In this document: positions 1 through 64,000 of the stretch, piece after piece
How the letters are laid out: each line of letters starts with the position of its first letter
Numbering within the stretch: position 1 is the stretch's first letter
Source: Streptomyces sp. DT2A-34
Lineage (GTDB): Bacteria > Actinomycetota > Actinomycetes > Streptomycetales > Streptomycetaceae
Direction: 5' to 3'
Length of the DNA stretch: 64,000 nt
Assembly: GCF_030499515.1 (NCBI RefSeq)
Contig: NZ_JASTWJ010000001.1
Coordinates: 1,550,001 to 1,614,000, forward strand
The notes under the pieces: model-generated
Seen by the model: only the letters and a program-made list of their open reading frames with translations
The model's database searches: none
What the model was told of the DNA's origin: nothing
Program-made: the position numbers and the translations under genes

Positions 1-87
1 GACGACTGGGTGAGCCTGCGCCGTGCCCTCGTGGACGAGGGTCTGTTGCGCAGAAACGAGTCCGGCACCACCTACGAGCGCGTCTGA
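1..87 (+). CDS. C-terminal end of a DUF2087-like protein (partial)
   Basis: Only the last 28 codons are in the window, reading in frame from base 1 to a TGA at 85-87. The pattern of an Arg-Arg-x-Leu-Val-Asp-x-Gly-Leu-Leu core followed by Gly-x-x-Tyr resembles the C-terminus of DUF2087 proteins, small putative nucleic-acid-binding domains often fused to ArsR-like regulators. The family call rests on this short tail and is weak. The gene is followed directly by the degenerate transposase region on the opposite strand. Confidence 0.5.
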   Translation, partial: DDWVSLRRALVDEGLLRRNESGTTYERV

Positions 88-189
88 CGGGTGGTGCGCG
101 TACTGGCCGGCGATGCCCGCACACCCGCGGATCACCGCGCGGGCCTGGCACACAGGCACGCCCGCCAGCGTGTTCTGCCGTCGCCGTGG

Positions 190-907
190 TTTCGTGGCTC
201 GGCCCGGACGAAGTACTTCGGGTTCGGCCTGGCGTACACCGACGGCACGGCACGACGAACCGCATGCCGTCCACCGAGGCGACCAGGCCGCCGCCCCATG
301 CCTGCGCGAGCGGGATGGAAGCCTGGTAGTCGATCAGCGTGGCGTTCGCAGCCCGGTATGTCGCCAGCCGCGGATAGGTCTGATCGACGTGGGACAGGCG
401 CCCGTATTTCAGCGCCTCCGTGGCCCCGAGGACCGGGGTGTAGCCGACGTTGCAGCTGTGTGCGACCAGGAGCGCGGTGATCGTCACGTGCAGGTCTTTG
501 AGCCGGGCCTCGCCGCCGGTGATGGAGGTGAACGCCTGGTCGGCGCCGGCCCACGAGAACACTTCCAGCAGGGCCTCCGGCAGGTCGACGCGGGGCAGCA
601 TCGCCTCCACCGCCTCCCTCAGCTGGCGCAGGGAAGCGGGCTCGGGCTCCGGTTCCAGGGCGGCGAGTGCAGCCGTCCGTCGTCGTCGAACACGATCTGG
701 GAGTTCGCCGGCACCCGGGCGGCGACCTCTCGGTAGGTGCCGTCCAGCAGCGCGGCCCGCGCCGCCAGGTGCTCACCTGCCTCGGCGGGCAGGTTGAGCG
801 AGGCGAGCACGGTCGGCTTGGTCTGCTCCCACGCCTCCCCAGGACGGCGCCCCGTCGTACGCCGCGTACTTCGCGGCTTGCTCATCCGTCAGAAACTCGA
901 CCGGCAC
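190..907 (-). pseudogene. Degenerate Tn3-family transposase (tnpA remnant)
   Basis: The minus strand carries pieces of a Tn3-type transposase spread over more than one frame. The piece at 907-842 starts with a GTG and reads VPVEFLTDEQAAKYAAYDG, the usual N-terminus. It is followed in another frame (about 840-650) by a stretch with the features WEQTKP, ARAALLDGTYREVA and FDDDGRLH, which normally lies several hundred residues later, so a large internal part is deleted. Further left, VDGMRFVVP and ARPNPKYF (about 260-210) are in different frames. A normal Tn3 transposase is about 1,000 residues; this one cannot make a working enzyme. The C-terminal catalytic part is missing. Confidence 0.8.
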
Positions 908-999
908 CCCGGACCTCCGGACAGTCAGTGATCAACACGACTGCCGAAGGCTCTGCCGCAGCCGAACCCCAGGTCAAAGCGCTGTCGGCGCTCCAGGGG

Positions 1000-1037
1000 C
1001 TTAGCGCCGGTTTTCGTTCCGATGTTCCAAGCGCCGC
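1000..1037 (-). repeat. Possible Tn3-type terminal inverted repeat
   Basis: On the minus strand this 38-base stretch contains GGAACGAAAAC and ends inward with CGCTAAG, both typical of the inner part of 38-bp Tn3-family terminal repeats. It sits about 90 bp upstream of the remnant transposase start and points towards it, as expected for the end of the element. The outermost bases are GCGG rather than the usual GGGG, and no matching repeat was found on the other side. Confidence 0.45.
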
Positions 1038-1041
1038 CAAT

Positions 1042-1240
1042 TGCATCTGATGCGAACTCGCGACGGTATGCGCATCGTCGCCGTCCAAGGCATCAATCAC
1101 CCGGCCTGACCAGGGAATTGGGCTACTGCGCTGGTGCTCACGATAGCGGCTGGCAACGCGTGGACAGCACCGGTCCAGGGGGCTGGCCTGCGCCCCTTCC
1201 GGCGACTCGCATAGGATGCGGTTTTCTCGCATCTGATGCG
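1042..1240. promoter_or_regulatory. Palindromic sites upstream of the recombinase
   Basis: Three sites share the form CGCAT-N3-ATGCG: 1042-1054 (TGCATCTGATGCG, one mismatch), 1208-1220 (CGCATAGGATGCG) and 1228-1240 (CGCATCTGATGCG). The last two are exactly 20 bp apart, about two helical turns, and end 11 bp before the recombinase start. They could be recombinase core/arm sites or an operator for the HTH protein encoded next. The rest of the 908-1251 gap shows no convincing gene. Confidence 0.5.
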
Positions 1241-1251
1241 AGTGGCGGAGG

Positions 1252-2388
1252 GTGGCAAGATCAGTGGGGTTCAACGGGTCGATACCGGGGGCGGCGAGGC
1301 TGCTTCTGGTCGACGGGGTCGCGCTGCTGCGGCCGGAGGAACAGGTCTTCACGGCAATGCTGACGGGGTTCGCGAACCAGCAGCTGGCACGGAACCTGGC
1401 CCGGACGACGGTGGAGGGCAGGGAGAACACGGTCAAGGCGTTCGCCGCCTACGTGAACACCTACCCCTGGCACTGGACGCCGGCGATGGTCGACGAATGG
1501 CTCGGTGACCTGCGCTCACTGCGTGACCTGAAGCGCTCCACCATCCGCTCGTACTCCGAGGCCGTACGGGCGTTCTGCCACTTCGTCACCGATCCGCTCT
1601 ACGAGTGGACCGCGACCTGCGAGGAGCGGTTCGGAACCCACCCGGTCCAGGTGGTGCACGAGTGGAACACCGCGGTGCACGTCCAGGACAACGAGTCGGA
1701 CCCGAAGAAGCGCGCGTTCACCAAGGCCGAACTGCACGCGTTCTTCGCGCACTGCGACGACGAGGTCGCCCGGATCCGGGCCTTCGGCCGCAAGGGCTGG
1801 CTGCCCGCGTTCCGCGACGCCACCTTGTTCAAGACCGCGTACGCCTACGGGCTGCGGCGCAACGAGACGCGGATGCTGGACGCCGCCGACTTCGGCCGCA
1901 ACCCGCACGGCGCCGAGCACGGCGAGTACGGCCGCTTGCTGGTCCGTTTCGGAAAGGCCAAGAAGGGCTCGCCGCCCAAGCGCCGCAGCGTGCTGACCGT
2001 GTTCGGCTGGAGCGCGGACGTCCTGGACGAGTGGTCCACCGAGGTCCGTCCCCTGTTCGGCACCGACAACAACCCGGCGCTCTGGCCCTCCGAACGCGGT
2101 GCCCGGATCGGCTGCCAGCGGCTGAACTCCCGTTTCATCGCCTACCGCAAGGCCCTGGACCTGGACGACGGCCTGGACTTCCACTCGCTGCGAAGGTCAT
2201 ACGTCACCCATCTGATCGAGGACGGCTGGGACCCGCGCTTCGTCCAGGAACAGGTCGGCCACGAGCACGCCAGCACCACCTCGATCTACACCTGCGTGTC
2301 CTCGGACTTCCGCACCCGCACCCTGCGCCGGCACCTCGACGCCACGATCGCCGCCGCTCTTGAGACCCAGACCGGGAGGCAGGCATGA
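1252..2388 (+). CDS. Tyrosine site-specific recombinase / integrase
   Basis: This protein of about 378 residues has an N-terminal SAM-like core-binding region (about 35-130) and a C-terminal tyrosine recombinase catalytic domain. The catalytic residues are visible: Arg at 202-203 (YGLRRNE), the H-x-x-R box at His311 and Arg314, His337 in GHEHAS and the nucleophile Tyr346. It would cut and rejoin DNA at a specific attachment site. The GTG at 1252 lies too close to the GGAGG at 1247-1251, so GTG 1264 is an alternative start. Its TGA overlaps the ATG of the next gene, so the three genes 1252-4258 are translationally coupled. Two coupled recombinases plus a small accessory protein recall TnpA/TnpB/TnpC of Tn554-like elements (inference). 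Confidence 0.88.
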   Translation: MARSVGFNGSIPGAARLLLVDGVALLRPEEQVFTAMLTGFANQQLARNLARTTVEGRENTVKAFAAYVNTYPWHWTPAMVDEWLGDLRSLRDLKRSTIRSYSEAVRAFCHFVTDPLYEWTATCEERFGTHPVQVVHEWNTAVHVQDNESDPKKRAFTKAELHAFFAHCDDEVARIRAFGRKGWLPAFRDATLFKTAYAYGLRRNETRMLDAADFGRNPHGAEHGEYGRLLVRFGKAKKGSPPKRRSVLTVFGWSADVLDEWSTEVRPLFGTDNNPALWPSERGARIGCQRLNSRFIAYRKALDLDDGLDFHSLRRSYVTHLIEDGWDPRFVQEQVGHEHASTTSIYTCVSSDFRTRTLRRHLDATIAAALETQTGRQA

Positions 2389-2723
2389 AACGCAAGGTCG
2401 GCTACACATGGCGGCTGCGTGAGCTGATGGCCCAGCACCAGGTCTTCACGGCCACCGAACTGGTACCGCTGCTGCGCGAGCGCGGCATCGACCTGTCCGC
2501 CTCCCAGATCCACCGCCTGGTCTCCGGCACGCCGGAACGGCTGTCGTTGCAGGTCATGGCCGCGCTCTGCGACATCCTGGCCTGCACTCCGGCCGACCTG
2601 GTGGCCACCACCGCCGAGAACGCCGGCGTCCGCAAGACCGCCACCGGCGACCTGCCCGCGCCGCCCGCTGACAACGTCGCGAAGCTGCGTCCCCGCCCGG
2701 CCCGCATCCTGCCCGACGCATGA
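2385..2723 (+). CDS. Small helix-turn-helix (Cro/CI-like) protein
   Basis: This 112-residue protein has a Cro/C1-type HTH fold over about residues 8-72: an arginine-rich start, LRERGIDLSASQIHRLVSG as helices 2-3, then QVMAALCDILACTPADL as the closing helices. The tail is proline-rich. The ATG overlaps the recombinase stop and its own TGA overlaps the ATG of the third gene. In this position it may be a regulator of the recombinases or a DNA-binding accessory factor for excision and integration. The palindromes before the first gene are candidate binding sites. No direct evidence of its target is visible. Confidence 0.82.
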   Translation: MKRKVGYTWRLRELMAQHQVFTATELVPLLRERGIDLSASQIHRLVSGTPERLSLQVMAALCDILACTPADLVATTAENAGVRKTATGDLPAPPADNVAKLRPRPARILPDA

Positions 2724-4258
2724 GCCCCGCCTACACCACCGCCGAGCAATACGAGCGCTGGCACAAAAAGACATGCTCCCGCTGCACACGCCACGGCTGC
2801 TTTGCCGCACGGTGGCCGGACGGATACGTCTGCCGCACCTGTCACGACAAGGCCCTACGGGTTCGTGGACACTGCCCCGGCTGCGGCGCCGACCGCGCAC
2901 TCCCCGGCCTGCGGGCCGACGACGACGCGTCCATATGCCCGGACTGCGCGGGCTTCACCGTCTCCTACCAGTGCGTCCGCTGCGGACACGAGGGCAAACT
3001 CCACGCCCGGCACCTGTGCACTCGCTGCACCTTCGCCGACCGCCTCACCGAGCTCCTGGACGACGGCACCGGCCGGATCCGCCCCGAACTCGTCCCGCTC
3101 GCCGACTCCCTGCTCGCCATGGACAACCCGCTGTCCGGTCTGACCTGGCTCTACACCCGCAAGGGACGGACCGACTCGCCCGAACACCTGATGCGGCGCC
3201 TCGGCCTCGGGGAGATCGAGCTGACCCACGAGGCATTCCACCCTCTCCAGCCCTGGCGGGCAGCCTCCCACCTGCGGGAACTCCTGATGGCCTGCGGCGT
3301 GCTCCCCGCCGTCGACAAGCAGATCTGCTCCTTCGAGCGGTGGCTCGTCGGCCATCTCGCCGACATCACCGACCCGGACCACGCCCAACTCGTCCGCCGA
3401 TTCGCCACCTGGGAAATCCTGCCGAAGCTCCGCACCCGGGCGGAGAAGAAGCCGCTCACCCCGGCAAGCCGCCGCTATGCCGGCGACCAGGTCAAGCACG
3501 CCACAGCGTTCCTTGGATGGCTCGCCGAGCACGGTCTCACCCTGCCCACCTGCCGTCAGACCGACATCGATGCCTGGCACGTCGAGCACACCGAGCACGG
3601 CCGCAACACCATTCGGCCCTTCCTGCTGTGGTGCATGGCCAGCAAGCTCACCAGGCGCTTCCGTCTTCCCGCCGCAGTGATCCGCCAAGCGACACCGCTC
3701 CCGCAACACGAACGCATTGACCTGCTCGGACGCCTCCTGACCGATCACGACCTGCCGCTCCGGCCCCGGGTCGCGGCCGCCATCGTCCTGCTCTACGCAC
3801 AACCGCTCAGCCGCGTCGTCCGCCTCACCGTCGACGACGTGGTCCACGACGGCGACCAAGTCCTCCTACGGCTCGGCGAACCACCTTCCCCGGTCCCCGG
3901 GCCGGTCGCCGATCTCCTGCTCAGCTGGATCCCCAACCGGGACAACATGAACACTGCGACAAACCGCGACTCGCGCTGGCTGTTCCCCGGGCGCCGGGCC
4001 GGACAGCCGATGCACCCCGACGCTCTCTCGGCTCTGGTCAACGACCTCGGCATCCCCACCATCGCCAGCCGGGTCTCCGCGATCCGCCAGCACGTCCTGG
4101 AGATGCCTGCACCCGTCGTCGCCGACGCCCTCGGCTACCACCAGGTCACCACCGCCAAGCTGGCCGCCCAAGCCGGAGGCACCTGGAGCCGATACGCCTC
4201 GGGAGATCACACAAGGTCACCAGTGGGCTGGGTTCCTCAGGGAACCGGCAACAGTTGA
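2720..4258 (+). CDS. Zinc-ribbon tyrosine recombinase-like protein
   Basis: This 512-residue protein has an N-terminal block of three CxxC-CxxC zinc ribbons (Cys19/22/38/41, 52/55/73/76 and 85/88/100/103), a helical middle, and a C-terminal half that follows the tyrosine recombinase pattern. Arg365 lies in LSRVVRLTVDD; the H-x-x-R box appears as Ser453-Ala-Ile-Arg456; His474 is in LGYHQVTT and the candidate nucleophile is Tyr492 in WSRYAS. The Ser in place of the first box His is a departure, so activity is plausible but not certain. It is the third gene of the coupled trio. Its last codons and 3' flank recur at 4981-5146, which points to a mobile element ending just downstream. Such proteins are usually annotated as hypothetical or as a regulator. 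Confidence 0.72.
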   Translation: MSPAYTTAEQYERWHKKTCSRCTRHGCFAARWPDGYVCRTCHDKALRVRGHCPGCGADRALPGLRADDDASICPDCAGFTVSYQCVRCGHEGKLHARHLCTRCTFADRLTELLDDGTGRIRPELVPLADSLLAMDNPLSGLTWLYTRKGRTDSPEHLMRRLGLGEIELTHEAFHPLQPWRAASHLRELLMACGVLPAVDKQICSFERWLVGHLADITDPDHAQLVRRFATWEILPKLRTRAEKKPLTPASRRYAGDQVKHATAFLGWLAEHGLTLPTCRQTDIDAWHVEHTEHGRNTIRPFLLWCMASKLTRRFRLPAAVIRQATPLPQHERIDLLGRLLTDHDLPLRPRVAAAIVLLYAQPLSRVVRLTVDDVVHDGDQVLLRLGEPPSPVPGPVADLLLSWIPNRDNMNTATNRDSRWLFPGRRAGQPMHPDALSALVNDLGIPTIASRVSAIRQHVLEMPAPVVADALGYHQVTTAKLAAQAGGTWSRYASGDHTRSPVGWVPQGTGNS

Positions 4259-4282
4259 ATACGAGAGCCCATCAGTACCGAA
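4120..4282 (+). repeat. Right-end repeat of the recombinase element, copy 1
   Basis: The 3' end of the zinc-ribbon recombinase gene and about 25 bp after its stop match 4981-5151 in the same orientation. The best conserved part is the last 55 bp, from GGCTGGGTTCCTC to CAGTTGAATA-GAGAGCCCA and CAGTA. Similarity fades at about 4278 in this copy and 5147 in the other, which marks the likely element boundary. Confidence 0.75.
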
Positions 4283-4291
4283 GGCCATGCT

Positions 4292-4921
4292 CTAGCGGAG
4301 GCGGGCCAGCAAGTGGGCGTCGAGGATGCCCCGCTCAGAGGCCGGGTCGTGGAGCAGCCGGGCGAACGTGACGAGCCCGGCCCGATCCAGCAGCTCGGCG
4401 AACTGGTCCGCAGGCCAGCTATAGGCGGGCGTCACCTTGTGGTCGAAGCGGACCGGCTCGGCCCCGTCGGTCGCGAAGAACGAGGCCAAGAGCAGGCCCC
4501 CTGGTGCCAGGACACGCGCCTGCTCGGCGAGCAGCGCGGGCAGTTCCCCAGGAGGGGTGTGGATCATCGAGTAGTGGGCCAGCACGCCGCCGAGCGCGCC
4601 GTCCTCGACTGGCAGGGCCTCCATCCGCGCCTCGTCGAACTGCAGCGCCGGATGGGCCCGCCGGGCGTGGTCGACCATGGCTGGGGAGAGGTCGAGCCCG
4701 AAGGCGTCCAGCCCCAGGTCATGCAGCATCGCCGTCAGATGTCCGGGCCCGCAGCCGACATCGGCTGCCCGCAGGTTCCCCGTCCCACGCACCAGCTCGG
4801 CAAAGATGCCGATCATGTTCCGCGAGAACGGCTGCGTCTCCAGCCGATCAGCGAACAACGACGCGTACAGCTCGACGACCCCGTCGTAGGCCGCCCTGGT
4901 CTCGTCCTGGTGCTCCACCAC
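4292..4921 (-). CDS. Class I SAM-dependent methyltransferase
   Basis: With the GTG start at 4921 this is about 209 residues. The SAM-binding motif I is ADVGCGPGHLTAML, followed by GLDLSP (motif II), ARMEALPVEDGALGGVLA (motif III/IV) and a post-motif with LAPGGLLLASFF. It resembles the Streptomyces methyltransferases that begin with TRAAYD-x-V-x-x-LY. The substrate cannot be told. The open frame continues upstream to 5089, but that part overlaps the recombinase remnant on the other strand. It sits alone between the two right-end repeats and is likely cargo or a trapped host gene. No clear GGAGG site is visible before either GTG (4921 or 4918). Confidence 0.75.
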   Translation of the reverse strand: MVEHQDETRAAYDGVVELYASLFADRLETQPFSRNMIGIFAELVRGTGNLRAADVGCGPGHLTAMLHDLGLDAFGLDLSPAMVDHARRAHPALQFDEARMEALPVEDGALGGVLAHYSMIHTPPGELPALLAEQARVLAPGGLLLASFFATDGAEPVRFDHKVTPAYSWPADQFAELLDRAGLVTFARLLHDPASERGILDAHLLARLR

Positions 4922-4980
4922 GGGAAGGAAGTTAACACCCCGCCGTTCGCAGCTGTTCTCCCGCCCCGTCCCGCATCCCG

Positions 4981-5146
4981 CGCCCTCGCCGCGGACGCTC
5001 TCGGCTATCACGACAAGACCACCACCCGGCTCCGCAACGAGGCCGGTGGGACCTGGAGCGATACGCCACTGGCGGCCACAGTCGGTCACCAGATGGCTGG
5101 GTTCCTCGGAGAACCGGCGACAGTTGAATAGGAGAGCCCACCAGTA
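4981..5146 (+). pseudogene. Remnant of a second zinc-ribbon recombinase gene and element end
   Basis: This stretch encodes the last residues of a homologue of the 2720-4258 protein: ADALGYHDKTTTRLRNEAGG, then GTWS, where one base is missing relative to copy 1 (TGGAGCGATACG against TGGAGCCGATACG). The reading frame is lost just before the Tyr codon. The 3' flank CAGTTGAATAGGAGAGCCCA is also kept. Everything upstream of about residue 465 of the original gene is gone. It indicates that an older related element was inserted here and then mostly deleted. Confidence 0.75.
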
Positions 5147-5299
5147 TCAACCCCCGGTCTGCGCCCGAGGGACCGGCGGCACCGTCTCACCTTCGGAGTA
5201 CTGGCACCGCCAACCCCTCGCCTCGACAAGATCGAGGAGCGCCTGCCAGTCCTCCACCGAGGCATGGGGGACACGCACATCCGGCAGCGACCCCATCAT
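5147..5299 (-). pseudogene. N-terminal fragment of a conserved hypothetical gene cut by the element
   Basis: On the minus strand from ATG 5299 the frame reads MMGSLPDVRVPHASVEDWQA and continues with LLDLVEARGW, then stops at 5147 exactly where the element end begins. It looks like the first 50 residues of a Streptomyces conserved protein whose remainder has been lost. The stop codon is formed at the junction. The fragment supports the boundary of the mobile element at about 5147. Confidence 0.55.
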
Positions 5300-5410
5300 G
5301 TCCGGGTTGAATAGGCAGCTCCATCATCGACCCCAACTCGGCGTCACGGACATGTAGTCCATGAATCGTCGCAGTCCAGAGCCGGTATCCGAGCTCCTGC
5401 GGTCGGTAAA

Positions 5411-5914
5411 GTGGACGGCCCCCTCAACCCCTTCCGCGCCCCGTTCCTGCGTCATCGCGGCTACGTGACCCGGCGACTGCATCCGGCCAACTGGTCGGCC
5501 CGGCAGCAGCCGGGGTCCCGGCGGCTGCGCCGCGGGCTGCGGGTGCGGTTGCATCCGGGGCACGGGGCGCGGTTGCCGGCGCTGCCGTACGAGTTGGCGT
5601 GGGCCACGACGTGGCAGCACCAGGCCAACGAGATGATCGCGCCGGTGGTCGGGCTGCCCGGTGATCTGCCCGTCATCGAGTGGCCCGAGCTCTTCGCGCG
5701 GGATCCCGAGGGGCTGTACGGGAAGACGCGGCACGTGCTGGCGTGGGCGGCGGGGCGGCCCTTCGTCTGGGTCGACGACATGGTCACCGATCTCGACGTA
5801 CGGCATGTCGCGGCCCATCACGACGCGGCCGCGCTGCTGCTGCCGGTCGACGCGCGCAAGGGGCTGCGGGAGGATGACTTCGCGGAGTTGGAGCGCTGGG
5901 CTCTTGGCCTGTGA
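5411..5914 (+). CDS. HAD-like hydrolase family protein, possibly 5'-truncated
   Basis: This protein of about 167 residues begins VDGPLNPF, which matches the first HAD-type motif (Leu-x-Asp-Val-Asp-Gly-Pro-Leu-Asn-Pro) of a Streptomyces family but without its first few residues. Later features are ELAWATTWQHQANE (motif II region), KTRHVLAWAAGRPFVWVDD and an acidic Asp-Asp pair. The normal start should lie about ten residues upstream, but the codons before GTG 5411 show no start and no familiar sequence. The gene follows the disturbed insertion region, so its 5' end and promoter may be lost. The nucleophile Asp could be missing. Confidence 0.6.
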   Translation: MDGPLNPFRAPFLRHRGYVTRRLHPANWSARQQPGSRRLRRGLRVRLHPGHGARLPALPYELAWATTWQHQANEMIAPVVGLPGDLPVIEWPELFARDPEGLYGKTRHVLAWAAGRPFVWVDDMVTDLDVRHVAAHHDAAALLLPVDARKGLREDDFAELERWALGL

Positions 5915-5917
5915 CGC

Positions 5918-6349
5918 ATGGGTGATCTCCTTCTCGTCCGGCACGGCGAGAGCGACTGGTCGCGATCCGGGCGGCACACCGGATGGACAGAGGTGCCGCT
6001 CACCGAGCACGGATGGGAAGAGGCGCGGCGGCCGGTGCCGTGGGTGCGGTCGCATCGGATCGGGGCGCGTTCGTCAGCCCGTCGCAGCGGGCGTGGGAGA
6101 CGGCGGAGCTGGGGGGTTGGGGTGCCCGCGTCGACGTCGATCCGCGGGTGGGTGCCCCTTCTGGGGGAGGGACTGCGGCGGGTACGAGGTGTGACCACCG
6201 TGGAGATCCAGCGGGAGCGGCCCGGGTGGTTTCTGTTCACGGACGGGGTCGCGCCCGGGCCGCCGGCCCACCCCGGGGAGAGCCCGGAACAGGTCGGGGA
6301 GCGTGCGGACCGGGTGCTCGCCAGGTGGAATGTCAGACCCCCGGCGTAG
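5918..6349 (+). pseudogene. Broken histidine phosphatase (phosphoglycerate mutase-like)
   Basis: The first 38 residues ([20 protein letters not shown] and [14 protein letters not shown]) are a good histidine phosphatase N-terminus with the catalytic RHG. After about 6035 the family signal moves to another frame ([20 protein letters not shown]), then to a third (CGGYE), then back to the first frame with [14 protein letters not shown] and [19 protein letters not shown]. At least two frameshifts are needed. The C-terminal part with the second catalytic His is absent, because sequence after 6335 is unrelated. It is inactive as it stands. Confidence 0.8.
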
Positions 6350-6390
6350 CCTGCGAAGCGGGTGAGTCCCCGCGCAGGAAGGAACACGCC

Positions 6391-7026
6391 GTGACCCGAC
6401 CGCCGACCGCCGCGCAGCGGCGTGTCATCGACGCCGCCGATCCCGTGACCGGGCGACTGAGGGGTACGGAGGCGCAGCTCGCCGCGCTGGTGAAGCGAGG
6501 GCTCGCCTTCCGGCACCCGCGGCCGCCGCACGATCACTTTCTGACGCCGGCGGGGCATCGCATACGGCAGGTGGAGGCGGCAGCGCCCGAGGAACCGGAG
6601 GAGGCTCCTGCGGCCGGCGGTGTCTTCGCCGCGCGCATCGGCGGTGAGCAGGACGCGCCGAAGGCGGGCCCCGCCCGGCTGCGGGAGGTGCACAGCGCCT
6701 GGCAGGGGCTGCTGGAGCTGCGCCGGATGACCAACCGGGACGGGGCCGTTGACCGGCCGTGCGACTGGGAGCGCACGCATCTGGTGCGAGCCGCCGCGCT
6801 CGCCCTGGAGGCGGGCGGGCATCGTCCGGCCGGGCTGGAGCCGGACGCCTCGGGATACCGGGTGCGGGCGACGCCGCAGCCGGAGGCGGTCGCCGTGCAC
6901 GAGCCGGACCTCGACGCGCTGCACGCCTGCGGGGCGACCTTGGAGAAGGCCGGCTGGCAGGTCGGCGAGCACACCGAGCCTCGTACAAGAGCGCGCTATC
7001 TGCTGGCTTCCCCGCGACGGATGTAG
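6391..7026 (+). CDS. Conserved hypothetical protein
   Basis: This 211-residue protein starts at GTG 6391 behind AGGAAGGA (6377-6384). It starts TRPPTAAQRRVIDAADP and has a short helical region that could bind nucleic acid (QRRVIDAADPVTGRLRGTE, then LAALVKRGLAF, like a winged-helix 'restriction-site' repeat), a central alanine/glutamate-rich linker and a C-terminal alpha/beta part. I recognise it only as a type common in Streptomyces and can give no function. Codon use is normal, unlike the broken genes on each side. Confidence 0.65.
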   Translation: MTRPPTAAQRRVIDAADPVTGRLRGTEAQLAALVKRGLAFRHPRPPHDHFLTPAGHRIRQVEAAAPEEPEEAPAAGGVFAARIGGEQDAPKAGPARLREVHSAWQGLLELRRMTNRDGAVDRPCDWERTHLVRAAALALEAGGHRPAGLEPDASGYRVRATPQPEAVAVHEPDLDALHACGATLEKAGWQVGEHTEPRTRARYLLASPRRM

Positions 7027-7080
7027 GAGGCACGTGTCAGGATCGGATGTCCAGGCAGCGTGGCACGCGAAAGGGAAGTC

Positions 7081-7503
7081 GTGACCGAGCCGTTTTCCGT
7101 TCCGGTGACCGTCCGTGGGTACGAGACGGATGTACAGGGACACCTCAACCAGGCCGTGTACCTCAACTACGCGGAACACGCCCGCTGGTCCCTGCTGCAG
7201 GCCGCCGGGATCAGCCAGGCCGGCCTGCTCGGCAGGGGCGTCGGCCCGGTGGCCCTGGAGACGACCATCCGCTACCTGCGGGAACTGCTCGCGGGCGACG
7301 AGGTCGAGGTGACGTGTTCCTTCGACTGGGGCGATGGCAAGACGTTCCGCATCGAGCAGACGATCCGCAAGGCGGACGGCACGGTGGCAGCGGAGGTCAC
7401 GGCGGTCGGCGGGCTGCTGGACCTCAAGGAGCGCAGACTGGTCGCCCATCCGCAGGAGCACTTCAAGGAACTGGCCTCGGACCCCGCGATGTTCGGCCTG
7501 TAG
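7081..7503 (+). CDS. Acyl-CoA thioesterase of the 4HBT (hot-dog) family
   Basis: This 140-residue protein starts at GTG 7081 with AGGGAAG just upstream. The pattern ETDVQGHLNQAVYLNYAEHARW is the classic 4-hydroxybenzoyl-CoA thioesterase motif, in which the Asp is catalytic, followed by the central helix and beta strands of a single hot-dog fold. It probably hydrolyses an acyl-CoA in the cytoplasm. A GTG-like start further upstream (7060) is possible but lacks a ribosome site. The gene appears intact although it lies between pseudogenes. Confidence 0.85.
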   Translation: MTEPFSVPVTVRGYETDVQGHLNQAVYLNYAEHARWSLLQAAGISQAGLLGRGVGPVALETTIRYLRELLAGDEVEVTCSFDWGDGKTFRIEQTIRKADGTVAAEVTAVGGLLDLKERRLVAHPQEHFKELASDPAMFGL

Positions 7504-7504
7504 C

Positions 7505-7738
7505 TCACACCGACTCCGGTGCGTGCTCCTCGCCGTAGGCCGCTCGCGACTCGGCGATGCAGACCCTGTTCCGCTCGGCCCAGTCGGTCAGGCGTTGCAG
7601 GGTTCTCGTGCAACTCCCGTGCCACCAGGGTCGGTTCGTACTCCACCTTCGGCGGCATCGTCGGATGGACGGTGCGGGTGACGAGGCCGTCGCGCTTCAG
7701 GTTGCGCAGGGTGAGGGTCAGCGTCCGGCGGTTCGTGG
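7505..7738 (-). pseudogene. HxlR-family regulator, truncated and frameshifted
   Basis: The minus strand reads RRTLTLTLRNLKRDGLVTRT and VHPTMPPKVEYEPT, the second half of an HxlR winged helix, then shifts by one base near 7600 to LTDWAERNRVCIAESRAAYG and ends with EEHAPESV at the stop 7505. The first half, including the Cys-rich start and the recognition helix, is missing; at about 7738 it abuts a fragment of an exporter gene on the other strand. HxlR genes often regulate a divergent MFS gene, so the two remnants are probably the ruins of such a pair. Confidence 0.8.
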
Positions 7739-8140
7739 CGCATCGGCGCGCTGTACGTCCAACGCGTCCTCGGCTACGGCGAGTTGCTCACCGACACGGC
7801 GTTCCTGCCGGCGCCGATCGCGATCGGGGTGCGGATGCTGGGTCTGTCGGCCCGTACCGTCGGCCGGTTCTGCGCGTACCGGGTGCTGCCGGGCCGGGCT
7901 GGTGCTCATCGTCGCGGGCATGGCGCTGCTGAGCCGTGCACCCGTCGACGGCTCGAGGACGCGGGGCCGGCGTCCGGGCTGTTCAACGCCACGCAGGTGG
8001 TGGGTGGTTCGCTGGGCCCGGCGGTGCTGTCCGTCCTGGCGGCGAGCCACACCGACGGTCTGCTCGGCCGGGGCACGGAGCTGGTGACGGCCACGGCCGG
8101 GGGCCACCAGCCGGCGTTCGGGACTGAGCAGGGCCGGTAG
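7738..8140 (+). pseudogene. MFS drug exporter (DHA2/EmrB type) remnant
   Basis: Fragments of a 14-helix MFS exporter are visible: ALYVQRVLGYGELLTDTAFL, GVRMLGLSARTVGRF, RVLLPGLVLIVAGMALLSRAPVDGS-type sequence in shifted frames, then EDAGPASGLFNATQVVGGSL and LSVLAASHTDGLL to the C-terminus. The N-terminal two thirds are gone, about 40 residues between the APVDGS and EDAG parts are deleted, and frames change at about 7880-7900. It is non-functional. Confidence 0.8.
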
Positions 8141-8191
8141 TGGCCTGGGAGGGGCGGCGGATGCTCGGTTCGCCGCCCATTCCGACGTCTC

Positions 8192-9823
8192 TCAGGCCGC
8201 ATCCCGCCAGATCGTCATGTTCGCGGTCACGAAGGCGGCTGGGAGATACGCAGTCGATTTCGTCTGGATCACGAGTAGCGCGATGTCCCCTGAGGAGTGC
8301 TTGATGCAGATCTCGCTGCCGTTCGCCGTCGCGGCCAGCGGGAGGCGCCGGCCTTCGGGGTCGGAGAGGGCGAGGCGACACGAGTCGAGGGTGGCCCCGG
8401 GCTTCGTGTACAGCAAGGCGAACTCGCTGGTGTCGCTCTCCAGCGCGCAAGTCTGCCCGCACACGAGGCGGATATCGCCCTTGCGATCCTTGCGCAGGTC
8501 TTCCGGGTCCTTGAAGCTCACCGAGCTCTTCCCGTCCAACCAGACGAGAGGGTACGGGGTGGCTTGCGGCGACTTGGACAGGGTCGGGGAGGGCCGCGAC
8601 TCCCGTGCCCCGCCACCGGTTCCCGAACTCCCGGTACCGGTACCGGCCCCGGACGTCGGCGCGGATGCCGATGACGACACCGACGACCGCGGGGACTCCT
8701 CCGCACCGGGCGTCGTCGGCGCGCCCGCGACCCAGTCGCGGAACCTGCCCCCCGCGTCCGCGATCATCCACGCGAAGCCCGTCAGCACGAGCGCCCCCGC
8801 CGTCACGCCGGCGGTCGTGATCAGCGCGGTACGCCGTCTCCCCGTCCGCCGCGCGTCCGGCACCGTCGGCTGCGGTCGCGTGACGACCAACGGCACCGCC
8901 TGTACCCGGGTGGGTTCGGGGACCGGAGCCGGAACCGTCGCCTCCGGCCCCATAACGTCCCGCCAGACGGTCGGCCCCGCGCCCGCGTCGGCTTTGGCAC
9001 CCAGCCGCTGCCGGCACCACTCGACGATCTCCGCCGGGGTGGCCCGCTCCCCGGGAGCGGCGGCCAGGCACCGGGCGATCAGCGGGCGGAGCGGCTCGGG
9101 CAGCCGGGTCAGGTCGGGTTCTTCGTGCACGATCCGGTACAGCACGGTCGGCGCGGGGCCGTTCCCGTACAGCGGCTCGCCCAGCGCCGCGAACGCCGCC
9201 GTCTGGCCCAGCGCGAAGATGTCCGTCGCCGCCGTGACCTCACCCGCGGTCGCCTGCTCCGGTGCCATGAACTGGGGCGTGCCGACAGCGGAGCCCGTGG
9301 CGGTGTACGAGGTGAGGTCGGCGGCGAGCGAGATGCCGAAGTCGATCACGCGCGGCCCGTCGGCGGCCAGCAGCACGTTCGACGGCTTCAGGTCCCGGTG
9401 CACGATGCCCGCACCATGGATGGCCTGCAGTGCCTCGGCCACCCCCGCCACCAGCCACAGCACGGCGGGCACCGGCAGCGGTCCGCGCCGGGCCACGGCC
9501 TCCGCCAGGGACGGCCCGGGCACGTACAGCGTGGCCAGCCAGGGCGGTACGCCGTCCGCGTCGGCGTCGATCAGTTCGGCGGTGTACGCGCCGCGCACTC
9601 GCCGGGCCGCCTCCACCTCGCGGCGGAACCGGCGCCGGAAATCCGGGTCGTCGGCCAGCTCCGGCCGTACCACCTTGGTCGCCACCGGTCGGCCGCCCTG
9701 CGTGTGCGACAGGTAGACCCGGCCCATGCCACCCGCGCCGAGCCGGGCGGCGAGGCGGTAGCCGGCCACGACGGGCGGATCGTCCGCCTGCAGTGGCTGG
9801 AACACCTCGGTGGCGTTGTTCAT
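8192..9823 (-). CDS. Membrane-bound Ser/Thr protein kinase with extracellular domain
   Basis: Starting at ATG 9823 behind AGGGGAAG, this is about 543 residues. The kinase domain covers about residues 20-275: glycine loop GAGGMGRVYL, lysine in VATKVV (commonly VAVKVV), catalytic loop IVHRDLKPSN, DFG in VIDFGIS and the APE of MAPEQ. A proline-rich linker follows, one membrane segment (TAGVTAGALVLTGFAW, about 340-358), a Ser/Thr/Gly-rich stretch and an outer domain of about 130 residues with two cysteines (CGQTC). It is a PknB-like sensor kinase; no PASTA repeats are seen, so the ligand is unknown. It stands alone and diverges from the exonuclease gene. Confidence 0.92.
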   Translation of the reverse strand: MNNATEVFQPLQADDPPVVAGYRLAARLGAGGMGRVYLSHTQGGRPVATKVVRPELADDPDFRRRFRREVEAARRVRGAYTAELIDADADGVPPWLATLYVPGPSLAEAVARRGPLPVPAVLWLVAGVAEALQAIHGAGIVHRDLKPSNVLLAADGPRVIDFGISLAADLTSYTATGSAVGTPQFMAPEQATAGEVTAATDIFALGQTAAFAALGEPLYGNGPAPTVLYRIVHEEPDLTRLPEPLRPLIARCLAAAPGERATPAEIVEWCRQRLGAKADAGAGPTVWRDVMGPEATVPAPVPEPTRVQAVPLVVTRPQPTVPDARRTGRRRTALITTAGVTAGALVLTGFAWMIADAGGRFRDWVAGAPTTPGAEESPRSSVSSSASAPTSGAGTGTGSSGTGGGARESRPSPTLSKSPQATPYPLVWLDGKSSVSFKDPEDLRKDRKGDIRLVCGQTCALESDTSEFALLYTKPGATLDSCRLALSDPEGRRLPLAATANGSEICIKHSSGDIALLVIQTKSTAYLPAAFVTANMTIWRDAA

Positions 9824-9937
9824 CGGCCCGCTTCCCCTCATCCCCTGAACCCCTGGTCAACCCTGAGTTGACCGAGGCAGAAGCCTAAGCGGAATTCGGA
9901 TGCGGGAAGTCCCGGAAGCCTGGGATGCTCCCGCTCC

Positions 9938-10543
9938 ATGGCGGCACGACGCATCAGACCCAGCCTCTACATCTCCGTCGACATCGAGGCCGACGGCCCG
10001 ATCCCGGGGCCGTACTCGATGCTGAGCCTCGGCGCGGCGGTCGCGGGAGTGCAGGACGCGGACGGATTCACGGCGGCCGACCCGGAGCAGCACACCTTCT
10101 ACCGCGAACTCCGCCCGATCAGCGAGGAGTTCGTCCCCGAGGCGCTGGCCGTGAGCGGACTCGACCGCGAGCGCCTCGGCAAGGAGGGCCTCGACCCCGC
10201 CCTGGCACTCGCACAGTTCACGCGCTGGGTGCGCGAGGTCCGCGGCGACGCGCAGCCGGTGATGTGCGGCTACCCGGCGTCGTACGACTGGACGTTCCTG
10301 TACTGGTACTTGATCCGCTTCACCGGAGCGAGCCCCTTCGGCCACTCCGGCTGCCTGGACATGAAGACGCTGTACGCCACCAAGGCCGGGCTGCCCCTGC
10401 GGGCCGTCGCCAAGGGCACCATGCCGCGCGAGCTGCTGTCGAGGCGCCGCCACACGCACCATGCGCTGGACGACGCCATCGAGCAGGCCGAGCTGTTCGC
10501 CAACCTCATGGCGTGGCGGGGGCCCGGGTCGCCGTCCCGGTGA
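9938..10543 (+). CDS. 3'-5' exonuclease, DnaQ-like (DEDDh)
   Basis: This 201-residue protein shows the DEDDh exonuclease motifs: Asp15 and Glu17 in SVDIEADG (Exo I), an Asp in the YDWTFLYWY region (Exo II), and His/Asp in HHALDDAIEQAELF (Exo III). It is expected to remove nucleotides from 3' ends of DNA or RNA with two metal ions. The first ATG is used. Its last 38 bases overlap the 3' end of the convergent permease gene (10506-11912), an unusual tail-to-tail overlap. Confidence 0.85.
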   Translation: MAARRIRPSLYISVDIEADGPIPGPYSMLSLGAAVAGVQDADGFTAADPEQHTFYRELRPISEEFVPEALAVSGLDRERLGKEGLDPALALAQFTRWVREVRGDAQPVMCGYPASYDWTFLYWYLIRFTGASPFGHSGCLDMKTLYATKAGLPLRAVAKGTMPRELLSRRRHTHHALDDAIEQAELFANLMAWRGPGSPSR

Positions 10544-11912
10544 TCTCCTCCCCCGCCTCCATCGGGTGGGTCACGTCCTGGGCGTCCCGGCCGCCACTGC
10601 CGAGGTGGTTGAAGACCAGGTTCAGCAGGACCGCCGCCACACAGCCGGTCGAGATGCCGGAGTCGAGGACGATCCGCACCGTCTCCGGGAAGGCGTGATA
10701 GAACTCCGGCGCCGTGATGGGGACGATGCCGACGGCCAGCGAGACGGCGACGATCAGTACGTTGTTGTCCTTGTCGAGGCCGGCCCGGACCAGGGTCTGG
10801 ATGCCGCTCGCGGCGACCGAGCCGAAGAGGACGACACCCGCGCCGCCGAGCACCGGGCGCGGTACGACCGCGATGAGCGACGCCGCCATCGGGCACAGGC
10901 CCATCAGGACGAGGAAGCCGCCGCCGACCGCGACGACGTACCGGCTGCGGATCTTCGTCATGGCCACCAGGCCGATGTTCTGCGCGAAGGCGCTGCACAT
11001 GAAGCCGTTGAAGAGCGGGCTGATCGCCGAGCCGAGGGTGTCGGCGCGCAGGCCGGCCGCGATGGTCTTCTCGTCCGCCGGGCGCTCGACGATCTCGCCC
11101 AGCGCCAGCATGTCGGCCGTCGATTCGGTCATCGAGACCACCATGACCACGCACAGCGAGATGATCGCGGCGAGCTGGAACTGCGGGACGCCGAAGTGGA
11201 ACGGGGTCGGGAAGCCGATGACGTCGGCGTCCGCGACGGGGCCGAAGTCCGTGGCACCGAACGGGATCGCGATCAGCGTGCCGACGACCAGGCCGAGGAG
11301 TACGGCGATCTGCTTGACGAAGCCCCTGGTGAAGCGGCGCAGGAGCAGGACGATCAGCAGGGTTCCGGCCGCGAGGCCCAGGTTCGTCGCCGAACCGTAG
11401 TCGTGCGCCGCGGGGTCGGGCCCTTGTGCCCAGCCGAAGGCGACCGGGAGGAGGGATATGCCGATCAGGGTGATGACCGTACCCGTGACCACCGGTGGGA
11501 AGAAGCGGACCGCCTTGCTGAAGAAGGGGGCCGCCAGGAAGCCGAGGACTCCGGCGACGATGACCGCGCCGAAGATGATCGGCAGGGCGTCGGACTTGTC
11601 CTCGGTGGAGGCGACGACCGCGGTCATGGGCGCGACGCCGGCGAAGGTGACGCCGTTGACGAACGGCAGCCGGGCGCCGATCTTCCAGATGCCGAGTGTC
11701 TGGAGGAAGGTGGCGAGGCCCGCGGTGAACAGGCAGGCGCCGGTGAGGAAGGTCAGGTCGGTGGCGGAGAGGCCTATGGCCGCGCCGACGATCAGGGGTG
11801 GGGCGACGACTCCCGCGTACATGGCGGCCACGTGTTGCAGACCGGTGGTCGCCATTTTCAGGGCGGGGAGTTTCTCGTCGACGGGGTGGGGCGAAACGGG
11901 CTGGGCGGACAC
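10506..11912 (-). CDS. Xanthine/urate permease (NCS2 family)
   Basis: This 468-residue protein has about 12-14 membrane helices. The GTG start at 11912 is chosen because GGAGGAG lies just upstream, and the protein then begins SAQPVSPHPVDEKL. Family marks include LQHVAAMYAGVVAPPLIVG in helix 1, the FNGFMCSAFAQNIGLVAMT signature of NCS2 helix 10 and MTESTADMLALGEI with the substrate-binding Glu. NCS2 members import uracil, xanthine or urate with a proton or sodium. Lying downstream of 8-oxoguanine deaminase and urate oxidase, it most likely takes up xanthine or urate. Confidence 0.9.
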   Translation of the reverse strand: MSAQPVSPHPVDEKLPALKMATTGLQHVAAMYAGVVAPPLIVGAAIGLSATDLTFLTGACLFTAGLATFLQTLGIWKIGARLPFVNGVTFAGVAPMTAVVASTEDKSDALPIIFGAVIVAGVLGFLAAPFFSKAVRFFPPVVTGTVITLIGISLLPVAFGWAQGPDPAAHDYGSATNLGLAAGTLLIVLLLRRFTRGFVKQIAVLLGLVVGTLIAIPFGATDFGPVADADVIGFPTPFHFGVPQFQLAAIISLCVVMVVSMTESTADMLALGEIVERPADEKTIAAGLRADTLGSAISPLFNGFMCSAFAQNIGLVAMTKIRSRYVVAVGGGFLVLMGLCPMAASLIAVVPRPVLGGAGVVLFGSVAASGIQTLVRAGLDKDNNVLIVAVSLAVGIVPITAPEFYHAFPETVRIVLDSGISTGCVAAVLLNLVFNHLGSGGRDAQDVTHPMEAGEEITGTATRAPATP

Positions 11913-12094
11913 TGCGGCTCTCCTCCGGTTGGGTAACACGTCGGCTCTGACGTGGGTGTCATGGAGGTGGTGCGAGTGGTCGTGCGGGACCGGGGACGGG
12001 CCCGTTCTGGGGGAAACGGAGACCGTTCCGGGGCGCACGCGTTCACGCGCGCCCCGGAGACGGCCGCCATGGACCCCGCTCGGGTCCACGGCCA

Positions 12095-12122
12095 CCGGTC
12101 GGGAGCCGTCCCTCCCGACCGG
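12095..12122 (-). terminator. Hairpin terminator after the 8-oxoguanine deaminase gene
   Basis: A perfect 11-bp inverted repeat (CCGGTCGGGAG / CTCCCGACCGG) with a 6-base loop lies 26 bp after the deaminase stop. It has no T-tract, as is usual in Streptomyces. It separates the deaminase from the permease, which therefore probably has its own promoter in 11913-12094. Confidence 0.6.
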
Positions 12123-12147
12123 AGATCTTCAACTGGTCAGGCCTGGA

Positions 12148-13527
12148 TCAGGCCTGCGCCGCGATCCTCGCCAGGCGCTGGGCCTCTTCCCGCGTCGAAC
12201 GGGCGATGGCGTCCTCGTCGGCCGTGAGCAGCCGCCCGTCCTCGACGATCTGCCGGCCGTTCACGAACGATGCCGTGACCGGGGCCGCCGCGCCGAAGAC
12301 CAGCGCGGTCACCGGGTCGGCGATGGAGGCGTGGGCGAGGGTGTCCAGCTTCCACAGCACGAGGTCGGCCAGCTTGCCGGGCTCCAGTGAGCCGATCTCG
12401 CGCGCGCGGCCGAGGACCTGGGCGCCGCCGTACGTCCCGAGGCGCAGCGCCTGCCGGGCGTTCAGGGCGGCCTCGCGGTGGGCGCCGAGGCGGTTGATGA
12501 GCAGCGCGTTGCGCAGTTCGGTGTGCAGCTCGCCGGACTCGTTGGAGGCGGTGCCGTCGACGCCGAGGCCGACCGGGACGCCTGCGGCGAGCATGTCGGG
12601 GACGCGGGCGATGCCGGCCGCGAGGCGGGCGTTGGAGGACGGGCAGTGGGCGACACCCGTCTTCGTACGGGCGAAGGCGGCGATGTCGGAGTCGTTCATG
12701 TGGACGCAGTGCGCCATCCACACGTCCTCGCCGAGCCAGCCGGTGGACTCGAAGTAGTCGGTCGGGCCCATGCCGAACAGCTCGTGGCAGAACTTCTCCT
12801 CCTCCACGGTCTCCGAGCCGTGGGTGTGCATGCGCACGCCGAGGCGGCGGGCCAGCTCGCCGCCCTGCTTGAGGAGTTCGGTGGAGATGGAGAAGGGGGA
12901 GCAGGGGGCGACGGCGACCTGGGTCATCGCGTCGAAGGAGGCGTCGTGGTGCCGCTTGACGGTCTCCTCGGTGCCGGCCAGCGCGCCTTCGAGGGTCTCG
13001 ACGGCGAAGTCCGGCGGCAGGCCGCCGTCCTTCTCGCTGCGGTCCATGGAGCCGCGGGCGAGGGTGAAGCGGACGCCCATGTCGCGGGCGGCGCCGATGA
13101 TGGCGCCGGACAGGTCGCCGGAGCCCTGGGGGTAGACGTAGTGGTGGTCCATGGCGGTGGTGACGCCGCCGCGGGCCATCATCGCCAGCGAGCCCTGGGC
13201 GGCCGAGCGCACCATCTGCTCGTCGATGCGCGCCCAGGTCGGGTAGAGGGCGACGAGCCAGTTGAACAGGTTGTGGTCCGTGGCCAGGCCCCGGGTGATC
13301 CACTGGTAGAAGTGGTGGTGGGTGTTGACCAGGCCGGGGGTGACCAGGTGCCCGGTGGCGTCGATGCGGCGTACGACGTTCTCCAGGCCCTCGGGGGCCT
13401 TGCCCGCGCCGAGCGACTCGATGCGGTTGTCCGCGATGACGATGTGGCCCGTGGCGTGCTCGGTGTCATGCGCGTCCACCGTCGCGATCGAACAGTTCTC
13501 GATGACGATGCGCTGGGCTGCTGCCAT
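12148..13527 (-). CDS. 8-oxoguanine deaminase (amidohydrolase)
   Basis: This 459-residue metal-dependent amidohydrolase starts at ATG 13527 (MAAAQRIVIENCSI), behind AGGGGCG. Metal ligands are in place: GLVNTHHHFYQW (HxH), HTHGSETVEEE, MAHCVHMND and GLGVDGTASNES with the catalytic Asp. The HHHFYQ form and the C-terminal LGTYGGAQVLGR block fit the 8-oxoguanine deaminase group (EC 3.5.4.32), which yields urate from 8-oxoguanine. That product is used by the urate oxidase encoded next, which supports the specific call. A related guanine or hydroxyatrazine-type deaminase cannot be excluded from sequence alone. Confidence 0.88.
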   Translation of the reverse strand: MAAAQRIVIENCSIATVDAHDTEHATGHIVIADNRIESLGAGKAPEGLENVVRRIDATGHLVTPGLVNTHHHFYQWITRGLATDHNLFNWLVALYPTWARIDEQMVRSAAQGSLAMMARGGVTTAMDHHYVYPQGSGDLSGAIIGAARDMGVRFTLARGSMDRSEKDGGLPPDFAVETLEGALAGTEETVKRHHDASFDAMTQVAVAPCSPFSISTELLKQGGELARRLGVRMHTHGSETVEEEKFCHELFGMGPTDYFESTGWLGEDVWMAHCVHMNDSDIAAFARTKTGVAHCPSSNARLAAGIARVPDMLAAGVPVGLGVDGTASNESGELHTELRNALLINRLGAHREAALNARQALRLGTYGGAQVLGRAREIGSLEPGKLADLVLWKLDTLAHASIADPVTALVFGAAAPVTASFVNGRQIVEDGRLLTADEDAIARSTREEAQRLARIAAQA

Positions 13528-13660
13528 GGTTCGCCCCTTTTTCACGGGTGTTGTGCTGAATGGAGAGGGCACGGCAGGACCCTGGGAGTTTTGAGTGCCG
13601 TGACCGGGAAGGCGGGTTCCCCGGCCACGGGTGCCGAAAGGGGATGGATCAGAGGATGGA

Positions 13661-14584
13661 TCAGAGGTTGGTGAGGTCCATGGGGATCTTCGCCTCGCAG
13701 CCGTCCCGCAGGATGGTGGCCTCGATCAGGCCGTAGGGGCGGTCGGCGGCGAAGTACACCTCGTTGTCGTTCTTCAGCCCGAACGGCTCCAGGTCCACCA
13801 GGAAGTGGTGCTTGTTCGGGAGGGAGAAGCGGACCTCGTCTATCTCGCTGCGGTTGTTGATGATGCGCGAGCCCATTTGGTAGAGGGTCTGCTGCAGCGA
13901 CAGCGAGTAGGTCTCGGCGAAGGCCTGGAGCATGTGCTTCTTGGTCTGCTCGTAGGACTTCTCCCAGTTGGGCATCCGCTGCTCGTCGTCGGTCCAGTTG
14001 AACCGCCAGCGACCGGAGACCTGGGTGGCCAGGATGCGGTCGTAGGCCTCCTTCAGCGTCGTGTACTTGTCCTTGACGTAGCCCCAGAACTCGGAGTTCG
14101 TCGAGTTCATCACGACGAGGTCCTTGAGGCCGGAGACGACCTCCCACTTCTCACCGTCGTAGGTGATCTGCGTGAGCCGTGTCTCCTGGCCCTGGCGGAC
14201 GAAGGAGTGCTTGACCTCGTCGGAGCCGATGAACTGCGAGTTGGCGTCGGAGGCCTCGATCCGCTCCCAGGCGTACTCCTCGATGCGGATCCGGGCCTGG
14301 TGGATCGGCTCCTGCGAGGTGACGAAGTGACGGGCGAGGTGGATGCCGAACTGCTCGGCGGACTCGATGCCGTACTCCTTGGCGAACGCGTACACCGTGT
14401 TCTTGGTGGTGTCGGTCGGCAGGACGTTGGCGTTCGAGCCGGAGTAGTGGACCTCGTCCATGTCGCCGGAGAGCGCGACGGATACGTTCAGGTCCTTGAT
14501 GTGGTGGGTGGCGCCGTCCCGCGTGATCTTTACGACTCGGTTCTCGGCCTTGCCGTACTGGTTCTGTCCCAGGATCGTGGGCAT
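13661..14584 (-). CDS. Urate oxidase (uricase)
   Basis: This 307-residue protein has the full tandem T-fold uricase: MPTILGQNQYGKAENRVVKI with the catalytic Lys12, LPTDTTKNTVYAFAKEYGI with the catalytic Thr, and HHFLVDLEPFGLKNDNEVYF near the end. It oxidises urate to 5-hydroxyisourate and releases H2O2, without a cofactor. The ATG at 14584 is preceded by GGGAG. The stop region carries a small 12-bp tandem duplication (about 13644-13667) so that the TGATCCATCCTC unit occurs twice. It is third in a tight minus-strand operon behind OHCU decarboxylase and HIU hydrolase. Confidence 0.95.
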   Translation of the reverse strand: MPTILGQNQYGKAENRVVKITRDGATHHIKDLNVSVALSGDMDEVHYSGSNANVLPTDTTKNTVYAFAKEYGIESAEQFGIHLARHFVTSQEPIHQARIRIEEYAWERIEASDANSQFIGSDEVKHSFVRQGQETRLTQITYDGEKWEVVSGLKDLVVMNSTNSEFWGYVKDKYTTLKEAYDRILATQVSGRWRFNWTDDEQRMPNWEKSYEQTKKHMLQAFAETYSLSLQQTLYQMGSRIINNRSEIDEVRFSLPNKHHFLVDLEPFGLKNDNEVYFAADRPYGLIEATILRDGCEAKIPMDLTNL

Positions 14585-14589
14585 GTCTG

Positions 14590-14982
14590 CTAGCTCCCTC
14601 GGTAAACGGAGTAGCCGAACGGGTTGAGCAGCAGCGGCACGTGGTAGTGCTCCCCGGGCTGCACGGCGAAGGTGATCGCCACCTCGGGGAAGAACACGGC
14701 ACCGCTGTCCCGATTCGCGGGGGCGTCCTGCTGCGCATCGGCTTGCTTCTTCTCGAAATACGGCTCCACCGCGAAGTCGAGCCGTACGTGTGTGGTCCCC
14801 TCCGGCAGCGCCGGGAGGTCCTTGCACCGCCCGTCCGCGTCGGTCGCGGAGCCGCCGAGTGCCTGCCAGTCCGCATCCCTGCCCGAGCGGGCGGAGAGCT
14901 GGACGGCGACGTCCTCGGCGGGGCGGCCGATGCTGGTGTCCAGGATGTGCGTGGACACGGAGGCGGTGGTGCTGGTGCTCAT
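14590..14982 (-). CDS. 5-hydroxyisourate hydrolase (HIUase, transthyretin-like)
   Basis: At 130 residues, this is a full-length transthyretin-like hydrolase. It has the N-terminal STHILDTSIGRPAEDV box with a catalytic His, a central HVRLDFAVEPYF strand and the C-terminal signature ending YRGS, which separates HIUase from transthyretin. It converts 5-hydroxyisourate to OHCU. The gene begins 2 bp after the OHCU decarboxylase stop and ends 5 bp before the uricase start, so all three are clearly one transcript. Confidence 0.95.
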   Translation of the reverse strand: MSTSTTASVSTHILDTSIGRPAEDVAVQLSARSGRDADWQALGGSATDADGRCKDLPALPEGTTHVRLDFAVEPYFEKKQADAQQDAPANRDSGAVFFPEVAITFAVQPGEHYHVPLLLNPFGYSVYRGS

Positions 14983-14984
14983 GG

Positions 14985-15524
14985 TCAGGCGTCCTCTTCG
15001 GTCTTCCTCGAAGATCGGTCTTCGTCGACGAGGCGGGCGAGCCGGATACGGTTGATCTTGCCCAGCTCGGCGCGGACGATCTCCCGCTCCTGCTCCGGCG
15101 AGTTCCCGATCCGTTCCTTGACCGCGTCGCGCATCTGCTCGCCGGTCCGGCCGGTGGCGCAGATCAGGAAGACATGGCCGAACTTGTCCTGGTAGGCCAG
15201 GTTGAGTTCGAGCATCTCCGCCTTGAGCTCCTCGGAGGCGCCGGCCATGCCGCGCTGTTCCCGGGCCGAGGTCGGATCGCCCGGCTTGGGGCGGCCGATC
15301 GGCGGGTGGCCGGCCATCGCCTCGGCCAGGTCCTCGGCGGTCAGCTCGGCCATGGCGGCGTCACTGGCGGCGTAGAGGTCGTCGGCGGTGGCGTAGGGAC
15401 GGGCGGCGAGCAGCCGCTTCGCCCACGCCGTGGCGGCGCACGCCTCATGGAGGGCGGCGTGGGCCGCGTGCTCCTCCAGGGCGTTGAACCGGGCCAGGCC
15501 CGAGGGCGTGGAATTCGACGTCAC
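14985..15524 (-). CDS. OHCU decarboxylase
   Basis: This 179-residue protein is the third enzyme of the uricolytic route: it decarboxylates 2-oxo-4-hydroxy-4-carboxy-5-ureidoimidazoline to S-allantoin. Visible marks are FNALEEHAAHAALHEACAA, the catalytic His in MAGHPPIGRPKPGD, and EMLELNLAYQDKFGHVFLIC followed by ATGRT. It is the first gene of the urate operon; the promoter and a perfect palindrome lie 77-91 bp upstream. The order here is decarboxylase, hydrolase, oxidase, deaminase, permease. Confidence 0.94.
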   Translation of the reverse strand: MTSNSTPSGLARFNALEEHAAHAALHEACAATAWAKRLLAARPYATADDLYAASDAAMAELTAEDLAEAMAGHPPIGRPKPGDPTSAREQRGMAGASEELKAEMLELNLAYQDKFGHVFLICATGRTGEQMRDAVKERIGNSPEQEREIVRAELGKINRIRLARLVDEDRSSRKTEEDA

Positions 15525-15600
15525 GGGAGCCTCCGTGGCCGCGAAGGGCCTTCGTACTGAACGGGCGTGCCGATAGCTAACGCCCTACGACGACGAGACG

Positions 15601-15615
15601 TCAACACTTTGTTGA
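15601..15615 (-). promoter_or_regulatory. Operator TCAACA-N3-TGTTGA in the urate operon promoter
   Basis: TCAACACTTTGTTGA is a perfect 6-3-6 palindrome. On the minus strand it runs into TTGACG, which with 18 bases of spacing is followed by TTAGCT, so it overlaps the likely -35 box. The same palindrome with the same promoter layout precedes the catalase gene (18389-18403). The rest of 15525-15647 holds no gene. Confidence 0.75.
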
Positions 15616-15647
15616 AAATTCGCGGTAACGAAACCGGACGGGACGCC

Positions 15648-16016
15648 TCAGGCGCCCTTCTCACGGTTGAGGTAGTTGTAGACCGTGAAGCGGCTCACCC
15701 CGAGCGCGCTCGCCACCGTCTCCACACCGTGCCGCACGGAGAAGGCGCCGCGCGCCTCGAGTATCCGTACGACCTCCTGCTTGGCCTTGCGGTCCAGGTC
15801 CGCCAGCGGCTTACCCTTCCTGCGCTCCATGGCCGCCAGGATGTGATCCAGGGAGTCGGCCAGCTGAGGCAGGCGTACGGCGACGACGTCGACCCCTTCC
15901 CAGGAGAGCACGACGTCCTCGGGGCCGGCCTCGTCCGGCGGGAGAATCTCGCCGCCCATGGCGTCGACCAGCGGCTTCACGGCCGCGATGAAGGGCTCGT
16001 CCCCGGTACCGGTCAC
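15648..16016 (-). CDS. Small helix-turn-helix protein of the urate locus
   Basis: This 122-residue protein has an acidic N-terminal half (residues 1-50), a basic helix RRKGKPLADLDRKAKQEVVR, and a C-terminal HTH: GVETVASALGVSRFTVYNYL, ending NREKGA. The last part is a clear recognition helix of the HTH_20 / DauR-like kind. Its ATG overlaps the stop of the upstream 16013-16264 gene. Position and conservation suggest it controls the urate genes, and the palindrome at 15601 lies just downstream, but which operator it binds is not known from the sequence. Confidence 0.8.
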   Translation of the reverse strand: MTGTGDEPFIAAVKPLVDAMGGEILPPDEAGPEDVVLSWEGVDVVAVRLPQLADSLDHILAAMERRKGKPLADLDRKAKQEVVRILEARGAFSVRHGVETVASALGVSRFTVYNYLNREKGA

Positions 16017-16264
16017 TCCTCGCCCTCCCCGACCACGTTGAGCTGAAGCGAGATCCGGGTGGCACCGGCCTCCAGCGACTTGCGCAGCAGGGCGTCCAAG
16101 GCGGTGAGCACGGCGTCGGCGCCCCCCTCGGCCGTGTTGCCGAACGGACCGACGTCCACCGCGTCGAGCTCGGCCGCCTCGATGACCTCGCGGGCCACCA
16201 GCGCGTGCGCGGGCGCCTCGTCGAGGTCGAAGGGCTCGGTCGTGAACTCCACTCTCAATCGCAC
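16013..16264 (-). CDS. Small MTH1187/thiamine-binding-like protein
   Basis: At 83 residues this small alpha/beta protein has the layout of the MTH1187 (YqgV-like, 'thiamine-binding') fold: VEFTTEPFDLDEAPAHALVA, then DVGPFGNTAEGGADAVLTAL in the place of the usual P-x-G-T-x-I-E-G-x-x-D box, and LEAGATRISLQLNV. The family resemblance is moderate. Homologues bind a small heterocycle, so a purine or urate-derived ligand is an attractive guess. It is translationally coupled to the HTH gene and reads away from hyi; the divergent gap holds the hyi promoter. Confidence 0.6.
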   Translation of the reverse strand: MRLRVEFTTEPFDLDEAPAHALVAREVIEAAELDAVDVGPFGNTAEGGADAVLTALDALLRKSLEAGATRISLQLNVVGEGEE

Positions 16265-16306
16265 GCGCTCAACCTAACGCCAGGTGACGCTTTCCGCCGA
16301 CCCCTC

Positions 16307-16371
16307 TTGACAAGCTTCGCCACACGGCGGCAATCTTCCAGTAGGCAGAAACTAACTTCCGCAATATGGAA
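16307..16371 (+). promoter_or_regulatory. hyi promoter with IclR-type operator
   Basis: A -35 box TTGACA (16307-16312) is followed after 18 bases by CAATCT (16331-16336). The imperfect palindrome TTCCGCAATATGGAA (16357-16371) lies at or just after the expected transcription start, a repressor position. On the gcl strand, the gcl promoter region has TTCCGCGATACGGAA (22849-22835), identical at 13 of 15 bases. Confidence 0.7.
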
Positions 16372-16400
16372 TCTCGACAACGGAAGGGAGCGTCGGCGAC

Positions 16401-17258
16401 ATGCCAGGTTTTGAATGGGACACAGCCGCAGAGCAGCGCTTCAACGTCAACCTGTCGATCCTCTTCACGGAACTCCCGCTCCTGGAGCGCCCCGCGGCCG
16501 CCGCCGCGGCCGGCTTCACCGCGGTCGAGCTGTGGTGGCCCTGGGTCGACTCCCCCACCCCCGAGCAGTCCGAGCTCGGCGCCCTGAAGAAGGCGATCGA
16601 GGACGCGGGCGTCCAGCTCACCGGGCTGAACTTCTACGCCGGTCAGCTGCCCGGCCCCGACCGGGGCGCCCTGTCGGTCCCGGGCGAGGAGTCGGAGAGG
16701 TTCCGCGCCAACATCGACGTGGCCGCCGACTTCGCCCAGTCGCTGGGCTGCCGCGCGCTCAACGCCCTGTACGGCAACCGCGTCGAAGGCGTGGACCCGG
16801 CCGAGCAGGACGCGCTCGCGCTGGAGAACCTGGTCCTCGCGGCCCGGGCGGCCGACCGGATCGGCGCGATCCTTCTCATCGAGGCGCTGAACAAGCCGGA
16901 GTCGCCGCTGTACCCGCTGGTGTCCGCACCGGCCGCCGTCGGCATCGTCGACAAGGTCAACGAGGCGACAGGACTGGGCAACGCGAAGTTCCTCATGGAC
17001 CTTTACCACCTGTCCATGAACGGCGAGGACCTGCCCTCGGTGATCGAGCAGTACGCCGCGAAGACCGGCCACGTGCAGATCGCCGACAACCCGGGCCGCG
17101 GCGCGCCCGGCACGGGGACGCTGCCGCTGGAGGAGCTGCTCGACCAGCTGAGGAAGGCGGGCTACGAGGGCTGGGTCGGCCTGGAGTACAAGCCGGGCGA
17201 CCGCCCGAGCGCGGAGGCCTTCGACTGGCTGCCGGTGGAGCAGCGCGCCGCCCGCTGA
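16401..17258 (+). CDS. hyi: Hydroxypyruvate isomerase
   Basis: This 285-residue TIM-barrel enzyme belongs to the xylose isomerase-like family. Marks are RFNVNLSILFTELPLLERPA at the start, AVELWWPW (metal-side Glu region), the conserved LLIEALNK with a metal-binding Glu, KFLMDLYHLSMNGED with metal Asp and His, GHVQIADNPGRGAPGTG and GLEYKPG. It interconverts hydroxypyruvate and tartronate semialdehyde in glyoxylate use. The TSR gene glxR follows by 145 bp and likely shares the transcript. Confidence 0.92.
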   Translation: MPGFEWDTAAEQRFNVNLSILFTELPLLERPAAAAAAGFTAVELWWPWVDSPTPEQSELGALKKAIEDAGVQLTGLNFYAGQLPGPDRGALSVPGEESERFRANIDVAADFAQSLGCRALNALYGNRVEGVDPAEQDALALENLVLAARAADRIGAILLIEALNKPESPLYPLVSAPAAVGIVDKVNEATGLGNAKFLMDLYHLSMNGEDLPSVIEQYAAKTGHVQIADNPGRGAPGTGTLPLEELLDQLRKAGYEGWVGLEYKPGDRPSAEAFDWLPVEQRAAR

Positions 17259-17266
17259 CGGCACCG

Positions 17267-17343
17267 TCCCCTGGGGGCTGCCTCCCCCAGACCCCCGCTT
17301 CGGCCCTGAACGGGCCTCGTCCTCAAACGCCGGACGGGCTGAT
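17267..17343 (+). repeat. Streptomyces-type intergenic repeat, copy A
   Basis: The stretch with CTGGGGGCTGCC-CCCCCAG and CTTCGGCCCTGAACGGGCCT matches 23755-23809 closely (about 45 of 55 bases). It contains two hairpins, GGGGGCTG/CCCCCAG-type and GGCCCTGAACGGGCC-type. Such elements are common between genes of Streptomyces genomes. Here it lies between hyi and glxR. Confidence 0.7.
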
Positions 17344-17403
17344 CGATGCAGGCCGGCGCCAATTCGTAGACGTACCACAGCAGTTCAGAGAGGTACCCCC
17401 ATC

Positions 17404-18294
17404 ATGAGCAACCTCCCCAAGATCGCCTGGATAGGCCTCGGCATCATGGGCTCCCCCATGTCCGAGAACCTGATCAAGGCGGGTTACCAGGTCACCGGCT
17501 TCACGCTGGAGCAGGACAAGCTGGACCGCCTGGCCGCGGCCGGCGGCACCGCCGCGTCCTCCATCGCCGAGGCCGTGCGCGACGCCGACGTGGTCATCAC
17601 GATGGTGCCTGCCTCCCCGCAGGTCGAGGCCATCTCCTACGGCCCCGACGGCATCCTGGAGAACGCGAAGTCCGGCGCGCTGCTGATCGACATGTCCTCG
17701 ATCACCCCGCAGACCTCGGTCGACCTGGCGAAGGCCGCCAAGGGCAAGGGAATCAGGGTCCTGGACGCCCCCGTGTCCGGCGGTGAGGCCGGTGCCATCG
17801 AGGCCGTACTGTCGATCATGGTCGGCGGTGAGCAGGCCGACTTCGACACCGCCAAGCCGATTCTCGAGGCCCTCGGGAAGACCATCGTGCTGTGCGGCCC
17901 GCACGGCTCGGGTCAGACCGTGAAGGCGGCCAACCAGCTGATCGTCGCCGTGAACATCCAGGCGTGCGCCGAGGCCGTGGTCTTCCTGGAGAGGTCCGGC
18001 GTGGACCTGACGGCGGCGCTGGACGTCCTGGGCGGCGGCCTGGCCGGCTCGACCGTGCTGACGCGGAAGAAGGACAACTTCCTGAACCGGGACTTCAAGC
18101 CCGGCTTCCGTATCGACCTGCACCACAAGGACATGGGCATCGTCACGGACGCCGCACGCAACGTCGGCGCCGCCCTGCCCGTCGGTGCCGTGGTCGCCCA
18201 GCTGGTCGCCTCCCTGCGCGCGCAGGGCGACGGCGGCCTGGACCACTCGGCCCTGCTGCGGGCCGTGGAGCGCCTCTCCGGCGCCCAGGCCTGA
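17404..18294 (+). CDS. glxR: 2-hydroxy-3-oxopropionate (tartronate semialdehyde) reductase
   Basis: This 296-residue beta-hydroxyacid dehydrogenase has the NAD(P)-binding GLGIMGSPMSENLIKAGY, the substrate box DAPVSGGEAGAIEA, the catalytic Lys in TVKAANQLIVAVN and the C-terminal FRIDLHHKDMGIV. It reduces tartronate semialdehyde, the Gcl product, to glycerate. AGAGAGG-type sequence precedes the ATG. The gene follows hyi on the same strand, and catalase comes next. An 11-bp inverted repeat with a long loop (18308-18318 / 18359-18369) lies after its stop and may help end transcription. Confidence 0.93.
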   Translation: MSNLPKIAWIGLGIMGSPMSENLIKAGYQVTGFTLEQDKLDRLAAAGGTAASSIAEAVRDADVVITMVPASPQVEAISYGPDGILENAKSGALLIDMSSITPQTSVDLAKAAKGKGIRVLDAPVSGGEAGAIEAVLSIMVGGEQADFDTAKPILEALGKTIVLCGPHGSGQTVKAANQLIVAVNIQACAEAVVFLERSGVDLTAALDVLGGGLAGSTVLTRKKDNFLNRDFKPGFRIDLHHKDMGIVTDAARNVGAALPVGAVVAQLVASLRAQGDGGLDHSALLRAVERLSGAQA

Positions 18295-18388
18295 CCCACC
18301 CCGAGACTTCCGGGCGGCGTCTTCGCTGACATCTGTCCTGTCGCGCCCAGGCGGGGAGGCCGCCCGGAATCCACCGCCGCAAACAACT

Positions 18389-18429
18389 TCAACAAACTGT
18401 TGACGTTCAGATTCCCTCACTTCTAGGCT
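18389..18429 (+). promoter_or_regulatory. Catalase promoter with TCAACA-N3-TGTTGA operator
   Basis: TCAACAAACTGTTGA (18389-18403) is a perfect 6-3-6 palindrome overlapping the -35 box TTGACG (18400-18405). After 18 bases comes TAGGCT (18424-18429). The extended 18-base stretch TTCAACAAACTGTTGACG matches the urate-operon promoter at 17 positions and sits at a similar distance from the start codon (92 bp against 77 bp). Confidence 0.75.
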
Positions 18430-18435
18430 CCACCA

Positions 18436-18455
18436 AGCGGAAAGAGTTTTCCGCT
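18436..18455 (+). promoter_or_regulatory. Perfect 20-bp palindrome in the catalase leader
   Basis: AGCGGAAAGAGTTTTCCGCT has 8-bp arms and a 4-base centre. It lies just downstream of the predicted -10 box of the catalase promoter, so it could be a second operator or a 5' leader hairpin. Its GCGGAA half-site also occurs in the hyi/gcl palindrome, in the opposite arrangement. Confidence 0.5.
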
Positions 18456-18494
18456 GCCACCAGCACGGAAGTGCCACCGCACGGAAGGTCCACG

Positions 18495-19952
18495 ATGTCG
18501 AAGCGCGTGCTCACGACCGAGGCCGGCGCCCCGGTCGCCGACAACCAGAACTCCGCCTCCGCCGGCGTCGGCGGCCCGCTCCTGCTCCAGGACCAGCACC
18601 TCCTGGAGAAGCTGGCGCGCTTCAACCGCGAGCGCATTCCGGAGCGCGTGGTGCACGCCCGGGGCTCCGGCGCGTACGGCCACTTCGAGGTGACCGACGA
18701 CGTCACCGGCTTCACCCACGCCGACTTCCTGAGCGCGGTGGGCAAGCGGACCGAGGTGTTCCTGCGCTTCTCGACCGTGGCCGACAGCCTCGGCGGTGCG
18801 GACGCGGTCCGCGACCCGCGCGGCTTCGCGGTCAAGTTCTATACGGCGGAGGGCAATTACGACCTCGTCGGGAACAACACCCCGGTGTTCTTCATCAAGG
18901 ACCCGATCAAGTTCCCGGACTTCATCCACTCGCAGAAGCGCGACCCGTTCACCGGCTGCCAGGAGCCGGACAACGTCTGGGACTTCTGGGCGCACGCCCC
19001 CGAGGCCACGCACCAGGTGACCTGGCTGATGGGCGACCGCGGCATCCCGGCGTCGTACCGCCACATGAACGGCTACGGCTCGCACACCTACCAGTGGACG
19101 AACGCCGAGGGCGAGGCCTTCTTCGTCAAGTACCACTTCAAGACGAACCAGGGCATCCGCTGCCTGAGCGCCGAACAGGGCGCCGAGCTCGCGGGCAAGG
19201 ACCCCAACTCGCACCAGACGGACCTGCTCCAGGCCATCGAGCGGGGCGTGCACCCGTCGTGGACCCTCTACGTCCAGCTCATGCCGACGGCCGAGGCGGC
19301 CGACTACCGCTTCAACCCGTTCGACCTCACCAAGGTCTGGCCACACAAGGACTACCCGCTGCGGCGCGTGGGCCGGCTGGTCCTGGACCGCAACCCGGAC
19401 AACGTCTTCGCCGAGGTCGAGCAGGCCGCGTTCTCCCCGAACAACTTCGTGCCGGGCATCGGCCCCTCCCCCGACAAGATGCTCCAGGGCCGCCTGTTCG
19501 CCTACGCGGACGCCCACCGCTACCGCCTGGGCGTCAACCACACCCAGCTCGCGGTGAACGCCCCGAAGGCGACGACCGCGCAGAACTACGGCCGCGACGG
19601 CCTCATGGCCGGCAACTCCCAGGGCCGGTACGCCAAGAACTACGAGCCGAACTCCTACGACGGCCCGGTCGAGACCGGCCGCCCGTTGTCGGCCCCGCTC
19701 GCGGTGACCGGCCACACGGGCACCCACGAGGCCCCGCTCCACACCAAGGACGACGACTTCTTCCAGGCGGGCGAGCTGTACCGCCTGATGTCCGCCGAGG
19801 AGAAGTCCCGCCTGGTCGCCAACATCGCCGGTGGCCTCTCCCAGGTCTCCCGCGACGACGTGATCGAGAAGAACCTGGCCCACTTCCACGCCGCCGACCC
19901 GGAGTACGGCAAGCGCGTGGAGGAGGCGGTCCGCGCCCTGCGCGAGGACTGA
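18495..19952 (+). CDS. katA: Monofunctional haem catalase
   Basis: This 485-residue clade-3 size catalase starts at ATG 18495 behind GGAAGG. Key residues: catalytic His54 in [16 protein letters not shown], Asn127 in [13 protein letters not shown] and the haem-ligand Tyr in [13 protein letters not shown] (about 337). It breaks down H2O2. Its promoter shares an operator with the urate operon, whose uricase makes H2O2, so this is probably the detoxifying partner of purine breakdown rather than a general stress catalase. It follows glxR with 200 bp between. Confidence 0.95.
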
Positions 19953-20263
19953 ACCCCGAGACTGCGTCCGCCTCCTGACGGAAGGTCATGAGCCGGACGC
20001 ACCGCCCACGCCATGCCGCCGATCGACCCGGATGAGGGGTGGTCGACCGGAGAGGGGGCGCGGGCAACATGAGGACCGCGGCGGCGTGCGAGCCAGTGCG
20101 GTGGTGAAGGTCCGGGCCTCCTTCTCGACCTGAGGGAAGGAGCCCCCGGTTCCGTCGCTGCCGCCGCGGTCCCGAGCCCTGCAGACTCCGTCCGGCGGCG
20201 CGAACGTCCTGTCGCGCCCAGCCTCGCACCGCCGGACGGCCACAACCGCATACCTCACCGGCT

Positions 20264-20305
20264 GAAGAGCGCCGGGTACGGACGGTCCCGTACCCGGCGC
20301 TCTTC
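20264..20305. terminator. Strong hairpin terminator downstream of catalase
   Basis: A perfect 18-bp inverted repeat starts GAAGAGCGCCGGGTACGG, has a 6-base loop and closes with the exact reverse complement. It lies about 310 bp after the catalase stop and just before the gene at 20358. The rest of 19953-20357 shows no supported gene. Confidence 0.7.
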
Positions 20306-20357
20306 GGCGTCCTTCTCCGGGTCCGGGTGACCGGACAGGGTCCGATAGGTTGGCCGT

Positions 20358-20708
20358 ATGCCTTCCGTACTGGTTGTCGGTTACGACCCACAGGCGATCC
20401 CCGGGGTCGACGCGCAAGCCCTTCGCGGGGCGCTGGACAGGGAGTTGGCCCGGTTCGGCGAGCACGGCATCGACGCGGCCATGGCGCTGGTGGTGTTCGA
20501 CGAGTCGGCCGAGCCCACCCTCGTCGCGTCACTGGCCGAGCGTCCGTGGGACGTGGTGGTCGTCGGCGGTGGCATCCGCAAGACGGAGCAGTTGCTCCCG
20601 CTCTTCGAGCAGATCGTGAACCTGATCCGACGCCATGCGCCCCAGGCCGCCATCGCGTTCAACACCAGCGGCGGGGACAGTGTCGAGGCGGCACAGCGCC
20701 GGCTCTGA
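20358..20708 (+). CDS. Conserved hypothetical protein
   Basis: This 116-residue single-domain alpha/beta protein begins SVLVVGYDPQAIPGVD and has a second strand WDVVVVGGGIRKTEQLLPLF, then AFNTSGGDSVEAAQRRL. It looks like a small Rossmann-like or flavodoxin-like fold, but I cannot assign a ligand or reaction. It is preceded by a strong terminator and stands alone; codon use is typical. Similar proteins are common hypotheticals in Streptomyces. Confidence 0.7.
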   Translation: MPSVLVVGYDPQAIPGVDAQALRGALDRELARFGEHGIDAAMALVVFDESAEPTLVASLAERPWDVVVVGGGIRKTEQLLPLFEQIVNLIRRHAPQAAIAFNTSGGDSVEAAQRRL

Positions 20709-20908
20709 GGCTCCGACCCCTACCCGGTCGGCCTTGGGCCTGAGCCCTACCGGAATACGTCACCGATCGTACGCCGACTACGCAACCCTCAAATCAACCT
20801 CTGAACACGTGCCGGGGGGCTTCAACCGACCCCTGCCGAGGGCACATTCTTTTCACGCGGGGCCCCGCCGGCACGGGGGCGGCAGGCTCCGCGACGGGGG
20901 AGCACGAA

Positions 20909-20942
20909 AGGGGCGGCCCAACCCTTCGGTTGGACCGCCCCT
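20909..20942. terminator. Terminator after gcl (and the 20358 gene)
   Basis: A 15-bp stem (AGGGGCGGCCCAACC with GGTTGGACCGCCCCT, one G-T pair) and a 4-base loop lie 17 bp beyond the gcl stop. It also serves the convergent hypothetical gene. Bases 20709-20908 hold no supported gene. Confidence 0.75.
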
Positions 20943-20959
20943 CAGTGCGGTGAGACGCG

Positions 20960-22744
<1,785 letters not shown>

Positions 22745-22834
22745 TGAGTACTCCTGCTTCGGCTGTCGGATTCGCACTCCCGTCGCGCCCCGCGGTGAGC
22801 AATTCCGTGACGATGACATTCCCGCGAGCCACTA

Positions 22835-22849
22835 TTCCGTATCGCGGAA
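22835..22849 (-). promoter_or_regulatory. IclR-type operator upstream of gcl
   Basis: TTCCGTATCGCGGAA has five-base arms (TTCCG/CGGAA). Read on the gcl strand it is TTCCGCGATACGGAA, 13 of 15 bases identical to the hyi operator. Palindromes of this kind are bound by IclR-family repressors such as AllR in allantoin/glyoxylate regulons; no IclR gene is in this window. Confidence 0.7.
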
Positions 22850-22975
22850 AATGTTTTCTACTATCTGGAAGCAATGTAGGTGGGCCGGTGAAGACCGTCA
22901 AGGGGCGGACAACCGGGCCCTGCCTGGAGGACGATGGGACCGCTGTCCCGATGCGAAGCCGTCCTGGAGTGGGCC

Positions 22976-23719
22976 ATGTCCGAGAGCGTGTCGGTGCGCT
23001 GCCCGGCCTGCCGGCGCGAGCATCTCTACGAGGCCACCGCCTATCCGTGTGCGTGCGGGGCGCCCGTCGCGCCGGCGCTCGACCCGCACGCAGCCGCCAC
23101 GGCCGTCACCCATCGCGTCTGGGACGACGAATGGATCGGCGTGCGCTGTACGGCATGCGGCCGGGAGAACGAGTGGCCGCGCCCGGAGCTGGGCTGCCCC
23201 TGCGGGACGGTGCTGCGTGTTCCGGTGGCGCGGGCGGAGCCGGGCCATGGGCAACAAGCGGACATGGGCTCGTCGGCGCAACAGGCGGACCCGGCGGGCT
23301 CGGCAGGCTCGGCGCAGCGGAAGGCGCCCGCTGCGCGCCGCGTCTTCCAGCCCATCACGATCCGCACCGCGCGCGACGCGGTCACGGCGGCCGCCGTCTA
23401 TCTGCGCTGGCTCGGCTACCGGGACCTCCGCCGCGCCGACCAGCGGCCCCCGGCCGGCATCGGTATCGCCGCCCACGGCCTGCTCGCCCAGGTCGACCCG
23501 ACCGTACGTCCGGCCTCGCTGCGGGACGTGGAGTGCCTGTGGCTGACGGCCATGACGGAGTCGGTGGCCTGCGTCTACTTCTCCCTCGCCGGATACGCCC
23601 CCGAGGCCCGCGCCCGCGCCGAGACCCTCGGCGTCCCCCTGTTCGTCCTCGACCTCACGGGCACGCCCCAGCCGGTCAACGGGCTCGCCGACGAACTGGA
23701 CGCGACGGGCGCCCGGTGA
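22976..23719 (+). CDS. Double zinc-ribbon protein with unknown C-terminal domain
   Basis: This 247-residue protein starts at ATG 22976 (GGAG at 22966). Two zinc ribbons occupy residues about 6-75: CPAC with CACG, and CTAC with CPCG. After a Gln/Gly/Ala-rich linker comes a domain beginning ITIRTARDAVTAAAVYLRWL, with GIAAHGLLAQVDPTVRP, RDVECLWLTAMTESVACVYF and LFVLDLTGTPQPVN. The domain's Gly-Leu-Leu-Ala-Gln-Val-Asp strand and acidic/hydrophobic layout could be a restriction-nuclease-like fold, but this is only a guess. No neighbours explain it. Confidence 0.7.
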   Translation: MSESVSVRCPACRREHLYEATAYPCACGAPVAPALDPHAAATAVTHRVWDDEWIGVRCTACGRENEWPRPELGCPCGTVLRVPVARAEPGHGQQADMGSSAQQADPAGSAGSAQRKAPAARRVFQPITIRTARDAVTAAAVYLRWLGYRDLRRADQRPPAGIGIAAHGLLAQVDPTVRPASLRDVECLWLTAMTESVACVYFSLAGYAPEARARAETLGVPLFVLDLTGTPQPVNGLADELDATGAR

Positions 23720-23754
23720 CCTGTCCTCGCCCCCGCCGCCCCTACCCGTCCCGT

Positions 23755-23809
23755 CCCTGAGGGCTGCCGCCCCCAGAACCCCCGCTTCGGCCCTGAACGG
23801 GCCTCGTCC
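23755..23809 (+). repeat. Streptomyces-type intergenic repeat, copy B
   Basis: This stretch matches copy A (17267-17343) over its CCCCCAG-A-CCCCCGCTTCGG and CCCTGAACGGGCCTCGTCC parts. It lies between two genes and leads into another element at 23825. Confidence 0.7.
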
Positions 23810-23824
23810 ACCTGCCGAGGTCGG

Positions 23825-23880
23825 GTCGCGCCCCGAAGGGGCGCGGGGAACTGCGCGACCAGCCACAACGACCCCGCAGA
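23825..23880 (+). repeat. Streptomyces GCGCGGGGAACTGCGCGACC-type repeat
   Basis: The sequence with GCGCCCCGAAGGGGCGCGGG, an inverted repeat, then GAACTGCGCGACCAGCCACA is a short repeat I know from many Streptomyces intergenic regions. Only one copy is in this window. It ends 15 bp before a GNAT gene remnant, so it may mark the break point of that gene. Confidence 0.6.
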
Positions 23881-23895
23881 AGATCGACAGCCCAT

Positions 23896-24156
23896 CGCGG
23901 CACATCCCTCGGAGTGGGCCGCACCCTCCTCGCGTACGCCACCGACCGCGCACCCGAGGAGGGCCTGACCGCTCTCACCCTGACCGCCTTCACCGAGGTC
24001 CCGTGGAACGCGCCGTACTACGCACGCCTCGGCTTCCGCGTCCTGGAGGAGGCCGAGCTCACCCCTGGGCTGTGGAAGATCCGCGCCCACGAGGCGGAAC
24101 TCGGCCTCGACCGATGGCCACGGGTCTGCATGCGCCGCGGCCTGGACAGCCGGTAG
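23896..24156 (+). pseudogene. GNAT acetyltransferase remnant (C-terminal part)
   Basis: From about 23896 the frame reads GVGRTLLAYATDRAPEEGL, then FTEVPWNAPYYARLGFRVL and ends MRRGLDSR. This is the acetyl-CoA-binding and C-terminal half of a GNAT enzyme; the first 80-100 residues are missing. GTG 23914 allows a short open frame but the product would lack half of the fold. The loss coincides with the repeat elements just upstream. Confidence 0.7.
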
Positions 24157-24165
24157 AACGACAGC

Positions 24166-24639
24166 ATGGACACCGCTGCACTCGAACAGCTGCTGGACGA
24201 CGTCTTCGACCAAGCCGTCGTGCACCACGGCTACACCGCCTACATGCGCGACTACGAGGTCGTGATCTACGCGACCGCGGATCCCCGCACTGGTGTCGAG
24301 CCCGCCTGTCTGCGGTACCTCTTCCGGTACTGCGTCGAGGCCCGGTGCGAGACGTCGGTGCCGGCGGAGGTCTGGCGGACGTCCCTCGACGACCGCCTGA
24401 TCGACGACGTGTCCGCCGGCGGCCTCGACGGATACGTCTGGGGCGTGAAGTGGCACTGTCTGTACCCCGGCGCGAAGCTCCTGCCCGCCTCGGAGAGGAC
24501 CCGCCGGTGGTCGCGGTCCCTCGGGCTCGACTTCCACGAAGTGCTCATCGAGACCAACGCCCACCGGCTCACGCTGCTCTTCTCCGACCTTCAGGTGAGC
24601 GAGCTGCCCATCGGCTACACCCCTTTCGTCGCGGACTGA
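24166..24639 (+). CDS. YxiG-like conserved protein
   Basis: This 157-residue protein begins MDTAALEQLLDDVFDQAVVH, then GYTAYMRDYEVVIYATADPR and CLRYLFRYCVEARCET. I recognise it as a type often labelled 'YxiG-like' in Streptomyces; the function is unknown. It has the look of a beta-rich small domain that often sits near toxin/immunity or Imm-type genes elsewhere. It is tail-to-tail with the acyl-CoA synthetase gene, only 4 bp apart. Confidence 0.6.
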   Translation: MDTAALEQLLDDVFDQAVVHHGYTAYMRDYEVVIYATADPRTGVEPACLRYLFRYCVEARCETSVPAEVWRTSLDDRLIDDVSAGGLDGYVWGVKWHCLYPGAKLLPASERTRRWSRSLGLDFHEVLIETNAHRLTLLFSDLQVSELPIGYTPFVAD

Positions 24640-24643
24640 GCGA

Positions 24644-26242
24644 TCAGTCCCCGCTGTCCGCGTACTTCTCCCGCAGCTCCACCTTCCGCACCTTCCCGGA
24701 CACCGTCATCGGGAAGGAGTCGAGGATCCGCAACCGGCTCGGGATCTTGTAGTGCGCCAGCCGCCCGTCGCAGAAGGCCCGCAGCTCCTCCGGCGTCGGC
24801 GGATCGGCCGAGTCGCGCGGGATGACGCAGGCCAGCACCTCCTCGCCGTACCGCTCGTGCGGCACCCCGACGACCTGGACGTCCGCGATCTTCGGATGGG
24901 CGTACAGGAACTCCTCGATCTCGCGCGGGTAGATGTTCTCGCCGCCCCGGATGATCATGTCCTTGATGCGGCCGACGATCTCGACGTAGCCGTCCTCCCG
25001 CATCGTCGCGAGGTCACCGGTGTGCATCCAGCGGCCGGGGTCGACGGCCTCGGTGCTCTTCTCGGGTTCGTTCCAGTAGCCGAGCATCACGCTGTAGCCG
25101 CGGGTGCACAGCTCCCCCGCCGTGCCCCGCGGCTGGGTCACGCCGGTCGCCGGGTCGACGATCTTCACCTCGATGTGCGGCAGCACCCGGCCGACCGTGC
25201 CGGTGCGGTGTTCCAGGTCGTCGTCGCGCCGGGTCTGGGTCGAGACGGGCGAGGTCTCCGTCATGCCGTAGCAGATCGACACCTCGGCCATGTGCATCTC
25301 GGTGACCACCCGCTTCATCACCTCCACCGGGCAGGGCGAGCCCGCCATGATCCCGGTGCGCAGGGAGGAGAGGTCGTACGAGGCGAAGTCGGGGTGGTTC
25401 AGCTCCGCGATGAACATGGTCGGTACGCCGTACAGGGAGGTGCAGCGCTCCTGCTGGACGGCCTCCAGCGTGGCCTTCGGGTCGAAGGACGGGGCCGGGA
25501 TCACCATGCAGGCGCCGTGGGAGGTGGCGGCCAGATTGCCCATGACCATGCCGAAGCAGTGGTAGAAGGGCACGGGGATGCACACCCGGTCCTGCTCGCT
25601 GTAGGCGATCAACTCCCCCACGAAATAACCGTTGTTGAGGATGTTGTGATGGGAGAGGGTGGCCCCCTTCGGGAAGCCCGTCGTACCCGACGTGTACTGG
25701 ATGTTGATCGGGTCGTCGCAGGACAGCTCCTCGAACGCCACCGGCGTTCCCCGCGCGATCAGCGCCTCCCAGCTCGGGTCACCGATGAACACGGTCTCCC
25801 GCAACTGCGGGCACCTGCCCCGCACTTGCTCGACCATCGCCCGGTAGTCGCTCGTCTTGTGGCTGAGGGAGGCGAAGAGCAGGGAGATGCCGGCCTGCTT
25901 GAGGACGTACTCGACCTCGTGGGTGCGGTAGGCCGGGTTGATGTTCACCATGATCGCGCCGATGCGGGCCGTGGCGTACTGGACGAGGACCCACTCGGGG
26001 CAGTTGATCGCCCAGATGCCCACCCGGTCGCCCTTGGCGACCCCGCTCGCGAGCAGCGCGTACGCCAACTCGTCGACGTCGGCGGCGAATTGAGCGTAGG
26101 TCCAGCGCCGCCCGGACGGGACGTCGACCAGCGCCTCCCGGTCCGGCCAGGCGGCCACCGCCCGGTCCAGGTTGGCCCCGATCGTGTCCCCGAGCAGGAC
26201 CGTCTCGCTCGTCCCGTGCGTGTACGACAGCTGTGCGGTCAC
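24644..26242 (-). CDS. Fatty-acyl-CoA synthetase (AMP-binding)
   Basis: This 532-residue ANL-family enzyme starts at GTG 26242, which overlaps the stop of the upstream synthetase gene. P-loop: [21 protein letters not shown]5 motif [11 protein letters not shown]7 motif [19 protein letters not shown]-terminal lysine in [12 protein letters not shown]. It activates a fatty or aryl acid as acyl-AMP and then acyl-CoA. The length and motif set match medium/long-chain acyl-CoA synthetases. The pair of synthetases with overlapping ends is probably one operon. Confidence 0.88.
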
Positions 26243-27909
26243 CGGAAGTCCTCCTCGCGGTACTCGGCGTCCGAGCCCGCGGCCGTGGCCTCGCGCAGCT
26301 CGATCCGGCGGATCTTGCCGGAGACGGTCTTGGGCAGCGGTGCGAACTCCAGGCGGCGCAGGCGCTTGTACGGCGCCAGGACCTCCCGTGAGTGCTCGAA
26401 GAGCACCTTGGCCGTGTCGGGCCCCGGCTCCCAGCCGTCGGCCAGGACGACGTACGCCTTGGGCACCGCGAGCCGCACCTCGTCCGGCGCGGGCACGACG
26501 GCCGCCTCGGCCACCGCCTCGTGCTCCAGCAGGGCGCTCTCCAGCTCGAACGGGGAGATCTTGTAGTCGGACGCCTTGAAGACGTCGTCCGCGCGCCCGA
26601 CGTAGGTGATGTATCCGTCGGCGTCCCGTGAACCGATGTCCCCGGTCCGGTAGTAGCCGCCGGCCATCGCCTCCGCCGTGCGGTCGGCGTCGCCGTGGTA
26701 GCCGGTCATCACGCCGACGGGGCGGGCGGAGAGGTCGAGGGCGATCTCGCCCTCGTCGGCGCCGGGCGCGCCGGAGACGGGGTCGAGGAGTTCGACGCGG
26801 AAGCCGGGGCTGGGGCGGCCCATGGAGCCGGTCTTCAGGGGCTGGCCGGGGCTGTTGGAGACCTGGACGGCGGTCTCGGTCTGGCCGAAGCCGTCGCGGA
26901 TGGTCACGCCCCAGACCTCGCGCACCCGCTCGATGACCTCGGGGTTGAGCGGCTCTCCGGCGGCGACGGCCTCGCGGGGCGGGGTGCGCAGGGCGCTCAG
27001 GTCGGCCTGGATGAGCATGCGCCAGACGGTCGGCGGGGCGCAGAAGGTGGTGACCCCGGCGCGGTCCATCTCCGCCATCAGGCGGGCCGCGTCGAAGCGC
27101 GTGTAGTTGTGGATGAAGACGGTCGCCTCCGCGCTCCACGGGGCGAAGAGGTTGGACCAGGCGTGCTTGGCCCAGCCGGGCGAGGAGATGTTCAGGTGCA
27201 CGTCGCCGGGCTTGAGGCCGATCCAGTACATGGTGGCCAGGTGCCCGATCGGGTACGAGGTGTGGGTGTGCTCGACCAGCTTGGGGCGGGCGGTGGTGCC
27301 GGAGGTGAAGTAGAGCATCAGCGGGTCGTCGGAGGCGGTCGACCCGTCGGGGACGAACTCGGCGGAGGCGGCGTACGCGTCCTCGTACGTCTGCCACCCC
27401 TCGCGCGCCCCGCCGACGGTGATGCGCGTGTAGCGGCCGGGCACCTCGTCGAACTTGCCGGTGTCCTCGGCCCGCACCAGCACATGGCGCACGCGTCCGC
27501 GCTCCACCCGGTCGCGCAGGTCGGCGGAGCCGAGCAGCGGGGTGGCCGGGACGACGACGGCACGCAGCTTCATCGCGGCGAGCGCGGTCTCCCACAGCTC
27601 GGCCTGGTTGCCGAGCATGACGAGGACGCGGTCCTCGGCACGGACGCCGCGCGCCCGCAGCCAGCCCGCGACGCGAGCGGACCGTTCGGCCATCTCGGCG
27701 AAGGACCGCCGGAGCTCGCTGCCGTCCTCCTCGACGATGTGCAGCGCGGTGCGGTCGTTTCCGTCCGCGATCACGTCGAACCAGTCGAGCGCCCAGTTGA
27801 ACCGCTCGGGCCGGGGCCAGGCGAAGCCCTCGTAGGCGGTGGCGTAGTCCTCGCGGTGGTCGAGCAGGAAGTCCCGCGCAGTGCGGAACAGCTCCGTCCC
27901 CGTCGTCAT
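26239..27909 (-). CDS. Acyl-CoA synthetase (AMP-binding, medium-chain/benzoate-like)
   Basis: This 556-residue ANL enzyme has [20 protein letters not shown] as the P-loop, then [21 protein letters not shown] typical of the medium-chain acyl-CoA synthetase/benzoate group, [11 protein letters not shown] (A5), [20 protein letters not shown] (A7) and [13 protein letters not shown] with the C-terminal lysine. Tandem placement with a second synthetase and a divergent GAF-LuxR regulator suggests a role in uptake of an aromatic or medium-chain acid. The substrate cannot be fixed from sequence. Confidence 0.88.
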
Positions 27910-27980
27910 CTGTCCTCCTGGTTACCGGACCTTGCCGGGCGGCTCTCTGTCATCGTGTAATCCGTGATGTGGGTCTCACT

Positions 27981-27996
27981 ACCCCCGAACGGGGGT
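27981..27996. promoter_or_regulatory. Palindrome in the synthetase-regulator divergent promoter
   Basis: ACCCCCGAACGGGGGT is a perfect 6-4-6 palindrome centred in the 123-bp gap between the acyl-CoA synthetase operon and the GAF-LuxR gene. It is a natural operator candidate for the regulator encoded to the right. It could instead be a chance GC palindrome. Confidence 0.5.
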
Positions 27997-28032
27997 GTGC
28001 GCTCAGGGAAGCCGCACTGAAAGGGCGAGTAC

Positions 28033-28878
28033 GTGGCAGTGGACGCGGCCGCATCTGTGGAGATAAGGGGCGCGCTGGCGCGCCTGCGCCGCTCGACCGG
28101 GCTCCCGGTCGCCTTCGGCGGCCTGGTGGAGTCCGGGCGCCCGCGCATGCGCATCAGCGAACTGAACGGCACGGCCACCGAGGCCCTGAGCAGAATCGCG
28201 GTGACCGCCGGCAACGGCCTGGGCGGCAAGGCGGTGGCCCTCGCCCGCCCCTGCGCGGTCACGGACTACTCCGCCTCACGGCAGATCAGCCACGAGTACG
28301 ACGCCGCCGTCGCCGCGGAAGGACTGCATTCGGTACTGGCGGTCCCGGTGGTCGTACGGCGCCGGGTGCGCGGTGTCCTGTACGGCGCCCTGCGCACGGC
28401 CCAGCCCTTGGGCGACCGCACGCTGACGGCGGCCGTGGAGGCGGCGCGGGACGTGGAGCAGTCGCTGGTGGTGCGGGACGAGGTGCGGGGGTTGCTGGAG
28501 GCGGCCCGGCCGGAGCCGGCGCGGCCGGAGGCGGCGCCGTCCGGGCGGGGCTCCGCGTGGGAGCAGGTCCGCGAGGCCCACGCGGCGCTGCGGGCCCTGG
28601 CCCCGCGCATCGGCGACCCCGCCCTGCGCGCGGAACTCCTCAAGGCCTGCGGCCTGCTGACGGAGGGGCCCACGCTGACCGGCGTCCAGCTGTCCCCCCG
28701 CGAACTGGATGTACTGGCGTGCGTGGCCGCCGGCTCGACGAACGCGGTCGCCGCCGAGCGGCTGGGGCTGCGGGCGGAGACGGTCAAGGGCTACCTGCGG
28801 TCGGCGATGCGGAAGCTGGGCACGCACACCCGCGGTGAGGCGGTGGTGGCGGCACGGCGGGCGGGGTTGCTGCCGTAG
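28033..28878 (+). CDS. GAF-domain LuxR-type transcriptional regulator
   Basis: This 281-residue protein has an N-terminal GAF-like sensor domain (about 10-150, with ITVTAGNGLGGKAVALARPC-type and YDAAVAAEGLHSVLAVPVVV features) and a C-terminal LuxR HTH (about 215-275: LSPRELDVLACVAAGSTNAV, then ERLGLRAETVKGYLRSAMRK). The start is GTG 28033. It is divergent from the two acyl-CoA synthetases and probably controls them in response to a small molecule bound by the GAF domain. Confidence 0.87.
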   Translation: MAVDAAASVEIRGALARLRRSTGLPVAFGGLVESGRPRMRISELNGTATEALSRIAVTAGNGLGGKAVALARPCAVTDYSASRQISHEYDAAVAAEGLHSVLAVPVVVRRRVRGVLYGALRTAQPLGDRTLTAAVEAARDVEQSLVVRDEVRGLLEAARPEPARPEAAPSGRGSAWEQVREAHAALRALAPRIGDPALRAELLKACGLLTEGPTLTGVQLSPRELDVLACVAAGSTNAVAAERLGLRAETVKGYLRSAMRKLGTHTRGEAVVAARRAGLLP

Positions 28879-28885
28879 GCCCCGG

Positions 28886-28957
28886 GGGGCCGTAGGACTG
28901 CGGGACCGAGGGGCCGTAGGACTGCGGGACCGGGGGGCCGTAGGACTGCGGGACCGC
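28886..28957 (+). repeat. Three 24-bp tandem repeats after the LuxR gene
   Basis: A 24-bp unit containing GGCCGTAGGACTGCGGGACC is repeated three times without gaps just after the stop of the GAF-LuxR gene; the end of the gene itself (GCTGCCGTAGG) is a partial unit. The period is a multiple of three, so it could once have been coding. The remaining bases to 29122 hold the promoter region of the next gene, with no supported gene. Confidence 0.8.
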
Positions 28958-29122
28958 AGGTCGCACCCTCGGCGGCGCCGGTCTGGACACCTCTCATTCA
29001 TTCCGCCGAGCTTTGAATTTCCCCATGCTCCTCGGCTGTTATTTGCCTCACCATGTCTTCGGTCCGGATTTCAAAGATCCGTTGCCTAATATTGGCCCGA
29101 ACACGACACACGGAGGGGAGCG

Positions 29123-31942
29123 GTGACCGTGCGACGGGACTTCAAGGAGCCTGCGAGATGCCGCCCCGACCAGGTCATCGGCAGGGAGGAGCTGTTCAGC
29201 ACGGCGCGTGAGCAGCTCGGGCGGGGCGGCAGCGTGCTGCTTCACGGGCCTGCCGGAATTGGGAAGTCGACGGTCCTGCGGGCATTGGCCGGGGAATACG
29301 GCGGGGCGGCACGCACCGTGTTGCGCTGCTCGCCCACGGAGTCCGAATCCCATCTCCCCTTCCTCGCCCTGGCCGACCTCCTCGGCCTGGTCCTGGACGA
29401 GGTGTCCGAGCGGCTCCCCACCGCCCAGCGCATCGCCCTGGAGTCGGCGCTCACCGGCCGCGGCGAATCCACCCTCCAGCGCGACGGCCTCGCCCTGCGG
29501 CTGGCCGTACTGTCCACCCTGCGCGCCCTCGCCGACACCGGCCCCGTCCTCGTCGTCGCCGACGACCTCCAGTGGCTCGACCCGGCCAGCGCCGAACTCC
29601 TCGGCTTCGCCGCCCGCCGCCTCGGCGACACCCCGGTGCGGATGCTGTGCGCGGTACGGACCGACGGCCAGGAGTACGACCGCCATCTACGCGCGTCCCC
29701 GCCGGACACCCTCGCGGTACGGCTGGGGCCCCTCTCCAGCGCCCAGATGTCCGCCCTGCTCGACCACCGCGGCTACACCGGCCTGCCCCGCTCCACGGTC
29801 CGGGACATCCACCGCACCAGCGGCGGCAACGCCCTGTTCGCCCTCGAACTGGGCCGCGCCCTCGCCGAGAACCCCACCCCGCCCCGCCCCGGCGAGCCCC
29901 TGCCGGTGCCCACCTCGCTGCGCGCCCTGGTGCTGAACCGCCTGGAGATGCTGTCGGAGGAGGCCCGCCGCACCCTCCTCGTCGCGAGCGCGGGCGCCCG
30001 CCCCACGCTGGCCCTGCTGCACGCGGCCGGCCGGGACAACGCCGAGGCCGAGACCGCCCAGGCCGCCGAACTCGGGCTGCTGGCGACCGAGCCCGAGGGT
30101 CCCGCCGTACGGTTCGCGCACCCGATGATCTCCGCCGCGCTCTACGCGGAGGCGCCCGCGCAGGAGCGCCGCGCCGCGCACGCCGCGCTGTCCACGGCGG
30201 CGTCCGACCCGATCGAGCGCGCCCGGCATCTGGCGCTCGCGACCACCGGCACCGACCCGGAGGTCGCGGCCCGCCTCGCCGAGGCCGCCGCCCTGGCCCG
30301 GGACCGGGGAGCGCCGTCGGTGGCCGCGCAGCTCTCCCTGCTCGCCGCCCGGCACACCCCGGCGGACGGTCCGCGGAGCCCGGAGGTACTGCGGCTGGAG
30401 GCCGCCGAGGACGCGATCACCGCCGGCGAGCTGGATCTCGCCCGGGACATCGCCCGGGAGGTGCTCACCCGGGCGACCGTGCCCGCGGACCGGGTGCGGG
30501 CCTGGATCGCGGTGATCGAGACGGCCGGCCATGCCATGGCGGAGGTCGACGCGATCTTCCCGCAGGCCCTGGCCGACGCGGGTGAGGACCCGAAGCTGCT
30601 CGCCCTGGTCCACTACCAGCTGACGTGGCGCGCCCTGCTCGTGGAGGGCGACTTCGACGAGGCCCGGGGGGAGGCCGCGTACGTGGCAGAGCTGGCCGCG
30701 CGGGCCGGCGACCGGTACACCGAGCTGATGGCGCTCGCCTTCCAGGCCCAGATCGAGACCCTCATGGGCCATGCGGACGCCCCCGCGACCATTCGACGGG
30801 CGCTGGAGGAACCCCAGGACCCGAGGGTGGCCTGCCATCACAACGGGGCCGGTTACTCCCGCTTCCGCTGGCTGATCATGAGCGACCAGCTGCCCGAGGC
30901 CCGCGCGACGGTCACCGCGCTGCTGCGCGAGGTGCGCCGGCAGGGCTGGGTGGAGAGCGAGGTGCACTTCCTGCGCGGAGTCGCGGAGACCGAACTGCAC
31001 TCCGGGCACTGCGGGCGCGCCCTCGACCTGGCCCGCGAGAGCCTGCGCCTCGCCCGGGACACCGGGATCGGCGAGGTGGCCTCCGCCGTGCTGACCTCGC
31101 TCGCTGAGGCCGCGGGCGGCGAGGTGGACCGGGCGCTGGCACTGGCCCGGGAGGCCATGGAGCACGCCGAGGAGGACGGCGACCAGATGTACGTCTCCCG
31201 CGCCCTGGCCGCTCTCGGCCACGCCCAGCTGGTGGCCGGTGACGTGGAGGCGGCGGTGCGTTCGCTGCGCCGGGTGCGCGAGGTGGAGCAGAGCCTCGGC
31301 ATCACCGACCCGGCGCGCGGCCGCTGGCACGGCGACCTGGCCGAGGCCCTGGTGCGCAGCGGCGAGTTCGCGGAGGCGCAGGACGTCATCGACGTCACGC
31401 GCGAGCAGGCACTGCGGCTGGACCGCGAGAGCGTACGGGCCGTCCTCGACCGGGCCGAGGCGCTGATCCGCGCGGCACAGGGCGAACAGGACGCCGCCCT
31501 CGCCCAGTTGACGTCGGCACAGGACCGGCTCGGCAAGCTGGGCTACGGCCTGGAGGAGGCCCGGGCCGCCTTCGCGCTGGCGCAGCTGCGCACCGGAACG
31601 CCGGGTCCCACGTCGTACGACGAGCCGGCCCGGCTGTTCCGCCGCTGCCGGGCGCTGCCCTGGCTGCGGCAGGTCGAGGCGGCGGCCGCCGCGCGGCCCG
31701 TGGAGGTGGCCCCCACCCCCGCCTCCACGTCTGACGGCCTTGAGGGCCTGGACGGGCTCGCCTCGATGGAGCGTCAGGTCGCCGCGCTCGTCATGGAGGG
31801 CGCGACCAACCGGGAGATCGCCGCGCGCCTGTTCATCAGCGTCAAAACGGTCGAAGCGACACTTACCCGCGTTTACCGCAAGCTGGGGATCCGATCGCGG
31901 GTCGACATCGTCAGACTGGCGGCGGGGCGGCGTACGAAGTGA
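29123..31942 (+). CDS. Large ATP-binding LuxR-family regulator (LAL)
   Basis: This 939-residue protein has an N-terminal AAA-type ATPase domain: Walker A GPAGIGKST (42-50) and Walker B VLVVADDLQWLDPA (about 143-156). The middle is made of TPR-like helical repeats (about 380-830), and a LuxR HTH closes the C-terminus (LASMERQVAALVMEGATNRE, then IAARLFISVKTVEATLTRVY). The start is GTG 29123 with CGGAGGGG upstream. LAL regulators activate genes in response to an inducer bound in the middle region. Its targets are not visible; the secreted protease follows on the same strand 270 bp later. Confidence 0.92.
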   Translation: MTVRRDFKEPARCRPDQVIGREELFSTAREQLGRGGSVLLHGPAGIGKSTVLRALAGEYGGAARTVLRCSPTESESHLPFLALADLLGLVLDEVSERLPTAQRIALESALTGRGESTLQRDGLALRLAVLSTLRALADTGPVLVVADDLQWLDPASAELLGFAARRLGDTPVRMLCAVRTDGQEYDRHLRASPPDTLAVRLGPLSSAQMSALLDHRGYTGLPRSTVRDIHRTSGGNALFALELGRALAENPTPPRPGEPLPVPTSLRALVLNRLEMLSEEARRTLLVASAGARPTLALLHAAGRDNAEAETAQAAELGLLATEPEGPAVRFAHPMISAALYAEAPAQERRAAHAALSTAASDPIERARHLALATTGTDPEVAARLAEAAALARDRGAPSVAAQLSLLAARHTPADGPRSPEVLRLEAAEDAITAGELDLARDIAREVLTRATVPADRVRAWIAVIETAGHAMAEVDAIFPQALADAGEDPKLLALVHYQLTWRALLVEGDFDEARGEAAYVAELAARAGDRYTELMALAFQAQIETLMGHADAPATIRRALEEPQDPRVACHHNGAGYSRFRWLIMSDQLPEARATVTALLREVRRQGWVESEVHFLRGVAETELHSGHCGRALDLARESLRLARDTGIGEVASAVLTSLAEAAGGEVDRALALAREAMEHAEEDGDQMYVSRALAALGHAQLVAGDVEAAVRSLRRVREVEQSLGITDPARGRWHGDLAEALVRSGEFAEAQDVIDVTREQALRLDRESVRAVLDRAEALIRAAQGEQDAALAQLTSAQDRLGKLGYGLEEARAAFALAQLRTGTPGPTSYDEPARLFRRCRALPWLRQVEAAAAARPVEVAPTPASTSDGLEGLDGLASMERQVAALVMEGATNREIAARLFISVKTVEATLTRVYRKLGIRSRVDIVRLAAGRRTK

Positions 31943-32211
31943 GGTCGGGCCGCCGTACGAAGTGAGGTTCGGGGCGCCGCCTGACGTGAGTTCACCCGTC
32001 TTTGTCGGTCCGTGCAGGTTTAGCCGGACACGACCGAGGGTTTTCCCTGCCCAACTCCCTTAGGGGGTTCCCTCATTGGGAAGGGGAACTTCCGGGACCT
32101 ACCTTGTGGATGTGCCGCTCGCCGGGCACACGGGGGTCGGTCCCGCGACCCCCGTGCACAACCCCCCACACCCGCGCGTCCCCCCACCGGCAACACCCAA
32201 TGAGGAGACTC

Positions 32212-33000
32212 ATGTTCGGGCTCACCCGTGCCAGAAAGACCGCCGTCGTCGCGGCGACCGCTGCCGCCGCCGCGACCGCACTGCTCAGCGCCCCCACCGC
32301 TGAGGCCGCGTCGACGCGCATCGTGGGCGGTACGACGACCACGACGACCGCGTACCCCTTCATCATGCAGATCACGGACGCCTCGCAGAGCCAGTTCTGC
32401 GGTGGCACGCTCGTCTCCGCGACCAAGGTCGTCACCGCCGCCCACTGCATGGTCGGCGAGACCACCAGCAGCGTCCGGGTCGTCGGCGGCCGCACCTACC
32501 GCAACGGCACGAACGGCACGGTCAGCCGCGTCAGCGACATCTGGGTCCACCCGGACTACACGGACGCCACCGACGGCAACGACGTGGCCGTGCTGACCCT
32601 GTCGACCTCGATGCCGTACACGACGGCCTCGTACGTCGACCCCTCGGACACCGGCGTGTACGCGGCCGGCACCACCGCCCGCATCGTCGGCTGGGGCACC
32701 ACCTCCTCGGGCGGCAGCTCCTCCAACCAGCTGCGGACGGCGACCGTGCCGACCGTCTCCGACTCCAGCTGCGCGAGCTCCTACGGTTCGGACTTCGTCG
32801 CGTCCGACATGGTCTGCGCCGGATACACCTCCGGCGGCGTTGACACCTGCCAGGGCGACAGCGGCGGTCCCCTGCTCATCGGGGGCGTCCTGGCAGGGAT
32901 AGTTTCCTGGGGCGAAGGCTGCGCCCAGGCCGGTTACCCGGGTGTCTACACCCGGCTGACCACCTTCTCGGACGAGGTGACCGAACAGGTCGAGTCGTAA
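32212..33000 (+). CDS. Secreted trypsin-like serine protease
   Basis: The 262-residue precursor starts at ATG 32212 behind GAGGAG. It has a signal peptide (KTAVVAATAAAAATALLSAP, cut near TAEAA), then a short pro-region before the mature N-terminus at Ile37 (R-IVGG). The triad is His78 (TAAHC), Asp124 (GNDVAVLTL) and Ser217 (CQGDSGGP). Asp211, six residues before the Ser, sets Arg/Lys specificity. This is the S1A trypsin of Streptomyces (compare SprT and its relatives). A strong terminator follows at 33051. Confidence 0.94.
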   Translation: MFGLTRARKTAVVAATAAAAATALLSAPTAEAASTRIVGGTTTTTTAYPFIMQITDASQSQFCGGTLVSATKVVTAAHCMVGETTSSVRVVGGRTYRNGTNGTVSRVSDIWVHPDYTDATDGNDVAVLTLSTSMPYTTASYVDPSDTGVYAAGTTARIVGWGTTSSGGSSSNQLRTATVPTVSDSSCASSYGSDFVASDMVCAGYTSGGVDTCQGDSGGPLLIGGVLAGIVSWGEGCAQAGYPGVYTRLTTFSDEVTEQVES

Positions 33001-33050
33001 CCGGGAACGGCACCCAGAAGGTCTCCTGAGCACACCTCAGGTACAAGACC

Positions 33051-33093
33051 AGGGGGCGTTGCGGGCCTCCACGAGCGGCCCGCAACGCCCCCT
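33051..33093 (+). terminator. Terminator of the trypsin gene
   Basis: A perfect 17-bp stem (AGGGGGCGTTGCGGGCC and its complement) with a 9-base loop lies 50 bp after the protease stop. There is no T-tract, as is normal for Streptomyces hairpin terminators. Confidence 0.85.
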
Positions 33094-33171
33094 ATCCATG
33101 TCCGGCATCCCGCAGGCGTGTCCGTTGTCAGTGGCGCCTGTTTGAATGGCGGCCGGATGGGGGTGATGGGC

Positions 33172-33819
33172 ATGGTGTCCACGGACCGTTTGCTCGCCTT
33201 CGCGGCGATGTCGGTGTTGGTGATCGTGATTCCGGGGCCGAGCGTCCTGTTCGTCATCGGCCGCGCCCTGGCGCACGGCCGCCGTACGGCCGTGGCGACC
33301 GCCCTGGGCAATGTCTTCGGCTCGTATCTGCTGGTGGTCGCCGTCGCGGTGGGCATCGGCTCGCTGGTCGAGCGGTCCGTGGCGATCCATCTGACGGTGA
33401 AGCTGGCCGGTGCGGCCTACCTGGTCTATCTGGGCGTGCAGGCGTTCCGGCACCGCAAGAAGCTGAGGGCGGCGGCGATACAGGCCCAGCCGACGGAAGC
33501 CTCACGCGGTGATCTGCGGACGGTCCTCGACGGCGCCCTCGTAGGTGTCACCAACCCGAAGGGCGTGGTGTTCTTCGCGGCTGTACTCCCCCAGTTCGTG
33601 GATCACTCGGCGGGCCATGTCGCACTGCAGATGCTCTTGTTGGGCCTGGTCCCCATCACCATCGGCATGGTCACGGACACGCTGTGGGGCCTGACCGCGT
33701 CGGCGGCCCGCTCCTGGTTCGCCGGCTCCGACCGCCGGCTGTCGCTGATAGGCGGGGCGGGCGGGTGCACGATGATCGGGCTCGGGGTGACGGTCGCGGT
33801 GACGGGTCGGGCGGACTGA
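33172..33819 (+). CDS. LysE-family amino acid exporter
   Basis: This protein of about 215 residues has six membrane helices. The RhtB/LysE signature IVIPGPSVLFVIGRALAHGR lies in helix 1, GNVFGSYLLVVAVAVGIGSL in helix 2 and NPKGVVFFAAVLPQFV in helix 4. It exports amino acids or related solutes. ATG 33157, 33166 and 33172 are all in frame; 33172 gives the usual start MVSTDRLLAFA and is chosen. It ends 17 bp before the convergent AlkZ-like gene. Confidence 0.87.
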   Translation: MVSTDRLLAFAAMSVLVIVIPGPSVLFVIGRALAHGRRTAVATALGNVFGSYLLVVAVAVGIGSLVERSVAIHLTVKLAGAAYLVYLGVQAFRHRKKLRAAAIQAQPTEASRGDLRTVLDGALVGVTNPKGVVFFAAVLPQFVDHSAGHVALQMLLLGLVPITIGMVTDTLWGLTASAARSWFAGSDRRLSLIGGAGGCTMIGLGVTVAVTGRAD

Positions 33820-33835
33820 CGACTGGGTTGATCGC

Positions 33836-34990
33836 CTAGGGGATGACGGTCCCGAAGCGGATGTCGTACGACGCGTCCGGATGCATCACGCGCAGCATCC
33901 GCTCCGCCTCCTGCCTCACCTCCCCGCGCTGGGCCTTGGTGAGCTCGGTGAACTCCTCGATGACGAGGGAGTCGCCGAGGATCCGCCACACGCCGACGAG
34001 GAAGCCGTCGACGAGAAGGGGGCAGTAGACCGTGTTCGCCTGCCAGGTGCGGCCACGGTTGGCGGGCGGAATCACCCGGGTGCGGTCGGCGTGGGAGAGG
34101 AGGAGGTTGTCGAACTCGGGCAGGAAGCGGGGCGGCGCAGCCGTCTCCGGGTCCGGGCGCGGGGCGTCGGGGAGGTCGAAGAGTTCGACGCCGCCTTCGT
34201 CCCGGAAGGTGACCAGCTCGGGGCGGAGCCGTTCGAAGACGGGACGCATCCGGGTCAGCCCGGACCAGGTCTGCATGTCCTTCACGGAGGCCGGACCGAA
34301 GGCGGCCAGGTAGCGCAGGACCGTGGCGTCCGGGGAGGCGGCCGGCTCGGCGGGGCGGCCCAGCCAGTGTTCGGCGGTGGTGAGGCAGACCTGGGCGCTG
34401 CGGCCCCACAGTCCACGCGGGGTGACCTGGACGAGGGGCAGCGTGCAGCGGGCGGCGACGGCCAGGGACTGCGGGTCGGCGTCCGGCCACTCGGCGCTGA
34501 GGGCCTCGCGCAGCTGCTTCATGGTGCGTGGCTCGGCCTCGACGAGGTCACGGGCGAGTACGGCGAGCCGGTCCAGGTCGACGCCGACGAGGCCCTTGCG
34601 GAAGTAGTTGATCTCGCGGTCCCGGGCGGGCTGCACCAGCGGACGCAGGGTGAGACTGTCGTCGGCGGTGTGCAGGTGGATGGTCGAGCGCATGGTGACG
34701 ATACGCACGGCGGCACGGTCGGCGAGCAGCCCGGACAGCTCCTCGGGCGTGAAGCCGTCGAGGCGGGCGGCGAGCGCGTAGTACGGCGGCTTGACCTCCT
34801 GGGCCTGCAGGCCGACCAGATGCTCTACGGCCGCCGACGCGGACAGCGGTGAGCGGCGCAGCAGCAGCTGCCGGTCGAGGGTGGCACGGTTGAGGGCGCG
34901 GGTGCTGAGCACGGGGCCGGGCGCGGTCGTCGTCGCCTGTTTCGTACTGCGCTTGGTCGTGGTCCGCTTGCTCGTCGTCCGCTTCGTCAT
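33836..34990 (-). CDS. AlkZ-like winged-helix DNA glycosylase
   Basis: This 384-residue protein starts at ATG 34990. Residues 1-25 are a Lys/Thr/Arg repeat tail. The rest matches the HTH_42/AlkZ family of three tandem winged helices: LVGLQAQEVKPPYYALAARL carries the Q-x-Q motif (Gln62, Gln64) used in catalysis by AlkZ-type glycosylases, then RSTIHLHTADDS and PLLVDGFLVGVWR near the end. AlkZ family members unhook interstrand crosslinks or remove alkylated bases. A role in DNA repair or self-protection is likely. It is convergent with the LysE gene and divergent from CorA. Confidence 0.8.
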   Translation of the reverse strand: MTKRTTSKRTTTKRSTKQATTTAPGPVLSTRALNRATLDRQLLLRRSPLSASAAVEHLVGLQAQEVKPPYYALAARLDGFTPEELSGLLADRAAVRIVTMRSTIHLHTADDSLTLRPLVQPARDREINYFRKGLVGVDLDRLAVLARDLVEAEPRTMKQLREALSAEWPDADPQSLAVAARCTLPLVQVTPRGLWGRSAQVCLTTAEHWLGRPAEPAASPDATVLRYLAAFGPASVKDMQTWSGLTRMRPVFERLRPELVTFRDEGGVELFDLPDAPRPDPETAAPPRFLPEFDNLLLSHADRTRVIPPANRGRTWQANTVYCPLLVDGFLVGVWRILGDSLVIEEFTELTKAQRGEVRQEAERMLRVMHPDASYDIRFGTVIP

Positions 34991-35141
34991 GCTCCGCACG
35001 CTAGCGAGGCTTGCGGACACCTTCAGTCCGCAACTCTCACCGAATCCGGGATCGGCTCGCCCCACCCATGTCATTCGCCCCGTATATCCTGCTCCGTGAT
35101 CACGCACACGCACTCGTCGTCCCCATCGGGAGGCAGCCGCA

Positions 35142-36302
35142 GTGTCCGAGCGACGCGCACGCCCCGCCTCGAAGAACCCCATGAAGTCCGTGTGGCGCCG
35201 AGCCCTCACTCCTCCACAGCCACCGGAGCCACCGGCCACGACGCCTCCGGCGCGTTCTACGGCTCTCGACTCCTCCGAGGTGGCGAGCGTCGTGGAGGCG
35301 GCGCTGTACCAGGACGGCGTCCGGGTCTCCTCCCCCGCCACCCTCGCCGAGACCTACCGCGAGCTGCGCGACCAGCCGTCCGGCATGGCCTGGATCGGCC
35401 TGGCCCGCCCCACTGAGGCCGAACTCCTCTCCCTGGCCGCGGAGTTCGACCTGCACCCGCTCGCGGTCGAGGACGCGATGGAGGCGCACCAGCGGCCCAA
35501 GCTGGAGCGCTACGGCGACACGCTCTTCGTGGTCCTGCGCGCCGCCCGCTACCTGGACGCGCCCGAGGAGGTCGACTTCGGCGAACTGCACGTGTTCGTC
35601 GGCCCCGACTTCGTGATCACGGTCCGCCACGGCGCGGCCCCCGACCTGTCGGCGGTGCGCCAACGTATGGAGGAGTCTCCGGAGCTGCTCAAACTCGGCC
35701 CGGAAGCGGTGCTCTACGCGATACTGGACGCGGTGGTCGACGGCTACGAACCGGTCGTGGTGGGCGTCCAGAACGACATCGACGAGATCGAGACCGAGGT
35801 CTTCCGCGGCGACCCCGAGGTCTCCCGCCGTATCTACGAACTCTCCCGGGAAATGGTCGAGTTCCAGCGCGCCACCCGCCCTCTGGTCGGCATGCTGCAC
35901 GGCCTGATGGCCGGTTTCTCCAAATACGGCACGGACGAGGAACTACAGCGCTACCTCCGCGACGTCGCCGACCACGTGACCCACACCAGCGAACGCGTCG
36001 ACGGCTTCCGCCAGGCCCTCACCGAGATCCTCACGGTGAACACGACGCTGGTCACGCAGCAACAGAACGCGGAGATGCGGGCGTTGGCGGAGGCGGGGTT
36101 CGAGCAGAACGAGGAGATCAAGAAGATCTCTTCTTGGGCGGCGATCCTGTTCGCGCCGACGCTGGTCGGGACGATCTACGGGATGAACTTCAAGCACATG
36201 CCGGAGTTGCACTGGGTGCTCGGATACCCCTTCGCGATCGCCCTGATGGGGATCGTATGCACCAGTTTGTACGTCATCTTCAAGCGGCGGGACTGGCTCT
36301 GA
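35142..36302 (+). CDS. corA: Magnesium/cobalt transporter CorA
   Basis: This 386-residue CorA-type channel has a soluble alpha/beta funnel (about 60-300), two C-terminal membrane helices and the ion-filter GMN at 347-349 (TIYGMNFKHMPELHW), ending in the basic FKRRDWL. The long stalk helix (VTHTSERVDGFRQALTEILT) precedes. It moves Mg2+, Ni2+ or Co2+ through the membrane as a pentamer. GTG 35142 with GGGAGG upstream is the start. Confidence 0.93.
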   Translation: MSERRARPASKNPMKSVWRRALTPPQPPEPPATTPPARSTALDSSEVASVVEAALYQDGVRVSSPATLAETYRELRDQPSGMAWIGLARPTEAELLSLAAEFDLHPLAVEDAMEAHQRPKLERYGDTLFVVLRAARYLDAPEEVDFGELHVFVGPDFVITVRHGAAPDLSAVRQRMEESPELLKLGPEAVLYAILDAVVDGYEPVVVGVQNDIDEIETEVFRGDPEVSRRIYELSREMVEFQRATRPLVGMLHGLMAGFSKYGTDEELQRYLRDVADHVTHTSERVDGFRQALTEILTVNTTLVTQQQNAEMRALAEAGFEQNEEIKKISSWAAILFAPTLVGTIYGMNFKHMPELHWVLGYPFAIALMGIVCTSLYVIFKRRDWL

Positions 36303-36605
36303 GTAGGTCCCTTCCCGCCGACCTCGGGCATGAAGTGGGCGTGCCCTCGACCCCGGCGAGATCTACGTGCCGACCGAGTCCACCGTCTGACCCCGCTGGT
36401 GAACTCGACGGGGTGAGGGCTTGGTTGTCGCGCAGGTGGGCCCAGAGCATCCTGATCCGGCGTCGGCGGTGACTGCCGGGTTGAGGTCGGACCTGAATAT
36501 CGAAGGCCACCTACCGAGATCGCTGGGTGGCCTCCTGACGCCCCGGCAGGTCCCGGCCTCATGTGTGCTGAATCGGTTCCGCGCCGTCTCCGCAGCCCAC
36601 GACTG
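36303..36605. other. Intergenic region without a supported gene
   Basis: This 303-bp stretch separates corA from the HAD gene, in a tail-to-tail arrangement. A weak 7-bp GGCCACC/GGTGGCC hairpin near 36503-36530 is a possible terminator. A minus-strand frame with HRRRRIRMLWAHLRDNQAL looks peptide-like but has no family match I can name. Confidence 0.5.
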
Positions 36606-37343
36606 TCAGGTCACGAGCCGCAGCACGTCCGCCAGGCCGCGCTCACCGGTGCGGTGTTCCGCCGGCAGGATGTAGGTGCGCAGGCCGCAGGCTGCTGCGC
36701 CGCCGTCGCGGACCGGGTTGTCGCCGACCATGAGAGTGGCGCCGGGGTCGGCGCCGAGGTCGGCACAGGCTTTGAGGAACAACTGCGGGTCGGGCTTCTC
36801 GCGGCCCTGCTCGTAGGAGATCACGCAGGTGTCGATCAAGGCGTCCAGCCCCTGGTGGGCGAGGTGGCGGCGCAGGTCCCAGGCGAAGTCGCTGACGATG
36901 GCGATGCGCAGTCCGCGTTCGCGCAGGGCGCGCAGGACCGGTTCGGTGTCGGGATAGGGGGTCCAGGCGTCCGGGGCGGTGAGTTCCCGGTAGGCCGCCT
37001 CCTCCGCGCCGCGCAGGAAGTCCACCTGCTCCCACCATCCCCGCATGGCGCGGCGGTGCTGTTCGGCGGAGAGGTCCCGGCCTTCCTGGAGAGCGACGAC
37101 GGAGGGCAGCCGGAAGGCGGCGCGCAACTGGTCGGAGATCTCGGCCACCGCGCCGGGCTCGTCCAGCGCGGTGAGGCGACCGGAGGCGGCGCCGACCCGG
37201 CGCAACCACGTCTCCAGGTCGATCATTTGGAAGACGGTGTTGCTGAAGTCGAAGAGGACGGCCTGGACCGGGGGCACGGGCGCGGCCATGTCGGCGTCGC
37301 CGGGGCGGTAGACGCTGGGTGTTTCGAACAGGGTGTGAATCAC
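36606..37343 (-). CDS. HAD-family hydrolase
   Basis: This 245-residue HAD phosphatase starts at GTG 37343, overlapping the stop of the DeoR gene (GTGA). Motif I is LFDFSNTVF, with Ser in place of the usual second Asp; motif II has IVSDFAWDLR; the Lys is in YEQGREKPDPQLF; motif IV is MVGDNPVRDGGAAACG. It could be a sugar-phosphate phosphatase for the polyol locus. The Ser substitution in D-x-D occurs in some HAD members and may change substrate or mechanism. The DeoR coupling makes a regulatory and catabolic pair. Confidence 0.83.
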   Translation of the reverse strand: MIHTLFETPSVYRPGDADMAAPVPPVQAVLFDFSNTVFQMIDLETWLRRVGAASGRLTALDEPGAVAEISDQLRAAFRLPSVVALQEGRDLSAEQHRRAMRGWWEQVDFLRGAEEAAYRELTAPDAWTPYPDTEPVLRALRERGLRIAIVSDFAWDLRRHLAHQGLDALIDTCVISYEQGREKPDPQLFLKACADLGADPGATLMVGDNPVRDGGAAACGLRTYILPAEHRTGERGLADVLRLVT

Positions 37344-38146
37344 GGGGAGGGCTCTTCGGGTTCGACCGTCTCGACTCGGACTCCGAGGGCGCGTATGGCC
37401 GCGAGTTCCGAGTCGGGGGTGCCGGTGTCGGTGATGACGCAGTGGTAGTCGGCCACGGTGCCGTAGGCATGCGTGGCGGTCTTGCCGAACTTCGAGTGGT
37501 CCGCCAGGAGCAGGGACTGTTCGGCGGAGGCGAGCATGGCCAGCTTCACCTCGACGTAGTCGTTCAGGGGGTGGAAGAGGCGGCCGTCCAGGACGGCGGT
37601 GGCGGACATCAGGGCGAGGTCGGCCCGGATCCGGGACAAGGCGCGGGTGACGGTGGGGCCGGTGCAGGAGTTGAAGTCGCCTCGGTAGTGGCCGCCGAGC
37701 AGGGTGACGTTCACGCCGGGCGCGGAGCCGAGGCGTTGCGCGAGGCCGACGGAGTTGGTCACCACGTGCAGTTGGTCCAGCCGGGTCAGCGCGGGGACCA
37801 GGGGGAACAGCGTGGTGGAGTCGTCCATGAGCACCGTGCTGCCCGGCCTGATCCGGGCGGCGACGGCCGCGCACAGTGCGTGCTTGGCCGCGAGGGCACT
37901 GTTCTCCCGGAAGCGGGTGGCCGTCTCCATGGTGAGAGCCGGGAAGGCGACGGCCCGCCCGCGCTCCTTGCGCAGCAGATGGCGCCCCGCGAGGTCGTCC
38001 AGGTCCCGGTGCATCGTCATCAGGCTGACGTCGAAGTGCCGGGCGAGGTCGTTGATGCGGGTCTCGCCATGTTCGGCGACATACCGCAGCACGGCCTGGC
38101 GACGATCCTCGACGGCAGCCTGCGACAGTCGCGCACGGGCGGTCAC
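37340..38146 (-). CDS. DeoR/GlpR-family transcriptional regulator
   Basis: This 268-residue protein starts at GTG 38146 with GGAGG upstream. The N-terminal DeoR HTH (about 12-65) has RRQAVLRYVAEHGETRINDL, ARHFDVSLMTMHRDLDDLAG and the RKERGRAVAF wing. The C-terminal sugar-phosphate sensor domain has STVLMDDSTTLFPLVPAL and VVTNSVGLAQRL, then LLADHSKFGKTA. It would repress a sugar or polyol operon until the phosphorylated sugar binds. It opens the minus-strand pair with the HAD gene and lies next to the alcohol dehydrogenases. Confidence 0.9.
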   Translation of the reverse strand: MTARARLSQAAVEDRRQAVLRYVAEHGETRINDLARHFDVSLMTMHRDLDDLAGRHLLRKERGRAVAFPALTMETATRFRENSALAAKHALCAAVAARIRPGSTVLMDDSTTLFPLVPALTRLDQLHVVTNSVGLAQRLGSAPGVNVTLLGGHYRGDFNSCTGPTVTRALSRIRADLALMSATAVLDGRLFHPLNDYVEVKLAMLASAEQSLLLADHSKFGKTATHAYGTVADYHCVITDTGTPDSELAAIRALGVRVETVEPEEPSP

Positions 38147-38226
38147 AGCGCCCTCCTTCCCGATGGCTCCGGTCTCGCAGTTTCCCACACGGGCCGGTGG
38201 GGTCCGGGGCCCGTCCCGCTCCGGAC

Positions 38227-39260
38227 CTACGGTCCGTCCACCGTGACCAGCACCTTGACCTGCTCGGGGTCGACGGACGCGGCGAAAGCCTTGGCAGCGT
38301 CCGCCAGCGGATAGGTGGCGGTGACGATCTCGGCGGTGTCGACGGCGCCCGAGGCGATCAGGGACATGGCGGCGCGGTAGTCCTCACGGGTGTACATCAG
38401 GGTGCCCTCGATGCGGATCTCCCGGTCCTGGACCAGGTCCAGCCGGATCGGGGTCGGGCCCGCGGCGCCCACGCCCACCACGATGATCCGACCGCCCTTG
38501 GCCACCAGGTCGGTGGCCTGCGCCATGGACCGCTCCCGGGCCACACAGTCGAAGACGACGTCGACCGGACCGCCGAGCGTGGCGTGGGCCTGCTCGACCA
38601 GGTCGGGGGCGTCGGCGGGCAGGGCCACATCGGCGCCGAGGCGCAGCGCCCTCTCCCGCTTGCCGTCCAGCAGGTCGGTGACGGCGATCCGGGCGGCGCC
38701 GGCGTGCCGGGCGGCGGCGAGGACGAGCAGGCCGATGGGGCCGGCGCCGAGGACGGCGACCGTGCGGCCGGTGAGGTCACCGGCCTTGGCCACGGCGTGC
38801 ACCGGGGTGGCCAGGGGTTCGACGAGGGCGGCCTCGATGTCGCTCATGCCGTCGGGGACGCGGTGGACGCGGTCGGCCGGGATGGTGAACAGGTCGGTCA
38901 TGGCGCCGGGCGTCTGGCAGCCGAAGACCTTCAGTTCCTGGCAGATGTTGTAGCGGCCGGAGCGGCACTGGGGGCACTGGCCGCAGTACAGGTTGGGCTC
39001 GATGATCACCCGGTCGCCCGGCGCGAAGTCCTCGACGCCCTTCCCCGTCGCGGCGACGACGCCGACCGCCTCGTGACCGGGGCGGTAGGGCAGGTCGATG
39101 AAGGGTGGTGGCCGGCCGCAGCATGGGTGTCGGAGCCGCACACGCCGACGACCGTGGTGCGGACGAGGAGTTCGTCGTCTCCGGGGACGGGGGCGGACAC
39201 CTGCTCGATCGTGATGTCGTCGAGGGAGCGGACGAGAACCCGGCGAATCTGTTCGGTCAT
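38227..39260 (-). pseudogene. Zinc-dependent alcohol dehydrogenase, frameshifted
   Basis: The N-terminus reads MTEQIRRVLVRSLDDITIEQ to VVGVCGSDTHAAAGHH from ATG 39260; after about 39104 the family continues in the next frame as PFIDLPYRPGHEAVGVV through EPNLYCGQCPQCRSGRYNIC (structural zinc), AVLGAGPIGLLVLAAARHAG and the C-terminus at 38227. One C is missing at a CCC run near 39103-39105, which breaks the frame. All other parts are intact, so it may be a recent mutation or a sequencing error. It is a medium-chain polyol-type dehydrogenase next to a second one. Confidence 0.8.
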
Positions 39261-39288
39261 GGGGGGGGATTCCGTTCGGTTCGGGCGT

Positions 39289-40296
39289 TCACGCGGAGGC
39301 GAGGCCGGGCTGGATCTGGATCTTGCGGCCGAGGCCTGCCTGGAAGCGGGTGATCCCGTCCGGGAACGACGCCAGGGGGAGGCGGTCGCTGATGAAGACG
39401 TCCGGGTCGATGACGCCGGTGGCGAAGAGGCTCGCGGCCCGTTCGAAGCTGTGCAGGACGGCCATGGAGCCCGTGATCGTGATCTCCTGGTTGTAGATCT
39501 TGTACGGCTCGATCGTGGCCCGGGCCGCGTAGTCGGCGACCCCGAACTGCAGGTACGTACCGCCCTTGCCGACCCGCCCGAGGGCGTCCTGGATGGCCTT
39601 GGCGTTGCCGGTGGCGTCGACGACCAGATCCCAGCCGTAGGCCGGCCGGTCGAGCTCGTCGGCGGACGCGGCTCCGGCGGAGCAGCCCAACTGCCGTGCC
39701 GTGGCCAGGCGTTCGGCGTTGATGTCGACGACGTCGACGCTCGCGGCGCCGGTGGCCTTGGCGAGCTGGAGCATCATCAGGCCCGTGGTCCCCGCGCCGT
39801 AGATGAGCACGCGGGAGGCGAGGCGGCTGCGCAGGATGTCGTAGCCGCGCACCGCGCACGACAGCGGCTCGATCAGGGCCGCGTCCTCGGTGCGTACGTT
39901 CTCGGGCAGGACCGCGCAGTTGGCGACCGGTGCGGCCACGAACTCGGCGGCGGCACCCGGGTGGGTGACGCCGATCGCGGCCCACCGCTCGCAGAGGTTG
40001 TTGCGGCCGGTACGGCAGTAGTGGCACTCGAAGCAGAACAGCGACGGGTCGACGGCGACCCGTGTTCCGACGGCGAGTTCGGTGACGGCGGAGCCGACCG
40101 CGACGACCTGTCCGGCGAATTCGTGGCCGGGGATGATGGGCAGCTTCGGGGCGAACTCCCCCTGGAGGATGTGCAGATCGGTGCCGCACAGCCCGGTGGC
40201 CGCGGCCTCGACGACGACCTCGCGCGGGCCCGGGGCGGGGTCGTCGACGGTGGTGATCTCGACGTCCCCGGGCTGGGTGATGACGGCTGCTCTCAC
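39289..40296 (-). CDS. Zinc-dependent polyol/alcohol dehydrogenase
   Basis: This 335-residue MDR enzyme starts at GTG 40296, overlapping the stop of the ABC permease (GTGA). Catalytic zinc: GLCGTDLHILQGEF and PGHEFAGQVV; the usual four structural-zinc Cys are represented by FCFECHYCRTGRNNLC; NAD: LIYGAGTTGLMMLQLAKATG. It resembles sorbitol/xylitol-type dehydrogenases and probably oxidises a polyol or sugar alcohol taken up by the neighbouring transporter. The substrate is not clear. A family mate lies just downstream with a frameshift. Confidence 0.9.
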   Translation of the reverse strand: MRAAVITQPGDVEITTVDDPAPGPREVVVEAAATGLCGTDLHILQGEFAPKLPIIPGHEFAGQVVAVGSAVTELAVGTRVAVDPSLFCFECHYCRTGRNNLCERWAAIGVTHPGAAAEFVAAPVANCAVLPENVRTEDAALIEPLSCAVRGYDILRSRLASRVLIYGAGTTGLMMLQLAKATGAASVDVVDINAERLATARQLGCSAGAASADELDRPAYGWDLVVDATGNAKAIQDALGRVGKGGTYLQFGVADYAARATIEPYKIYNQEITITGSMAVLHSFERAASLFATGVIDPDVFISDRLPLASFPDGITRFQAGLGRKIQIQPGLASA

Positions 40297-40802
40297 TTGA
40301 CGGCTCCGAGGGAGAGGCCGCGGACGAGCTTGTCCTGGGCGGCGAAACCGGCGATGAGGACCGGCAGGGAGACCAGGGTGGCCGCCGCGCACAGGCGGGC
40401 GAGGAACAGGCCCTCGTTGGTGATGAAGCCGACCAGGAACACCGGCGCGGTGGACGCCTGGGTGGCGGTGAGGTTCACGGCGAACATGAACTCGTTCCAG
40501 CTGAAGATGAAGCAGATCAGCGAGGTGGCGGCGAGTCCCGGCATGGCCACGGGCGCGACGACCCGCCACAGCACGGTGAGCAGGTTGGCCCCGTCGACCT
40601 CGGCGGCCTCCAGGATCTCCTTGGGTACCTCGGCGAGGAAGGAGCGCATCATCCACACCGCGATCGGCAGGTTCATGGCGGTGTAGAGGATGACCAGCGT
40701 CCACACGTTGTCGAGCATCCCGGCGTCCTTGACGATCAAATAGACCGGCAGCAGGGCCGCGATGGCCGGGAGGAACTTCGTGGACAGGAAGAACCGCGGC
40801 CT
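40293..40802 (-). pseudogene. Carbohydrate ABC transporter permease, 5'-truncated
   Basis: Only the C-terminal 165 or so residues of a MalG/LacG-type permease remain: STKFLPAIAALLPVYLIV, then NLPIAVWMMRSFLAEVPKEI (EAA loop with EAAEVDGANLLTV), and FIFSWNEFMFAVNLTATQA to the end. The first three membrane helices are missing; at 40800-40805 the sequence turns abruptly into a fragment of a PfkB-type kinase gene on the other strand. No start remains. The stop overlaps the GTG of the next dehydrogenase. Confidence 0.85.
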
Positions 40803-41430
40803 GCGCCCGGAGCACCTCGCTGCGCTCCCGCGCGGCGGCGCGCTGCCCGCGGGGACGGCGCTGCACCTCGGGTCGCTGGGTCTGCTGCTCGAACCCCTGG
40901 CCTCCACCCTCGACGGACTGATTCGCCGGGAGGCGGGCCGGCGGCTGGTGTCCCTCGACCCGAACGTGCGGCCTGGCCTGGTCACCGACCGCGCCGCCTA
41001 TCTCCGGCGGTTCGCCGAGTGGGTGGCGCTCGCCGACGTGGTGAAGGCGAGCGACGAGGACCTGGCCTGGCTCCAGCCGGGCGAGCCGTACGAAGCGGTG
41101 GCCGACCACTGGCTCGCGTCCGGGGCGGGGCTCGTCCTGATCACGTTCGGCTCCCAGGGCGCCTGGGCCGTCGGCCGCGACGCCCGCGTCCATGTGCCGG
41201 CCCCGGCGGTCAGGGGCGTCGACACGGTGGGAGCGGGCGACGCCTTCACCGCCGGGGCGCTCGCCCATCTGCACCACACCGGCCGACTCGACCGCGAGGG
41301 CATCGACACCATCGGCGCCGGCGAACTCGCCCGGCTGCTGTCGTACGCCGTGCAGATCGCGGCCGACACCTGCACCCGCGCCGGCGCCCAGCCGCCGTAC
41401 CGCCGCGACGGCGTGCCGACCCCCGTGTAG
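40803..41430 (+). pseudogene. PfkB-family carbohydrate kinase, 5'-truncated
   Basis: From about 40803 the frame reads LRPEHLAALPRGGALPAG and continues HLGSLGLLLEPLAST, SLDPNVRPGLV, DVVKASDEDLAWL, LVLITFGSQGAWAV and the ATP/catalytic motif GVDTVGAGDAFTAGAL with the catalytic Asp. It lacks the first 100 or so residues of a fructokinase-like enzyme. It is joined head-to-head to the truncated permease, so one deletion seems to have taken the 5' ends of two divergent genes and all that lay between. Confidence 0.85.
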
Positions 41431-41488
41431 CGGCAGTGGCCGTGCCTGGATGCCCGTCGATCCCTCATGTCGCGGGCTCGCCCGGCAC

Positions 41489-43003
41489 TCACTCCGGAAC
41501 CTCGGGCGCGTCCAGGCGGGCCCAGACCGGTCCGAGAGCGTCTACCGCCTCCTGGTACACCGCGTACGCCTCGTCGAGTACGGCGACCCGCTCGGGGTCG
41601 GGTTCATGGCGTCTGAGCACGGCGGCGCCGGCGCGCGGGTCCGTCACGTCGTCGAGCAGTCCGCCGGCGGTGGCGGCGAGCAGGGCCGCTCCCCGGGCAG
41701 CACTCTCCTGCACGTCGGTCACCACGACCGGCCGCCGCAGGGCGTCGGCGGACATCTGGCTCCACACCTCGCTGCGCGCGGCGCCGCCGGTGAGCCGGGC
41801 CGACCCGGTGATCGGCAGCTTCGAGCAGAGCGCGTCGACGTGCCAGCGGTGATTGAGGACGACGCCCTCCATCAGGGCCCGGCAGCAGATGGCCGCGGCC
41901 GTGCCAGCCGCGCAGTCCGAGGAACGTGCGGACGTGGGATGCGGGTGCGGGGAGCCGTAGACGAACGGGTGGAAGAGCACCTCCGAGGGACCGTCGAGGT
42001 GTGCCTCGACCTCGCGGCCGATCACCTCGTGGACGCCGTCCCGCTGGTCGGACGGCGCACCTGTCACCCGCAGGAACCACTCCAGGTTCGCCACCGAGGC
42101 GGGTGAGGTGGACATGGTCATCCACTGTCCCGGGCGGACGAAGTGCCGGACCTGCCAGCGCGGATCGACGACGGGGCGCTTGCCGACCACCTGGTTGATG
42201 CTGAACGACCCGGCGATCAGGCACAGTTCACCCGGTGTCGTGCCGCCGATCCCGAGCGCGGCGGCGTCGACGTCATGGGCGCCCGTCACGACGGGGGTGC
42301 CCGCGGTGAGCCCGGTGAGCGCGGCGGCCTCGCGGGTGACGGTTCCGCTCACCGCGTCGCACGCCAGGACGGGCGGCAGCAGGCCGACGAAGGCGCCGAG
42401 GCCGTACAGGTCGAGCAGTTCCGGCGCGTAGCCGCCCCGCCGCATGTCGGTGAACGAGGCACTGGCGTCCGTGGGATCGGTGGCCGCCACGCCCGTCAGC
42501 CGCAGGCGCAGCCAGTCCTTGCAGGACAACAGCCAACGCGCCCGCTGAAGCACCCCTGGTTCATGGCGGGCGAGCCAGGCCAGCAGGGCGGCCGGGGAGC
42601 CCGCGAAGGGCACCGTGCCCGACAAATCCAGGGCACGGGACCAGACCGCAGTGCCCCGCCACTCCTCCGGCACGGGTTCGGCGCGCGTGTCCATCGCCAC
42701 GATCGCGGCGCGCACCGGCCGGCCGCGCTCGTCGACGGCATACAGGCCGTCGCCGTGTCCGGCCACCCCCACCGCGGCGACAGCCCGCCCCGCGTCCGGA
42801 CCGGCCGCGGCAAGACAGGCGGCGATGGCCTGGTGCGCCATCCGCCACACGTCGTCCATGCCCCGCTCGACCCAGTACGGGCGAGGGGTGGACAGCGGCA
42901 GCGTGCCGCTGCCCTGCGCCACCGGCCGGCCGGCGGCGTCGAACAGAACGGCCTTGGTCACGGTGTGTCCGGCGTCGACACCGAGCACCAGGTCACGCGC
43001 CAC
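41489..43003 (-). CDS. FGGY-family sugar/polyol kinase with a compensated frameshift
   Basis: This protein of about 504 residues has VLGVDAGHTVTKAVLFDAAG (N-terminal phosphate motif), VAGHGDGLYAVDERG, SCKDWLRLRLTG, VVTGAHDVDAAALGIGG and TGGAARSEVWSQMSADAL. Between about 41925 and 41882 the family sequence FLGLRGWHGRGHLL is found in the neighbouring frame, while the open frame there reads RSSDCAAGTAAAIC. A one-base loss and a one-base gain cancel out, so about 14 residues are replaced and the rest stays in frame. Activity is in doubt. The pattern PFVYGS-x-FLGL-HLLRALMEGVV recalls erythritol/xylulokinase-type enzymes. Confidence 0.82.
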   Translation of the reverse strand: MARDLVLGVDAGHTVTKAVLFDAAGRPVAQGSGTLPLSTPRPYWVERGMDDVWRMAHQAIAACLAAAGPDAGRAVAAVGVAGHGDGLYAVDERGRPVRAAIVAMDTRAEPVPEEWRGTAVWSRALDLSGTVPFAGSPAALLAWLARHEPGVLQRARWLLSCKDWLRLRLTGVAATDPTDASASFTDMRRGGYAPELLDLYGLGAFVGLLPPVLACDAVSGTVTREAAALTGLTAGTPVVTGAHDVDAAALGIGGTTPGELCLIAGSFSINQVVGKRPVVDPRWQVRHFVRPGQWMTMSTSPASVANLEWFLRVTGAPSDQRDGVHEVIGREVEAHLDGPSEVLFHPFVYGSPHPHPTSARSSDCAAGTAAAICCRALMEGVVLNHRWHVDALCSKLPITGSARLTGGAARSEVWSQMSADALRRPVVVTDVQESAARGAALLAATAGGLLDDVTDPRAGAAVLRRHEPDPERVAVLDEAYAVYQEAVDALGPVWARLDAPEVPE

Positions 43004-43006
43004 CGC

Positions 43007-43256
43007 TCACACCCACGCCAGGTCCCGGGCGTTGACCACCGTGGTCGCACCGGCCGGTCGCGGCGGGTTCGGCGACGACCGTGGCGTTACGGCCGGACTC
43101 CCGTACGGCCACGCCGCGTGCTGTTCCGCCTTGTTTCCCGACCGGTCGAGGCTGCGGACCGGCCAGAAGCGCGGGCCGCTCACCTGCGCCAGGGCATCGA
43201 CGCAGTACCCGGCAGGGATGAAACGATCACCGACGAGGAGAACCCGCCATGCGGTC
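43007..43256 (-). pseudogene. 2-hydroxyacid dehydrogenase remnant
   Basis: Reading in from about 43253 the frame gives WRVLLVGDRFIPAGYCVDAL, then VRSLDRSGNKAEQHAAW, the N-terminus of a D-2-hydroxyacid dehydrogenase-like protein, without a proper start. After about 43120 it jumps to AGATTVVNARDLAWV, the last residues. The whole NAD-binding and catalytic middle is deleted. It is probably the former first gene of the operon with the FGGY kinase. Confidence 0.6.
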
Positions 43257-43392
43257 TCCTCGCGTGCCGACGCCACACCGCTCACGAAGCCGATCGTCCC
43301 ACGTAACAGGACGGCGGGCCCGGACCGTCGGCCGTTCAGCGACAGATACCCCGAAGACGTGGGCCCACCGGCAGGGGCGGTCCGGCGGTGTA

Positions 43393-43412
43393 AGTCCGGC
43401 AGGACATGCGAA
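43393..43412 (+). repeat. 20-bp direct repeat, copy 1
   Basis: AGTCCGGCAGGACATGCGAA occurs here and again, identically, at 43784-43803, 391 bp later. It may be a duplication boundary or a conserved leader element of the polysaccharide operon. Confidence 0.8.
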
Positions 43413-43490
43413 CGTCCCGAACACACAGAACGTTGCACTGCCTGGGCCGGCACCGGCCGCGACCCGCCGCAGGGGCGTGACGCGGCGGCC

Positions 43491-43709
43491 ATGCGCCTCG
43501 CCTGTGGTTGTTCCGTCAAGGACCGCCGCACCTTCGCCGCTCAGATGCGAGAACAGCGCGGCTGGGACCTGGCGGTCACCGGGGGCTGGGGTTACCACAC
43601 GGACACGAACGGCACCACGTACCGGGGGCCGGGCGGGCTGCTGGAGCGTGCGGTGGCGTCAAGGGACCGTAGGTGGTCACCGATCGGTGGAGGCAGCCTC
43701 AAAGCTTGA
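43491..43709 (+). CDS. Possible small protein of unknown function
   Basis: A 72-residue frame from ATG 43491 reads RLACGCSVKDRRTFAAQMRE and QRGWDLAVTGGWGYHTDTNG, then PGGLLERAV. Third-position GC is high up to about 43660, which favours coding. I cannot match it to a family, and the ribosome site is poor. It lies between two 20-bp direct repeats at 43393 and 43784. The rest of 43257-43979 holds these repeats and the EPS promoter region. Confidence 0.35.
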   Translation: MRLACGCSVKDRRTFAAQMREQRGWDLAVTGGWGYHTDTNGTTYRGPGGLLERAVASRDRRWSPIGGGSLKA

Positions 43710-43783
43710 ACACGAATTACACACATCCCCTCTACACACTGGGCCCCGATGGTCTAGATTGACCGTGCTTCAGGCACCTTGAG

Positions 43784-43803
43784 AGTCCGGCAGGACATGC
43801 GAA
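43784..43803 (+). repeat. 20-bp direct repeat, copy 2
   Basis: This is the second copy of AGTCCGGCAGGACATGCGAA. It lies 177 bp before the GTG start of the sugar-phosphate transferase, just after a possible -10 box (TAGATT at 43755-43760), so it is likely in the 5' leader of the EPS transcript. Confidence 0.8.
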
Positions 43804-43860
43804 GCGGCTACGGCCGGCGTGGGTTGTTCAAGTAGCGCCGAAATTGCCGGGATGGCATGC

Positions 43861-43926
43861 GCGGGGGGCGGGGGCCTCCCGAGGGAAGGAACAGCGCGGC
43901 GCGGGGGGCGGGGGTGCCTCCCGGGG
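43861..43926 (+). repeat. 40-bp-period tandem repeat in the EPS leader
   Basis: GCGGGGGGCGGGGG starts at 43861 and again at 43901, each followed by a CCTCCC-GGG-type stem. The two units lie in the leader before the first gene of the EPS cluster. The bases are extremely G-rich and could form G-quadruplexes. Confidence 0.65.
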
Positions 43927-43979
43927 GGAGCAACAGTGTTAGGCGAACACGTCGAACCACTGGTGACCTGGGGGGTCCT

Positions 43980-45458
43980 GTGCAGCAGGGGGAATTAGTC
44001 GACCCGTTTCCGTCGGCGCGCGGGCGTCTTGCGAACGGGGCGATCAGCCCGACCGCGGCCGACTGGGAACAGCGGTACCGCCGTACCGTGATCATGAGCG
44101 ACACCGTGGCCACCGCCTTCGTGGTGGCGGCGATCGGCAACTTCTTCGGGGCCCGGGACGCGGCCGACTGGCACGAGAAGTGGGGAATCCTCGCATTCGG
44201 CACCGAGCTGCTGGTGCTGGGGGCGCTTGCGGTGAGCCGGTCGTGGGCTCCGGCCGTGCTCGGCCAGGGGGCCGAGGAATTCCGCCGGCTCGGACGCTCA
44301 CTGTTCGCGGCGACCGTCGTACTGGCGCTCGGCGGGATCGCCCTCACCTCGCGCAACATCAAGCTCTGGATCTTCGTCGCGATCCCCGCGATCGCGCTCG
44401 TCACCATGACCGCGCGGTATCTGCTCCGCCTCTGGCTGCACAAACAGCGGAAGGAAGGGCGGTGCCTGAGACCGGTGCTCGCTGCCGGGAGCCCGGCCAC
44501 CCTGCGCGACCTGATCACCCGAACCCGCAAGCTCCCGCACCTCGGCTGGCGGGTGGAGGCGGTGTGCACGACGGACGGTCGCGGACTCGACGGTGACCAA
44601 CTGGACGGAGTGCCGGTCGTCGGTCAACTGTCGGACGTCGCCAAGCACGTACGCCACGACGGCTACCGTGTCGTCGCGGTCACCCCGGACCCGCACTGGT
44701 CACCGGACCGGCTGCAGCGGCTGGCCTGGAACCTCGAAGGCAGCGACGCCGAGATGGTCGTGGCCCCCGTGCTGATGGAGGTGGCCGGCCCGCGGCTGCA
44801 TGTCGACGCGGTGCTCGGGATCCCGCTGCTGCGGGTCAGCATGCCGACCTTCACCGGAGGCCGCCGGGCGGTCAAAGGGGTCGTCGACCGAATAGGCGCA
44901 ACGATTCTGCTGATGCTGTTCGCGCCGCTGATGGTGTTCGTCGCGCTGCTCGTGCTGGTGGACAGCCGGGGTGGGGCGTTCTACCGCCAGCGCAGGGTGG
45001 GCAAGGACGGTCGCGAGTTCACCATTCTCAAGTTCCGCACCATGGTCGCCGGAGCCCACGGGGCACGTGCCGAGTTCGCCGGCCGCAACGAGGGTGCAGG
45101 GCTGCTGTTCAAGCTCCGCCGGGATCCACGGGTGACCCGGGTGGGAGCAGTACTGCGCCGGTACTCGATCGACGAGCTCCCGCAGCTTTTCAACGTGCTC
45201 ACCGGATCGATGTCACTCGTCGGTCCGCGGCCTCCGCTGCCGGAGGAGTCCGCCGCGTACGGCCCGGACATCCGGCGGCGGCTGCTGGTCAAGCCCGGTC
45301 TCACCGGCCTGTGGCAGATCAGCGGACGCAGCGACCTGCCGTGGGAGGAGGCGGTCCGCCTCGACCTGCGGTACGTGGAGGACTGGTCGCTCGCCCTGGA
45401 CGCGGTGATCTTGTGGAAGACGCTGCGTGCGGTGATCCACGGGCAGGGGGCCTATTGA
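43980..45458 (+). CDS. Exopolysaccharide polyprenyl-phosphate sugar-phosphate transferase
   Basis: This protein of about 492 residues starts at GTG 43980 behind CTGGGGGG. It has four N-terminal membrane helices (about 35-150), a CoA-binding/Rossmann-like middle (about 155-280), another helix (GATILLMLFAPLMVFVALLV) and a C-terminal bacterial sugar transferase domain: YRQRRVGKDGREFTILKFRT, then IDELPQLFNVLTGSMSLVGP and RPPLP. It attaches the first sugar phosphate to undecaprenyl phosphate at the inner face of the membrane and starts the repeat unit. It opens the 20-kb cluster to the right edge. Confidence 0.92.
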   Translation: MQQGELVDPFPSARGRLANGAISPTAADWEQRYRRTVIMSDTVATAFVVAAIGNFFGARDAADWHEKWGILAFGTELLVLGALAVSRSWAPAVLGQGAEEFRRLGRSLFAATVVLALGGIALTSRNIKLWIFVAIPAIALVTMTARYLLRLWLHKQRKEGRCLRPVLAAGSPATLRDLITRTRKLPHLGWRVEAVCTTDGRGLDGDQLDGVPVVGQLSDVAKHVRHDGYRVVAVTPDPHWSPDRLQRLAWNLEGSDAEMVVAPVLMEVAGPRLHVDAVLGIPLLRVSMPTFTGGRRAVKGVVDRIGATILLMLFAPLMVFVALLVLVDSRGGAFYRQRRVGKDGREFTILKFRTMVAGAHGARAEFAGRNEGAGLLFKLRRDPRVTRVGAVLRRYSIDELPQLFNVLTGSMSLVGPRPPLPEESAAYGPDIRRRLLVKPGLTGLWQISGRSDLPWEEAVRLDLRYVEDWSLALDAVILWKTLRAVIHGQGAY

Positions 45459-45490
45459 TGCGCGGGGGCCGCCGTCCGGCGGACGTGCGG

Positions 45491-45550
45491 ACCGCAGGCC
45501 ACAAGGGCCTGCTTGGGGGGACCGCGGGCCACAAGGGCCTGCCTGGGGGG
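45491..45550 (+). repeat. Two 30-bp tandem hairpin repeats before the dehydrogenase gene
   Basis: Two 30-bp units (45491-45520 and 45521-45550) differ at two positions and each holds the hairpin AGGCC-ACAAG-GGCCT or GGGCC-ACAAG-GGCCT. They fill the 103-bp gap between the sugar transferase and the dehydrogenase gene, ending 11 bp before the ATG and including its GGGGGGAGAG ribosome site. Confidence 0.8.
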
Positions 45551-45561
45551 AGAGACGCGTC

Positions 45562-46878
<1,317 letters not shown>

Positions 46879-46882
46879 CGCA

Positions 46883-48133
46883 ATGAGCGATGACGGGGCG
46901 GGTCGGCGCGCGCTGATCCTGGTGGAGAACCTGTCGGTGCCGTTCGACCGGCGGGTGTGGCAGGAGTGCACGACGCTGCGCGACGCGGGCTGGGAGGTGC
47001 ACGTCATCTGTCCCCGGGGGGAGAAGCGGGACACGGAGCCGGAGGCGGAGATCGACGGGGTGCGGATCCACCGCTACCCGTTGCGCGCGGCGACCGGAGG
47101 ACCGGCCGGCTACCTGCGGGAGTACGGATCGGCGTTGTGGCATACGGCCCGGCTGGCCCGCAAGGTCGGCCCGGTCGACGTGGTCCACGCCTGCAACCCG
47201 CCCGACCTGCTGTTCCTGCCGGCACTGTGGCTGAAGCGGCGCGGCGCGCGGTTCGTCTTCGACCAGCACGACCTGGTACCCGAGCTGTACCTCTCCCGGT
47301 TCGACCGCGGCGAAGACCTGCTCTACCGCGCCGTGTGCGCGCTGGAACGGCTGACCTACCGGGCGGCGGACGTCGTGCTCGCCACGAACGAGAGCTACCG
47401 GGACGTCGCGGTGCGCCGCGGCGGCCGGCGGCCGGAGGACGTCTTCGTGGTGCGTAGCGCGCCCGCGATCGAGCGGTTCCAACCGGTACCGCCCGAGCCG
47501 GAGTTGAAGCGCGGCAAGCCTCATCTGCTGTGCTACCTCGGCGTCATGGGCCCTCAGGACGGCGTCGACTACGCCCTGCGGGCCCTCGCGAAGCTGCGCG
47601 ACGAGTTCGGGCGGACCGACTGGCATGCGGTGTTCGTCGGCTCCGGCGACGCCTTCGACGCGATGGTGGAGCTGTCCCGGCGGCTCGGGCTGTCCGAGCA
47701 GGTGCAGTTCACTGGGCGCGTTCCGGACGCCGATTTGGTGCGCCACCTGTCCACCGCGGACGTGTGCCTCTCCCCCGACCCGCGCAATCCGCTCAACGAC
47801 GTGTCGACCATGAACAAGGTCCTGGAGTACATGGCGATGGGCCGGCCGATCGTCTCGTTCGACCTGAAGGAGGCGCGCGTCTCCGCCGGTGACGCCGCCG
47901 TCTACGCGCCCGCCAACGACGAGGCCCAATTCGCCGAGCTCATCGCGGTGTTGATGGACGATCCGGAGAGGCGGGCCCGGATGGGCAAGATCGGCCAGGA
48001 GCGGATCAGCGGACAGCTTTCCTGGCGGAACTCGCAGGCGTCGCTGCTCGCCGCCTATGCCGCCGCGTGCCGTGACCACACCTCGGTGTCGTCGGGCGGC
48101 CCGGTCCGTACAGGGAAGAGGCCGCGTCGTTGA
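46883..48133 (+). CDS. GT4-family glycosyltransferase
   Basis: This 416-residue GT-B glycosyltransferase has the N-terminal ALILVENLSVPFDRRVWQEC, VVHACNPPDLLFLPAL and VFDQHDLVPELY, and the C-terminal nucleotide-sugar site YLGVMGPQDGVDYALRALAK and PLNDVSTMNKVLEYMAMGRP (E-x7-E region). It adds a sugar to the lipid-linked precursor on the cytoplasmic side. It starts 4 bp after the dehydrogenase stop, and its own stop overlaps the TTG of the next gene (TTGA). Confidence 0.9.
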   Translation: MSDDGAGRRALILVENLSVPFDRRVWQECTTLRDAGWEVHVICPRGEKRDTEPEAEIDGVRIHRYPLRAATGGPAGYLREYGSALWHTARLARKVGPVDVVHACNPPDLLFLPALWLKRRGARFVFDQHDLVPELYLSRFDRGEDLLYRAVCALERLTYRAADVVLATNESYRDVAVRRGGRRPEDVFVVRSAPAIERFQPVPPEPELKRGKPHLLCYLGVMGPQDGVDYALRALAKLRDEFGRTDWHAVFVGSGDAFDAMVELSRRLGLSEQVQFTGRVPDADLVRHLSTADVCLSPDPRNPLNDVSTMNKVLEYMAMGRPIVSFDLKEARVSAGDAAVYAPANDEAQFAELIAVLMDDPERRARMGKIGQERISGQLSWRNSQASLLAAYAAACRDHTSVSSGGPVRTGKRPRR

Positions 48134-49497
48134 GCGATGACACGATCCGTCTGGTCACCATCGGGCGGATACTCCGTCGGCGGTGGCGGCTGCTCGCCGC
48201 CCTCGCCGTGGTGGGCGCACTCGTCGGCTACGGCGCCTCGGTGGTGTTCCCGCCGCGTTACACGGCCTCGGCATCGGTACTGCTGCCGGGGCAGTGGGAA
48301 GAGCGCGAGCTGCTGACGCAGGCGGAGATCGCGACCAGTTCGACGGTGGTCGACCGCGTGGCCGCCAAGCTCGGCTGGACGGACGTCAGTGGCGCCGAGC
48401 TGCGGGAGCGAGTGACCGCCAAGGCCGCCGACGGGAACATCATCACGATCTCGGGTACGGCCGACACCCCGGAGCGCGCGCAGCGGCTCTCCGACCAAGC
48501 GGCCCAGCAGTTCGTCGACTTCGCCGCGCGGATCGCGGGCGGCAGCACCGGCTCCGAAGCGGCCACGGGGCCCGAGGCGCTGCGGAAGAAGGTCGAGGAG
48601 ACCGACCGCCGCATCACCGACCTGGCCAATGCGGCCGATCCGGGGCGGACCGTGGAGAGCGTGCAGGCCCGCACCGCGCTCGAGAAGCTGCGCACCTCGC
48701 TGGAGGAGGCCATGACGAAGCTGGACGAGGCCGACCCGGCGACCGACAAGGCCGGCATGGTCGTCATGGGGCCGGCCGCCCGGCCGACGGGCGAGGCGCC
48801 GCCGACGAGGATGCAGCTCATCGTCGCCGGGGCGCTGCTGTTCTTCCTGCTCGCGGTCATCGGCCACCTCGTCGCCGCACGGATGAATCGCCGGCTGCGC
48901 ACCGAACCGGAGATCGCCGCGGCGCTGGGCTCGGCGCTGCTCGGCACTGTCGACGTGCCTGACGACCGGCGCGCGCACCGGCCGGAGGGCGGGAGCCCAC
49001 GGGCCCTGATCCGCCGACTCCTCGGCGTCGACACCCGGTGGGACATACCGACCCCGCAGAGGTCCGGCGACGAGGCCGGCAGGCGGATCCGCTATGGGCG
49101 GGTGTGCGCGCGCATCCGGGGCCTGGTGCCGGCCCCCGGGCGGCTGCTGGTTGTCGTACCGGACGGTGACGAGATCGCTCGCCAAGCCGCCGGGCAGCTC
49201 GTCGCCGAGGCCGAGAGCGATCCGCTGCTGCGGGTGGTGGAGGTTTCGGTGGACCGGCCGACAGTGCCGGACCGCGACTCCGAGTCCGGTGCCCTGGTCG
49301 TCCTCAGCGCGGGCAGCTGGACCGCGGAGGAGCTCGCCGGCATCGCCGAGGCGTGTGCGGACGGCAGGCACGAGGTCGTCGGCGTCGTCGTCGCCGGCAC
49401 GGTCCGGGCCCGTCCGACGCGGTCTGCCGGCCCTTCACCGGACGACGTCACTCCGGCGCTCGCGGTGCGCGGCCCCGCGACGGGAGGTTCAGCGTGA
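48130..49497 (+). CDS. Wzz/Wzc-like polysaccharide chain-length protein
   Basis: This 455-residue protein starts at TTG 48130. Two membrane helices (about 20-40 ALAVVGALVGYGASVVF and 240-260 LIVAGALLFFLLAVIGHLVA) flank an outside coiled-coil region. After the second helix comes a cytoplasmic part with GRLLVVVPDGDEIARQAAGQ, which has the layout of a bacterial tyrosine kinase P-loop but without the Gly-Lys-Ser/Thr. It probably sets glycan length as in Wzz/CapA and may be a non-kinase partner of the next gene. Confidence 0.8.
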   Translation: MSDDTIRLVTIGRILRRRWRLLAALAVVGALVGYGASVVFPPRYTASASVLLPGQWEERELLTQAEIATSSTVVDRVAAKLGWTDVSGAELRERVTAKAADGNIITISGTADTPERAQRLSDQAAQQFVDFAARIAGGSTGSEAATGPEALRKKVEETDRRITDLANAADPGRTVESVQARTALEKLRTSLEEAMTKLDEADPATDKAGMVVMGPAARPTGEAPPTRMQLIVAGALLFFLLAVIGHLVAARMNRRLRTEPEIAAALGSALLGTVDVPDDRRAHRPEGGSPRALIRRLLGVDTRWDIPTPQRSGDEAGRRIRYGRVCARIRGLVPAPGRLLVVVPDGDEIARQAAGQLVAEAESDPLLRVVEVSVDRPTVPDRDSESGALVVLSAGSWTAEELAGIAEACADGRHEVVGVVVAGTVRARPTRSAGPSPDDVTPALAVRGPATGGSA

Positions 49498-51029
49498 CGA
49501 CGAGCACGACTTCGGAGCCGTCGGCCGCCGCCGCTCCGCTCCTCGACCTGCAGGCGCTGGTGGTGGCGGTGCGCAGGCGCCGCCGCCTCTGGTGCGCCAT
49601 GGCGCTCCTTGGACTGCTGGCCGGCGCGGCGGTGGCGGTCCTGATGCCGCCGCCGCCGAGCGCGGTGACCAAGGTGCTGGTCGCGCACAAGGAGGACCAG
49701 CCGAACGACACCGGAACGCTGATCCGTACCGATGTCGAGCTGCTGCAGACCACGCGGATCGCCGACAAGGCCCTGCATGCCCTCAAATCCCCGGAAAACC
49801 CTGAAGACTTCATGCGGGACTACCGGGGCACCGGCCTGACCAACAACCTGCTGCAGATCGATGTGACCGGTGACAGCGACGCGGAAGCGGTGGCCCGGGC
49901 CAAGGCGCTGGCCGACGCGTTCGTCACGGACCATGTGAGGCGGATGGGGGACGCCGCGCAGGCCGAGGCCAAGGCCCTGCTCGACCAGCGTGACCGCATG
50001 CGGGACGAGCTCGCCCAGGTCAACAAGGAGATCGGAGACCGATCGCCGGAGAGCGACCCGGAAGCGTCGGCGAGCATCGAGTCGCTCTTCGCCCGCCGGG
50101 CCGAACTCAACTCGCGGATCGCCGATTTCGACCAGCGCGCCGCGGAGGCGCGCACTGGCACGCCCAAGGTCATCGCCGGCACGCAGATCGTGGACGCCCC
50201 GCGCGCGGTGCGGCACTCCCTGCCCAAGGCGGCCGCCACCAACTCCGCGATCGGGCTCGTCCTCGGGCTCGTCCTCGGACTCGCGCTGGCCGCGGTCGGC
50301 ACGGTGGTGGCGGACCGCCCCGTGCTGCGCCGGGATATCGCGGCGAACCTGGGCGCCTCGGTCATCGCGGAGCTGCGCCGCGCGTCCTTGCGGTCGGGCA
50401 GGCTGTGGCAGCGCCGGAGGACCCGGGCGGCACGCGAACGGCTCACCGCCACCCTGGCCCGCACCGTACGCGGCTCCGCGGAACCGGTGTCGCTGCTGGA
50501 ACTGGGCTGTGCGCGCGGCACGAGCGTGATCGCCCTGGACCTCGCCCGGGCACTGGCGGCGGACGGGCCCGTGGTCATCGTCGACGGTCTGCCCGGCGCG
50601 CGGCTCGCAGGCCGCCGCCCGAAGCCGGGAGACCCGACCGTGGTCAGCGGCGAGCGTGCCGCGGTCGCGCCGCATCAGGAGCGTCGGCTCGGCGTCGGCT
50701 CGGTCGCGCCCGGCACCGCGTGGACCGACCTCCAGTACCTCGGCGCCGAGACCGTGCTCGTCGTGCGTGCCGGGCACGGCAGCGCCGCATGGCTGCACAC
50801 AGTGGCGCGGCAGCTCGCGGACCAGCGCATACCGGTGATCGGTGTGGTGCTGATCGACCCCGATCCGCGTGACCGGACCGACGGCACGCTGTGGGACGGG
50901 CTGCACACCGCGCTGCGCGGCCGGAGCGAGCGGACGGCCCGGCAGAGCAACGGGACGGCCCCGCGACGCACGGAACGCCAGCCGATGTGGGCCGCACGGG
51001 GCCCGGACAACGACCAGGAGGCGCGGTAG
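49494..51029 (+). CDS. Second Wzz/Wzc-like protein with degenerate kinase domain
   Basis: This 511-residue protein starts at GTG 49494 (GGGAGG upstream), overlapping the previous stop. Membrane helices lie at about 35-55 (WCAMALLGLLAGAAVAVLMP) and 255-275 (SAIGLVLGLVLGLALAAVGT), with a coiled coil between. The C-terminal domain has SLLELGCARGTSVIALDLAR, ALAADGPVVIVDGLPGARLA and AETVLVVRAGHG, which follow Walker A, A' and B of CpsD/Wzc kinases, but Walker A lacks its Lys. It ends without a tyrosine cluster. It is a likely pseudokinase chain-length regulator. Confidence 0.8.
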   Translation: MTTSTTSEPSAAAAPLLDLQALVVAVRRRRRLWCAMALLGLLAGAAVAVLMPPPPSAVTKVLVAHKEDQPNDTGTLIRTDVELLQTTRIADKALHALKSPENPEDFMRDYRGTGLTNNLLQIDVTGDSDAEAVARAKALADAFVTDHVRRMGDAAQAEAKALLDQRDRMRDELAQVNKEIGDRSPESDPEASASIESLFARRAELNSRIADFDQRAAEARTGTPKVIAGTQIVDAPRAVRHSLPKAAATNSAIGLVLGLVLGLALAAVGTVVADRPVLRRDIAANLGASVIAELRRASLRSGRLWQRRRTRAARERLTATLARTVRGSAEPVSLLELGCARGTSVIALDLARALAADGPVVIVDGLPGARLAGRRPKPGDPTVVSGERAAVAPHQERRLGVGSVAPGTAWTDLQYLGAETVLVVRAGHGSAAWLHTVARQLADQRIPVIGVVLIDPDPRDRTDGTLWDGLHTALRGRSERTARQSNGTAPRRTERQPMWAARGPDNDQEAR

Positions 51030-51032
51030 GAC

Positions 51033-52970
51033 ATGTGTGGCATCGCAGGTACTTACCGATGGCCGGACGGGAAGCTGGTGACCGACCGGCTCACCGAAAC
51101 CCTCGCCCACCGCGGTCCGGACGGGGCGGGCCGGTACGGCCACTTGGTCGGTGATGGCGAAGTGCACCTCGGGCACCGCCGACTCGCCGTCATCGACCTG
51201 TCCGAGACCGGCGCCCAGCCGATGGTCTCGGACGGCCTCGCCCTGACGTACAACGGCGAGCTGTACAACGCGCCCGAGCTGCGTGCCGAACTGGCAGCCG
51301 CCGGGGTGCGCTTCCGCGGTACCTCCGACACCGAGGTGCTCCTCGAGGCCTGGCGGCGCTGGGGCACGGACTGCCTGCCCCGGCTGCGCGGCATGTTCGC
51401 GTTCGGGATCTTCGACGAGCGCACCGGTGAACTGGTGCTGGCCCGGGACCAGTTGGGCATCAAGCCGCTGTTCCTGCTCCGGCGCGGCGAGGGGCTGGTG
51501 TTCGCCTCCGAGCTCAAGGCGCTCGCCGCCGCGACCGGCGGGTCGCTGGAGGTGGACCATGCGGCACTGGTGGCCTCGCTCCTCTATTACTGGGTGCCGG
51601 ACTCACGGTGCGCGTTCCGAGAGGCGGAGAAGCTGCCGCCGGGGAGCTGGCTGCGGTGCCGGCCCGACGGCCGGGTGGAGCGCGGCCGGTTCTGGAACCT
51701 GAAGGACGTCGCCGCCGAGGGCCGGGAGCGGGCCCGCAGCGGCGAGCGGCCGGACCTTGCTGCCATCGTCGAGGAGTCGACTCGGCGGCACCTCCTCTCC
51801 GACGTGCCCGTGGCGACCTTCCTCTCCGGCGGCCTCGACTCCAGCTACCTGACCGCGCTGGCGGCCCGCCACCAACCCGGGATCTCCGCCTACACGATCG
51901 GGTTCCGCGCCGAGGACGCCAAGTTCGAGGCGATGCCGGACGACCTGCGCCATGCCCGGCAGGTGGCCCAGCGCTTCGGCGTCGACCTGCACGAGATCGA
52001 GATCGCCCCGAACGTGCTCGACCTGCTGCCGCAGATGACGTACCACCTGGACGAGCCGATCGGCGACCCCGCCGCGATCAACACCTTTCTGATCTGCTCG
52101 GCCGCCCGGGAGGCCGGCGTCAAGGTGATGCTCTCGGGGATGGGCGCCGACGAGCTGTTCGCCGGGTACCGCAAGCACCTGGCCAACCTGCTGGCGCTGC
52201 GCTACCAGCGCGTCCCGCGCCCCCTGCGGCGCGGTCTGTCCAGGGCCGTGGACCGCCTGCCGGTCGCCACGTCCCGTCGCGGCTACCGGTCGGTGCGCTT
52301 CGCGAAGCGGTTCCTCTCCTTCGCCGATCTGCCGGAGGAGACCGCGTTCCGGCGCAGCTACACCATGTACGACCAGGCCGAGCTGCTCGCCCTGCTCGAT
52401 CCGGACCTGGCCGGGACGGTCGACGACGTGCTGACCGAACACGCGGACGTCTACCAGGACAACGACCTCGACGACTTCGTCAACCGCATGTGCCTGACCG
52501 ACGCCCGGATGTTCCTGCCGGGCCTGAACCTCACGTACACGGACCGGTCGAGCATGGCCGCGTCGACCGAGGTGCGGGTGCCGTACGTGGACGTCGAGGT
52601 GGTCAAGGCGGCGTTCGCCGTGCCCGGTGATCGCAAGATCGTCGGACGGCAGGGCAAGGCAGTCCTCAAGGAGGCGGCCACCTCGGTCCTGCCCCGGGAG
52701 ATCGTGTACCGGCCCAAGGGCCTGTTCAGCGCCCCGCTGCGCGCCTGGATGAGCCGGGACCTGGCACCCCTGGTGCGCGAGGTGGTCAACGACGGCTTGC
52801 TCGTCCGCTCCGGGATCCTGCGCCGCGACGCGCTGGCGCGGATGGTCGCCGAGGACGCCGCTGGGCAGCGGGACTTCTCCAAGCATCTGTGGCATGTGCT
52901 GACCCTCGAGTACTGGTATCGCGACGCGACCTCTGGGTCCGGCCAGAGCACTCGGTCAGGGCCCTTCTGA
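51033..52970 (+). CDS. Asparagine synthase-like amidotransferase
   Basis: This 645-residue protein has an N-terminal glutaminase (about 1-200) with the nucleophile Cys2 in MCGIAGTYRWPDG, LAHRGPDGAGRYGHL and YNGELYNAPELRAEL, and a synthetase domain (about 230-610) with the ATP pyrophosphatase motif FLSGGLDSSYL. In EPS clusters such AsnB-like enzymes are thought to amidate a uronic acid or related sugar. Together with the oxidoreductase and heparinase genes after it, this trio is well known from exosortase-type polysaccharide loci. The stop codon lies inside a 25-bp inverted repeat. Confidence 0.9.
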   Translation: MCGIAGTYRWPDGKLVTDRLTETLAHRGPDGAGRYGHLVGDGEVHLGHRRLAVIDLSETGAQPMVSDGLALTYNGELYNAPELRAELAAAGVRFRGTSDTEVLLEAWRRWGTDCLPRLRGMFAFGIFDERTGELVLARDQLGIKPLFLLRRGEGLVFASELKALAAATGGSLEVDHAALVASLLYYWVPDSRCAFREAEKLPPGSWLRCRPDGRVERGRFWNLKDVAAEGRERARSGERPDLAAIVEESTRRHLLSDVPVATFLSGGLDSSYLTALAARHQPGISAYTIGFRAEDAKFEAMPDDLRHARQVAQRFGVDLHEIEIAPNVLDLLPQMTYHLDEPIGDPAAINTFLICSAAREAGVKVMLSGMGADELFAGYRKHLANLLALRYQRVPRPLRRGLSRAVDRLPVATSRRGYRSVRFAKRFLSFADLPEETAFRRSYTMYDQAELLALLDPDLAGTVDDVLTEHADVYQDNDLDDFVNRMCLTDARMFLPGLNLTYTDRSSMAASTEVRVPYVDVEVVKAAFAVPGDRKIVGRQGKAVLKEAATSVLPREIVYRPKGLFSAPLRAWMSRDLAPLVREVVNDGLLVRSGILRRDALARMVAEDAAGQRDFSKHLWHVLTLEYWYRDATSGSGQSTRSGPF

Positions 52971-53053
52971 TGGATATCCGCGGGAGAAGGAGCGGCGTTC
53001 GGTGCGTGCGTGCCGGGCGTCGCGACGCCGCGGAGATCCATCAGAAGGGCCCT
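52958..53053. repeat. 25-bp inverted repeat spanning the amidotransferase stop
   Basis: Arms at 52958-52982 and 53029-53053 are complementary at 24 of 25 bases (the first arm starts AGGGCCCTTCTGATGGAT), with 46 bp between. The first arm covers the last codons and TGA of the amidotransferase gene. It could be a transcription attenuator or a MITE-like element of 96 bp; no target duplication is obvious. Confidence 0.85.
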
Positions 53054-53080
53054 AGCGGCTTAGGAATCAGAGGAGTTCGG

Positions 53081-55261
53081 GTGAAGCAGGTTGTACAGAA
53101 CTACAAGAGCGGCGAGCTGGCGGTGCTCGACGTGCCGGTGCCGGGGTGCAAGCCGGGCGGTGTGCTGGTCCGCAGCGCCTACTCGCTGATATCCACCGGG
53201 ACCGAGCTCATGAAGGTGTCCGAGGCCGGCATGTCGATGCTGGGCAAGGCCCGCTCCCGCCCTGACCAGGTGGCCAAGGTCATGCAGAGCGTGGCCACCA
53301 ACGGGGTGCCCGCCACCTACCGCAAGGTGATGGGCAAGCTGGACTCCTACACGCCGCTGGGCTACTCGCTGTGCGGGGTGGTCGAGCAGGTCGGCGCCGG
53401 CATCGACGACGTGAAGGTCGGCGACCTCGTGGCCTGCGCGGGCAACGAGCACGCGCTGCACGCCGAGCTGAACTGGGTGCCGAAGAACCTCTACGCCCCG
53501 GTGCCGGACGGCCTCGCGCCGCGGCACGCGGCCTTCGGCACCGTCGGGTCGATCGCGTTGCAGGGCGTCCGCCAGGGCGAGTCACAGCTCGGCGAAGTGG
53601 CGCTGGTCATCGGCCTCGGGCTGATCGGGCAGCTGGTGGTGCAGCTCCTCGCCGCCTCGGGGGTCCGCGTCGTCGGGGTCGACCCCGACCCGGCGCGCTG
53701 CGAGCTCGCCGAGCGTCTGGGCGCCGCGGCCTGCGGCGATCCCGCGTCCGCGGCCGTGGAAACCGCCGTTGCCGAACTCACCGGCGGACACGGCGTGGAC
53801 CAGGTGTACCTGGCCGCCGGCGGCGGCAGCAACCAGCCCGTCGAGCTGGCCGCCCGGCTGAGCCGGGACCGCGGCCGGGTCGTCGACATCGGCAAGTGCC
53901 GCCTGGACCTGCCGTGGAACGCGTACTACGAGAAGGAGCTCGACGTCCGGTTCTCCCGCAGTTACGGCCCCGGGCGCTACGACCCGGAGTACGAGCTGGA
54001 GGGGCGGGACTACCCGATCGGCTACGTGCGCTGGACCGAGCGCCGCAACCTGGCGTGCTTCCTCGATCTCCTCGCCCGCGGCAGCGTCGACGTGGAGCCC
54101 CTGGTCTCCCACATCGCCGACTTCGACGACGCCGTAGAGACGTACCAGAGCCTGAAAGACGGCGACTTGAAGGCCGTGGCCGTGCTGTTCCGGTACCCCC
54201 GACAGGAGGGGGAAGCGGAGGAAGCAGCGGCCCCGGCGGTGGCCGTGCCCGCGGTGAACGTGAAGCGGGCTCCGGCCCGGGCCGCCAGGACGCCGGTGCG
54301 CCTCGCGTTCGTCGGCGCGGGCAACTACGCGACGTCGATGCTGCTGCCGCACCTGGCACAACGCGACGGCGTCCAGCTGTCGACCGTCGTCACCACGACG
54401 GCGCTCTCGGCGGCCAACGCGCGGCGGAAGTTCGGCTTCGCCGAGGCGACCACCGACCTCGACGCCGTGCTCGGCGACAAGTCCATCGACGCGGTGTTCG
54501 TCGTCACCCGGCACAGCTCGCACGCCGAGCTGACCCGGAAGGCACTGCTGGCCGGCAAGACGGTGTTCGTGGAGAAGCCCTTGGCGCTCACCGAGGACGA
54601 GCTGGCCGGCGTGCTCGCGGCGGTGGAGGAGTCCGGCAACGACCGGCTGCAGGTGGGCTTCAACCGCCGGTTCGCGCCTCTTCTGCAGGAGGCCAAGAAG
54701 CGGTTCGGCGCCCGGACCGGGCCGGCGAGCCTGCGCTACCTGGTCAACGCGGGCCGACTGCAACACGGCAGCTGGTACCTCCAACAAGGCACCGAGGGCT
54801 CGCGGTTCGCCGGCGAGGGCGGGCACTTCATCGACACGGCGAGCTGGCTGCTCGACGCCGACCCGGTGTCGGTGTACGCGGTCGCCCCGTCCGGCAACGA
54901 GGACCTCCAGGTCGTGCTGCGCTACCCGGACGGGTCCACCGCCACCATCAGCTACGTCACCACCGGACCGGCCGGCCTCCCCAAGGAGACGCTGGACCTG
55001 GTCGCGGACGGCAAGGCGCTGCGGCTCGACGACTTCGTCCGTGCCTCGGTGTACGGCCGTAAGCGGTGGGTCAGTTCGCGGCTGCCCAAGGCCCGGGACA
55101 AGGGCCAGAACGCCGAGCTGGCCGCGTTCATCAAAGCCGTGCGGACCGGCGGGCCGATGCCGGTGCCGCTGGGGTCGCTGGTCGCCACCACGGCGGCCAC
55201 CCTCGCCGTGCGGGCCGGCCTGGCGGCCGGTGCCCCGGTGACGTTGGCGGGGGCGCGATGA
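53081..55261 (+). CDS. Two-domain oxidoreductase: MDR dehydrogenase fused to Gfo/Idh/MocA
   Basis: This protein of about 726 residues starts at GTG 53081 (AGAGGAG upstream). Residues 1-375 are a zinc-less medium-chain dehydrogenase: SAYSLISTGTELMKVSEAG, VIGLGLIGQLVVQLLAASGV, then DIGKCRLDLPWNAYYEKELD. Residues 410-725 are a Gfo/Idh/MocA unit: RLAFVGAGNYATSMLLPHLA, VEKPLALTEDEL, GFNRRFAPL and GGHFIDTASWLLDADPVSVY. The same fusion is common in EPS loci next to amidotransferase and heparinase genes. It is thought to act on a sugar with keto/hydroxy chemistry, perhaps with the amidotransferase. It overlaps the next gene by ATGA. Confidence 0.87.
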   Translation: MKQVVQNYKSGELAVLDVPVPGCKPGGVLVRSAYSLISTGTELMKVSEAGMSMLGKARSRPDQVAKVMQSVATNGVPATYRKVMGKLDSYTPLGYSLCGVVEQVGAGIDDVKVGDLVACAGNEHALHAELNWVPKNLYAPVPDGLAPRHAAFGTVGSIALQGVRQGESQLGEVALVIGLGLIGQLVVQLLAASGVRVVGVDPDPARCELAERLGAAACGDPASAAVETAVAELTGGHGVDQVYLAAGGGSNQPVELAARLSRDRGRVVDIGKCRLDLPWNAYYEKELDVRFSRSYGPGRYDPEYELEGRDYPIGYVRWTERRNLACFLDLLARGSVDVEPLVSHIADFDDAVETYQSLKDGDLKAVAVLFRYPRQEGEAEEAAAPAVAVPAVNVKRAPARAARTPVRLAFVGAGNYATSMLLPHLAQRDGVQLSTVVTTTALSAANARRKFGFAEATTDLDAVLGDKSIDAVFVVTRHSSHAELTRKALLAGKTVFVEKPLALTEDELAGVLAAVEESGNDRLQVGFNRRFAPLLQEAKKRFGARTGPASLRYLVNAGRLQHGSWYLQQGTEGSRFAGEGGHFIDTASWLLDADPVSVYAVAPSGNEDLQVVLRYPDGSTATISYVTTGPAGLPKETLDLVADGKALRLDDFVRASVYGRKRWVSSRLPKARDKGQNAELAAFIKAVRTGGPMPVPLGSLVATTAATLAVRAGLAAGAPVTLAGAR

Positions 55262-57228
55262 CGATGAGCGCGGGCTGGTACCTGCGGCGGCTGTCGCGGA
55301 TGGGGCCGCAGGAGGTCGCGGGCCGGATGGGTGACGCGGTGCGCCGGCGGCGGTGGCGGTCGGCGCGGCCGGACTGCCCGACCGTGACCGGCGCCCGGTT
55401 CACCGCGGTACTTCCTGCCGGGACGATCGCCGCCATACCTCCGGACGCCGCCAAACGTCTCATCGCCGAGGCGGACCGGCTGATGTACGGGCACGTCGAG
55501 TATTTCGGGGTGGTCCGCGACGACCTCGTCGACCCGGACTGGTGGTGCGACCCGAAGACCGGGCGCCGGGCTCCGTGGGGCTACGCGTTCGACGTGCCGT
55601 ACCGGAACGAGGACGCGGTCGGGGACATCAAGCAGATCTGGGAGCTGTCCCGGCATCAGTACCTCACCGTGCTCGCCGCCGCCTACGCGATCACCGGGAA
55701 CGAGCGGTACGCCGAGCGCGTGGCCGAGCACCTGCGGTCATGGTGGGCGGCCAACCCACCGCTGCGCGGGGTGCACTGGATCAGCGGCATCGAGCTGGGG
55801 ATCCGGCTGCTGTCCTGGGTGTGGATCCGCCGGCTGCTCGACGGCTGGCCGGGCGCGGCCGGGCTGTTCGAGGGCAACCCGGTGGCACTGAAGCAGATCT
55901 GGCACCATCAGCGCTGGCTGGCCGCCTTCCCAAGCAAGGGGTCTTCGGCGAACAACCACGTCATCGCCGAGGCCGCAGGGCAGTTGGCCGCGGCCTGCGC
56001 GTTCGGATGGTTCCCCGCCTCGGAGCGTTGGCGGGCCGACGCGCTGCGGTCGCTGGAGCGGCATCTGCGCGGCAACACCTTCGCCTCCGGCCTCAACCGC
56101 GAGCTGGCCACCGAGTATCACGGCCTGGTGCTGGAGCTCGGCCTGGCCGCGGTGGCCGAGGCGGATGCCGCCGACGTGCCGGTCCCCGCGTCCATCCGGC
56201 TGGTACTGCTGAGGATGACCGACGCGCTCGCGGCCATCGTGGACAGCCGGTTACGGCCCCCGCGCCAGGGGGACGCGGACGACGGGCACGGTCTGGTCGT
56301 GGACGGCGCGGGCACCGACCGCTGGGCCTCTCTGCTGGCCACCGGGGACGCCGTGTTCGGCCGGCTCACCTGGTGGCCGGCGGTGACCGGCACCGATGTG
56401 CGCACCCCGCTGCTGGCCGCGCTCATCCGACCGTACGCGAACGATGGAACGGCACCGGCCGTGACCCGCCCGGCAAGCCGACCGGCTCATTTCGCCGACG
56501 CGGGCATGACCATCCTGCGCGGTCCGGAAGAGATCTGGTGCCGCTGCGACGGTGGTCCGCACGGCTTCCTGTCCATCGCCGCGCACGCCCACGCGGACGC
56601 GCTGTCGGTGGAGGTCCGGCACGACGGGGTCGATGTGCTCGCCGACCCGGGGACGTACTGCTACCACGGGCAGCCCGAGTGGCGGCAGTACTTCCGGTCG
56701 ACCCTCGGCCACAACACCCTGCGGCTGGACGGCGGTGACCAGTCCGTCTCCGGCGGCCCGTTCCTGTGGACCCGGCATGCCCGCAGCCGCGTGCTGGCCG
56801 TGGACACCTCCGGCGAGGGTGTGGCCCGCTGGTGTGCCGAGCACGACGGTTACCAGGGCTCCGTGCACCGCCGCCGGGTGGAGCTGACGGCCGCGAGCCA
56901 GGAGCTGCGGGTGGTCGACGAGGTGCGCGGCCCGCGCCGGGCGGTGCAGCTGGCGTTCCACCTCGGCCCGGCGATCGCCGCGGACCTGGTGGGGAACCGG
57001 GCCGTGCTCACCTGGACCCGGGACGGCGAGGGGCGTTCCGCGGTGCTCGACCTGCCCGGGCAGCTGAACTGGCGGGCGCATCGCGGCGAGAGCGACCCGC
57101 CGCTGGGCTGGTACTCCGCCGGATTCGGGCGCAAGGAACCCGCCACCACGCTGATCGGCACCGGCTTCGCCGACGGCGCGGAGGGCTTCACCACCGTGCT
57201 CAGGTTCCGCGGCTTGGGGGTGTTGTGA
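55258..57228 (+). CDS. Heparinase II/III family polysaccharide lyase-like protein
   Basis: This 656-residue protein starts at ATG 55258 overlapping the previous stop. It has an alpha-toroid N-terminal half (about 60-370: RLSRMGPQEVAGRM, WELSRHQYLTVLAAAYAITG, GSSANNHVIAEAAGQLAAAC with the NNH motif and NRELATEYHGLVLELGLAAV with Tyr-His) and a beta-sandwich half (about 400-650, AHAHADALSVEVRHDGVDVL). Lyases of this kind cut uronic-acid glycans by beta-elimination; a role in trimming the polymer made here is likely. No signal peptide is present, so it may act in the cytoplasm. Confidence 0.9.
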   Translation: MTMSAGWYLRRLSRMGPQEVAGRMGDAVRRRRWRSARPDCPTVTGARFTAVLPAGTIAAIPPDAAKRLIAEADRLMYGHVEYFGVVRDDLVDPDWWCDPKTGRRAPWGYAFDVPYRNEDAVGDIKQIWELSRHQYLTVLAAAYAITGNERYAERVAEHLRSWWAANPPLRGVHWISGIELGIRLLSWVWIRRLLDGWPGAAGLFEGNPVALKQIWHHQRWLAAFPSKGSSANNHVIAEAAGQLAAACAFGWFPASERWRADALRSLERHLRGNTFASGLNRELATEYHGLVLELGLAAVAEADAADVPVPASIRLVLLRMTDALAAIVDSRLRPPRQGDADDGHGLVVDGAGTDRWASLLATGDAVFGRLTWWPAVTGTDVRTPLLAALIRPYANDGTAPAVTRPASRPAHFADAGMTILRGPEEIWCRCDGGPHGFLSIAAHAHADALSVEVRHDGVDVLADPGTYCYHGQPEWRQYFRSTLGHNTLRLDGGDQSVSGGPFLWTRHARSRVLAVDTSGEGVARWCAEHDGYQGSVHRRRVELTAASQELRVVDEVRGPRRAVQLAFHLGPAIAADLVGNRAVLTWTRDGEGRSAVLDLPGQLNWRAHRGESDPPLGWYSAGFGRKEPATTLIGTGFADGAEGFTTVLRFRGLGVL

Positions 57229-57264
57229 AAGTCCAGTGCTGTGCGGGGCTTTCACAACACCCCC
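57216..57264. repeat. 16-bp inverted repeat spanning the heparinase stop
   Basis: GGGGGTGTTGTGAAAG (57216-57231) and its exact complement (57249-57264), with a 17-base loop, cover the last codons and TGA of the heparinase gene and end 21 bp before the next start. It may be a partial terminator or an RNA processing site inside the operon. Confidence 0.85.
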
Positions 57265-57284
57265 GAAGGGGGCGCGTGGGGGTC

Positions 57285-58805
57285 ATGAGGCGGCATTTGG
57301 CGTTGGCGGCGGCACCGCTGGCGTTGGCCCTGCTGGCGGCGACCGGCTGTGAGAGCACGAGCACGTCGGACGCCGGGGCCAAGCCGACCGCCGCGCCGTC
57401 GTCCACGCCCGTGGCCCGGGTGTGCGCCAAGCCCGCGGCCGGGCCGGCGAAGGCGCCGGCGGGCGCGGTGACCGTCGACCCCTCGGTGGTCGGCGACCTG
57501 GCGGCGAAGACCAGGAGCAGCCCCCCGAACACCACGTTCTGGCTACGACCGGGCAAGCACAGGCTCGACCCGGACCGCTACGCCCAGGTCATCCCCAAGG
57601 AGGGGAACCGCTACCTCGGTGCGCCGGGTGCGGTGCTCGACGGCCGGAAGAAGAACCAGTACGCGTTCGGCGGCAGTGCCCGCGATGTCACCATCCGCCA
57701 CCTGACCGTGCAGCGCTTCGTCGCACCGCCGGACGAGGGCGTGGTCAACCATGACTCGGCCGACGGGTGGGTGATCGAGCACGCGACGATCCAGGACAAC
57801 TCCGGTGCCGGACTGATGGCCGGTGCCCGCCAGCGGGTCCGCGCCAACTGCCTGCGCGGCAACGGCCAGTACGGCATGAACGCTTACAAGGCCGGCGACC
57901 GTATCAGCGGCCTGGTGGTCGAGGGCAACGAGATCGTGGGCAACAACACCGACGACTGGGAGCGGCGGCGGGAAGGCTGCGGCTGCACCGGAGGCATCAA
58001 GTTCTGGGCCGTCAACGGCGCCGACGTGCGCGGCAACTGGGTGCACGACAACCGCGGAACAGGGTTGTGGGCGGACACCAACAACAACGACTTCCGCATC
58101 GAGAACAACGTGCTCGAGGCCAACGACGGTGCCGCCCTGATCTACGAGACCAGCTACAACGCGGTCATCCGGAACAACACGATCCGGCGGAACAACTGGG
58201 TCGAGGGCCGCAGGGAGGCCGACCGCGGCGACAACTTCCCCTACGCGACGGTCTACCTGTCCGAGTCCGGCGGCGAACCACGGGTCAAAGCCCGCACCGA
58301 CAAGATCGAGATCTACCGGAACGTGCTGGAGAACAACTGGTCCGGGATCACCCTGTGGGAGAACGCCGACCGGTTCTGCAACAGCCCGGCCAACACCTCG
58401 TCCGGTGACTGCACATTGCTGGTGAAGAACACCGACCGCTGTGCACAGCCGGCGATCGCCACCGCACCGCTCTACGCCGACTGCCGGTGGAAGACCCAGC
58501 GGGTGGACATCCACGACAACCGCTTCGTGCTGGACAAGTCCGTCGTCAAGTGCACGGTGCAGTGCGACCGCATGGCAGTCCTTGCCAACTACGGCACCTA
58601 TCCGGACTGGTCGCCGTACCAGGGCGAGAAGGTGGCCGAGGCGATCACCCGCGAGCAGCACAACCGCTGGCACGACAACGCCTACGTCGGAGCCTGGAAG
58701 TTCGTCGCCCACGACCCGAGCCGGGTGCTCACCTTCGGGCAGTGGCAGGGCAAGCGTTACCGGCAGGACGCGGGCAGCACCCTCGACCCACGGGCCGGTG
58801 GTTGA
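57285..58805 (+). CDS. Right-handed beta-helix lipoprotein
   Basis: This 506-residue protein starts at ATG 57285 (GTG 57276 also possible). A lipoprotein-type signal (LALAAAPLALALLAATGCES, Cys near residue 22) is followed by a Ala/Pro/Thr linker and a beta-helix of about 10-12 coils (GNEIVGNNTDDWERR, GNWVHDNRGTGLWADTNNND, ENNVLEANDGAALIYETSYN, IRRNNWVEGRREAD). Proteins of this fold are polysaccharide lyases, epimerases or hydrolases. In this locus it may be a C5-epimerase or lyase of the outside polymer. The lipobox is imperfect (Ala at -3). Confidence 0.82.
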   Translation: MRRHLALAAAPLALALLAATGCESTSTSDAGAKPTAAPSSTPVARVCAKPAAGPAKAPAGAVTVDPSVVGDLAAKTRSSPPNTTFWLRPGKHRLDPDRYAQVIPKEGNRYLGAPGAVLDGRKKNQYAFGGSARDVTIRHLTVQRFVAPPDEGVVNHDSADGWVIEHATIQDNSGAGLMAGARQRVRANCLRGNGQYGMNAYKAGDRISGLVVEGNEIVGNNTDDWERRREGCGCTGGIKFWAVNGADVRGNWVHDNRGTGLWADTNNNDFRIENNVLEANDGAALIYETSYNAVIRNNTIRRNNWVEGRREADRGDNFPYATVYLSESGGEPRVKARTDKIEIYRNVLENNWSGITLWENADRFCNSPANTSSGDCTLLVKNTDRCAQPAIATAPLYADCRWKTQRVDIHDNRFVLDKSVVKCTVQCDRMAVLANYGTYPDWSPYQGEKVAEAITREQHNRWHDNAYVGAWKFVAHDPSRVLTFGQWQGKRYRQDAGSTLDPRAGG

Positions 58806-58806
58806 G

Positions 58807-60066
58807 ATGGGCACGCAGCCCGCCGCCGAGCCGCGCCCGGACGGCACACCGAAGATCGTCGGGATCGTCTGGGGGTTGCTGATCCTCAACACGCTCGGCT
58901 CCGCCGGGGCGAAGACCATCGTCCCGCTGCCGCGCTCCCTCATCCAGATGGTCACCATGGGCGCGCTGGTCGCCGCGTTCACGCTGGCGCTCGCCGTCAA
59001 CCCCCGGCTGCGCATCCGGGCCGGCGCCTACGTGTTCCTGCTGACCTTGCTGCTGGTGCCGAGCGTGATCTCCAGCGTGAACCTGGAGTCCGGGTTCGGC
59101 GCGCTGTTCCGCTGCGCCCGGCTGGCTCTCTTCGTCGGCACGCTGTGGCTGCTCAGCCGCTGGTGGGACGGCGGCCTGACGTTCGTCCGGCACCACATCC
59201 GGATGTACTTCGCGGTGCTCGGATCGGTGGCCGCGGGTCTGGTCATCTCACCGGGCGCGGCCATGCCCGAGCTCTACGGCGGACGCCTGGTCGGCGCGTT
59301 GTGGCCGCTCACCCCGCCGCAGATCGGCCAGTACGCGGCGGTGATCATCGGGCTCACCGTGCTGCTCGTACTGGGCCGCCGGACCGACAGGGCCAGTGCG
59401 GCGGTGGTCCTCGTGCCGTCACTCGTCCTGCTCGCGCTGACCCATACCCGGACGGCCACGCTCGGCCTGTTCATCGGGCTGGCGTTGGCGATCGGCTCGC
59501 TCATCCTGACCAGCGCCGCCGCCCGCCGGTTCTTCACCTGGGCGGTCCTGTGCGCCGCGGTGGCCGCGGTGGGGCTCGGCTCCGCGCTCCAGGCGTGGTT
59601 CCTGCGCGGACAGAGCCAGGAGAACTTCACCAGCCTCACCGGTCGGGCCAAGGTCTGGGACGCCTTGCTGGCGGAGCCCCGGACGACGGCGGAGAAGGTG
59701 TTCGGCATGGGCCTGGGCGACAAGTCGTTCGGCGGGCTGCCGATCGACAACAGCTGGCTGGCCGTCTACCAGGAACAGGGCGTGATCGGCGTCGCCCTGG
59801 TGGCGGCGGTCATCATCGTGCTGGGCGGCGTCGCGTTGCTGCGGCCACCGTCGCTGCAGAGGGCCTGCGCGATCTTCCTGATCAGCTACTGCGCGATCGC
59901 GTCGTACACCGAGGCCGGCCTTGGCGACGCCTCGCCGTATCTGCTGCATCTGGCCCTGGCCGCCTCGCTGTTGGCGGCACCTGCCGAGGCCGCCACGCCC
60001 CTCGCGACGCCCGACGTCCCGCAACGACACATCCCGCGCTGGGCCCGGAGATCGGAGGTGACGTGA
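58807..60066 (+). CDS. O-antigen ligase/polymerase-like membrane protein
   Basis: This 419-residue protein starts at ATG 58807 (GTG 58798 is an alternative) and has about 11-12 membrane helices. The large outside loop near residues 270-320 carries FTSLTGRAKVWDALLAEPRT and FGMGLGDKSFGGLPIDNSWL, which is the Wzy/WaaL-type pattern (Thr-Gly-Arg-x-x-x-Trp and the later Asn-Ser-Trp-Leu). It would polymerise repeat units or ligate the chain outside the membrane. It overlaps or abuts the neighbouring stop and start. Confidence 0.87.
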   Translation: MGTQPAAEPRPDGTPKIVGIVWGLLILNTLGSAGAKTIVPLPRSLIQMVTMGALVAAFTLALAVNPRLRIRAGAYVFLLTLLLVPSVISSVNLESGFGALFRCARLALFVGTLWLLSRWWDGGLTFVRHHIRMYFAVLGSVAAGLVISPGAAMPELYGGRLVGALWPLTPPQIGQYAAVIIGLTVLLVLGRRTDRASAAVVLVPSLVLLALTHTRTATLGLFIGLALAIGSLILTSAAARRFFTWAVLCAAVAAVGLGSALQAWFLRGQSQENFTSLTGRAKVWDALLAEPRTTAEKVFGMGLGDKSFGGLPIDNSWLAVYQEQGVIGVALVAAVIIVLGGVALLRPPSLQRACAIFLISYCAIASYTEAGLGDASPYLLHLALAASLLAAPAEAATPLATPDVPQRHIPRWARRSEVT

Positions 60067-60068
60067 GC

Positions 60069-61313
60069 ATGCACGTCCTTGTGGTGCACAACCGCTACGC
60101 CTCGGCGCAGCCGAGCGGGGAGAACAAGGTCGTCGACCAGGAGGTGGAGTTGCTGCGCGCGGCCGGCCACCGGGTCGAGATGTTCGAGCGGCGCAGCGAC
60201 GACATCGCCGCCCGGTCCCTGCTCGGCAAGGTGGCGGTGCCGCTCCTCGTGCCGTGGAACCCGGCGGTCCGCACGGAACTCGCCGCCCGGCTCCGCGCCG
60301 AGCGGCCGGACATCGTCCACGTCCACAACGTCTTCCCGCTCCTGTCGCCCGCGGTCCTGGCCGCCTGTGCCGACGCCGGCGTGCCCGCCGTCGCCACGCT
60401 GCACAACTACACCCAGGTCTGCCCGCCCGGCACGCTGCAGCGGGACGGCCGGCCGTGCACCGAGTGCGTCGGGTCGGCGGCGCCGCTGCCCGCCGTCCGG
60501 CACGGCTGCTACCGGAACTCCCGCCTTGCGACGGTGCCGCTCGCGGTCGGCCTGTCGGTCAACCGGCGGCGGTGGTGGTCCGGCGTCGAGCGGTTCTTCT
60601 GCATCTCCGCGGCGCAGCGCGACGTCCTGGTACGGGCCGGCATGCCCGCCGAGCGGCTGGTGGTGAAGCACAACTTCGTGCCCGACCCGGATGACCGCCG
60701 ATCAGGTGCCGGCGAGCATCTGCTCTGTCTCGGCCGGCTCGCGGAGGCCAAGGGTGTGCGGCTGCTCATGGCCGCGTGGGACGAGATCGCAGCGAGCGGC
60801 GGTGTGGGCGTGCCGCTCGTGATCGCCGGCGCGGGGCCGCTGGAGCGAGAGGTGACCGCCTGGGCGGCGGGCCGGGACGACGTGCGCTACGTCGGCCTGT
60901 ACGACACGGCGGAGTGCCGGAAGGCCATCGCGCACTCGGTCGCCGTGGTGGCTCCCTCGACGTGGCTGGAGGCGTTCGGGCTGGTGGTCGTGGAGGCGAT
61001 GGCGGCCGGGGTGCCGACCGTCGCCGCCGGTCACGGGGCGTTCGTCGAACTCGTCGAGGACGGCGTGACCGGGCTGCTGCACCGGCCGGGCGAGCCCGCC
61101 TCGCTCGCGTCCTGCATACGCCGGATCGCGGCCGAGCCGGCCCGCAACCGGGAGATGGGCCAGGCGGCCCGGCGCCGTTACGAGCAGGGTTTCAGCCCGG
61201 CCGTCGGCCTGGAGCGCCTGGTGGAGGAGTACCGCACCGCGATCGCGGGGCGGTCAGCACTGGCTCGCGGCGGGGACACCCGCGCGAGCAGGGGGGATGG
61301 GGACAGTAGATGA
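60069..61313 (+). CDS. GT4-family glycosyltransferase
   Basis: This protein of about 414 residues starts at ATG 60069 (GTG 60063, which overlaps the previous stop, is an alternative; GGAGG is at 60054). Marks are LVVHNRYASAQPSGENKVVD, HVHNVFPLLSPAVLAACADA, TLHNYTQVCPPGTLQRDGRP-type acceptor region, CLGRLAEAKGVRLLMAAW and PSTWLEAFGLVVVEAMAAGV with the E-x7-E. It adds a sugar to the repeat unit. Its stop overlaps the ATG of the C-methyltransferase gene. Confidence 0.9.
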   Translation: MHVLVVHNRYASAQPSGENKVVDQEVELLRAAGHRVEMFERRSDDIAARSLLGKVAVPLLVPWNPAVRTELAARLRAERPDIVHVHNVFPLLSPAVLAACADAGVPAVATLHNYTQVCPPGTLQRDGRPCTECVGSAAPLPAVRHGCYRNSRLATVPLAVGLSVNRRRWWSGVERFFCISAAQRDVLVRAGMPAERLVVKHNFVPDPDDRRSGAGEHLLCLGRLAEAKGVRLLMAAWDEIAASGGVGVPLVIAGAGPLEREVTAWAAGRDDVRYVGLYDTAECRKAIAHSVAVVAPSTWLEAFGLVVVEAMAAGVPTVAAGHGAFVELVEDGVTGLLHRPGEPASLASCIRRIAAEPARNREMGQAARRRYEQGFSPAVGLERLVEEYRTAIAGRSALARGGDTRASRGDGDSR

Positions 61314-62545
61314 CACGATGCCGACTCTGCGGCTCGGAAGCGATGGCGAGCGTCGTCGACCTTGGGGCGACGCCACCATGTGAGAGCTTTCTCGCCGCGG
61401 ACCAACTGGACCAGCCGGAACCGGCGTACCCGCTGCACCTGCGGGTCTGCACCGACTGCTGGCTGGCGCAGATCCCGCCGCTGATCACGCCGGAGGAGAC
61501 GTTCACGCACTACGCGTACTTCTCCTCCTACTCGACCTCCTGGGTGGAGCACGCGCACACGTTCGTCACCGACGCCGTACAGCGCCTCGATCTCGGCCCC
61601 GACGCCTTCGTGGTCGAGGTCGCGAGCAACGACGGGTACCTGCTGAGGCACGTGGTGGACCGGGGGATCCGCTGCCTCGGCATCGAGCCTTCGGTGAACG
61701 TCGGCGCCGCGGCGCGGGACGCCGGCGTACCCACGCGCACGGAGTTCCTGAGCCCGGAGACCGGCTCGGCCGTCCGCGCCGAACACGGCCCGGCGGACCT
61801 GGTCGTGGCGAACAACGTGTACGCGCACATCCCCGACGTGGTCGGGTTCACCCAGGGGCTGCGCGCCCTGGTCGCCGACGACGGCTGGGTCTCCATCGAG
61901 GTGCAGCACCTGCTGACCCTGATCGAGGAGAACCAGTACGACACGATCTACCACGAGCACTTCCAGTACTACACGGTCGCGTCCGCGATCCGAGCCCTTG
62001 CGAGCGGCGGACTCGCGCTCGTGGACGTCGAGTTGCTGCCCACGCACGGCGGCTCCATCCGGCTGTGGGCCCGGCCGACCGAGGTGGCCGGCGAGCCGAC
62101 GCAGCGGGTGGCCGACGTGCTGGCCCGGGAGAAGGCCGCCGGGCTGCAGGAGCTGTCCGGGTACACCGAGTTCTCCGCCCGGGTGGCCACGGTGCGCCGG
62201 GACCTGCTGCGGTTCCTCATCGAGGCGGCCGAGCGCGGCGAGACGGTCGTCGGCTACGGCGCCCCGGGCAAGGGCAACACCCTGCTCAACCACTGCGGTA
62301 TCCGGCCCGACCTGCTCCCGTACACGGTCGACCGCAACCCCTACAAGCACGGCAGGTTCACCCCGGGCACCCGCATCCCGATCCTGCCGCCCGAGCAGAT
62401 AGCCGCCGACAAGCCGGACTACGTCCTCGTCCTCCCGTGGAACCTGCGGGCCGAGCTGGTCGAGCAGCTGTCCTTCGTCCACGACTGGGGCGGCCGGCTG
62501 GTCTTTCCCATCCCGGAACTGAGCATTGTCGAGGTCGCGTCTTGA
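61310..62545 (+). CDS. NDP-sugar C-methyltransferase (TylCIII-like, zinc-binding)
   Basis: This 411-residue protein starts at ATG 61310 overlapping the previous stop. It has an N-terminal zinc site (Cys4, Cys7 in MTRCRLCGSE and the later CTDCWLAQ), a SAM-binding middle (VVEVASNDGYLLRHVVDRGI, ANNVYAHIPDVVGF) and a C-terminal C-methyltransferase part (GYGAPGKGNTLLNHCGI, YTVDRNPYKHGRF). Relatives methylate C3 of a 4-keto deoxysugar. It implies a branched-chain sugar in the polymer, if its nucleotide-sugar precursor is made elsewhere. Confidence 0.87.
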   Translation: MTRCRLCGSEAMASVVDLGATPPCESFLAADQLDQPEPAYPLHLRVCTDCWLAQIPPLITPEETFTHYAYFSSYSTSWVEHAHTFVTDAVQRLDLGPDAFVVEVASNDGYLLRHVVDRGIRCLGIEPSVNVGAAARDAGVPTRTEFLSPETGSAVRAEHGPADLVVANNVYAHIPDVVGFTQGLRALVADDGWVSIEVQHLLTLIEENQYDTIYHEHFQYYTVASAIRALASGGLALVDVELLPTHGGSIRLWARPTEVAGEPTQRVADVLAREKAAGLQELSGYTEFSARVATVRRDLLRFLIEAAERGETVVGYGAPGKGNTLLNHCGIRPDLLPYTVDRNPYKHGRFTPGTRIPILPPEQIAADKPDYVLVLPWNLRAELVEQLSFVHDWGGRLVFPIPELSIVEVAS

Positions 62546-62556
62546 AAGGGCACAGC

Positions 62557-63351
62557 ATGAAGGTCGTTCTGTTCTGCGGCGGTTACGGGATGCGGATGCG
62601 CAACGGAACCTCCGACGACGTGCCCAAGCCGATGGCGATGGTCGGCCCGCGACCGCTGATCTGGCACGTCATGCGCTACTACGCGCACTTCGGGCACACG
62701 GAGTTCATCCTGTGCCTCGGGTACGGGGCCCACCACATCAAGGACTTCTTCCTCAACTACGAGGAGACGACGTCCAACGACTTCGTGCTGAGAGGCGGGC
62801 GGACCGAGCTGCTGTCCACCGACATCTCGGACTGGACGATCACCTTCGCGCAGACCGGCGTCGAGTCACCGATCGGGGAACGGCTGCGCCGGGTGCGGCA
62901 CCACCTGGACGGCGACGAGATGTTCCTCGCCAACTACGCCGACGTGCTCACCGACGCCCCGCTGCCGGAGATGATCGACCGGTTCGCGCGGCGCGACGCG
63001 GGCGCGTCGATGATGGTGGTGCCGCCGCAGTCGTCGTTCCACTGCGTGGAGCTGGGCGAGGACGGCCTGGTGGGCGGCATCACCGCGGTGAGCGAACTGC
63101 CGCTGTGGGAGAACGGCGGCTACTTCGTGCTCCGCCAGGAGGTCTTCGACCACCTCCCGGAGAACGGGGACCTGGTCGCCGACGGATGCGCCCAACTGGC
63201 CAAGCGCGGACGGTTGGTGGCGCACCGGCACCGCGGCTTCTGGAAGCCGACCGACACCGTGAAGGAGCGGGCCGCGCTCGACGAGGCCTACGCCCGGGGC
63301 GACCGCCCGTGGGCCGTGTGGGAGCGGGACAGCGCGGCGGTGAGCGCGTGA
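62557..63351 (+). CDS. Nucleotidyltransferase (glucose-1-phosphate cytidylyltransferase-like)
   Basis: This 264-residue sugar nucleotidyltransferase starts at ATG 62557. The first motif is VVLFCGGYGMRMRNGTSDDV-PKPM (Gly-Gly-x-Gly with Met in place of the usual Thr), followed by WHVMRYYAHFGHTEFILCLG and HHIKDFFLNYEETTSNDF, which are close to RfbF-type CTP:glucose-1-phosphate enzymes. It would activate a sugar for dideoxy or C-methyl sugars, matching the adjacent C-methyltransferase. The Thr to Met change is odd and could affect specificity. Confidence 0.83.
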   Translation: MKVVLFCGGYGMRMRNGTSDDVPKPMAMVGPRPLIWHVMRYYAHFGHTEFILCLGYGAHHIKDFFLNYEETTSNDFVLRGGRTELLSTDISDWTITFAQTGVESPIGERLRRVRHHLDGDEMFLANYADVLTDAPLPEMIDRFARRDAGASMMVVPPQSSFHCVELGEDGLVGGITAVSELPLWENGGYFVLRQEVFDHLPENGDLVADGCAQLAKRGRLVAHRHRGFWKPTDTVKERAALDEAYARGDRPWAVWERDSAAVSA

Positions 63352-63995
63352 TCCGGCTCGGGGCCGGGCGCGTGGACCGGATCGTCGCGGTGGGCGCGCA
63401 CTGCGACGACATCGCCATCGGCGCCGGCGGCACGCTGCTGACGCTGTGCCGTGCGCGGCCGGGTATCCGGGTCGACGCGCTGGTGCTCTCCGGCGGTGGC
63501 AGCGAGCGGGAGCAGGAGGAGCAGGCCGCGCTCGCCGCCTTCTGCCCGGACGCCGACCTGCGGCTGACCGTGCACAAGCTGCCGGACGGCCGGCAGCCCG
63601 TGCACTGGGACGAGGCCAAGGCCGCGGTCGAGGAACTGCGCGCGCAGACCGACCCGGATCTGATCCTGGCCCCGCGCACCGACGACGCGCACCAGGACCA
63701 CCGCGGCCTGGCGCAGTTGATACCCACCGCATTCCGCGACCACCTGGTCCTCGGCTACGAGATCGTCAAGTGGGACGGCGATCTCGGCCGGATGGCGGCG
63801 TACCAACCGCTGTCGCCGGAGATCGCCGAACAGAAGGTACGGCTGCTGCAGGAGCACTACCCCTCGCAGCGACACCGGCCCTGGTACGACCGCGAGGCCT
63901 TCCTCGGCCTGGCCCGGATCCGCGGCATCGAATGCCACGAGCGCTACGCCGAGGCGTTCGCCGTCACCAAACTCACGCTCGACCTGGGGGAATGA
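63348..63995 (+). CDS. PIG-L family deacetylase
   Basis: This 215-residue zinc deacetylase starts at GTG 63348, overlapping the previous stop (GTGA). The metal motif is VGAHCDDIAIGAGG, and TDDAHQDHRGLA carries the third ligand. Relatives deacetylate N-acetyl-glucosamine-type groups on lipid or nucleotide sugars. In this cluster it likely removes an acetyl group from a sugar of the repeat unit. The window ends 5 bp after its stop. Confidence 0.88.
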   Translation: MIRLGAGRVDRIVAVGAHCDDIAIGAGGTLLTLCRARPGIRVDALVLSGGGSEREQEEQAALAAFCPDADLRLTVHKLPDGRQPVHWDEAKAAVEELRAQTDPDLILAPRTDDAHQDHRGLAQLIPTAFRDHLVLGYEIVKWDGDLGRMAAYQPLSPEIAEQKVRLLQEHYPSQRHRPWYDREAFLGLARIRGIECHERYAEAFAVTKLTLDLGE

Positions 63996-64000
63996 ACCTT

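Follow-up and report, generated by a model that had tools for sequence, protein, structure and literature searches.

A conserved palindrome shared by the uricase-operon and catalase promoters of Streptomyces and a candidate HTH_22/UPF0045-like repressor

Regulators of the DauR-YheO type share the DNA-binding domain PF13309 (HTH_22) with a small protein encoded beside the uricase operon analyzed here; they differ from it in having an N-terminal PAS domain, whereas the partner or fused domain in the present case is UPF0045-like. A Pfam search of this 122-residue protein returned HTH_22 only and no PAS match, and three other HTH_22 hits, located on plasmids and annotated as PAS-domain proteins, aligned with it only over residues 68-122 or less. 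Navone et al. (2015) reportedly described repressor control of the neighbouring part of the pathway by AllR of Streptomyces coelicolor, a member of the IclR family, which differs from the system considered here in protein family and operator, its paired box being missing at the uricase promoter. The AllR study is cited in PMC12772271 and PMC11438217. According to PMC5487221, urate lifts the DNA binding of the MarR-family regulator HucR of Deinococcus, whose gene, like the one studied here, adjoins uricase; HucR, however, is of the MarR type with one intergenic site, and the Pfam search with the HTH_22 protein gave no MarR family, in contrast to the MarR urate sensors HucR and PecS. XdhR, likewise a repressor of a purine-oxidation operon (xdhABC of S. 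coelicolor), answers to (p)ppGpp according to PMC6627660, whereas xanthine dehydrogenase in three genomes of a second family carries the palindrome described below instead. In our search of the open literature, neither an operator nor a regulator had been described for this locus, although earlier work may have been published elsewhere.

We analyzed a 64,000-nucleotide stretch of the Streptomyces sp. DT2A-34 genome (the window; Table 1). TCAACA-N3-TGTTGA occurred in it exactly twice, at 15601-15615 and 18389-18403, with 0 mismatches in either copy, against a chance expectation of 0.00 (none in 100 dinucleotide shuffles); the whole genome (10,325,706 bases) held four perfect palindromes, and a reversed-pattern control gave 0. 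The palindromes that the first-pass annotation had placed at the two promoters were thus exact in position and beyond chance, and the claimed match over a -35-like box was borne out by the two 18-mers, which are identical at 17 of 18 bases on the reading strand and both overlap the hexamer TTGACG. The promoter layout proposed at the same time fared less evenly: the 18-base spacers and the similar distances from palindrome end to start codon stood (76 bp to GTG 15524 for the uricase operon, 82 bp to ATG 18486 for catalase), but the -10 element on the uricase side is weak, and across loci 48 of 50 catalase promoters but only 5 of 101 uricase-operon promoters had a -10-like NANNNT at a spacing of 17-19. 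The operator on that side does head the uricase operon, as claimed, but the first gene is OHCU decarboxylase and uricase comes third. Two of the four perfect copies in the genome lie outside purine genes. One, within a MarR-like coding sequence (G000:C1:2967059), was set aside; it recurs inside the same gene in another genome (L162), which fits coding constraint. The other, upstream of a cytochrome bd oxidase gene (G000:C1:5082378), was set aside because its spacer was absent from the 18 other genomes examined.

Table 1. Features of the window, with positions counted from its first nucleotide
Feature	Position	Strand	Remarks
Xanthine/uracil-type permease	10506..12095	-	PF00860
8-oxoguanine deaminase	12148..13572	-	NF006055, 641.9 bits
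Urate oxidase (uricase), H2O2 producer	13661..14593	-	TIGR03383, 361.9 bits
Hydroxyisourate hydrolase	14590..14982	-	TIGR02962
OHCU decarboxylase, first gene of uricase operon	14985..15524	-	PF09349; NCBIfam UraD_2
Putative -10, uricase operon	15575..15580	-	TTAGCT, 18 bp from -35; weak consensus match
Putative operator, uricase operon	15599..15616	-	TTCAACAAAGTGTTGACG; includes -35-like TTGACG 15599-15604
HTH_22 protein, proposed DNA-binding subunit	15648..16016	-	Pfam PF13309, E 4.4e-21
UPF0045/thiamine-binding-like small protein, proposed sensor subunit	16013..16264	-	overlaps HTH_22 gene by 4 bp
Paired IclR-type boxes before hyi-like gene	16336..16371	+	presumed AllR
Hydroxypyruvate isomerase-like (hyi) gene	16401-17258		TIGR03234, 321.5 bits (cut-off 353.45)
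Putative operator, catalase	18388..18405	+	TTCAACAAACTGTTGACG; includes -35-like TTGACG 18400-18405
Putative -10, catalase	18424..18429	+	TAGGCT, 18 bp spacing from -35
Degenerate IclR-type box	18428..18442	+	CTCC-N7-GGAA; overlaps end of catalase -10
Catalase	18486..19952	+	PF00199, E 1.7e-187
Glyoxylate carboligase (gcl)	20960-22744		TIGR01504, 1240.4 bits
Paired IclR-type boxes before gcl	22835..22870	-	presumed AllR

Conservation in relatives was the test that the annotation had set for itself, and among promoters drawn from a set of 100 Streptomyces loci the perfect palindrome preceded the uricase operon in all 98 with OHCU decarboxylase and catalase in 45 of 46. Allowing 0 or 1 mismatch, it was found before none of 62 gcl, 76 hyi or 95 8-oxoguanine deaminase genes of the same loci. 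Column conservation was measured on 37 uricase-operon sites from several genera that had been chosen as perfect palindromes; in the columns outside that selection, the first T was kept in 97%, the first two spacer bases (both A) in 97% and 100%, C17 in 100% and the following G in 95%, and the third spacer base was C or G (49%). The mean majority share was 46% over the 25 columns before the sites, 58% over the 33 columns after them and 42% further on. The operator also stayed with its targets: it was kept before the uricase operon in five loci (L110, L126, L171, L172 and L213) though the HTH_22 gene lies about 3-21 kb away, and in locus L214 it accompanied a catalase situated elsewhere. The catalase of L070 (92% identical) was without it, and half of 80 loci had no catalase match within the stretch fetched for each. 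In the second family, three genomes had further palindromes 119-137 bp upstream of xanthine dehydrogenase, and other genera of the window's family had a palindrome between allR and malate synthase and a one-mismatch palindrome near the regulator's own promoter. At the level of sequence, the palindrome behaves as a conserved operator, and its predicted regulon would track the purine pathway, taking in xanthine dehydrogenase, malate synthase and the regulator's own promoter. We also observed a two-mismatch site 19 bp upstream of a xanthine permease (L226:3958-3974) and, in L223, a palindrome that overlaps the estimated gene start.

The annotation had listed the HTH protein at 15648-16016 among the candidate binders, and its co-occurrence with the operator across three actinobacterial families supports that choice. 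The protein matched PF13309 at 75.1 bits (cut-off 29.6), while an NCBIfam search returned no model that names the regulator; it was found in 59 of 61 genomes of Streptomyces and relatives in one search and in 55 of 61 in another. In the window's family, the oriented 17-mer was present in 54 of 55 HTH_22-positive genomes vs 0 of 6 negative ones, which may lack the whole cluster (Fisher 1.3e-7 over 61 genomes, phylogeny ignored). Among 21 uricase-bearing genomes of the second family, a perfect site preceded the operon in all 6 with HTH_22 and in none of the 15 without it (Fisher 1.8e-5, or 8.1e-5 after removal of four negatives whose uricase hit is interrupted, phylogeny again ignored); in one of those 15, L236, the permease gene that precedes OHCU decarboxylase contains stretches with two mismatches, 171 and 903 bp upstream of the decarboxylase. 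In Tsukamurella, which belongs to another order, uraD and the gene of a 50% identical HTH_22 protein point away from each other, with the exact 18-mer in the region that separates them. G379 departs from this pairing, as both HTH_22 and the uricase operon are present and the operator is absent. G211 was not counted as an independent HTH_22-negative uricase operon because, by eye, its stretch from a UPF0045-like gene remnant to OHCU decarboxylase is shortened and its OHCU frame seems broken. G010, in which HTH_22 matched in two pieces and the site had one mismatch, was suggestive only. An operator that is conserved, kept with moved target genes and found where HTH_22 occurs supports HTH_22 as its binder, and we consider the protein at 15648-16016 the likely one. 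Its S. coelicolor counterpart is, we infer, SCO6208, given as a putative transposase in PMC3897704.

In Streptomyces and relatives the proposed regulator would be encoded by two overlapping genes, whereas relatives of Phycicoccus, Pedococcus, Knoellia, Marmoricola and Amycolatopsis have a single fused UPF0045-HTH_22 protein. The UPF0045-like protein of the window scored 20.9 bits against PF01910, under the 24.9 cut-off, while fused homologues passed it at 41.2 and 40.8 bits, and an alignment of 76 residues between the window protein and the N-terminal part of one fused homologue showed 49% identity. The G106 protein had 1024 homologues, and 114 of the best 120 listed combine both domains in a single chain; G106 and G334, of the same genus, have both fusion and operator. 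RFT(V/I)YNY(L/I)N was kept in all aligned sequences (28 fused and 21 mainly split). The structure predicted for the fused relative P0157 (mean pLDDT 88.3) has an MTH1187-like fold, and Foldseek matched the model to UPF0045-type entries at E 2.2e-5 to 5.5e-4; the best PDB matches of the fused N-terminal domain were 1yqh, 1lxn, 2eky and 1vk8, with YkoF lower down, and profile hits to the same four were obtained. The domain probably resembles the UPF0045/MTH1187-YkoF thiamine-binding-like proteins in fold, as judged from the model, but differs from them in being joined to HTH_22 and in standing beside urate genes.

A contrasting operator marks other promoters of the locus. In Streptomyces loci, pairs of TTCC-N7-GGAA about 21 bp apart were found at the hyi promoter in 72 of 76 cases, at that of gcl in 60 of 62 and at that of the uricase operon in 0 of 98; at catalase promoters the strict pair was absent (0 of 46), and a relaxed NTCC-N7-GGAA followed by TTCC was present in 37 of 46. 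We infer that this box is AllR's from its location before allR, gcl and hyi and from earlier work. The IclR-family gene at G000:C1:1491269-1492066 adjoins allantoinase-like and allantoicase genes, and we call its product AllR-like because of this position and of earlier work; its IclR domains are clear, while it scored 122.5 bits against the AllR model NF007548 (below the 406 cut-off), and its best NCBIfam model was BhcR (200.8 bits vs a cut-off of 350). The allantoinase of this genome matched over its first ~97 residues only and its frame seems interrupted in this assembly; allantoinase gene starts across genomes rest on an N-terminal match for which the query was a straight translation, stops included. 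Palindrome and IclR-type box stand next to each other before allantoinase and malate synthase, and both site types apparently occur at the promoters of catalase and allantoinase. The AllR-like protein presumably controls the later glyoxylate steps through its separate box pairs. As for the IclR candidate of the annotation, its role at the uricase operon found no support, and the AllR-like protein was rejected as palindrome binder there because of the missing paired box, but it may co-control catalase.

These distributions bear on the reading in which an AllR-like IclR protein controls the whole pathway alone and uses the palindrome as a second, variant site. The presence of such a protein in 33 of 34 Streptomyces searched, the palindromes adjoining IclR-type boxes and the relaxed boxes at catalase would all agree with it, but the palindrome is distributed in the opposite way to the paired box, its half-site differs and its length is 17 rather than 15. 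Moreover, G043 has an AllR-like gene and no perfect palindrome (the OHCU decarboxylase match there being only distant), and in 5 of the 15 uricase loci that lack HTH_22, OHCU decarboxylase is directly preceded by an AllR-like gene (50-57% identical) but not by the palindrome; we therefore regard this reading as improbable. We give similarly little credence to the idea that some other regulator binds the operator and that HTH_22 was merely inherited with the purine cluster. HTH_22 usually lies within the same cluster, so that co-loss could reflect cluster loss, yet the 15 genomes of the second family keep a uricase match while lacking HTH_22 and operator alike, and the pairing persists at 3-21 kb of separation and in reversed orientation.

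The geometry of the site bears on whether HTH_22 represses or activates. Activators usually sit upstream of the promoter, whereas here the operator includes the -35-like hexamer itself, in the window promoters and in the aligned ones, which makes an activator role unlikely. The same overlap could suggest a chance palindrome formed by two -35-like boxes face to face, since TGTTGAC contains a -35 box and one arm would persist for promoter function alone; conservation of the second arm and of the spacer AA, together with the empty window shuffles, leaves this explanation with almost no weight. Our preferred reading, to which we assign a probability of roughly 0.8 from the comparative sequence evidence, is that the palindrome is the operator of an HTH_22-built repressor, probably including the overlapping UPF0045-like partner.

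Under the proposed mechanism, a dimer of HTH_22 units would bind TTCAACA-N3-TGTTGAA, covering the -35 box, and would thereby keep RNA polymerase from the promoters of the uricase operon and catalase. Urate, hydroxyisourate or allantoin, as a metabolite of the purine pathway, may bind the UPF0045-like unit and release the repressor, and release would switch on uricase, the H2O2 maker, together with catalase, the H2O2 remover. Joint control of the two, as originally suggested, gains support from the conserved operator that their promoters appear to share. Other regulators may also act at the locus, as SCO6209-6211 are down under oxidative stress and have a predicted SenR site according to PMC4991794.

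The broader proposal, toward which we lean only slightly, is that UPF0045 and HTH_22 form a new type of purine-sensing repressor, in which a UPF0045 fold, co-opted as a sensor of urate or of the product of its oxidation, would couple purine oxidation to H2O2 removal through TTCAACA-N3-TGTTGAA over the -35 box in several actinobacterial orders. The analysis assigns a likely operator, target and regulon to a protein that is widespread as a regulator in Streptomyces and its relatives, and suggests a role in gene regulation for the UPF0045 fold. If urate is the ligand, the system would be a urate-responsive switch unrelated to HucR, with possible use as a biosensor; for the organism, one operator would tie the H2O2-making step to its detoxifying enzyme.

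The first-pass annotation had proposed that the uricase operon and the catalase gene are jointly repressed through one palindrome, TCAACA-N3-TGTTGA, and we found it at both claimed places in the window (G000:C1:1550001-1614000 of the 10.3-Mb genome G000; window GC content, 71%). No perfect palindrome arose in 100 dinucleotide shuffles of the window, and the whole genome held four perfect copies versus none of the reversed pattern. The claimed likeness of the two promoters was borne out as well: read along transcription, the 18-mers at the two palindromes, each containing a TTGACG -35-like box, differed at one base (17/18 identical), and an 18-base spacer led from TTGACG to TTAGCT on the uricase side and to TAGGCT on the catalase side. 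Past the first operator, the minus strand carries genes for OHCU decarboxylase, hydroxyisourate hydrolase, urate oxidase, 8-oxoguanine deaminase and a permease, in that order. On the plus strand, hyi (whose hydroxypyruvate isomerase-like product scored just below its NCBIfam cut-off) and 2-hydroxy-3-oxopropionate reductase precede the second operator and catalase, after which the glyoxylate carboligase gene gcl lies on the minus strand. Approximately 74 kb upstream are an IclR-family regulator, which from its position we take to be AllR-like, an allantoinase-like gene (L027:9679-11018), allantoicase and malate synthase A; only the first ~97 residues of the allantoinase-like gene match allantoinase in an open frame, which seems to be interrupted in this assembly.

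Probable operator sites and candidate regulator genes in the window
Feature	Position	Strand	Remark
UPF0045/thiamine-binding-like small protein	16013-16264	minus	overlaps HTH_22 gene by 4 bp
HTH_22 protein	15648-16016	minus	first operator follows downstream
Palindrome, first operator	15601-15615		0 mismatches
Palindrome, second operator	18389-18403		0 mismatches
Paired TTCC-N7-GGAA boxes	16336-16371		before hyi
Paired TTCC-N7-GGAA boxes	22835-22870		before gcl

Conservation in relatives, the check named for this claim, was assessed in 100 Streptomyces loci (80 named loci and 20 from a second genome set). The perfect palindrome preceded 98/98 uricase operons and 45/46 catalases, and in the same loci, even with one mismatch allowed, it was found before no gcl (n = 62), hyi (n = 76) or 8-oxoguanine deaminase gene (n = 95). 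Distinct from the palindrome are TTCC-N7-GGAA boxes that precede hyi, gcl and allR in pairs spaced by ~21 bp, presumably a second operator type, that of AllR. With at most one mismatch per box, these pairs occurred in 72/76 hyi and 60/62 gcl promoters of the 100 loci, and before 0/98 uricase operons and 0/46 catalases. A relaxed form of this TTCC-N7-GGAA box was present in 37/46 catalase promoters (41/50 when four further loci were added). For AllR of E. coli, PMC8222616 gives an A/T-rich palindrome. Allantoinase promoters carried a form of the palindrome: compared with the 17-mer TTCAACA-N3-TGTTGAA, 16 of 20 loci showed no more than one mismatch, 2 showed two, 1 showed three, and in 1 none was found. 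Malate synthase promoters carried a weak form (3 mismatches) in 8/12 loci.

The catalase match was missing from the fetched stretch in 40 of the 80 named loci and only partial in four, two of which (L043, L062) retained only a C-terminal catalase remnant and no palindrome; at L214 catalase lay elsewhere and the site was retained. Uricase operons distant from HTH_22 likewise retained it (L110, L126, L171, L172, L213), and because L171 and L172 supply G058 and G051, genomes whose first stretch had no uricase operon, 20/20 genomes of the second Streptomyces set carry the site. Across 37 perfect sites, conservation was 95-100% in the free columns adjoining the fixed ones, the third spacer base being the exception, and surrounding blocks averaged 46%, 58% and 42%. 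In 6/50 catalase promoters (L033, L048, L073, L076, L087, L097) the main palindrome was accompanied by a second, mostly imperfect one 21-23 bp farther upstream, and such doubling suggests cooperative binding.

Named genomes that carry a near-identical HTH_22 protein belong to Streptomyces, and in a class-wide sample (246 genomes, 103 genera; E up to 1e-12) HTH_22 was detected in 20 Streptomyces and one genome of another family (G106). In that second family (59 genomes, 52 genera; E up to 1e-10), HTH_22 occurred in 6/59 genomes and a uricase match in 21/59. The perfect palindrome preceded the first uricase-operon gene (uricase or OHCU decarboxylase) in 6/6 HTH_22 genomes, and with 0 or 1 mismatch it was found in 0/15 stretches fetched from genomes with uricase and without HTH_22, in 4 of which the uricase match was interrupted or split. 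In one of these loci, L236, stretches with two mismatches fell within the permease gene that precedes OHCU decarboxylase. Five HTH_22-lacking genomes of the family had one perfect palindrome each, with other spacers and none close to a uricase match. At five of the 15 (L229, L233, L234, L235, L238) an AllR-like IclR gene lay immediately ahead of OHCU decarboxylase, an arrangement that looks like the replacement of one regulator by the other. Within the window's own family (61 genomes, 17 genera), the oriented 17-mer was present in 54/55 HTH_22-positive versus 0/6 HTH_22-negative genomes, the latter representing six genera and counted regardless of uricase. In Tsukamurella (order Mycobacteriales), the two candidate regulator genes diverge from uraD-uraH-pucL with the exact 18-mer between them; TGTGATCTGAGTCACG (L244:8691-8706), which we take to be CRP-like, abuts the operator in this uraD promoter.

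The palindrome is almost certainly a functional operator (probability about 0.97), and the HTH_22 protein very probably binds it. The same protein probably represses, a direction favoured by the position of the -35-like box within the operator, and at even odds the ligand would be urate or a closely related derivative, with the UPF0045-like unit as sensor. Gene overlap, together with fusion elsewhere, suggests that the two proteins are partners in Streptomyces. In many other actinobacteria a single protein combines the UPF0045 and HTH_22 domains; the G106 and G334 proteins are such fusions, and among the 120 best homologues listed, 114 had both domains. The window's small protein shared 49% identity over 76 residues with the N-terminal domain of one fusion, and the window's HTH_22 protein shared 61% over 70 residues with the C-terminal part of another. 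In a model of the fusion P0157 (pLDDT 88) the N-terminus has a UPF0045-like fold, with domain placement uncertain because pTM was 0.49.

No published description of this operator was found in the literature searched. PMC4991794 reports SCO6209-6211, the S. coelicolor uricase operon, as down under oxidative stress and a SenR site as predicted before SCO6209, which is not among the EMSA-tested fragments described there. SCO6208, listed as a putative transposase in PMC3897704, is by its number next to SCO6209 probably this HTH_22 protein.

Elsewhere in G000, a perfect 17-bp palindrome, TTCAACAATATGTTGAA, lies in the gap that separates a small gene from a cytochrome bd oxidase gene (L030:4379-4395; G000:C1:5082378-5082394), its spacer not being seen in the 18 other genomes examined for it. 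A xanthine permease that has a two-mismatch palindrome 19 bp ahead of it may be a further regulon member (L226:3958-3974; G000:C1:9384457-9384473). In G106, a perfect palindrome stands ~53 bp before a DUF3311 and sodium:solute symporter gene pair (L170:4849-4865).

In other genomes, four perfect sites (L208, L209, L211, L212) had no evident purine target, and in three genomes (L159/L228, L165, L210) the perfect palindrome preceded an uncharacterised protein of ~430-460 aa, weakly malyl-CoA lyase-like in the one copy tested. The second family had further sites before xanthine dehydrogenase in 3/6 genomes (L169, L193, L194; one copy tested scored 417 bits against TIGR02963, under the cut-off of 467) and a tandem palindrome site in G320 (L192). 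Other genera of the window's family had sites in the interval from allR to malate synthase (L219, L222), as well as one-mismatch sites close to the promoter of the regulator itself (L219, L220, L221, L225). The overall pattern of sites is that expected for a regulator of purine breakdown.
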